Positions 1-28,337 of a DNA stretch of 28,337 bases are shown here, piece after piece. The number at the start of each line of letters is the position of its first letter. Position 1 is the stretch's first letter. Made by a program: the position numbers and the translations under genes. Under the pieces are notes generated by a model. That model ran no database searches. It was not told the origin of the DNA and saw only the letters and a program-made list of their open reading frames with translations. Source of the stretch: a virus; IMG/VR virus record IMGVR_UViG_3300048586_000936, positions 1 through 28,337 of that record; one strand, written 5' to 3'.

Positions 1-1443
1 CTTCAGTGATGCGCGGGTTTCGACATGGAGGTGTGGCCCGCTCGAATTGGAGTCTTCTCCGACCGTGCCGAGGATCGTGTTCTTGCCGACGCACTGACCC
101 TCAGCCACCTTGATTTCGTCCAGGTGCGCGAAGATGGCATAGACGAACGCGCCGCGCAGGCGCAGCCGGTCCAGCTCCGCCCGCGCCGCATCCGGCAGGT
201 CGCCATAGGCGTAGCGCACGACGACGCTATCGCCGTAGCCGAAGCCCCAGTCCGGGTCGTTAAAGGCCGCCGCCCGCTGCGCCTCGTTCAGGCCCGCCGC
301 GTCCCAGGTTTCACCCAGCATCTTGCATTTGTTGCAGCGGTAGAGCCATGCAACCTGTCCGGTACCGCTGGCGTAGACTTTGACGGCCTTCGCCGCGCCC
401 AGGTCGACACCATTGTGACCGTTCTGGAGGTAGCGGCTGGTGATGCTGTAGCGGTCCCGGATCGGTGCCGGAAACGCGGCGATCTGCTCCGGCTGTGCTT
501 CGAGCGGCAGCGTGACCAGGTCTTCGCGCACAAAACCGCCCTGGACGCGTTCGTACCATTTATAGGTGTCACCGTCCTGCCCCGGCACCAGCCGCGCCAC
601 CATGAACCGGCTGAGCGCCGGTTCATGGGTAAGCGTTGGCGTCGCGGTCGACGGACCCTGACGGACTTTCGCCCCGGCGGTGATGTCCGGGCGGATCATC
701 CGTTCGCCCATGACCGGCTGCGGCGCAGGCGGCGTTGGCACGATCACCGGCGCGCTAGGCGTGACGATCACCACGCTATCCAGCGCGGTGTCGCGCGGTT
801 CCAATACCGGGATTTTTGCGGCGGGCGGCGTGTCCCACCACACAAAATTCGGCTGCGTCTTCAGACTGGCGTGTGTGAAGCCGATGAAACCCAGGCCGCC
901 GAAATCTTCGTCATACCCCAGGACGTAGGTCTCTTCGAGTTCGGTCAGCGCCTTATCGAGATACCATTCCAGCACAATCACTTCGTCGATGACCGGGCCG
1001 CCTGGAAGCGGACTGGGCCAGCGGAAATGATGCGCAGCGAATTTGAGCCAGGTGCGAACAGGGCGATCACTGATGCTGATAATCCGCCCGTCGCGCGGGT
1101 CCACCTTCAGTACGTAGGGTGCGCGCTCGGTCACGTCGCCAACCCGCTGTTTGCGCTTTGCCCACATCGAGCCGCGCACTTTGGGATCGTCGCGCAGCGC
1201 GTAGGGAATGCCGTCTGCTGGCGAGTTGTCATACAGCAGATAGACATTTTCCTCATCATAGGTGTGCTGCTGGCGGTCGCAGGGAACGCCCAGCACACCC
1301 TTGAGCTGGTCGAAAGTGCGCAGGACCGGATCGTGGCGCACCTGGTAGATCGCATCGCCACCCGGCTGCTGCGTCACGCCAACTGGCGTCGAATACTGCC
1401 CTGGCGGACAGAAGAATTTGAGTAGATCAATCACTTCAGACAC
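1..1443 (-). CDS. M23 peptidase (LytM-like) endolysin or tail lysin, partial
   Basis: The reading frame starts with GTG at 1443 (GAGG just upstream) and runs off the left edge, so the C-terminus is missing. About 481 codons are visible. Near the end is an M23 zinc endopeptidase domain: an HNGVD motif (H and D as the first zinc ligands) and, further on, PHLHVE (the HxH motif). Before it is an SH3b-like stretch (KVRQGPSTATPTL) after a Pro-rich linker (VPTPPAPQP). The first ~200 residues are of unknown fold. M23 enzymes cut peptide cross-bridges of peptidoglycan. Its GTGTCTGA overlap with a small membrane protein gene suggests a lysis cassette, but a virion-associated tail lysin is also possible because the tail genes lie next to it. 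Family confident; exact role inferred. Confidence 0.85.
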   Translation of the reverse strand, partial: MSEVIDLLKFFCPPGQYSTPVGVTQQPGGDAIYQVRHDPVLRTFDQLKGVLGVPCDRQQHTYDEENVYLLYDNSPADGIPYALRDDPKVRGSMWAKRKQRVGDVTERAPYVLKVDPRDGRIISISDRPVRTWLKFAAHHFRWPSPLPGGPVIDEVIVLEWYLDKALTELEETYVLGYDEDFGGLGFIGFTHASLKTQPNFVWWDTPPAAKIPVLEPRDTALDSVVIVTPSAPVIVPTPPAPQPVMGERMIRPDITAGAKVRQGPSTATPTLTHEPALSRFMVARLVPGQDGDTYKWYERVQGGFVREDLVTLPLEAQPEQIAAFPAPIRDRYSITSRYLQNGHNGVDLGAAKAVKVYASGTGQVAWLYRCNKCKMLGETWDAAGLNEAQRAAAFNDPDWGFGYGDSVVVRYAYGDLPDAARAELDRLRLRGAFVYAIFAHLDEIKVAEGQCVGKNTILGTVGEDSNSSGPHLHVETRASLK

Positions 1444-1579
1444 GTTTCCTCGCTTTCCTGACGGCCCGGAGCAGGGCATACGCACCAACGATGAACGGCA
1501 ATACTGCGCAGGTCAGACACATACCGACCGCACCCGCCTGCACCGGCTTATCCGCCAGAGTCAGGAGTTGCATGAGCAT
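1436..1579 (-). CDS. Small single-helix membrane protein, holin-like
   Basis: This 47-residue protein starts at the ATG at 1579, which has a textbook AGGAGG six bases upstream; longer starts in the same frame lack this and run deep into the neighbouring gene. One hydrophobic helix (about residues 16-38, AGAVGMCLTCAVLPFIVGAY) is followed by a basic tail (RAVRKARKRV). It overlaps the upstream coiled-coil gene by 32 bases and the downstream peptidase by 8. Size, topology and position before a peptidoglycan hydrolase suit a holin or holin partner, but there is no sequence motif that proves it. Confidence 0.6.
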   Translation of the reverse strand: MLMQLLTLADKPVQAGAVGMCLTCAVLPFIVGAYALLRAVRKARKRV

Positions 1580-2153
1580 CACCGTCCTCCTCGCGCGTTG
1601 CTTCGACCGTCTGAGAGGCCGGGATTGCTGGCAGTTGCAGCGTGTCATCATCACCGAGCGCCTCTGCCAGCTTCGGCGCATGGACGACCACACCCTGAAC
1701 GCGTTTCATAAAGCGCTCGAACACCACATCCAGTACCGGTCCCAAGCCCTCGGCAGACAGGCTGCTTTCGAGCTGCTGCTTGAAGGCTTCGAACTTGTTC
1801 CCGACCGCCTCTCGGAATTCGGCAAACTGCTCCTGCATTTCACCGACCTTGTCAGAGTTCTGATCGACACTTTCGGCAAGGCGGTTTTTGGCGTCTGCGT
1901 TCTTTTCGACCACCTGAATCCACGCCTTTCGCTCTTCCCGTGTCTGTTCGTCCGCCTGCTCCATCCGGTTCAACATGCGTTGCATCAGCGTCAGCATGGA
2001 CGTTGTGGACGAGGCTTCGCGCTTGGCTTCCTCGATCTGCTGCTCCAGCGCCAGCGTCTTGCGGTCCTGCTCTTTCTTGTAGCCGTACGCCCAGGCACTG
2101 GCAAAGGCCGCCACAACGCCAATAATCGCCAGCAGCACCTCGTTTGAGATCAC
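1548..2153 (-). CDS. Membrane-anchored coiled-coil protein, possible lysis protein
   Basis: The protein has 201 residues and a GTG start preceded by GGTGG. An N-terminal membrane segment (residues 5-23, EVLLAIIGVVAAFASAWAY) is followed by a long charged helical region (about 26-135) rich in Glu, Gln, Lys and Arg, typical of a coiled coil, then a Pro/Asp-rich tail. The layout (short cytoplasmic or periplasmic end, one helix, coiled coil) resembles phage holin-like or inner-spanin-like proteins. It lies directly before a tiny membrane protein and an M23 peptidase, which supports a lysis role. No family is recognised with certainty. Confidence 0.7.
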   Translation of the reverse strand: MISNEVLLAIIGVVAAFASAWAYGYKKEQDRKTLALEQQIEEAKREASSTTSMLTLMQRMLNRMEQADEQTREERKAWIQVVEKNADAKNRLAESVDQNSDKVGEMQEQFAEFREAVGNKFEAFKQQLESSLSAEGLGPVLDVVFERFMKRVQGVVVHAPKLAEALGDDDTLQLPAIPASQTVEATREEDGDAHATPDSGG

Positions 2154-2223
2154 AAATCACCACCCCTCGATAAACAGAATCAAAAATCGCCTCCCGGCGG
2201 TTCCTCGTTGATGACCTTCGTTC

Positions 2224-2580
2224 TTACTTGCCCAGCAGCCCGCGCAGCGCGTTGTAACGCGCCACGATGTCCGCGTCCTCAGCGCCCAGCGGCTGTGTCA
2301 GGTCCATCGCTTCGACCTGCGCTTGCAGCACTGCGCAGGCCGCCTCGCGGTCGACACGCTGCTGCTGCTCAGGCGTCAGCGCGTCGGGGTCGTGCGCCGT
2401 GACAATCGCCCGCGCCGTGGCCTGCTCGCCAGCGGTCGGCTCGCGCCGGAAGATGACGCGCAGACCGCGACCATCGGTCGCAAAGCCATCCGCGACACCG
2501 GGCAATGCGGAATTCAAAGCAACCGTCAGCGCTTCGTGATTGAGCGCTGACGGCATGTCTTCGATACGTAGTTCGTACAT
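2224..2580 (-). CDS. Hypothetical phage protein, tail-end region
   Basis: The protein has 118 residues. The ATG at 2580 directly follows the TGA of the preceding gene (TGAATG) and has AGGAGG five bases upstream, so translation is probably coupled. It is predicted to be soluble, with an N-terminal alpha/beta part and a helical Gln/Ala-rich C-terminus. A segment reading IVTAHDPDALTPEQQ resembles small phage proteins encoded next to fibre genes, but I cannot name a function. The 70 bases between this gene and the next downstream gene hold no other recognisable element. Confidence 0.7.
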   Translation of the reverse strand: MYELRIEDMPSALNHEALTVALNSALPGVADGFATDGRGLRVIFRREPTAGEQATARAIVTAHDPDALTPEQQQRVDREAACAVLQAQVEAMDLTQPLGAEDADIVARYNALRGLLGK

Positions 2581-3090
2581 TCAGGCCTCCTCGACCCAGA
2601 ACTGCGGATGCACGTCCAGACCGCTCGTCCCTGCGCCCGCATACATCACCGCGCCGGTGTTGGTGGTCCGCCACTGGATGCGGAAGGTTGTTGCGACACC
2701 GGGCGTCACAGGAACTTTCACCGTAAACCCGACAGGCTGAGTGATGGCCCCGCCACGTACCCCGATCAGGCCGTCATCCCCGCCGACGCGCACGCTGTCC
2801 TTGGTGATGTCGAGCAGTGTCGACCCGGTCGATGCGCCCGTCTGTTCGATGATGCACTGGAAGCCCACTTTGACGTAATTGGTTTTCGGCGTGAGGGTCG
2901 CTGACAGGTCAACCGAGTCGACGTCGCCCCAGGTGCCGCTGCTGGTGGTGTAGTTCGCCGCCTCGTTGATGTTTTTGATGACCGTTTGCCGGTTGAGCAG
3001 GTAGCGCAGGTTGTCGCGCACCTGGGCATTCATCTTTGCAGCCGTGACGAGCTGCCCCACTTCCCAATCTTCAGGATCGCTCCAGGGCAT
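2581..3090 (-). CDS. Virion fibre-like structural protein
   Basis: The protein has 169 residues. The N-terminus WEVGQLVTAAKMNAQVRDNL matches a pattern common at the start of siphophage tail fibre or appendage proteins (W..G..VTAA..N..VRDNL). The rest is Thr/Gly/Val-rich and predicted to be beta-sheet, ending in an aromatic/acidic tip (HPQFWVEEA). It lies between the baseplate-like gene and a small hypothetical gene, which supports a distal tail or host-binding role. The fibre assignment rests on the N-terminal pattern and location, not on a named domain. Confidence 0.65.
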   Translation of the reverse strand: MPWSDPEDWEVGQLVTAAKMNAQVRDNLRYLLNRQTVIKNINEAANYTTSSGTWGDVDSVDLSATLTPKTNYVKVGFQCIIEQTGASTGSTLLDITKDSVRVGGDDGLIGVRGGAITQPVGFTVKVPVTPGVATTFRIQWRTTNTGAVMYAGAGTSGLDVHPQFWVEEA

Positions 3091-3106
3091 AGCCCCTCCT
3101 ATAAGC

Positions 3107-4783
3107 CTATAAGAACAGCCGCGCCGTTTCGTCCAGCTCGGCGAGGCCAGCCATATCCAGTCGAAAGTAGCTCGTGCGCACGAACGGGAGCAGCGCCCAG
3201 GTCACCAGATGCGTCCCGCTCGCCGCAACCACATTGTGCGCAATACCGACGATGACGTATTCCGAGTCGTGGCCCAGCCGCTCGCTGGTGATGCGGATGT
3301 GGTCGCCGATCCGCCGCCGCAACCCGTGGTCCAGAGTCTCGGCGCTGCGGCGGGCGAAGAACGACACCTGCGCGAACCGGGCCTGCGGCTCCTTGTAGCG
3401 GTTGACGATGAACTTCACCACCTGCTCGGCAAACTCCGCGTCCGCCACGGCCCGCAGGTCCAGCGGTCCCGCTTCGATGCGCTCATACGCGGCGATGCTG
3501 TACGGGTCGCTGTGGCTGACCTGCTCCGGTGGCAGCAGGATCAGCGTGGTGGCCCGCGCTTGCAGCTTGATGAAGTGCATCGTCCCCGTGTCCTGGGTCC
3601 GCGTTGTCATTTCGGCTCGGTCCGCATACCAGACGAGCGTCACCGACGCGCGCGCGGTGTAGTCGTCGTGGGGTGTGGGGAGCAACTCATCGACCGCTTC
3701 GTAGTCGACATACGCCTGCGGCGGCAATCCGTCGACCACCGCCACCCGCGCGCCCGGATAGTCCGGGTCGCTGAAGCGGATCGTCTGTTTCTGTTCGGTG
3801 TTTCCCGGACCTCGGCTCCACGGCAGGTTCGGATACTCCCAGACCTTCGTCCCCGGCGCGCCCCGTTTGCGCGCCTGGAAGGTCGCCGTGAGGGCGTTGA
3901 TGAGGTTGTCCATGTAGACGTAACGCGTGTAACCCGCCAGGAAGTCATCGCTGCTGAACGCGTAGACCTCACCTTCGTACAGCGTGTCGTGAGCGCGGTT
4001 GTGGAAGACGTATTTCATTCGCGACGCATCGTAGAAGAAGCGCCCGCCCGCTTCCGCTGGCATGGTCTCCCGGATGAAGCCCTGGGCGCTCACCCCGTTC
4101 TCGTTACCGTTGTTGTCCCCGGCCCAGGCGAGCGTCGTGTAGGCTTCCTCGAAATCGGTCAGCGTGTTTTCGTACAACCGTGCGGTTTCGTCCAGTTCGC
4201 CGCTGCCTTCGATGTCCAGCAGGAAGAAGCTGCTCGCATAAGGCCACGGGACTGCCGGTCGCTCGAAGAGAGGTGCAAGCACCTCGTCTACCCGCACATT
4301 GGTCTGGAGCTTCGGCGCGAATTCGGCTGTCAGCAGATCGTCGTTGATGTCCGTCACGATCAGTGTGGCGATGGGGTCTTCGACCTTCCCCGGCGTCACA
4401 TTCAGTTGCTTCAGTCGCCCAACGAAGACCGTTTCGATCTCACCTTCCGCATCTTCGACCTGGAAGCGCACCAGTTGCCCGCGCTTGAGCAGGCCGTAAA
4501 ACAGCGCCGTCGATTTTTCCGGCAGGAATGCACCTTCCCGGTTGAACAGTTGCACGCGCATCTCCGCCGGGTCCGCCACGTCCGCCTGCAAGCCGGTGTC
4601 GGTGTAGGGGTCCATGAAGCCATACTGCGCGTCCACCTGCAACGAATACGCGTCCAGGTTGAGCGCGAAGCCCAGGTCGCGGTTGATGTCGACCTGCACG
4701 AGATAGGGCGTCTGACCAGGGATCGGCCCCCAGACATGCCCATTATCCCAGGCGTCGACATCCCACCGAAACAGTTCAGGCAT
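3107..4783 (-). CDS. Baseplate hub / distal tail-like protein
   Basis: The protein has 558 residues, starting ATG at 4783, just after the stop of the preceding small gene. Features such as GRLKQLNVTPGKVEDPIATLIVTDINDDL (described by ends: residues ~122-150) and the C-terminal IGDHIRITSERLG...EYVIVGIAHNV resemble siphophage hub proteins that carry a beta-rich domain recording local geometry. A motif of about 20 residues occurs twice, near residues 185-203 and again at the extreme C-terminus (538-556), both containing ELDETARL. Position after the tape measure and first fibre fits a Tal/hub-like role. No peptidase motif is visible. Function inferred mainly from position and fold-like features. 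Confidence 0.6.
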   Translation of the reverse strand: MPELFRWDVDAWDNGHVWGPIPGQTPYLVQVDINRDLGFALNLDAYSLQVDAQYGFMDPYTDTGLQADVADPAEMRVQLFNREGAFLPEKSTALFYGLLKRGQLVRFQVEDAEGEIETVFVGRLKQLNVTPGKVEDPIATLIVTDINDDLLTAEFAPKLQTNVRVDEVLAPLFERPAVPWPYASSFFLLDIEGSGELDETARLYENTLTDFEEAYTTLAWAGDNNGNENGVSAQGFIRETMPAEAGGRFFYDASRMKYVFHNRAHDTLYEGEVYAFSSDDFLAGYTRYVYMDNLINALTATFQARKRGAPGTKVWEYPNLPWSRGPGNTEQKQTIRFSDPDYPGARVAVVDGLPPQAYVDYEAVDELLPTPHDDYTARASVTLVWYADRAEMTTRTQDTGTMHFIKLQARATTLILLPPEQVSHSDPYSIAAYERIEAGPLDLRAVADAEFAEQVVKFIVNRYKEPQARFAQVSFFARRSAETLDHGLRRRIGDHIRITSERLGHDSEYVIVGIAHNVVAASGTHLVTWALLPFVRTSYFRLDMAGLAELDETARLFL

Positions 4784-4786
4784 AAC

Positions 4787-4966
4787 CTATGCCTCGCTTT
4801 CTGCTGACTTCCAGTCCTCACGTACATGAAAGACCAACACCGCCCGGACCTGGACCACCGCGCCTAGCTGTTCGGGCTGTGCTATTGCCTGCACGTCCAC
4901 CCCATAGCGCGCGCCCGAAGCCTGCACCTCGCGCCGAAAAGCCTCGATGCGCTCCTGCTCGGTCAT
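4787..4966 (-). CDS. Small hypothetical protein (59 aa)
   Basis: This short gene begins at ATG 4966, overlapping the stop of the upstream gene as ATGA, and ends with TAG three bases before the next ATG. The product begins MTEQERIEAFRREVQASGAR and contains VVQVRAVLVFHVREDW. It looks soluble, with an N-terminal charged helix followed by a beta strand. It fills exactly the gap between two genes, with coupling signals at both ends, so it is very likely real. No function is recognised. Confidence 0.65.
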   Translation of the reverse strand: MTEQERIEAFRREVQASGARYGVDVQAIAQPEQLGAVVQVRAVLVFHVREDWKSAESEA

Positions 4967-5250
4967 TGCTTGGTATCACCCCTTGCAGCGTACTGCTGCA
5001 TCAATACCCCCACGTCGAGCGTCTTGACTGCTGCGAGAGGCTGTTCGTCCAGGCTCAGCATGTCACCTGCCAGATGGTCGGCATCGACGTGCGCGGCCTC
5101 TTCGACCGGAAGCACCGTGACAACGACGTTTTCGCCGTTGTTATGCTCGACCACGTATTTCGCGTAACGTTCCCCGTTAATGATCTCGATCAGGTCGGGG
5201 TGTTCGGTCTCCATCGCCTCGTGTAACGCATCAAAGTTAAAAGGGGTCAT
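4963..5250 (-). CDS. Hypothetical phage protein (95 aa)
   Basis: The ATG at 5250 overlaps the TGA of the fibre gene (ATGA), and its own TGA overlaps the next ATG the same way. The sequence is acidic, with a beta-like middle (AKYVVEHNNGENVVVTVLPV) and a helical C-terminus. It probably belongs to the tail-tip module by position. I do not recognise the family. Confidence 0.7.
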   Translation of the reverse strand: MTPFNFDALHEAMETEHPDLIEIINGERYAKYVVEHNNGENVVVTVLPVEEAAHVDADHLAGDMLSLDEQPLAAVKTLDVGVLMQQYAARGDTKQ

Positions 5251-6035
5251 GACGCCAGACCTCCGCTGAACCAGGTGCGGTTGTCGTTCCCGTAAACGTC
5301 GCGCGACGCGCTGGTGAACTGATACACATACACCTCGACGTAATCACCCGCCGTGAGCGATAACCGGGCCGACAGCGAAAAACTAACGGGTCCGGTGCCG
5401 TAGGTATTGATGAGCAGTTCGCGCGGGTTGCTGCTGTTATTGAGCCGCAGTCGCGGCTGGAACGTGCCGCCGTTCGACGCACTGGTGAATCCGACTGAAA
5501 ATTCAAACTCGTAGATACCAGTGACCGGCGCGACGAAACGGCTGTTGGTGGTATCGAACACGCCGTCCGGGTCAAAATGTTCCGAGCCAAAGGTGATCTT
5601 TGTCGTGGCGTCGTTACCGATGGACTGATTCGTACCGTTCTTGTGCGCACTGAAGTTGTAGCGCTTGCCAGAAACGCTCTGACCGTCGACTTGCAGTGTC
5701 GTGAATGCACCTGCCGCCGGGGTCGTGCCGCCGATGACCGCGCCGTTAACCGTGCCGCCGGTGACAACAACACTGTTGGCAGCCTGCGTAGCCATGCTGC
5801 CAAGTCCGAGATTTGCCCGCGCGCCCGCAGCATCGCTTGCACCAGTGCCACCGTCCGCAACCGCCAGGTCGGTGATGCCGGTGATGCTGCCGCCCGCAAT
5901 CTGCGGCGTGATGGCTGCCGCGCCTGTGAAGCGGTCAAAAACCGCTTGGTCCAGGCCGTCGAACAGCCCGCGCACCATCGCCGCAGACGCCGTAGCACCC
6001 GCAAGAATGCCGCTCGGATCAATGTAATGTCCCAA
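5247..6035 (-). CDS. Tail fibre with C-terminal C1q-like domain
   Basis: The protein has 262 residues and starts with TTG at 6035, preceded by AAAGGGA seven bases upstream; no ATG in this frame fits as well. Residues 58-80 contain ADGGTGASDAAGARANLGLG, a hallmark of phage tail-fibre shafts. A Gly/Thr/Ala-rich shaft follows (to ~120). Residues ~126-262 have the C1q/TNF-like pattern: FSAHKNGTNQS, a FDPDG...RFVAPVTGIYEFEFSV segment, a G-PVSFSLSARLSLTAGDYVEV segment and a terminal TWFSGGL. C1q-like heads trimerise and bind ligands, so this is a candidate host-recognition fibre. It sits straight after the tape measure gene. Confidence 0.85.
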   Translation of the reverse strand: MGHYIDPSGILAGATASAAMVRGLFDGLDQAVFDRFTGAAAITPQIAGGSITGITDLAVADGGTGASDAAGARANLGLGSMATQAANSVVVTGGTVNGAVIGGTTPAAGAFTTLQVDGQSVSGKRYNFSAHKNGTNQSIGNDATTKITFGSEHFDPDGVFDTTNSRFVAPVTGIYEFEFSVGFTSASNGGTFQPRLRLNNSSNPRELLINTYGTGPVSFSLSARLSLTAGDYVEVYVYQFTSASRDVYGNDNRTWFSGGLAS

Positions 6036-6054
6036 GTTGAATCCCTTTCTGATG

Positions 6055-8505
6055 CTAGATGGGGCCGCGCGTCCGGCGCGGGTCGGTCCCTGGCGACGTG
6101 CCGCCCGTGCCTCGGTTGATCGTGACCACCTCAGCCCTGATCCAATCCTTGATGATGCGCTCAGCCTGAATGTTGAACTTCAGGTTGATCTCGTACTCGG
6201 TCTCAGACATTTCTTCGAAAGTCTTGTACGCTTCGTCGATGTCGTCCTTAATCGTCGTCGCGTCACCCGCCATCGACTCAACGTCGCCTGCAATCCCCGG
6301 CGACAGGCCAGCGATAGTCTCCCAGTAACCGCTGGTGAACTTCAGCGCCTCGCTGTAGGTCATCGAGTCCGTCGCCATGTTCGACATGGACTGTTCGACA
6401 CCGGAAAGATCTGGTAACGCGCTCGTAACGTCACCGCCGCCGCTCATTCCCGGCGGCATCCAGCCGCTTGTCGCCTGACGGTATTGCAGATTTGCGCCAC
6501 CGTACTGCTCACCTGCGTGGATCACCTGGTCAGGTTGCAGAATGCCCTGTGCGTACAAGTCATTCACGCTCATGCCCAGGCCCTGCGCGACTGCCCAATG
6601 CCCGTCATCAGGGCGCACGGTATACCCGCCAGTCCCCGCGCCAACATTGATGTAGTTCATCAGCGCCAGCGGGTCACCTATGGGCTGACCACCTGCGCGG
6701 GCCGCCCGCGCGCCTTCCTCATAGCTGGTGAGTGCGGTCAGCGCGGCGTCCTGCCCGAACTGGTAGTAAATCTGTTCGAGTGCCGCCAGACCTTCATCAC
6801 GCCATGCAAGCGAGTCGGTGGTTTCAGCGCCGGTCATCAGCCCCAGCGCATCTTGCAGGTTCTGAAAGTCCGTATCTTCGAGCGAGCCTTGCATCCGGGT
6901 GAGGAATGTGCCGCCTAGCCCGGTTAGCAGCGGATTGTTGTCACCTTGCCCGAAGAGGTCAGGCATGGTCATCGTGCTGACCGCTTCAACGCCATCTTCG
7001 ATGTATTTCAGCCAGTCGCGCCCCTGGTCGGCCCACTGACGAGCCATTTCAAGGTCACTCTCGCTTATCAGGTCGTTGTCCTTGAAGGTCTCATAGAACC
7101 GCTCAAGGTCACCCACCAGCACTTGTGCCTGCTGCATGCTTTCCGGCGAAAACAACCCCTGATCCCCGATAAAACCGTCGCTGCTGGTCGCCAGCCCCTG
7201 AAGTTCGGCGTACAGCGCGTAAGCGTCCTGCCTGGAACTCATGAAACGGTCCTGCATGGTCATCTGCGCGCCGCGCTGTAACCCGCCAGGGACGTTGTTC
7301 ATAAAGGTCTGGACATCCAGCCATGCCCGCGCGATTTCCTGCAATCCGGCACGCATCTGCGCCTGATTAGCCGCCACGATATTGCGCGCCCCGACGATGT
7401 TTTGGTTCTGCCGAAACACCTCATCCGCTACGGAACCCAGGTACTGGGTGAGCATGCCACTGTCGGCGAAAAACCCGCCTTCCGTGATCTGCATGCCCGA
7501 ACTCATGCCGCGCTGGATGTAAGCCGCGACCTGCTCGCCGCTAAGCTGCGCCTGGTTCGCGATTTCGGGGTTCGAAGCCATATCCCGCAAAATGCTGGAC
7601 ACATATTCTTCGAGAAACTGCGGGTTAAGCTCGTTCGCCATCCCCGATTCAAGACCGGGCAGGATTGCCGCAGTTCTGACGTCGACTTCCGCGTTGAGCG
7701 CCTGCTGCTGCTGCACGTTCTCGATAGCGTCGTTCACAGACGTCGCGGCTGCTTCTGCCAGTTTGCCCGCGTTAGCGGCGAAACGATCCGCGAAGTCATC
7801 CCACCACGTTTCGAGTCTTGACAGTTCTGTAATACCTGCGTCCGCTGCGTCACCGAGCGCGAGACGGGTCGCTTGTCCGACCTCAACAACCGCTCGGTTG
7901 AACGCGTCAGCGGATTCCATGCCCGCATCGCGGTATTGGTCCGCCAGCGTGCGCACATCGGAAGCGCTGATTCCGACCGTATCCAATACAAGGTAGCTCT
8001 GATTGCGCAGGGCCTGGAAGAGTTTCTCAACACCTGCCTGACCGCCAAGCGACAAGCCCAGGCTGATGAGTTCGCCAGCCTCCGCAGCGTTGTCAGCAAT
8101 GCCAGTCATGATTGCTGAAGTCGCCGTCTCCATGAGGCTGAATTCACTGACGACGCCGCCGGTCTTCTCTTTCATGTCGTCAAGCGCATCGCCTACGCGC
8201 TCAGGCCCGCCAACCAGCGCTTCAAAGCGCCGTTCCGCAAACTCCACCTCACGGCCCAGATTGACCACGTCCCTTATCGCGTTGACACCAATCTGAACGC
8301 CAAACGCACCAGCGACGAGGCCCACGGTTGACTTCAGGTCATCCAGTTTGCCGCCTAGCACGTCCACTTCGCGGCCTGCGCCGCCAACCCCGCGTCGGGC
8401 GTCCGTTTCAATGCCAGCCATCTTTTTGGACACGTCTTCAACCGCGCGAATGGCGTGCTTTCCATCCGCCCGAATCTCGATTTCCACAATGTAGCTGTCC
8501 GACAT
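6055..8505 (-). CDS. Tail tape measure protein with LysM-like segment
   Basis: The product has 816 residues from the ATG at 8505 (GAGGG just upstream). A longer start at 8550 would translate the terminator hairpin, so I reject it. The N-terminal ~120 residues (EIEIRADGKHAIRAVEDVSK, then long heptad-like helices) and the following helical region are typical of siphophage tape measures. At about residues 628-668 is a LysM-like motif: YTVRPDDGHWAVAQGLGMS, then LYAQGILQPDQVIHAGEQY. The protein sets tail length and probably reaches the host cell wall at infection. At roughly 0.15 nm per residue a tail near 120 nm is expected, a family rule of thumb rather than a measurement. Confidence 0.88.
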   Translation of the reverse strand: MSDSYIVEIEIRADGKHAIRAVEDVSKKMAGIETDARRGVGGAGREVDVLGGKLDDLKSTVGLVAGAFGVQIGVNAIRDVVNLGREVEFAERRFEALVGGPERVGDALDDMKEKTGGVVSEFSLMETATSAIMTGIADNAAEAGELISLGLSLGGQAGVEKLFQALRNQSYLVLDTVGISASDVRTLADQYRDAGMESADAFNRAVVEVGQATRLALGDAADAGITELSRLETWWDDFADRFAANAGKLAEAAATSVNDAIENVQQQQALNAEVDVRTAAILPGLESGMANELNPQFLEEYVSSILRDMASNPEIANQAQLSGEQVAAYIQRGMSSGMQITEGGFFADSGMLTQYLGSVADEVFRQNQNIVGARNIVAANQAQMRAGLQEIARAWLDVQTFMNNVPGGLQRGAQMTMQDRFMSSRQDAYALYAELQGLATSSDGFIGDQGLFSPESMQQAQVLVGDLERFYETFKDNDLISESDLEMARQWADQGRDWLKYIEDGVEAVSTMTMPDLFGQGDNNPLLTGLGGTFLTRMQGSLEDTDFQNLQDALGLMTGAETTDSLAWRDEGLAALEQIYYQFGQDAALTALTSYEEGARAARAGGQPIGDPLALMNYINVGAGTGGYTVRPDDGHWAVAQGLGMSVNDLYAQGILQPDQVIHAGEQYGGANLQYRQATSGWMPPGMSGGGDVTSALPDLSGVEQSMSNMATDSMTYSEALKFTSGYWETIAGLSPGIAGDVESMAGDATTIKDDIDEAYKTFEEMSETEYEINLKFNIQAERIIKDWIRAEVVTINRGTGGTSPGTDPRRTRGPI

Positions 8506-8520
8506 GAGGCCCTCGCACGA

Positions 8521-8547
8521 ATCAAAAGCGCTCCCTTTCGGAAGCGC
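8521..8547 (-). terminator. Intrinsic terminator before the tape measure gene
   Basis: On the minus strand GCGCTTCC, a GAAA tetraloop and GGGAGCGC form an 8-bp stem (one G-U pair) followed directly by TTTTGAT. It lies between a small membrane protein gene and the tape measure start, so it should lower transcription into the tape measure gene. Confidence 0.7.
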
Positions 8548-8574
8548 CATCAGGTCTTTTGCAAGCAGCCGCAG

Positions 8575-8778
8575 CTACTTTTTCAGATTATCGAGATGGT
8601 CCTGAATGGTTCCGTCGATGTGCCACACACCAAGTGCGATAGCAAACAGGAAAAGCGCTACGGCGAGCAGTAGCAGGTCGCCTTGCTGAAGTGCGTTACG
8701 CGACGCATTGAACAGGAACCAGCCTATTGCGCCACCCCCGGCAACGATTGACATCAGCCCCAGAACATAAGACAACAT
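8575..8778 (-). CDS. Small two-helix membrane protein
   Basis: The protein has 67 residues; its ATG at 8778 has GGAGAA eight bases upstream. Two hydrophobic segments (about residues 2-24 and 34-52) are joined by a short polar loop (NASRNALQQGD), and the tail is charged (IDGTIQDHLDNLKK). Position between the tail chaperones and the tape measure gene is unusual for a membrane protein. It could be a superinfection-exclusion or lysis-related accessory gene, but nothing in the sequence decides this. Confidence 0.65.
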   Translation of the reverse strand: MLSYVLGLMSIVAGGGAIGWFLFNASRNALQQGDLLLLAVALFLFAIALGVWHIDGTIQDHLDNLKK

Positions 8779-8843
8779 CGTTTAAGTTCTCCGTAAGTGC
8801 GAATACCTCCACTATACGGCGACTCTCAACGAAACGGCATTAA

Positions 8844-9078
8844 TTATCTGAGGCCTATCTGCGCCAGCCGGATCATTACAACCGCGTCAGCCGACGTGTA
8901 TTTGCCCTCATCGTTCTTCAGCCAGTCCAGCATGGCGTCCAGTCGTTTCTGGTGTTCCGCTTCCAAGCTGGCCCAATACATCTGCTCAGCCTCTGGAAGC
9001 GCAAACCACTCCTCGAGCGACTTACCCAGCCGCCGCGCTGTGATTAGTGTCGTCCGCTGCTCCGCTGTCAGAGTGACG
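8844..9078 (-). CDS. Tail assembly chaperone GT extension (+1 frame)
   Basis: This frame has no ATG, GTG or TTG before its conserved part, yet it is clearly protein-like: VTLTAEQRTTLITARRLGKS, then LEEWFALPEAEQMYWASLEA and a helical tail ending in TAA at 8844. It is in the +1 frame relative to the upstream chaperone gene and stays open for about 30 codons upstream of that gene's stop. A +1 slip at TTT-C (9081-9078) or AAA-G (9090-9087) would fuse it to the first ~146 or ~143 residues, giving a protein of about 223 residues. G/GT pairs made by frameshifting just before the tape measure gene are a rule in long-tailed phages. The exact slip site is inferred. Confidence 0.7.
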
Positions 9079-9516
9079 AAAGGAGTCTTTGTCCCACTTG
9101 CCTCCCTGCGAGACGTCTCTCAGAAAGCGCGTCAGGCCGTCCAGAATGCCTGTGTCGACCTCTTGACGCAGGAGTGCTGCACCTTCCTTAAGGCTAGCAG
9201 TCGGGCCGCCAATGTCGTTCCCTGCCGCCTTCAAGGCCCACACCAGCCGTCGCAACATGCGCTCTTCCTCAGCGAGGTTGATGTCACGCACGTATTCAAC
9301 GTCGTAAATATTGGCCTGCTTTTCGCCGCCTTTGCCCAGGACGGTGCGCGGCACGACCGGGTTGATGACTTCGAAGCCGATCTCGTTCCACTTCTCACGC
9401 GTGAGCGCCATCAGCGGCACGTCGATTTCACGACCATAATCGAACTTCAGCTTGCAGAGGATCGGGCGCGGGCCGAGTTCAGCCAGCGAGAGCGGTCTGA
9501 TTGCCGTTTCTGCCAT
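9022..9516 (-). CDS. Tail assembly chaperone, gpG-like
   Basis: The protein has 164 residues, starting ATG at 9516 with GAAAGG six bases upstream. It follows the tail tube gene and precedes the tape measure gene, the invariant place of the lambda G-like chaperone, which binds the tape measure during tail assembly. The sequence has a beta-like N-terminus (PILCKLKFDYGREIDVPLMA) followed by helices. The last ~18 codons overlap another open frame and encode a low-complexity tail (SDSGAADDTNHSAAAG), as expected where a frameshift product diverges. No sequence motif names the family; position and the second frame carry the call. Confidence 0.75.
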   Translation of the reverse strand: MAETAIRPLSLAELGPRPILCKLKFDYGREIDVPLMALTREKWNEIGFEVINPVVPRTVLGKGGEKQANIYDVEYVRDINLAEEERMLRRLVWALKAAGNDIGGPTASLKEGAALLRQEVDTGILDGLTRFLRDVSQGGKWDKDSFRHSDSGAADDTNHSAAAG

Positions 9517-9529
9517 ACAGAACCTTTCG

Positions 9530-9547
9530 ACTGTCCACGTGGACAGT
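9530..9547. repeat. Perfect 18-bp palindrome upstream of the chaperone gene
   Basis: ACTGTCCAC is followed at once by its complement GTGGACAGT. The palindrome ends 13 bases before the ATG at 9516 and just before its ribosome binding site. A nearly identical palindrome with one extra central base occurs at 21209-21227. It could be an operator or an RNA hairpin controlling initiation or mRNA processing. Confidence 0.7.
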
Positions 9548-9552
9548 GGGAG

Positions 9553-9576
9553 AGGGGCAAGGCATGCCTTGCCCCT
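9553..9576. repeat. Perfect 24-bp palindrome after the tail tube gene
   Basis: The arms are AGGGGCAAGGCA and TGCCTTGCCCCT with no spacer. It lies 11 bases after the tail tube stop. There is no T-tract on either side, so it is not a standard terminator, but as RNA it would form a very stable hairpin that could protect the tail tube mRNA 3' end or reduce read-through into the chaperone gene. Confidence 0.65.
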
Positions 9577-9587
9577 GCGGATAACTA

Positions 9588-10025
9588 CTAGGCGATGACG
9601 GCGATAGCGAGTTCGCCGTTCGAACGGATGCGGGCCGTCGACTTCTGTGGATTGCCATCGCCTGCCGTCATCTGGAAGAGAGGCGACATCGATTCCATGC
9701 GGAATTCGCCGACGATTTCCAGCGAGCCGGTTTCCTTATCGGGAACCGAGAAGGTCATTTCCTTCGAGCCACGCGTAGTCTGCCAGGTGCGCAAACGCCC
9801 GTGCGTACTGGTGGCGCTTGCTTCGACCAAACATTCGATCTGACCATCCGCGCGAATGCCGCCGTCCGTGGTCTTTGCCCACAGACTATCGAGCGTGAAA
9901 AATTCGCCGACCGAGCCGGTGATGTTGAGCTGGGCCGCTATGACGCCCTCGCGAATCGACGTCGGCGTACCCGCAACGTCGATTTCGATCTCGCCGTCCG
10001 TCAGTGAAATGGGGCTTACTGCCAT
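9588..10025 (-). CDS. Major tail tube protein
   Basis: The protein has 145 residues, with ATG at 10025 and TGGAGA seven bases upstream. It is predicted to be almost all beta-strand (GEIEIDVAGTPTSI, AQLNITGSVGEFF, GSLEIVGEFRMES), in line with the tail-tube fold. It lies between the head-tail joining genes and the chaperone pair, the usual place of the tube gene. Strong hairpins follow it, as often seen after highly expressed virion genes. The assignment is by position, size and strand pattern rather than by a signature motif. Confidence 0.7.
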   Translation of the reverse strand: MAVSPISLTDGEIEIDVAGTPTSIREGVIAAQLNITGSVGEFFTLDSLWAKTTDGGIRADGQIECLVEASATSTHGRLRTWQTTRGSKEMTFSVPDKETGSLEIVGEFRMESMSPLFQMTAGDGNPQKSTARIRSNGELAIAVIA

Positions 10026-10072
10026 TGTGCATTCTCCAGTGAGCGGGCTACGCCGCTGCGGTCAGGACAGGG

Positions 10073-10306
10073 CTACTTCTTTGCGGGCTTCGCCTCGGTC
10101 GCCTCGCCCTGCGGCTTCCGGGCGGCCTCAGTCTGTGCGATTTCTTCCGGCGTGGCCTCGCGCACCGCGCCCCGGTCGATCAGAATCTGCTGACCGTCCG
10201 GCGACAGGTGCGACAGGTCGACCACTTCGCCGGGTTTGTGGTATTCCTGGGTCTTGCTGTGCTTCAGGCGCTGCTCTGCCACGAAGTACGTTTTCTTCTC
10301 TGCCAT
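10073..10306 (-). CDS. Small hypothetical protein, head-tail region
   Basis: This is a 77-residue protein from the ATG at 10306 (GAGGG upstream). The middle part (HKPGEVVDLSHLSPDGQQIL, then IDRGAVREATPEE) is a short beta/helix pattern seen in small phage proteins that sit before the tail tube gene. The C-terminus is a Lys/Ala/Glu-rich tail (AKPAKK). Its role is unknown. Confidence 0.65.
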   Translation of the reverse strand: MAEKKTYFVAEQRLKHSKTQEYHKPGEVVDLSHLSPDGQQILIDRGAVREATPEEIAQTEAARKPQGEATEAKPAKK

Positions 10307-10321
10307 GTCGGCCCTCGTTGA

Positions 10322-10780
10322 CTAATACAGCTCGCGCACCGTGACGATGCATTCGACGCCGTAGTACCAGGTTTCGGTGTTGACCGGATACGAGAACAAT
10401 CCCGCATCCGGCCTGATCTTTTCGACCGTCGCAGTGACGGGCGACCGCAGGAGTTTCATGTGCTGCTGCATGGTGTTGACATAGGCTTCCATGTACGCCA
10501 CCAGCGCGCCCGGATGCTCTTTGATCCCGCGCCCCTGCGCAATCGGGGACCACAGCATCAGGTCGCAGATCGTCCACGGGACGGAGCCATGCCCGCCCAT
10601 CGAAATGACCGAGGCTTCGCCGCCCAACCGCTCGCCCATTGGCAGCAGCAGGCGGCACGGCAGTTCCGCCGTGTGGATTTCGGCCTTCAGGTTGTCGAAG
10701 TTGAAGACACGCGGGGTGACACCGTTCACGGTCACATCAATCGCCGCCAGCGCGTTGTAGATCGCCGTCAGTTGCGTCAT
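10322..10780 (-). CDS. Probable tail terminator / tail completion protein
   Basis: The protein has 152 residues. The ATG at 10780 overlaps the TAA of the connector gene (TAATG) and has GGAGG upstream. It opens with a helix (LTAIYNALAAI) followed by beta-strands, and ends in a strand pair (ETWYYGVECIVTVREL), a shape fitting gpU-like or minor tail completion proteins. It sits between the head-tail connector and the tail tube gene, exactly where such proteins are encoded. Assigned by position and fold pattern. Confidence 0.6.
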   Translation of the reverse strand: MTQLTAIYNALAAIDVTVNGVTPRVFNFDNLKAEIHTAELPCRLLLPMGERLGGEASVISMGGHGSVPWTICDLMLWSPIAQGRGIKEHPGALVAYMEAYVNTMQQHMKLLRSPVTATVEKIRPDAGLFSYPVNTETWYYGVECIVTVRELY

Positions 10781-11370
10781 TACAGCCTCCGCAGCGGCTT
10801 CAGCATCGCGATCACGTCCTTGGGCATGGCAGTCGGGAAGATCACCACGCCGTCCGGGGACGTGCGCGTAACCCCGCTGTCGTTGCCGCCCGTGCCGGTG
10901 TCCTTCTGCTTATAGGCGAAATGCACCAGCCGACGCGCGGCCTGCTTGACGATGTCGGGCGGGCCGATGCTGTAGGCCCAGCGACCGCGCACCGTGATGG
11001 CGTCATCCGGGTCATCGTCCCACGTCCAGACAAGGCCGCTCCCGGCCTTCAGGTGAATAGCGTAGATCGGGCCACCGCTGCGCGGCTCATAGGTGTAGCT
11101 TCCGTTGGGAAGCGTGTTGCCGTCGCCGTTGGTGATCGAAGCGATCTGCGCCAGGTCCGCATCCAGGTAGAGCGTCAAGCCTTCAACGTCGTGGCTGGCG
11201 CTGAAAGGCCGGTCGGTGTCGGCGTCAGCCTCGAAGACCCGGTTGCAGTGGCTGTCAATCCAGCTCTGCACCGCCGGGATGAGCTGCCCTTCGAGCAGCT
11301 CATCATCATCGGTGTCATCTTCACCGATCCCCAGATACGCCTTGGCCTCTTCCAGCGTGATGTAGGCCAT
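10780..11370 (-). CDS. Head-tail connector (gp6-like adaptor)
   Basis: The protein has 196 residues from the ATG at 11370. The start (MAYITLEEAKAYLGIGEDDT, then a helix ending LIPAVQSWIDSHCNRVFE) is the classic N-terminus of the HK97 gp6 / phage connector family. The middle carries beta-strands for the intertwined loop, and a C-terminal helix (DIVKQAARRLVHFAYKQKD) completes the pattern. These proteins form a ring below the portal. Location just after the capsid genes fits. Confident at family level. Confidence 0.85.
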   Translation of the reverse strand: MAYITLEEAKAYLGIGEDDTDDDELLEGQLIPAVQSWIDSHCNRVFEADADTDRPFSASHDVEGLTLYLDADLAQIASITNGDGNTLPNGSYTYEPRSGGPIYAIHLKAGSGLVWTWDDDPDDAITVRGRWAYSIGPPDIVKQAARRLVHFAYKQKDTGTGGNDSGVTRTSPDGVVIFPTAMPKDVIAMLKPLRRL

Positions 11371-11378
11371 CAGGCGAC

Positions 11379-11816
11379 CTAGACGATCTGTGCGACCGAC
11401 GTCAGGTCGTTATCCGCAACAGGCCCGTAGCGCAGGCCACCGGCGACGACTGTCGCAGCGACATAGCCGCCCACCGAACCGTTGCCGACCGTGATGGACA
11501 GGCGGAAGTGGGTGAAGTTTTCCGTCAATTCGTCCGCCCGCAGGTCAATTTCGACCTGCTTGTTGTCGTCCGTGGCAATCAGCGCGGTAATCGCCTTGCC
11601 GGTGATGTCCTCGGCATTCGCTCCGCCGGAACTGGTGGCACGCTCCAGCTTGGCGGTGATCCCGATGTCCGTCGCGCCAACGAGGATCGTCGCCAGGAAG
11701 CGCTTGAAGTTCTTCGCCGCAATCCAGCCGGTGGTCACGGTATTGTCATCAACGAGCTGCGGGTTGATGACGCCGACGAGTGCGAGCTGTTCGCTCAGTT
11801 TTGCATTCGGAAACAT
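11379..11816 (-). CDS. Small virion-region protein (145 aa)
   Basis: The start is the ATG at 11816 (GAGG six bases upstream); a longer frame would run backwards through a terminator into the capsid gene. The product begins MFPNAKLSEQLALVGVINPQ and continues with strands and an acidic/Thr-rich middle (TSSGGANAEDITGKAI). Position directly after the major capsid gene suggests a capsid-associated, decoration or head-tail component, but the family is not recognised. A strong terminator precedes it, so it may be expressed less than capsid. Confidence 0.65.
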   Translation of the reverse strand: MFPNAKLSEQLALVGVINPQLVDDNTVTTGWIAAKNFKRFLATILVGATDIGITAKLERATSSGGANAEDITGKAITALIATDDNKQVEIDLRADELTENFTHFRLSITVGNGSVGGYVAATVVAGGLRYGPVADNDLTSVAQIV

Positions 11817-11827
11817 GTTGACCTCGT

Positions 11828-11860
11828 GAAATAAACAGAGCGCCGTTGCTGGCGCTCTGT
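11828..11860 (-). terminator. Intrinsic terminator after the major capsid gene
   Basis: On the minus strand ACAGAGCGCC, loop AGCAAC and GGCGCTCTGT form a perfect 10-bp stem followed by TTATTT. It lies 33 bases after the capsid stop. This gives capsid mRNA a defined 3' end and should lower expression of the genes downstream. Confidence 0.8.
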
Positions 11861-11893
11861 CATGCTTCGCTATGGAACTCTGGGCTGAACGAA

Positions 11894-13894
11894 CTAGGTG
11901 TTGTTCAGCTTGACGAACGGGGAGATGGTGTAACCGCCCTGCGGGTCCGCCAGCGTGATCGGCCCGCGCATCCACGGCTGACCGTCCATGCGGTGGCTGA
12001 AGCGCCAGACGTTGTTCCCCTTCAGGAAGTCGGCATGTTCGCTGAAGTCGATCTCCAGGCCACCCTTCTCGAACAGCAGGTACGCGCCCCAGTCCGCCAG
12101 GACTGCGCAGCCATTGTTGTCGGCCTGCGGCAGATGCTGACTTTCGTCGATGGACACGCCGTTCAGCCGCATGCCCAGGCTTTCGCCCAGGTTGGCCTGG
12201 AATACCGCGCTGTCCCCGTTCTTCATGGTGCCGATGTCGGGCCACAGACTCTGATGGATCAGCCAGCTTGCGTTGGCGGTGAACGGCTTGAAGCGCGAAC
12301 GCATCTTCAGCACGTCCACATACGCGAAGGTCCCAGCCGTCGCGGCGGTGACGCCGATGGTTGCGGGGGCGGTCAAGATACCGAGCGGTTCACCAATGCC
12401 GGACCCGTTCAGGACATAGAATTCCTGACGCGCGGCGTCGGCGATACCGATCAGGTCTTTCAGCAGGGCTTCGATGGCGAACGGGCTGTCCGACATCATT
12501 TCCTTGCTGACCTTCGTGAAACCGCTGACCGCGTCGTTGATCTTGTATTCGATCATCTCGAAGTTCGGCTCGGTTTCGGTGTATTCCTCGCCCTGCTGGC
12601 GCTTGGTGGTCTTCACCCCGCCCGCCGCCGCCGTCTGCCCGCTGCCTGCGGTCGGCGCGGTGTAGTTGTCGAGGGCCGGATACTTCCCGGCGTTCCCCGT
12701 CACTGGCACACGCTTCACCTTGCGCAGAATCGGCGAATTCTCCAGCGTCACACGCAGGAGTTCCTTGTGGTATTCGTCCGGCACCAGGTACCCCCCGGTG
12801 TCGCCGGTGTCGCTGTTCAGCGCCTTGCGGCTGTTGTAGACCGTGGCGAGGCGCTTTTCGTCCTTGCGCTGCACGGCCTTCAGGAAGTCGCCGAACGACT
12901 TCACAGCCGGGTCGGCGGTGCCGCCGTCCTCGGTGAAGTAGCCCGCGCTTTTCAGCGCCGGGGAGTCTTCCATCATCTTCATGAACTTGTTGAGCGTGTC
13001 GCTCAACTGGTCGACGCGCTCATCGAGCGACTTTTTCGCCGGAGGCGTCACATTTGGATCGGTCATGCTCTTGCCCTCACTGATTTGAATATTAGCCGCC
13101 TTGCGGGTGTCTGCCGCGCCGCCGCCCATCGCCTGGGCCTCTGGCGTCGCCTCCGGCTTCACTGCCTGCGTGCTATCGAACAACGATTTAAGAGGCAGAA
13201 CGCCAGTGCGGAATTCTGCCGGGGTGGGGGTTACGGAGCCGTCTTTGCCAAGAGGCCACGATTTGATATGAAAGGCTTTACCCGTCCATTCGCGTTCCAC
13301 CAGATTCGGAAGCGTGCCGGACGACAGGCCCATCTTGCCCGCGCCGATCATGGTGTAAATGTTCTGCTCATACGCGTCGCGCAGGTTGAGCTGCGCTTCC
13401 ATCCAGATACCGGCGTCGTCGGTTTTGAGCGTGCCGGTGCCGAGTTTGCGCCGCTTCAGGACTGGGTCAAGCCCGTGCTGGTAGTAGACGGTCACGCGGT
13501 CCCCGTCCGTGATGTCGAAGTCGGTCGCCTTCGTAAAAAAGTCGCCCGCCAGGTCGGTGCTGCCTTCGTCGCCGAAGACGACCAGATAGCCGCCCACCTT
13601 GCCGTCGCCCAGCGCCTTCAATCCTGGCGAGAAATTCGCCAGCATCTGGGCCGCCTTGAGCGCCTGCCACTCCTGTTCAACGCGCACCCACTCCGTGCGC
13701 GGCTGGAGCGTGACGGTTTGCATCTCGCCTAGCGTGTAGTTCGCCCGCCAGTAACCAAACAGCGACCAGTCTTCAACAATGACGAAATCGTCGTAGATTT
13801 CGATCACCCACAGGTCATCACCCCACGGGGCGAGCGCGTAGACAGCCTGACGCACAAGCGTTTGCCGCTCGCTCAGGCTCAGTGCTTTCAACAT
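11894..13894 (-). CDS. Prohead protease-major capsid protein fusion (HK97)
   Basis: One frame of 666 codons, ATG at 13894 right after the preceding TAA. Residues 1-90 are an extension of unknown fold (WVIEIYDDFVIVEDW). Residues ~95-235 are an HK97-type prohead protease with the catalytic His in YYQHGLDP (H140) and the Ser in GLSSG (S191). A linker with Gly/Ala (~250-275) leads to a delta-like scaffold helix (~285-315, LDERVDQLSDTLNKFMKMME). Residues ~345-666 are the capsid fold, with GDTGGYLVPDEYHKELLRVT and P-domain strands. An internal ATG at 13066 (M277) has a good ribosome binding site and could give free capsid protein of 390 residues. Self-cleavage near the delta/capsid border is expected by family behaviour. 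Confidence 0.92.
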   Translation of the reverse strand: MLKALSLSERQTLVRQAVYALAPWGDDLWVIEIYDDFVIVEDWSLFGYWRANYTLGEMQTVTLQPRTEWVRVEQEWQALKAAQMLANFSPGLKALGDGKVGGYLVVFGDEGSTDLAGDFFTKATDFDITDGDRVTVYYQHGLDPVLKRRKLGTGTLKTDDAGIWMEAQLNLRDAYEQNIYTMIGAGKMGLSSGTLPNLVEREWTGKAFHIKSWPLGKDGSVTPTPAEFRTGVLPLKSLFDSTQAVKPEATPEAQAMGGGAADTRKAANIQISEGKSMTDPNVTPPAKKSLDERVDQLSDTLNKFMKMMEDSPALKSAGYFTEDGGTADPAVKSFGDFLKAVQRKDEKRLATVYNSRKALNSDTGDTGGYLVPDEYHKELLRVTLENSPILRKVKRVPVTGNAGKYPALDNYTAPTAGSGQTAAAGGVKTTKRQQGEEYTETEPNFEMIEYKINDAVSGFTKVSKEMMSDSPFAIEALLKDLIGIADAARQEFYVLNGSGIGEPLGILTAPATIGVTAATAGTFAYVDVLKMRSRFKPFTANASWLIHQSLWPDIGTMKNGDSAVFQANLGESLGMRLNGVSIDESQHLPQADNNGCAVLADWGAYLLFEKGGLEIDFSEHADFLKGNNVWRFSHRMDGQPWMRGPITLADPQGGYTISPFVKLNNT

Positions 13895-14374
13895 TTACCT
13901 ACCCTCTAACTTTCCGGCGATGGCGACCGCCATGATCTGGCGCACGCGCGGGCCGCCCTTGCGCGCGATCTGCGTCGTGTTGAGCCAGTTCCCTTTGTGA
14001 TACCAGCTTTGTTCCTGACGCCCGTAGACACGTTGTGCGTAGCTGGCGTTATTGCCCACGACCGCCACGCCCTGCGCAACCTTGCTCTCATCCACGGCCC
14101 AGCGCGCGCCCAGGCGTTCCGAACGTCTGGATGTGCCGCGCGGGTACGGCACTTCGATTTCGCCCTTCTTCAGAGCGGCGAAAAACCACCGGCGCTGTTT
14201 GATCGTCCATTTGGTGGTGTCGACCTTCAGACGCCGCACCGGCGGATACTCGGACGCCACGCCTTTGAGGTAGAGCGCGCCCGCCTTGAGGCCGATCTGC
14301 GCGCCCAGGCTGATACGCCCGCCGATCAGCGGTACTTTGCCCAGATTGACTTTGGTCGTGAAGGCTGACGGCAT
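13895..14374 (-). CDS. Neck / tail-connector protein, HK97 gp10-like
   Basis: The start is taken as the ATG at 14374, overlapping the previous TAA (TAATG); the product has 159 residues. It is basic, with a helical middle (KWTIKQRRWFFAALKKG) and a segment ASYAQRVYGRQEQSWYHKGN that recalls the tyrosine-rich patch of gp10-like neck proteins. The C-terminus is helical (RVRQIMAVAIAGKL). These proteins link the connector to the tail tube. Its position before the protease-capsid gene is atypical for gp10, which usually follows capsid, so the call is tentative. Confidence 0.5.
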   Translation of the reverse strand: MPSAFTTKVNLGKVPLIGGRISLGAQIGLKAGALYLKGVASEYPPVRRLKVDTTKWTIKQRRWFFAALKKGEIEVPYPRGTSRRSERLGARWAVDESKVAQGVAVVGNNASYAQRVYGRQEQSWYHKGNWLNTTQIARKGGPRVRQIMAVAIAGKLEGR

Positions 14375-14622
14375 TAGCGCGCCCAGACTACCAGGCCAAT
14401 GCGCTCCTCGCGCTGCCACGCGCCATCGGGTGCAACCAGCGGAAACCCGTCGCTATCGGGGACGAACAGCTCCACCCAGCCCATCACAGGGGTATCCGGT
14501 TCGCTGGCAACCCAGCAGCGCATTGTTCGTGCTGCTACGTCTTCACCGTCTAGCAGCAGTTGTGTCATCCCGACAGCCTGACCTTCGGGCGTACCCGCCA
14601 CAACCATTCGCATTCCAGCCAT
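14374..14622 (-). CDS. Small hypothetical protein (82 aa)
   Basis: The ATG at 14622 has AGGAG eight bases upstream. The sequence is beta-rich (VVAGTPEGQAVGMTQLLLDG, then CWVASEPDTPVMGWVELFVP) and ends with ERIGLVVWAR. It is translationally coupled to the downstream gp10-like gene by TAATG. No family is recognised. Confidence 0.6.
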   Translation of the reverse strand: MAGMRMVVAGTPEGQAVGMTQLLLDGEDVAARTMRCWVASEPDTPVMGWVELFVPDSDGFPLVAPDGAWQREERIGLVVWAR

Positions 14623-14633
14623 AATCCCTACTC

Positions 14634-14858
14634 CTAATCCTTCGCTGCTGCATCAGCAGCAGATTCGAGAATGGCGATGATGTATTCCGCCGAATAACCC
14701 TGGCGAATGAAGATCATCAGACCATCAACGGCTCTTTCGATGGGGGCATTCCGGCGCGCTGCGTTCAAGGTCACAAGGTCGAGAATGCGGGCCGCATTCT
14801 CGACACTGGTTCTCAGCTTTTCACTCAACTTAAGTTCAACGCGTTGCGGGCTGCTCAT
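14634..14858 (-). CDS. Small helical protein (74 aa)
   Basis: The ATG at 14858 overlaps the upstream TGA (ATGA). The sequence is mainly helical: VELKLSEKLRTSVENAARIL, then a second helix (YSAEYIIAILESAADAAAKD). The first strand-helix pattern weakly recalls ribbon-helix-helix proteins, but there is no clear DNA-binding signature. Its role is unknown. Confidence 0.6.
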   Translation of the reverse strand: MSSPQRVELKLSEKLRTSVENAARILDLVTLNAARRNAPIERAVDGLMIFIRQGYSAEYIIAILESAADAAAKD

Positions 14859-15157
14859 GTGGGAGGCTCTTTGCCGATCAGCTTTTCCCAGGCGTCCTTA
14901 ATTGCATCGGGTGACCAGTCGCCACTATCAACCCACTCCGTAGCAAAGAGGATGGGTGCGATGCGTCGCCCCATTACCAATAGGCGTCGCTGCGCCGTTT
15001 CGATTTCAAGACAGAATTTCAGGACTTCGTCAGCGGCGTCATGTTGACCGTGACGCCGCAAGGAGGCTTCAATCGTGCGATAGTCGTCAAATCCAGCAAG
15101 TATCTCGCTCTCGCTGGTTGCCTTGATGTAGGCGTAATTGTGTGATCCGCCGCTCAT
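14855..15157 (-). CDS. Conserved phage protein of the MSGGS-N-Y type
   Basis: The protein has 100 residues and is ATGA-coupled at both ends. The opening MSGGSHNYAYIKA matches a widespread but uncharacterised family of small phage and bacterial proteins that begin MSGGS-Y/N-Y. The rest is helical, with many charged residues (DDYRTIEASLRRHGQHDAAD, then LKFCLEIETAQRRL). It sits inside the head gene cluster. Function unknown. Confidence 0.7.
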   Translation of the reverse strand: MSGGSHNYAYIKATSESEILAGFDDYRTIEASLRRHGQHDAADEVLKFCLEIETAQRRLLVMGRRIAPILFATEWVDSGDWSPDAIKDAWEKLIGKEPPT

Positions 15158-15843
15158 GATGCCTCCTGAGTTTCACCCGGCAATATGACTTCCGTACGTG
15201 TGCCGCAGCGGCACTTCACATGAAACGGAGGCCAGTAGAAGCCCGCCTGATCGCTGCGCAGACCGTTCATCGGCCCGCAGATCGCACACACACGGTCATC
15301 CGCGCTCGTCTGGATGATGGATACGGTGCGCACGCCCTGATTCGCCAGTTCGGCGACCGCCGCCTGCTCGCCCGCGCTGGCGGCCCGCGTGACCTCCGTC
15401 ACCGCGATATTCTCGGCTCGCGCTGCGCCGAAGACCTTTGCGATCCTGGCTTGCAGCGCCTCGTTGGTGGTCGGTGATTCAAAGAAGCTGCTCACCGCCT
15501 GCTGAAGCATGGTCTGACTGTTAGCGGTAATGCCGCGCACCAGGTCGTAGCTGTATTGCCGCGCCCAGTCCGCTGCCCGAATGTTGACTGTGTCCCAGGA
15601 CACGCCGATGCCCAGCGCCGCGCTGCTCGCCTCTGCGGACCCCACGAACGCGGCTTGCAATGGCGTTTCGACCGCGCCGCGCATCAGGGCTTCGATGTCG
15701 GCCCACATCGCGCTGGTGATGTTTGCGGTGTCAGGTGGATCACCCAGCACCCCCAGGATCATCTCCAGCACGTCGCCGCTCACATTGGCGAGCGCCAGTA
15801 GCAGCGCCTGCTCGAACTCGAACCGCTCAAACCCGTCAGCCAT
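15154..15843 (-). CDS. Head morphogenesis protein, SPP1 gp7 / Mu F-like
   Basis: The protein has 229 residues from the ATG at 15843. The C-terminal half shows the minor head protein signature: AVTEVTRAASAGEQAAVAEL, then SADDRVCAICGPMNG (C186, C189) and PFHVKCRCGT (H208, C211, C213), a likely zinc site. The N-terminal ~120 residues are helical. In SPP1 the homologue binds the portal and acts at DNA ejection. Gene order portal - small genes - gp7 - capsid agrees. It overlaps its upstream neighbour by 8 bases. Confidence 0.88.
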   Translation of the reverse strand: MADGFERFEFEQALLLALANVSGDVLEMILGVLGDPPDTANITSAMWADIEALMRGAVETPLQAAFVGSAEASSAALGIGVSWDTVNIRAADWARQYSYDLVRGITANSQTMLQQAVSSFFESPTTNEALQARIAKVFGAARAENIAVTEVTRAASAGEQAAVAELANQGVRTVSIIQTSADDRVCAICGPMNGLRSDQAGFYWPPFHVKCRCGTRTEVILPGETQEAS

Positions 15844-16123
15844 GTTCGGTGATGACCGTCTCGCATAGGAGGCGGCTAAACGGCTGAACGAAGAAGGGCT
15901 TCAACAGCCCCACCGGTAACCAGCGCAGACCACGCCGCCAGCGGTAGACCACCGACGTGCCACTTGGCACACGCCCCAGGATCAGATACCCCGGCGTGAC
16001 CGTGACGCGCGGTTTTGGTTCCAGCATCTTGCGGACTTTGTCACGAATGTAATCGTGAAGCCACGTCTGAGCTTTGCCGTCGCAGGTCACTTCGATCTTC
16101 AGGTTGTATTGTTTCGGGTCCAC
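15836..16123 (-). CDS. Small basic hypothetical protein
   Basis: I prefer the GTG at 16123, which has AAAGG seven bases upstream; the ATG at 16138 is possible but lacks a ribosome binding site because it lies directly at the end of a terminator. The product (about 95 residues) has strands near the start (YNLKIEVTCDGK), a helix (WLHDYIRDKVRKMLEP) and an Arg-rich middle (VVYRWRRGLRWLP). It is encoded between the portal and gp7 genes. The function is unknown. Confidence 0.55.
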   Translation of the reverse strand: MDPKQYNLKIEVTCDGKAQTWLHDYIRDKVRKMLEPKPRVTVTPGYLILGRVPSGTSVVYRWRRGLRWLPVGLLKPFFVQPFSRLLCETVITEHG

Positions 16124-16141
16124 GTCGCTACCTTTCATGGC

Positions 16142-16170
16142 AAACAAAAAGCCCCGCGTTGGCGAGGCTT
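16142..16170 (-). terminator. Intrinsic terminator between head genes
   Basis: On the minus strand AAGCCTCGC, loop CAAC and GCGGGGCTT form a 9-bp stem (one G-U pair) followed by a T-rich run (TTTGTTTG). It is directly upstream of the 15836-16123 gene. Confidence 0.75.
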
Positions 16171-16193
16171 TCGAAGTTATGCGGCTAGTGATG

Positions 16194-16580
16194 CTATTCG
16201 ATGCTGACGAATGCGTTCAGCGTTTCAACCCAGGCGCGATCTTCGCTACAACCATCGCGCAGGCGACTTTTATACATCTCACGGAATTCCCGTGCATCAA
16301 CGCCTAGAACGTCCAGGTGCTGGTATAGGCGACGGTCAAGTAATGAGCGGTAGTCGTCGTAAGGGATCGTGACCCGTTCGATAATGCGCACAAACTTACC
16401 GTTGCGAAGTTCATGAAGGCCGGGGCGATCAACGAGGAAAACGTGTGGCGCTACAGCTTGCTTCGTTTCAACGAAAGGCCGTATGGTTTGCACATCAGCA
16501 CCTATCGCCTGGGCGACCTGTCTAATCTGTTCGACCTTCTCTGCGGGGAGGTATCCGAAAGCTTTGTCGAAGTCATCCAT
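16194..16580 (-). CDS. Hypothetical protein (128 aa)
   Basis: The ATG at 16580 is chosen; a GTG one codon earlier is also possible. It overlaps the preceding gene by 8 bases. The protein starts with a helix (AEKVEQIRQVAQAIGADVQT), has a strand-rich middle (HVFLVDRPGLHELRNGKFVR) and ends with an acidic helix. There are no recognised motifs. It is one of several small genes between portal and head morphogenesis protein. Confidence 0.65.
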   Translation of the reverse strand: MDDFDKAFGYLPAEKVEQIRQVAQAIGADVQTIRPFVETKQAVAPHVFLVDRPGLHELRNGKFVRIIERVTIPYDDYRSLLDRRLYQHLDVLGVDAREFREMYKSRLRDGCSEDRAWVETLNAFVSIE

Positions 16581-16779
16581 CACTCACCGTCCTTCGGGGA
16601 GGGCCATTCAGCGCCTTCCAGTCTATGGCGTAAAGAGCAACGGTCGGCACCAACGTTACGTTGATACGCGGCCCATCGGCGTCCGTCGTGATGGTGATGG
16701 ACTGGACCTTGTCGGGGTCAATGTCCAACGCTTTACATAACTGAAGGTTGAACGCTTTCACGTCAAAGGTCTCGCTCAC
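16573..16779 (-). CDS. Small hypothetical protein (68 aa)
   Basis: GTG at 16779 overlaps the portal stop (GTGA) and has GGGAGG seven bases upstream, so I prefer it to the earlier GTG at 16794. The short protein has a helix followed by beta strands (KVQSITITTDADGPRINVTL). This strand pattern recalls small proteins encoded after phage portals, but the role is unknown. Confidence 0.65.
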   Translation of the reverse strand: MSETFDVKAFNLQLCKALDIDPDKVQSITITTDADGPRINVTLVPTVALYAIDWKALNGPPRRTVSDG

Positions 16780-18245
16780 GGATACGCCTCCCACTCCATC
16801 GCCCCGGCAAACGCCCGCTCAACATCCGCCTTGTTCGTCGCCCGCTTCAGTGCAGCCGTCAGCCACGTCTTGACGCCCCAGCCCAGCACGTTGCTCTCGA
16901 ATTCCGCCGCCTGCTCTGCGCGCCCTTCCTCGATGCGCTTCAGTGCCTTGCGCTGCCAGCGGCCCAGCTCGTCGCCGACCGGGTCGCGCTGCACCTTCAC
17001 CTCCTGCTGTGGCGGCTGAGGCACCGGTAACTGCACCTGGGCGGGACGTGCAGCGACGAGCGCTAGTGAATGCTCGTTGCGAATGTCGCTCTTGAACTTG
17101 CCGACCTTTGGCTCGGTTTCCAGGCCGATGTCCTCGCGCACTTCCTCACGGGTCATCACGTCACGGTCGAAGAGCAGCGCCAGTTTCTCCGCGCGCGCTG
17201 CCTGAAGACGCTGATACATCTCCAGGCTTTCGGGCCGGAACCGGAGCCGCCAGCCCAGCGGCCCGAACAACTGACGGTTCAGCGCCCGCTCAATCCGCCG
17301 CGCTTCCGGGATCACCGTCTTGTCGTAGAAGTGCAGGTTGTCCGACTCGGACACAGCGAAGTTGGCAGCGTTGCTGAAGAGGATGCTCTGCGGCACACCG
17401 AAGGCCGTGGCGATGTCCTCGCGTTTCTTGTCGGTCATTTCGGGCAGCGCCAGACTGCCGAGCGGAAGCTGCTGCCCCAGGCTGCTGACCTTGACATCTT
17501 CCGAAAGCGCCAGGACATTGAACGCTTTCTTCAGCCCGCTCATGGCCCGCTGAACCCAGCCTTCGAGCCGTCGTTTCTCGGCTTCTGCTGTGCCTTCTGG
17601 CACGGTTACGATAGTCGGTGCAATTACACCGTTCTCGTAATACAGCACAGTGAAGTCATCACCCGACCGCAGCAGCATCGCCGCCGTCAGTGCAGCCTTC
17701 GCCGGTGCGCTCCCCGGCCCGATTTCGCTTCGACGTGACGGGAGCCAGATGTAGACGCACTCCTGTTCGGTCAGCGTGATCGTCTGACCCGAAAGTCTGC
17801 GCTCGAAGCCGGTCAGCCCCTGTGCCGGGTCATATTTCGGCGTGATCGTCGCCGGGTGCATAAGCTTCAGGTCCTTCACGAAGCCCCAGCGATTAATCGC
17901 CTTGAAGACATACGCCTGACCGTACAGCGTGAGCCAGCTTTCGACGGTGTTGAGCATGCCTTCGAACTCAATGCCATGCTTCAGCAGCGGCTCAGGCAGT
18001 TCGCCTTCGTCCAGCGCCTCGTCGCTGGCAATGTTCACAAACGCAAACGGCAGGTCTGCGACCGCGTCGCAGCGCACATCCACCCCGCGCCGAAACCACG
18101 GGGTATCGTCGTAACGCTTGAGCAGTTCAGAGTCGGCAGTGAATGCCTCTTGCAGCGACCGCCACGCTTCCGGGGGCAGTTTGCTGAGCGGTGTGCTTTT
18201 GACCGCGCCTCCCTGCTGCTGGAGGATGAATTGCTGCTGTCCCAT
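16776..18245 (-). CDS. Portal protein, HK97 type
   Basis: The protein has 489 residues, ATG at 18245 two bases after the large terminase stop, with GAGGG upstream. It shows the family pattern: WFRRGVDVRCDAVADLPF near residue 50, a long stem and the motif AFGVPQSILFSNAANFAVSE in the crown/stem region. Towards the end is a Pro/Gln-rich patch (VQLPVPQPPQQEVKVQ), then an Arg/Glu-rich helical tail. Twelve copies form the DNA channel at one capsid vertex. Normal length for the family. Confidence 0.93.
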   Translation of the reverse strand: MGQQQFILQQQGGAVKSTPLSKLPPEAWRSLQEAFTADSELLKRYDDTPWFRRGVDVRCDAVADLPFAFVNIASDEALDEGELPEPLLKHGIEFEGMLNTVESWLTLYGQAYVFKAINRWGFVKDLKLMHPATITPKYDPAQGLTGFERRLSGQTITLTEQECVYIWLPSRRSEIGPGSAPAKAALTAAMLLRSGDDFTVLYYENGVIAPTIVTVPEGTAEAEKRRLEGWVQRAMSGLKKAFNVLALSEDVKVSSLGQQLPLGSLALPEMTDKKREDIATAFGVPQSILFSNAANFAVSESDNLHFYDKTVIPEARRIERALNRQLFGPLGWRLRFRPESLEMYQRLQAARAEKLALLFDRDVMTREEVREDIGLETEPKVGKFKSDIRNEHSLALVAARPAQVQLPVPQPPQQEVKVQRDPVGDELGRWQRKALKRIEEGRAEQAAEFESNVLGWGVKTWLTAALKRATNKADVERAFAGAMEWEAYP

Positions 18246-18247
18246 GC

Positions 18248-19741
18248 CTATCCCTCGAAGATAATCAGCGGGCCGCCGCGATAGGCACCCATCCAGGCCA
18301 AAACGACCGCGTCGCCATAGTCTGGCGAGCGACCGATGCGCTTCTTGATCTCGTCTTTACTTTCCAGCCCGATCTTCGCGCCCAGGATTTTGTAGCGCGG
18401 TGCGCACAAGTCGACACGCAACTGGCGGCTAGGCGGCAGTGCGATGTTCTCACCGCTCGCCGGGTCCAGCGCCTCGCGCAGCTTCCAGTAGCTTTCGGCA
18501 CGCAGGTTAGCGAATTCGTACTTCCCGCTCTTATCCTTGCGCGTCGATTTGCTGCTGTTGTTCACCGGGATCGTGCGCTCATGCAGGGGTTGCAGGTGGT
18601 CGACCGCGGATGCGCCGTAGCCGATACTGTCAATGTAGACCGGCGCATCGGCCTCACCCAGAGCGTTCAACACGTAGTGCGCGGTAATCGCACCGTTGGA
18701 CGTTTCCGCGCCTGGATAGACCTTCAACTCATCGAACCATGTGCCATAGAGCGGAGCCAGCGTTGTGCTGTCGGCACCGCCGCGCGCCACGTCGACACCC
18801 AGCGCCCGCAGCGCCAGATCGGGCTTGCTCTCCGGCGTCCAACGGGCCTGCGCGGCCTTGACCCAGGCCGTGGGGATGCACTGCCATGCGTCGTCACTGT
18901 GCGACGCGGTGAAGTCACCATTGAGCATCTGCGACCGCAGCGGCTCAGGCAGCGACTGAAGGACGGCCCGGTATTCGTCGCCATAGTACGGGTTGTCGCT
19001 CAGCTTCGCCGGAATGAAGGTCCGGCTGCGGGGCTTGAGCATCTCGCCATTGTGTTCGTACGGGCTGGCGTCAGGGACTTCGATATCCTTGTCGTCAATC
19101 GTGACGAACCAACGCAGCTCACCCGGTTGCGCCGGATTCGGGTGTGTCGGATCCAGCCACGGGGCGAAGAACGCAATCACCCACTCGCCATCAGCGTCCG
19201 TGGGTGGGTTGCCGGTGAGGACGATGCGGCAGCGCTGACCGGGGATGGTGGACCGGTTCCAGGCGGTAGAAAATCGCACCTGGCTCTCGGTGAATTCCGT
19301 CACCTCGTCAAACACGTAGAGGTCACGCGGGCGACCCTGCTGGTCTTTCTTGTCCTTCTCATACTGCATTGCCGCGAATTCGATCATGCGCCCGTCGTTC
19401 AGACGCCAGATGTGCAGGCTCTCGTTGTAGCTGTCCTTGGCGTGGCTGTCAGACTGGGCATTGAAGATTTCGCGACTGCGCTCGATCAGTGAACGCATAC
19501 GCGGGAATTCGCGCCGGAAGATGACGCTGCGCTGGTGCGCCGTACCTGACAGCCCTAGCGCCAGGTCAGTCTTACCACCACCCGCCGCGCCACCGTAGAA
19601 CAGGATGTCGGCTTCGCTGTAGTAGGCTTGCGTCTGCGGGCCGGGAAGCGGCGTCCAGATCGCAGGGTTGCTGCTGTTTAGACTCTCCTCGAAGACCTCA
19701 TCAACGAATGCATCAATCGGGTCGGCTGCTGGCTCGCTCAT
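18248..19741 (-). CDS. terL: Terminase large subunit
   Basis: The protein has 497 residues and the complete set of motor and nuclease motifs. Walker A is GGAAGGGKT (50-58), Walker B LYVFDE (141-146) and the coupling motif LTGNPP (175-180). The RNase-H-like nuclease has acidic residues in GVDVARGG (D317), YIDSIGYG (D371) and SPDYGDAVV (D477). It packages the DNA into the prohead using ATP and cuts concatemers. It overlaps the small subunit gene by 29 bases and is followed at once by the portal gene. Confidence 0.95.
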   Translation of the reverse strand: MSEPAADPIDAFVDEVFEESLNSSNPAIWTPLPGPQTQAYYSEADILFYGGAAGGGKTDLALGLSGTAHQRSVIFRREFPRMRSLIERSREIFNAQSDSHAKDSYNESLHIWRLNDGRMIEFAAMQYEKDKKDQQGRPRDLYVFDEVTEFTESQVRFSTAWNRSTIPGQRCRIVLTGNPPTDADGEWVIAFFAPWLDPTHPNPAQPGELRWFVTIDDKDIEVPDASPYEHNGEMLKPRSRTFIPAKLSDNPYYGDEYRAVLQSLPEPLRSQMLNGDFTASHSDDAWQCIPTAWVKAAQARWTPESKPDLALRALGVDVARGGADSTTLAPLYGTWFDELKVYPGAETSNGAITAHYVLNALGEADAPVYIDSIGYGASAVDHLQPLHERTIPVNNSSKSTRKDKSGKYEFANLRAESYWKLREALDPASGENIALPPSRQLRVDLCAPRYKILGAKIGLESKDEIKKRIGRSPDYGDAVVLAWMGAYRGGPLIIFEG

Positions 19742-20552
19742 TCACGTTCTGCTCTGCCTTCTGCTGAATCACCCGGCGCGCTTTTTCGATCATCCGCTCG
19801 ATGGTCTGCACAGGGTTCATGCCAGCCATCTCCAGCACCTGCACGAGCTGCACCACCAGGTCGACATCAAGCGGGACTTCAACGCCCTTGTCCCACAACC
19901 CGTGATGCAACCCCATATCGCGGTTCGGCCCGCGCTTGTCCCAGAGTTCGAGGACCACGCTCCCATCGTTCTGCACCTTGTACTTTTTGATGAGGTGCAG
20001 CTTCCCGCGCTCCTGGGCTTTCAACAAGTCGATATAAGGCCACACGCCGGGGATCGTCAGGAAGTCCGCCATGTTGGCGTTTGCCATGTCGGAGACGTTC
20101 GCCAGCACCTGCTCGCGCGTCAGTGCCGCCGCGTCCAGCCGCCGCCGAATTTCCGCCGCCACCTTAGCATTCTTTAACAGTCGCGATGCCTGCACATGCG
20201 CTGACGCTGGCGAATAACCCACCCGGATCGCCGCCACACGCCCATTCCAGTTCTCTTCGAAATAGGCGTCAATGAAGGCCAGATGCTGTGGGTCCAGGTC
20301 CTCATCGGGCGCACCCACGACCACCGTTGGCGCGCGCTCCGGTTTCGAAACAACGATTTCGGTTTTCGGTTTCGGTGTTTCGATTTTCGATTCTGAATCC
20401 GAACCGCTTTTCGAAAGCCAGCCGTGCAGCGTACTGGTGCTGATGCGCTTCCCCAGTAGCGCCTCAACTTCATCCAGCGCTGCCGCCTTCAGGCCGCCAT
20501 GCCGCCGGACGATGTCGACCGCTGACGCCTTCTGCTCTGGACTGTACGCCAC
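19713..20552 (-). CDS. terS: Terminase small subunit
   Basis: I choose the GTG at 20552 (GAGG six bases upstream) over a GTG four codons earlier that overlaps it; the product has 279 residues. The N-terminal ~55 residues form an HTH-like region (YSPEQKASAVDIVRRHGGLK, then STSTLHGWLSKSG), joined by a Ser/Lys/Glu linker to the Terminase_2-type core: PQHLAFIDAYFEENWNGRVA, then GYSPASAHVQASRLLKN and EIRRRL. The C-terminal part is a long extension that includes a Met-rich helix. It recognises the packaging site and recruits the large subunit. A terminator lies directly upstream. Confidence 0.88.
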   Translation of the reverse strand: MAYSPEQKASAVDIVRRHGGLKAAALDEVEALLGKRISTSTLHGWLSKSGSDSESKIETPKPKTEIVVSKPERAPTVVVGAPDEDLDPQHLAFIDAYFEENWNGRVAAIRVGYSPASAHVQASRLLKNAKVAAEIRRRLDAAALTREQVLANVSDMANANMADFLTIPGVWPYIDLLKAQERGKLHLIKKYKVQNDGSVVLELWDKRGPNRDMGLHHGLWDKGVEVPLDVDLVVQLVQVLEMAGMNPVQTIERMIEKARRVIQQKAEQNVNERASSRPD

Positions 20553-20568
20553 CGCACACCTCACGAAT

Positions 20569-20592
20569 CAAAAGCGCCCTGGTCCGGGCGCT
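20569..20592 (-). terminator. Intrinsic terminator before the small terminase gene
   Basis: On the minus strand AGCGCCC, loop GGACCA and GGGCGCT form a 7-bp GC-rich stem followed by TTTGATT. It separates the sigma-like regulator gene from the packaging genes. Its 3' flank shares GCGCTTTTGATTCGTG with the terminator upstream of the tape measure gene. Confidence 0.65.
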
Positions 20593-20626
20593 CGTTTGGC
20601 GAACAATAACATTATTCGCAAGAACT

Positions 20627-21199
20627 CTATGCTAATTTCATCATAGCACTTTTGTTCGCTTTTATTAGAGGCGAAATGAGAAAAGATATGTTGTCTTCCA
20701 GCGGCACATTCACCAGGACCCAGCGCGGGGTATCCTGGCTATCCCCCCACCCAGGCCACCAGCGCGCCCGGATGTCGTGTGCCGCGAAATACTCCATTGC
20801 CTGGGATGCGGACTTTAGAAGCTGGCTCACGCGCCCCTGGGTGATCCCCATGTTTGTTGCAATGACCGTCTGAATGCCCCGGTGGATCGATTTGTGCAGG
20901 CGTTCCAGATGCACCTCTCGGAGAACCTCGTAATGACCGCTCTCCAGCCGTTCATAAAAGAGCCTCGCACCTAGCGCGACCCGGTCGGTCTGTAACCGCT
21001 CCATGTGCGCCAGGGCCACCGTCCGGTCAGCCTCTCGATATTCCGCCGCGCGCTGACGAATGATCTCGATCTCCCAGAGCATCGCTTCATACTCACGCGC
21101 GGTCAGGCAGGCATAGCCGAATTTGCGGATGCGCCCCGCCATCGCCTTATCGCGCGCCATTGCCCTTTCTGCTGCACTCAGCAGTCCGTCATTGCCCAT
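20627..21199 (-). CDS. HTH protein with sigma-region-4-like motif
   Basis: I choose the ATG at 21199 (190 residues); an upstream start in the same frame would overlap a membrane protein gene throughout. Two long charged helices (AREYEAMLWEIEIIRQRAAE, then a region of Arg and Glu) precede an HTH near residues 109-131, TVIATNMGITQGRVSQLLKS, close to the sigma-70 region 4.2 pattern. It is the last gene before the packaging operon, so a role in switching on late genes is plausible, but that is inferred. A perfect palindrome lies nine bases before its ATG. Confidence 0.65.
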   Translation of the reverse strand: MGNDGLLSAAERAMARDKAMAGRIRKFGYACLTAREYEAMLWEIEIIRQRAAEYREADRTVALAHMERLQTDRVALGARLFYERLESGHYEVLREVHLERLHKSIHRGIQTVIATNMGITQGRVSQLLKSASQAMEYFAAHDIRARWWPGWGDSQDTPRWVLVNVPLEDNISFLISPLIKANKSAMMKLA

Positions 21200-21377
21200 C
21201 GCGCCCCCACTGTCCACGGTGGACAGTCCGAAGCCGCCGCTGCTGGAGCCAGTCGACCAGCAGCAGCGTCCCCAGGCACAGCAGCCCGCTCGCGCCAACA
21301 CCGTCACGCCATGCGACCGGCCCGAACGTCAGCCCCAACCACATCAGTCCGAGGATGAGGACAACGCGCTTAAGCAT
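21189..21377 (-). CDS. Small membrane protein (62 aa)
   Basis: The ATG at 21377 has AGAGG seven bases upstream and overlaps the preceding gene by 8. Two hydrophobic segments (about residues 4-20 and 28-42) are followed by an Arg/Gln-rich tail. The final codons also encode the ACTGTCCAC palindrome. The function is unknown. Confidence 0.6.
   Translation of the reverse strand: MLKRVVLILGLMWLGLTFGPVAWRDGVGASGLLCLGTLLLVDWLQQRRLRTVHRGQWGRDGQ
21209..21227. repeat. Perfect 19-bp palindrome upstream of the HTH gene
   Basis: ACTGTCCAC, central G, GTGGACAGT. It matches the palindrome at 9530-9547 except for the central base, and lies nine bases before the ATG at 21199, inside the 3' end of the small membrane protein gene. 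Confidence 0.7.
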
Positions 21378-21807
21378 GATCTACCTCTCGCTGGCGGCGC
21401 AGATTGTCGTTGGTCGGTGGCGGCAACTCGCCCGCCCGTATCACCAGGCAATCGGCGGCGTGGTCGCATTCGACGTGCGAGTACAGATTATCGACGTACA
21501 CGGCCTCGGCTTCGGACCGACAGTATTTGCAGCCGATCCCGTCCGGCATTACGTCGCACCACGCATCGTTAGCGAGTGCCTCGCGCAGCATGCTCGCCAA
21601 AGCGTCGGCGTGAGCCAACATCTCCGGGATACGGTTTAGCGCACGAATCAGCACGACGTCACTGTCGCGATCTTGAACCGGAATACGGGTGCGCCAATGC
21701 CGCGTACCATTGGTCAGGCCAAGCACTTCTTCTTTGGCCTCGTTGTGATCCGCCCGCGCTGCCTTGAGCGCGTCCGCTGTCATCAACTTCATTTCGTCTG
21801 CTATCAT
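21370..21807 (-). CDS. Cys/His-rich phage protein
   Basis: The protein has 145 residues, starting three bases after the preceding stop. The N-terminal ~85 residues are helical. The C-terminal part has a likely zinc site, with C93 and C96 in GIGCKYCRSEA and H111, C114, H116 and C120 in HVECDHAADCLVIRAGEL. The pattern H-x-x-D-C-L/P-V-I-x-A in the last segment is common in short phage proteins encoded in early regions. Its molecular role is unknown. Confidence 0.7.
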   Translation of the reverse strand: MIADEMKLMTADALKAARADHNEAKEEVLGLTNGTRHWRTRIPVQDRDSDVVLIRALNRIPEMLAHADALASMLREALANDAWCDVMPDGIGCKYCRSEAEAVYVDNLYSHVECDHAADCLVIRAGELPPPTNDNLRRQREVDHA

Positions 21808-21810
21808 CCC

Positions 21811-22659
21811 TCAGTTATCCCTTCTCGTGTCCGTTGTCCGCTGCTGGCGGTGGTCGCGCATGACTTCGGACACGGTCGATTTACCGACTTTCAACAAATC
21901 AGCGATCTCGCGGACAGTCATGTTGGCGGACGCCGGGTTGTCCTCGAGGAAGCGCCAGACGACCGCCCGCGCGTCCGTCCGGCGTTGTCCCTCGCCTGTG
22001 TCCGTTGGTTCAACTGTCCGGTTGTCCGGCTGGGCGTCCGCCGGACGCGCTACGGACACCGGGCGGACAGTCCGCTTCTGGGCCTTCTGGAAGGCGGCAA
22101 GAATCTCGTCATCCCAGGCGCGCCGCTTTTCGTCCAATGCGCGGTGCGCCCGGACGGAGGCTGATACTTCGGAATGCTGGATATTCACGAACAGCTTTCC
22201 GGCTGCCAGACAGGCCACCGGAGCCAGCAGACCGACCAGGACGCCAACGACGGTTGTCCACAGGTTGTCCGGGTTCATGGAGTGCAGCGCGCTCTGGACA
22301 TTCGCCAGCGCTGCCACGACGAAAGTAAATCCACCGACCAACACGCCCCACGCCCGATCCCGAATGGCAAGGTAGGCGGACAGCAGGATCATCAGTTCGA
22401 CGAAGACGAATGACAGGCCTGCGGCCCACGCGCGCACGGCGGTATTGACCAGCGCTGGGTCAATGCCCTGATAGACGGTCGGTACCGTGTGGACCGCTGA
22501 GAGCAGCGATGCGCACAGGAACATGCCCAGCAGCGCCCACTTCACCCAGCCCGGATACTGCTGGGCCACCGGCTCCGGCTGCGGAATGGATGCCGGGTGC
22601 TGGGCTTCGTACTCCGCACGAAATGTCTGATAGTCCATTGTGCTGTTCACCTCGCTCAT
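21811..22659 (-). CDS. Four-helix membrane protein with C-terminal HTH
   Basis: The ATG at 22659 overlaps the upstream stop (ATGA); an in-frame ATG at 22638 is the alternative. The product has 282 residues. Four membrane helices lie at about 38-58, 79-99, 103-123 and 134-154, an arrangement resembling DUF2637-type membrane proteins of mobile elements. A charged and Pro/Thr-rich linker (~165-235) follows, then a winged-helix-like domain with TVREIADLLKVGKSTVSEVM at 248-267. This would tether a DNA-binding domain to the membrane. Similarity to DUF2637 is from memory of its helix pattern and needs checking. Confidence 0.7.
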   Translation of the reverse strand: MSEVNSTMDYQTFRAEYEAQHPASIPQPEPVAQQYPGWVKWALLGMFLCASLLSAVHTVPTVYQGIDPALVNTAVRAWAAGLSFVFVELMILLSAYLAIRDRAWGVLVGGFTFVVAALANVQSALHSMNPDNLWTTVVGVLVGLLAPVACLAAGKLFVNIQHSEVSASVRAHRALDEKRRAWDDEILAAFQKAQKRTVRPVSVARPADAQPDNRTVEPTDTGEGQRRTDARAVVWRFLEDNPASANMTVREIADLLKVGKSTVSEVMRDHRQQRTTDTRRDN

Positions 22660-23018
22660 CGGTAAGTGATCGGCCCTTTCTTCCGTCGCGCCCGCCAGCC
22701 GTGCAGTCTGCGAATGAGGGGCTGTAACCGCGCCCTGAGCTGGCGGGCCCGCTTGCGTCGCTGCTCGGCCTTCTCCAGTACATCCCAGCCCTTGTGCCAG
22801 ATACGAGCGAGTCCGTATTCGCCGCACGGAACCCACTCAATCCAGTCATTGCAAACCATGTCCAGGTCGACTTCTTCGCTGACCTGAATGGCGGGCGTGA
22901 ATTGCGTTCGGTCTTCATTGAAAGTGCCGAGGAACGTTTCGCCGTAGCCAAAGGTCACAAGGTCTTCGCCCGCGTCCATCCGTCGAAGAACCTGGAGGCG
23001 CGTCAGCGGCTTATCCAT
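22656..23018 (-). CDS. Hypothetical protein with basic C-terminus
   Basis: The protein has 120 residues and overlaps its upstream neighbour by 8 bases. The N-terminal part is mixed alpha/beta (DLVTFGYGETFLGTFNEDRT); the last ~40 residues are strongly basic (RRKRARQLRARLQPLIRRLH), which may bind nucleic acid. No family is recognised. It lies between the DUF4031 gene and the membrane-HTH gene. Confidence 0.65.
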   Translation of the reverse strand: MDKPLTRLQVLRRMDAGEDLVTFGYGETFLGTFNEDRTQFTPAIQVSEEVDLDMVCNDWIEWVPCGEYGLARIWHKGWDVLEKAEQRRKRARQLRARLQPLIRRLHGWRARRKKGPITYR

Positions 23019-23280
23019 CTGATGGGGCGCTCATCTGCTTTGCAATCCAGACCTTGAGCGGCATAAACACCGCGCCCGATTGCAGCGCCTGGACACGCTT
23101 GGTATAGACCAGGTCGTAGTGCGGGAATGGGCCGCTGATGCCCTGGGTTGTTTGAAACCACTGACGCTTCAGGCCCAGCCGTGCCGCAAAGGTGTGCAGC
23201 GCTTCGATGTCACCATCTGTCCAGAGGTGGCACCAACGCCCTTTCTTGCCGTAGTCACGAAGCTCATCGACGTAAATCAT
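23011..23280 (-). CDS. DUF4031 family protein
   Basis: The 89-residue protein matches the DUF4031 pattern: MIYVDELRDYGKKGRWCHLW at the start, DIEALHTFAARLGLKRQWFQ in the middle and HYDLVYTKRVQALQSGAV near the end. The family is common in phages and mobile elements and has no established function. The ATG at 23280 is ATGA-coupled to the upstream gene. Family identification is from memory of its conserved motifs. Confidence 0.8.
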   Translation of the reverse strand: MIYVDELRDYGKKGRWCHLWTDGDIEALHTFAARLGLKRQWFQTTQGISGPFPHYDLVYTKRVQALQSGAVFMPLKVWIAKQMSAPSDG

Positions 23281-23744
23281 GCGGCCTCTCTCCGTTCCGC
23301 GATTGCTCGCTGTAGCACCTCTGCCAGCCAGATCAAAAAACGCTGCGCCCGCAGCCGGTCGGCCCGGTGGATGGCATCCATCATGTCCTGGCGATGCTCG
23401 CCGCGCTCCAGGTGGTATTCGTCGGTGATGGTGTAAATCGTCCGCTCTGTCGTCGACGGATTCTTGCGGGCTGCCAGGATGCGGTCATGGTAGGCTCTGG
23501 CGACGCCCAGCCACTCGTTCACCGCGCCCACGTAGGCGCGGTGTGCGTGGCCCATCTCTGCGTCGAAAGTCGCCAGGAAAACCGCTTCACGCCCCGCCCA
23601 ATGCTCCGGCCCCCACACGCTTTCGCGCGGGCCGTCCGGCTGACGTGTCGGCGGCATGTCGGGCAGCAGCTCCATCAGCATTTCGTCCGGCGGGGCTTCC
23701 GGCAGTGGCGCGGGCTTCCGTGCTGGCGTACGTCGTTTCGCCAT
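23277..23744 (-). CDS. Hypothetical helical protein (155 aa)
   Basis: The ATG at 23744 (GGGAG eight bases upstream) is chosen; the longer frame overlaps the helicase loader. The N-terminus is basic and Pro-rich (AKRRTPARKPAPLPEAPPDE). The remainder is helical and charged, ending DRLRAQRFLIWLAEVLQRAI. There are no recognised catalytic motifs. Its position after the helicase loader gene suggests a replication-associated accessory role, but this is only context. Confidence 0.65.
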   Translation of the reverse strand: MAKRRTPARKPAPLPEAPPDEMLMELLPDMPPTRQPDGPRESVWGPEHWAGREAVFLATFDAEMGHAHRAYVGAVNEWLGVARAYHDRILAARKNPSTTERTIYTITDEYHLERGEHRQDMMDAIHRADRLRAQRFLIWLAEVLQRAIAERREAA

Positions 23745-23749
23745 GTCGA

Positions 23750-24748
23750 CTACTCCCAGTCGAACGCGCTGATGTCGGCCCGCAGGCTCTCGCCAGTCAT
23801 CGGAATGAAGTGCGCCCGCTGGCGCAGACGGCTGGCAATCACATCGCCCCAACGCCGCTTGATTCCGGCGGGGTCCAGGTTGGTCGTAATGAGCGTCGGC
23901 AACCGTTTGTTGTACCGGTAATTGATGACGTTCTGGACCTTGTTCTCGGTGTCGCTATCCCGCTTCAGGTTCGGGATATCGAATTCATCCACCAGCGCCA
24001 CCGGCGCGTCCCGCAACCGGTCAATCACCTGGTTGGAATTGTCGTTGCCGTATTCGTCATCGTAATCGTCCTTCTCCCGGTAGCGCTTCTGCACGCCTTC
24101 GAGCCAGTTCTGAAGACGGGCGTACATGCTCGGTCGATACTGGGCCGTCAGCGCATTGACCACGCAGGCCAGCATGCCGGTTTTGCCAACCCCCGGCTCG
24201 CCATAGAACACAAGCCAGTTGCGGTAATCGTCGGGGGCGGTCTGCCCGAACTGAATGGCAAGATCCGCCTTGTTCACCCAGTAGCCAGTGTCTGCGTTCT
24301 GCACAAACTGGAGCGCGGCGTGATAGGCTCTCATCTTGCCGTCGCGCAGATGCTCACTCAGGGCCATGAACGACTCGAAGGTGTTATCGCGGTATTCGTC
24401 GTCCAGTTGGGCGTACTGGACGAGCCGCTCACGCCGGTCGCTCTGGGCCGCCGCAACCGCCGCACACCCCGGCTCCGGGCAGGGCATGAGCTTGCCAAAC
24501 ATCGGATGGCTAATCGGCACCTCGAAGCCCACCATGCCCAGATCACCGCAGCGGGGACACATGGCAGGCTGACAACGCGGGCAGCGTTGCACGGCGTAAT
24601 CTTCCATCGGGCCGTTCAGCCCCTCGATTACGCGCCCGGTTGGGGCGTAGATCGTTCCCAGGTCGTGGCACAGCGAACAGGACTCCGCCACAGTCGCAAC
24701 CTGCTGACCGGGCTGGAGAGACTTAAGCGCATCGCGCAGGACTTGCAT
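23750..24748 (-). CDS. DnaC/DnaI-like helicase loader ATPase
   Basis: The protein has 332 residues from the ATG at 24748 (GGAG eight bases upstream). The N-terminal ~100 residues are Cys-rich: CSLC (24-27), CPRC (56-59), CPRC (64-67) and CPEPGC (90-95), probably a zinc-binding helicase-contact domain as in DnaI-type loaders. The AAA+ module has Walker A GEPGVGKT (183-190), Walker B ALVDEFD (251-257), sensor 1 ITTN (287-290) and a likely arginine finger in SRLRQR (306-311). It should load the host replicative helicase at the phage origin, like lambda P, and directly follows the initiator gene. Confidence 0.88.
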   Translation of the reverse strand: MQVLRDALKSLQPGQQVATVAESCSLCHDLGTIYAPTGRVIEGLNGPMEDYAVQRCPRCQPAMCPRCGDLGMVGFEVPISHPMFGKLMPCPEPGCAAVAAAQSDRRERLVQYAQLDDEYRDNTFESFMALSEHLRDGKMRAYHAALQFVQNADTGYWVNKADLAIQFGQTAPDDYRNWLVFYGEPGVGKTGMLACVVNALTAQYRPSMYARLQNWLEGVQKRYREKDDYDDEYGNDNSNQVIDRLRDAPVALVDEFDIPNLKRDSDTENKVQNVINYRYNKRLPTLITTNLDPAGIKRRWGDVIASRLRQRAHFIPMTGESLRADISAFDWE

Positions 24749-24751
24749 GGT

Positions 24752-25840
24752 CTAGGCTCCCTGTGTGGCTAATCGGTCTTTGGCCCGCTGGCGGGCCACA
24801 CCTTTGCGTCCGGTTAAGGCCCAGGACCGGGCGCGCTCATCGGCGGGTTTGCTCGGCATGAAATCCGGCGGCGGCGCATCCGGCAGGCGGGCGAATTCGT
24901 CGGCAATGAGCTGGTCAAGCAGCGAGTCGCTGCGTTGGGGCGGTGAGGCGCGCGGCGGCGCGGCGGCTGCGGTAGGCGCTGGCGTGTGTTCCTGGGCGTA
25001 ACGCCACGCGGGCAGGTCCTGCGGCAGGAACCGGAATGCGTAATCGACCTTGCCCACGCCGATTTTGCTCGCGACCAGACCAGCGACGTGCGTTGGGGTG
25101 TAGCCGTCGCGCGCCAATTTCTCGGCGACGTCCAGATAAGCCGCGTCCACCGGTGGGCGCGCGCCCTCTGGCAGCGCGGACATGAACGCCCGGACGAGCG
25201 GGTGCTGCCGCGCCTGGTCCGCCTTTTCGCCGTAGCCTGGGCGCTGGCCTGTAACGCCAAAGCCGTTCGCGATGTGAAATGGCAAACCGCTGCCCTCGCG
25301 CGTCGCGCGGTGTGAGAGTGTGTTTTTGTCTTTTGTTTTGGTTTTGGTCTTGAATCGGAGAATCGACGATTTAAAGACAAGACTCTGACGCGCGTGTACG
25401 TGTGTACGCGTTGCCTGCGCCATCTCTGCATTTTTGCGGACATGGTCGCTCACCATGTCCGCATTTTTGCCCACATGGTCAATATTGCGGGGATGGTTCC
25501 CCGAAGCCATCTCTGCATTTTTGCGGGGATGGCGCGCCATCTCGTCAATACTGCGGACATGGTTGTTGTCCATCTCCGCATTTTTGCGGACATGGAACGC
25601 GCCAGCCTTATAGCGCCCGTCCGCCGTCTTTTCGCGCACGAATTCGACATAGCCCGCTGTTGCCAGCTCCTGAAGCGTTCGTCGTGCCTCGCGGTCGCTG
25701 CACCCCTGCGCGCGCAGATCGTCTGGCGTCAGGGCCGCCACGCCGCAGGCAATCGCCAGCACAATCACGCCCCGCGCCACCGGCGACAGGCGAGCATCTA
25801 ATGAGGCACGTTGCAATAATGAGCAGTCGGTCACAATCAT
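24752..25840 (-). CDS. Replication initiator (lambda O-like role) with intragenic iterons
   Basis: The protein has 362 residues; ATG at 25840, or GTG at 25834 with better ribosome-site spacing. An N-terminal winged-helix-like domain (~15-75, LTPDDLRAQGCSDREARRTL) should bind DNA. Residues ~83-141 contain a repeated peptide (HVRKNAEM and variants), encoded by DNA repeats. A Lys/Thr-rich stretch (KTKTKTKDK) is encoded by an AT-rich tract. The C-terminal part (LVRAFMSALPEGARPPVDAA and further) probably contacts the loader. Position before a DnaC-like gene and internal origin-like DNA match lambda O in layout, though I see no clear sequence similarity to O. Confidence 0.75.
   Translation of the reverse strand: MIVTDCSLLQRASLDARLSPVARGVIVLAIACGVAALTPDDLRAQGCSDREARRTLQELATAGYVEFVREKTADGRYKAGAFHVRKNAEMDNNHVRSIDEMARHPRKNAEMASGNHPRNIDHVGKNADMVSDHVRKNAEMAQATRTHVHARQSLVFKSSILRFKTKTKTKDKNTLSHRATREGSGLPFHIANGFGVTGQRPGYGEKADQARQHPLVRAFMSALPEGARPPVDAAYLDVAEKLARDGYTPTHVAGLVASKIGVGKVDYAFRFLPQDLPAWRYAQEHTPAPTAAAAPPRASPPQRSDSLLDQLIADEFARLPDAPPPDFMPSKPADERARSWALTGRKGVARQRAKDRLATQGA
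25319..25380. other. AT-rich, T-rich strand tract next to the iterons (possible unwinding element)
   Basis: A stretch such as TGTTTTTGTCTTTTGTTTTG on the plus strand is strikingly AT-rich in GC-rich surroundings and strongly strand-biased. It lies about 40 bases from the nearest iteron, in the same order as iterons and unwinding region in lambda ori. Confidence 0.6.
25420..25595. repeat. Six iteron-like repeats inside the initiator gene
   Basis: Six related 18-bp units start at 25428, 25461, 25479, 25515, 25545 and 25578. Units 1 and 6 are identical (GCATTTTTGCGGACATGG); the others vary at a few positions. Spacings are 33, 18, 36, 30 and 33, all multiples of three, so the gene stays in frame. 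With flanks, the longer units form imperfect inverted repeats: arms CCATCTCCGCA and TGCGGACATGG around TTTT. Such symmetrical units suit dimeric initiator binding. Confidence 0.8.
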
Positions 25841-25852
25841 TCTTCCAGGCAG

Positions 25853-25876
25853 GCGGGGCGACCGGAGTCGCCCCGC
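25853..25876. repeat. GC-rich hairpin between acidic-protein and initiator genes
   Basis: GCGGGGCGAC, loop CGGA, GTCGCCCCGC form a perfect 10-bp stem. No T-tract follows in the direction of transcription. It lies 13 bases upstream of the initiator ATG and could modulate its translation or mark an mRNA end. Confidence 0.6.
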
Positions 25877-25898
25877 AGGGGTTTACAGGGGAGCGCTG

Positions 25899-26381
25899 CT
25901 AGAAGGAGTCGTCGTCGCCCCAGTTATCACCTTCGAAGTCGTCATCGTCATCGAAGTCGTCTTCGTCCTCTTCGTCGTCATCGAAGTCGTCTTCGTCCTC
26001 TTCGTCGTCATCGAAGTCGTCTTCGTCCTCTTCGTCGAAGTCCTCTTCGTCGTCCGGTTCGCCCGCGTCGCCGTCGACAAGGTCGCTGCCGTCACCGTCA
26101 GGGTAGAACGCTGCATAGTCGATGATGTCTTGCGAACGCTCTGGCGCAGGCATACCCAGGCGCTCGCGCCAGAGGCTGGCCTGTTCTTCGTCCAGCGTGT
26201 TGACGGTGCCAGCGAGGCGGCGAATCAGCGCTTCGCTCACTTCGGCGTCGGCCTGCTCGCGAACAGCAGTGGCGCTCTCCCCGCGCCCCACCTCATGACT
26301 GACTTCGACACCGCAGCGGACGCTCTGGTAAGGCGCGGGCTGAATCACGACTTCATGGTTGATGGTGATGTGGTGCAGCAT
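25899..26381 (-). CDS. Protein with long acidic tail, possible SSB-like accessory
   Basis: The protein has 160 residues from the ATG at 26381 (GAGGG six bases upstream). The N-terminal ~55 residues are strand-then-helix (HHITINHEVVIQPAPYQSVR, GVEVSHEV). From about residue 96 onward it is almost entirely Asp/Glu, with a repeated DEEDEDDFDD-like unit and the tip WGDDDSF. Acidic C-terminal tips with a terminal Phe recall bacterial SSB and T7 gp2.5, which recruit replication partners, but no OB-fold is recognised. Position between the putative annealing protein and the initiator supports a DNA-metabolism role. Confidence 0.65.
   Translation of the reverse strand: MLHHITINHEVVIQPAPYQSVRCGVEVSHEVGRGESATAVREQADAEVSEALIRRLAGTVNTLDEEQASLWRERLGMPAPERSQDIIDYAAFYPDGDGSDLVDGDAGEPDDEEDFDEEDEDDFDDDEEDEDDFDDDEEDEDDFDDDDDFEGDNWGDDDSF
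25951..26037. repeat. Tandem 30-bp repeat, 2.9 copies, in the acidic tail
   Basis: Units at 25951-25980 and 25981-26010 are identical, and a 27-base partial third follows. Each unit encodes ten acidic residues with one Phe. The number of copies may vary between isolates through slippage. Confidence 0.85.
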
Positions 26382-26402
26382 GTTGTCCCTCGTATTGGTT
26401 AA

Positions 26403-26423
26403 GCCCGGTCACAGTGACCGGGC
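26403..26423. repeat. Perfect 21-bp palindrome upstream of the acidic-protein gene
   Basis: GCCCGGTCAC, central A, GTGACCGGGC. It lies in the short gap between the putative annealing gene and the acidic-protein gene. Only a weak T content follows (CTTAACC on the minus strand), so an operator or mRNA-processing hairpin is as likely as a terminator. Confidence 0.65.
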
Positions 26424-26430
26424 GCGGTCC

Positions 26431-26997
26431 CTAGGCAGGTTGTTCGATAGCGATCCAGCCCGGATAAGCGGCGGTGATCGCCCGCAGCGCCTTATCGCTG
26501 CTGGTGTAGGTGGTCAGTGGCTTCGATAGAATCTTTTCGACCTGGCGGATCGTGAGCGGTGCGCCGGTCTCTTTTTTTGCGCGGGTGAGCAGCGCTTGGA
26601 CAGCATCCGGGTTGGTCGACCAGTGCGGGCGTTGGGCCAGCGTCGGCCCAGCCGCCGCCGGGGCCGCGCTGGCGAGGTCGGGGAGCAGGTAGCCCGCGTG
26701 GCCCAACGCCCGCCCAATCGCCGCCGTTTCAGCCTTCTCGGCCTCACGGCCTGTCCAGACGGCCCGCTCATCCGACTTCGGAACGCCCGCGTGGGCAGTC
26801 GCCAGCAGCGAGCCGGTGCTGTCATAAATGGACGCCCGGAACATCAACGGGCGGCCCGGTTCCTCGCAGCGCTGCGTCTGAATTGCGCCGCGCGGGTGGT
26901 CCGAACGGAACCACTGAATGCGGTGTTTGACTTCCAGGTACGGCTTGCCGTGCAGCGTGATGACGTGTCGCCGGGGATCGAACTTTTGTGCAGTCAT
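26431..26997 (-). CDS. Possible single-strand annealing protein (Rad52/ERF-like pattern)
   Basis: The protein has 188 residues from the ATG at 26997 (AGGA upstream). The N-terminus KFDPRRHVITLHGKPYLEVK and following strands lead to MFRASIYDSTGSLLATAHAG, then EAEKAETAAIGRALGHAGY (85-103). Two strands followed by a helix with K-A-E-x-x-A-I-G-R-A-L-x-x-A-G-Y is an arrangement shared with Rad52/ERF-type annealing proteins and with an uncharacterised phage family. A Pro/Ala linker separates a small C-terminal helical part (~125-188). Adjacent genes for an acidic-tail protein and replication proteins fit. The annealing role is an inference. Confidence 0.55.
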   Translation of the reverse strand: MTAQKFDPRRHVITLHGKPYLEVKHRIQWFRSDHPRGAIQTQRCEEPGRPLMFRASIYDSTGSLLATAHAGVPKSDERAVWTGREAEKAETAAIGRALGHAGYLLPDLASAAPAAAGPTLAQRPHWSTNPDAVQALLTRAKKETGAPLTIRQVEKILSKPLTTYTSSDKALRAITAAYPGWIAIEQPA

Positions 26998-27010
26998 AGC
27001 GCCATTCCTG

Positions 27011-27019
27011 TGCTATACT
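27011..27019 (+). promoter_or_regulatory. Plus-strand extended -10 promoter
   Basis: TGCTATACT is a good extended -10 element (TGn followed by TATACT). No convincing -35 hexamer is found at the usual spacing, which extended -10 promoters can do without. It points to the right, opposite to all genes of the window, towards a terminator 60 bases further on. Confidence 0.5.
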
Positions 27020-27025
27020 GGTTGC

Positions 27026-27112
27026 AAGTTAAAGAGAGAACCGGGTTGCCGTGCTGTCACACAGCAACCCCAGGGGCGCGTGTCTTCGATCCGAAGACAC
27101 GCGCTTTTGTTT
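27026..27112 (+). ncRNA. Candidate small plus-strand RNA (~87 nt)
   Basis: Between an extended -10 element and a strong terminator lies about 87 bases without a convincing reading frame. The RNA would fold into a first hairpin (GGGTTGC pairs with GCAACCC; an alternative is TGCTGT with ACAGCA) and then the terminator stem. Nearly all of it lies in the gap between two minus-strand genes. Its 3' end just touches the 3' end of the MarR-type regulator gene. The boundaries are inferred from the sequence signals only. Confidence 0.45.
27076..27112 (+). terminator. Intrinsic terminator, plus strand
   Basis: GCGCGTGTCTTCG, loop ATC and CGAAGACACGCGC form a perfect 13-bp stem followed by TTTTGTTT. The T-tract is on the plus-strand side only, so it stops rightward transcription; on the minus strand it is followed by CCCCTGGGG instead. 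Confidence 0.75.
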
Positions 27113-27512
27113 AGGGAGCAGCGACCGCTGGCAGCGGCACGATGGCGTTTTTGTAGGCCCACTGCTCGACCAGCGCGCTCGCCTTCAGGTCGGCCTCGAA
27201 GATCGCTTCAATCAGCGCGTCGCGCTGGTCCTGCGCGTAATTCGTCAGATACAGCCGGACAGCACGACGGTCGTGGGTGTCGGCTGCGCGGCGTGTCCAC
27301 TGCCCGTTGCACAGGTTGTCCAGGTTCGGCGTGAAACTGGTCGCGGCACGGCCTACCGCCTGGGCGAGATCGGTCGCGTGTTGTCCGTCCTGGGCGAAGA
27401 GCGCCAGCAGGATGTACGCTTCGATTGGCGTTAAGTCGAACGGCTTGACGGCCTCGGCAATCACCTTGTTGACCTGCTGGTGGATGTCATAGGTCTGGAG
27501 CCATGTCTTCAT
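27111..27512 (-). CDS. MarR-family-like transcriptional regulator
   Basis: The protein has 133 residues, starting ATG at 27512 (GAGGAC upstream). It has the winged-helix layout of MarR proteins: FDLTPIEAYILLALFAQDGQ, then a recognition region ATDLAQAVGRAATSFTPNLD, and a wing with RRAADTHDRRAVRLYLT. MarR-type proteins act as dimeric repressors. As the only classical regulator in the early region, it may control early transcription or the neighbouring plus-strand RNA. Ligand and target are unknown. Confidence 0.78.
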   Translation of the reverse strand: MKTWLQTYDIHQQVNKVIAEAVKPFDLTPIEAYILLALFAQDGQHATDLAQAVGRAATSFTPNLDNLCNGQWTRRAADTHDRRAVRLYLTNYAQDQRDALIEAIFEADLKASALVEQWAYKNAIVPLPAVAAP

Positions 27513-27527
27513 TGCGATGTCCTCTTG

Positions 27528-27764
27528 TTATGCGTAGCGCTTCTCGTGATCCCGCCGACGTGTGCGGCGACGGGTGACTGCATAGGACTGGATTTGCTCA
27601 TCGGTGAGGTTGGCGTGCGCGCCTGCCGCCAGCGTGACCATGTACAGGTCACAGTCTTCGTCCTGGCAGTCCTCGTAATCCTTACTCTCGGTGAAGTCAT
27701 ATCCGGGCTGATTGAACCGCCGCATCGGCTTGCCGCAGCAGCGGCAGGGTGTCGCGTCGCTCAC
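27528..27764 (-). CDS. Small zinc-ribbon-like protein
   Basis: The protein has 78 residues, starting with GTG at 27764. Cysteines in TPCRCCGKPM and DCQDEDCDLY form a plausible C-x(2)-C ... C-x(4)-C zinc site. The C-terminus is Arg-rich (TRRRTRRRDHEKR), which may bind nucleic acid. The start codon lies shortly after the upstream stop, with only a weak ribosome site. The function is unknown. Confidence 0.65.
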   Translation of the reverse strand: MSDATPCRCCGKPMRRFNQPGYDFTESKDYEDCQDEDCDLYMVTLAAGAHANLTDEQIQSYAVTRRRTRRRDHEKRYA

Positions 27765-27766
27765 CG

Positions 27767-28126
27767 TTACCGTCGCGGTTTCCGGGCGCGGACACGCCGC
27801 TTCAGCGCGCTGTGGTCCGCCTCGCGTGAAGCGGCCTCCGGCCCGCTCTCATCCAGCACCGTGACGATCAGCAGGCTGCTGCTGTTCGATGCGAACAGGT
27901 CGTTCACCATTTCAGTGATGACCGTCGCTTCCTCCCGGTCGATCACCCCGTCATCCGCCAGCGACGCCTTGATTTCGGCGCGCAGGTCTTCGAGCGTCAG
28001 GTCCCGCTCGCGCGACAACTCGCGCTCTTCGGTGATGACCGGATTGAGGTTGTAGGACATCCGGGCGCGCGCGCCTTTGGCGACAACCTTGGTCTCTGCG
28101 GTGTCGATAGCCTTAACGACGCTCAC
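27767..28126 (-). CDS. Hypothetical protein (119 aa)
   Basis: The GTG at 28126 has GGAGG nine bases upstream and overlaps the upstream gene by 14 bases. A helical middle contains LADDGVIDREEATVITEMVN, which recalls EF-hand or TerB-like acidic helix-loop-helix motifs (D-D-G-x-I-D-x-E-E), but a single such motif is not decisive. A hydrophobic strand (SSLLIVTVLDES) follows and the tail is basic (KRRVRARKPRR). The role is unknown. Confidence 0.65.
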   Translation of the reverse strand: MSVVKAIDTAETKVVAKGARARMSYNLNPVITEERELSRERDLTLEDLRAEIKASLADDGVIDREEATVITEMVNDLFASNSSSLLIVTVLDESGPEAASREADHSALKRRVRARKPRR

Positions 28127-28337
28127 GTTTCATGGCCTCCCGTTCCTGCTGTGTTTCGCGCCTGGACGCAGCCCGTGCGGCGGCCTTGACGGCCTCGCGC
28201 TCGGCAGGCGACATCGGGGCAGCCGGTGCGGACGCGCGGCCCACACCGACTACCACGCCAACCGCAAATCCGAGCGCCAGCCCGACGCCCAGCACCACCG
28301 GCGCATTTCGCTTCAAATTCATCGCCCAATTCAGCAT
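28113..28337 (-). CDS. Small single-helix membrane protein
   Basis: The protein has 74 residues if started at the ATG on the right window edge; an in-frame ATG at 28322 is an alternative, and a start beyond the window cannot be excluded. A membrane helix (~12-33, VVLGVGLALGFAVGVVVGVG) is followed by a charged helical tail (SPAEREAVKAAARAASRRET). The function is unknown. Confidence 0.55.
   Translation of the reverse strand: MLNWAMNLKRNAPVVLGVGLALGFAVGVVVGVGRASAPAAPMSPAEREAVKAAARAASRRETQQEREAMKRERR

Follow-up and report, generated by a model that had tools for sequence, protein, structure and literature searches.

Can a stretch of DNA in this phage encode part of a replication initiator and, at the same time, serve as the site on which that initiator acts? 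An earlier note on the sequence had proposed that a lambda-type replication origin is embedded in the candidate initiator gene. The window (the whole stretch analyzed here) is a virus record of 28,337 bases; the main genes that were identified in it are encoded on the minus strand.

Organization of the locus

Within the P0001 gene, on the minus strand, six iterons are followed by an AT-rich tract and then by the downstream loader gene (Table 1). The elements of a lambda-type arrangement are present: the repeats lie inside the initiator coding sequence (six units at 25420–25595 within 24752–25840), an adjacent AT-rich, strand-biased region is found in the same gene, and a helicase loader is encoded next. 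The order described in the earlier note, namely an initiator with internal dyad iterons, a strand-biased AT-rich tract and a DnaC-like loader, is thereby confirmed, the loader by its match to phrog_50 (E 5e-33).

Table 1. Features of the candidate origin region (window coordinates).
Feature	Position	Strand	Basis
P0001, candidate replication initiator, 362 aa	24752-25840	minus	ORF; winged-helix N-terminus; adjoins loader gene
Winged-helix DNA-binding domain, P0001 residues 1-90 modelled	25571-25840	minus	AlphaFold2, single sequence
Iteron 1, CCATGTCCGCAAAAATGCGGAGATGG	25570-25595	minus	10/13 dyad pairs
Iteron 2, CCATGTCCGCAGTATTGACGAGATGG	25537-25562	minus	9/13 dyad pairs
Iteron 3, CCATCCCCGCAAAAATGCAGAGATGG	25507-25532	minus	9/13 dyad pairs
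Iteron 4, CCATCCCCGCAATATTGACCATGTGG	25471-25496	minus	7/13 dyad pairs, least symmetric; shares 8 bp with iteron 5
Iteron 5, CCATGTGGGCAAAAATGCGGACATGG	25453-25478	minus	9/13 dyad pairs
Iteron 6, CCATGTCCGCAAAAATGCAGAGATGG	25420-25445	minus	9/13 dyad pairs
AT-rich tract, A-rich on coding strand, candidate DNA unwinding element	about 25318-25390	minus	stability and strand bias
P0001 C-terminal helical region, putative loader/helicase contact	24965-25285	minus	low-confidence AlphaFold2 model
P0002, DnaC-like AAA+ helicase loader, 332 aa	23750-24748	minus	phrog_50, E 5e-33

The A-rich tract, AAGACCAAAACCAAAACAAAAGACAAAAACACAC, is located about 30–100 bp downstream of the last iteron. Of all 60-bp stretches in the window, only one has a duplex less stable than 25323–25382, and the strongest A/T strand bias of the whole window falls at 25292–25351. 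Thus, the strongly AT-rich, strand-biased tract that had been noted after the repeats is real by both measures. The AT-rich stretch with the lowest stability in the window lies at 20605–20690, at the start of the ORF 20627–21307 and its junction with the ORF 19713–20564, and is possibly a regulatory region. GC skew shows no clear switch on this 28-kb fragment, whose main genes are one-directional and which ends 2.5 kb past the P0001 gene, and the skew at third codon positions is inconsistent in sign within the window. GC skew is therefore uninformative here, speaking neither for nor against an origin.

The iteron array

The array consists of six related 26-bp imperfect palindromes on the minus strand, located mid-gene in P0001 with the consensus CCATGTCCGCAAAAATGCGGAGATGG. 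Each unit follows the same plan, with a CCAT-half, an AAAA/ATAT centre and a half-ATGG. Reading down the coding strand, the units start at 25595, 25562, 25532, 25496, 25478 and 25445. Since the start-to-start spacings (33, 30, 36, 18 and 33 bp) are all multiples of three, all six iterons are in one codon phase. The six related, in-frame inverted-repeat units that had been reported are therefore present, and their reported length of 18 bp gives way to 26 bp, which fits better. With a profile built on the unit, the six iterons score 31.6–42.8 on the minus strand and 18.1–28.5 on the plus strand; no comparable site is found elsewhere in the window, where the next best score is 10.1. The array also contains a duplicated two-unit block (62 nt at 81% identity, 117 nt apart). 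As the iterons are copies of one another, the six units do not amount to six independent observations. Tandem Repeats Finder misses the array because the spacing varies.

An iteron scan of viral contigs recovered ten single, isolated palindromes, none of which is an origin array; eight lie in genes for Rha-like antirepressors, and the other two (in L092 and L095) are also isolated copies. The palindrome in the Rha-like genes, which belong to several prophages (L086–L091, L093 and L094), is near-perfect and of the CATCTCCGCAAAATTGCGGAGATG type. It encodes FH(L/A)RNFAEM, close to the iteron of the window, and its symmetry is striking. Conservation of the peptide may explain these palindromes.

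Constraint on the DNA beyond the encoded peptide

The iterons encode HVRKNAEM-like peptide units, which raises the possibility that the repeats serve the protein. Across the six units, 53 of the 78 possible dyad pairs are formed, compared to 36.6 ± 2.8 in synonymous recodings of the repeat region (random codons at phage codon usage, 20,000 runs), of which the maximum was 49 and none reached 53. When the region's own codons were shuffled among identical residues, a stricter control given that codon choice is already set by the repeats, the observed value was reached in 3 of 5,000 shuffles. A gene-wide score that counts all direct or inverted 8-mer matches over the whole gene, independent of the chosen unit positions, was 142 for the P0001 gene and averaged 63.5 in codon shuffles (0/500, z 6.1); in a second run, the score of the gene was unreached in 200 codon shuffles (z 6.3). 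The repeats also fix less-preferred codons, with CAT used for 6/6 histidines against a phage usage of 14 CAT and 36 CAC.

When the units are compared with one another, replacement sites have changed as often as silent sites (pN 0.245, pS 0.213). What is being preserved is therefore not the peptide, whose units show no purifying selection when measured against silent sites. Thus, the dyad symmetry of the iterons exceeds what the encoded peptide requires and is conserved at the DNA level, with one weak unit (7/13 pairs). The silent-site test separates DNA-level from peptide-level repeats. Together with a survey of analogous loci, it took the place of a comparison of related phages, because P0001 has no detectable homologue.

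Survey of loci with DnaC-like loaders

The survey drew on 80 DnaC-like loader loci from viral contigs, collected through the loader alignment, and eight from named phage records; 82 loci were kept after those that had no usable upstream gene were dropped. A gene passed the silent-site test when none of 100 shuffles reached its observed repeat score. The loader's immediate upstream neighbour passed at 52 of the 82 loci, the loader itself at 4 (paired Wilcoxon, p about 1e-12). The count of 52 overstates the number of independent cases, as many loci are related; the 55 with the strongest clusters form 24 sequence groups. Among the controls, lambda O gave a z of 6.3, lambda P 0.8, cII −1.0 and the loader of the window −0.6. 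Within the window, the P0001 gene reached 6.3 and other genes about −0.3 to 3.8. The repeat clusters are located near mid-gene, at a median of 0.47 of gene length. A crude metric gave no statistical support for an A-rich tract regularly downstream of the repeats across the surveyed loci. These results show that the origin-in-initiator arrangement is common among loci with DnaC-like loaders.

The best-scoring relative of the loader in viral contigs is encoded by L104 (27% identity, 3e-17), whose initiator gene carries CCGCAcggaTGCGG dyads followed by an A-rich stretch. The L104 initiator is intermediate and connects several PHROG families of replication initiators and O-like proteins. Initiators of the phiPSA1 type (phiPSA1 is L103) carry TGTCCGCA half-sites. 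In several of these (L103 at 1925–1990, L130, L142 and L176), inverted TGTCCGCA pairs are directly followed by a AGAGAAGAGAAG purine tract. These initiators share a CCGCA core, which may reflect common binding or chance.

The initiator protein

Residues 1–90 of P0001, folded alone, are predicted to form a winged helix with the order H-H-H-H-E-E (AlphaFold2, single sequence; pLDDT 79). As expected for a winged-helix initiator, this model of an N-terminal DNA-binding domain matches a phage initiator and helix-turn-helix proteins. Among viral structures, the model comes closest to a RepA-like replication initiator of Gordonia phage VanLee (E 4.4e-4, TM 0.63 by query), with phage helix-turn-helix proteins next in rank. 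The neighbours among solved structures are general winged-helix proteins. Residues 186–292 were modelled with low confidence as four to five helices (AlphaFold2, single sequence; pLDDT 66).

No curated family matched P0001 above threshold, and among the PHROGs it hit replication-initiator and DnaD-like families only weakly. The absence of clear sequence similarity to lambda O, remarked on in the earlier note, holds: BLASTP between the two proteins gave noise-level scores, and no O-like PHROG or Pfam family matched at E 0.1. By sequence, P0001 is outside the lambda O protein family. No relatives of P0001 were detected by sequence in viral contigs, genome contigs, phages or plasmids. Weak matches in 400 Chloroflexota genomes were attributed to chance, four being in stop-broken frames and two in intact frames outside replication modules, and an apparent match in L023 was judged spurious. 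By sequence, no relative of P0001 or lambda O was found among solved structures, and a search for relatives with the neighbouring gene at 26431–26997 found nothing.

The loader and the likely host

The assignment of P0002 as a DnaC-like AAA+ loader agrees with the invariant GxxGxGKT columns in the loader alignment (A1). P0002 also matches NCBIfam PRK08116 at 7.6e-25, below the curated cut-off. Its PHROG matches are DnaC-like only, with none that would relate it to lambda P rather than DnaC.

The host comparison covered three phyla, those of a Chloroflexi MAG, of Cupriavidus and of the cyanobacteria. P0002 has matches at E 1e-10 in 95 of 400 genomes of the Chloroflexi phylum (best 7e-23, identity up to 34%). 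At 1e-14, matches are found in more than 40 Chloroflexota genomes and in none of the 299 genomes of the Cupriavidus phylum or the 292 of the cyanobacterial phylum. Two Chloroflexi-phylum genomes encode terminases 49–51% identical to that of the window. Since both the loader matches and the terminase relatives point there, the phage likely has a Chloroflexota host, as judged from sequence. Within reach, the terminase relatives, including the two in Chloroflexota genomes, share no replication module with the window. Genomes of the Chloroflexi phylum (L205, L208 and L216) contain a cluster of dnaB, DnaD-like and DnaC-like genes. Several encode a protein of roughly 500 aa with two separate matches to P0002, which suggests a double-ATPase relative.

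Neighbouring genes

Two further minus-strand genes were noted beside P0001. The first (25899–26381) encodes a 160-aa protein for which no family match was found. It has a long Asp/Glu tail ending in DNWGDDDSF, like the acidic tip of single-strand binding proteins, and this tail derives from an exact 30-bp tandem repeat (25945–26037, 3.1 copies, 100% match). The second (26431–26997) encodes a 188-aa protein that matches phrog_11717, of unknown function (1e-12); its EKAETAAIGRALGHAGYL motif is, we presume, reminiscent of Rad52-like annealing proteins.

Proposed function and alternative explanations

The layout, the DNA-level constraint on the repeats and the winged-helix N-terminus of P0001 support the lambda-type origin inside the initiator gene that had been proposed. 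We consider it highly likely that this region is the theta-type replication origin of the phage, located inside its own initiator gene; the same DNA very probably has a dual role, encoding part of the initiator and providing its landing site. By analogy with lambda O and SPP1 gp38, the winged-helix domain of P0001 would bind the six 26-bp iterons in its own gene, probably as one dimer per palindrome, and the assembled complex would strain and open the A-rich tract that lies beyond iteron 6. The adjacent DnaC-like loader may then be recruited by the C-terminal part of P0001 and would load the DnaB helicase of the host onto the strand thus opened. Binding, dimerization, opening, loader contact and origin firing at this locus are all inferred by such analogy.

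Other functions for the array can be envisaged. The palindromes could be operators, with P0001 a winged-helix regulator of its own operon and replication starting elsewhere. Palindromic sites suit dimeric repressors, and the fold neighbours include MarR-, ArsR- and Fur-type winged-helix regulators; however, six sites in a row, 245–420 bp inside a coding sequence, are unusual for an operator, a tract of low stability adjoins them, a helicase loader gene follows, and it is a replication initiator that the domain matches best among viral structures. We regard this explanation as improbable, while origin binding and autoregulation are compatible with each other. The repeats could instead serve the peptide, as a functional HVRKNAEM-like linker, with the DNA repeats a by-product of recent internal duplication. 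The in-frame units, their spacing in multiples of three and the visible duplication of the two-unit block would all agree with this. The dyads, however, are unneeded for the peptide and far exceed those of synonymous recodings, and per site the units differ by replacements as often as by silent changes, which makes such a role very improbable. A slighter chance still is that an extrachromosomal prophage uses the array as a partition or incompatibility (parS-like) site, or as a nucleoprotein site of some other kind, rather than as the origin itself. Clustered repeats also mark centromere-like sites, and some RepA-type phages have parS repeats beside repA (PMC7157519), but no ParA/ParB-like gene is present among the window proteins scanned, which represent part of the ORFs, and an origin accounts better for the AT-rich tract and the loader.

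If the array is the origin, its history can also be read in two ways. P0001 could be the founder of an initiator family of Chloroflexota phages that arrived at the lambda-type layout separately from O-type initiators, in which case the layout was found repeatedly and not inherited; we think this unlikely. An independent rise is possible and has no support over distant common descent. It is not favoured because L104-like initiators connect the initiator and O-like PHROG families, and P0001 itself is too diverged to tell the two histories apart.

The analysis predicts the origin, the initiator and the loader of a phage that belongs to a little-studied group, probably one infecting Chloroflexota. 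To our knowledge, few replication origins are likely known for Chloroflexota phages. The contrast between initiator genes (52/82) and loaders (4/82) in the silent-site test provides a simple means of origin prediction across uncultivated phages. An origin within the initiator gene couples the binding site to the protein that binds it, which may have helped the module to move between phages as one piece.

Comparison with known systems

The arrangement is already known from phage lambda, and the P0001 locus is a new, sequence-divergent member. In lambda, ori lies inside O, where inverted repeats bind O dimers next to a 40-bp AT-rich region (PMC5043065). Both loci have dyad iterons with an A-rich centre mid-initiator, a downstream tract that is A-rich on the coding strand, and a helicase loader as the next gene, and the silent-site repeat excess is equal (z 6.3 in both). 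However, lambda has four iterons of 18–19 bp spaced 20–24 bp, compared to six 26-bp units spaced 18–36 bp here, and the half-site sequences are unlike. The loader here is a DnaC-like AAA+ protein, whereas that of lambda is P, and the initiators have no sequence similarity.

As the loader is DnaC-like and not a P homologue, the locus is modelled just as closely by SPP1 gp38/oriL with gp39, or by other phages that have a DnaC-like loader. In SPP1, oriL is located inside gene 38 and contains repeats and an AT-rich unwinding element, with gp39 as the loader (PMC6316719). In both systems the initiator gene itself contains known or predicted initiator-binding repeats together with an AT-rich unwinding element, and the helicase loader is a separate protein. 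SPP1, a Bacillus phage, differs in its direct repeats, as described, in its second origin oriR and in having its own helicase gp40; its initiator was compared to P0001 by PHROG scans only.

Phages phiPSA1 and PVP-XSN (a Vibrio phage, L099) and L104 likewise encode an initiator upstream of a DnaC-like loader, and belong to the survey class in which 52 of 82 loci have in-gene DNA repeats in excess of what coding requires. The initiators of other phages that were tested belong to recognized PHROG families, unlike P0001. The RepA-like initiator of VanLee shares the winged-helix fold with P0001, a likeness of one domain at the level of fold.
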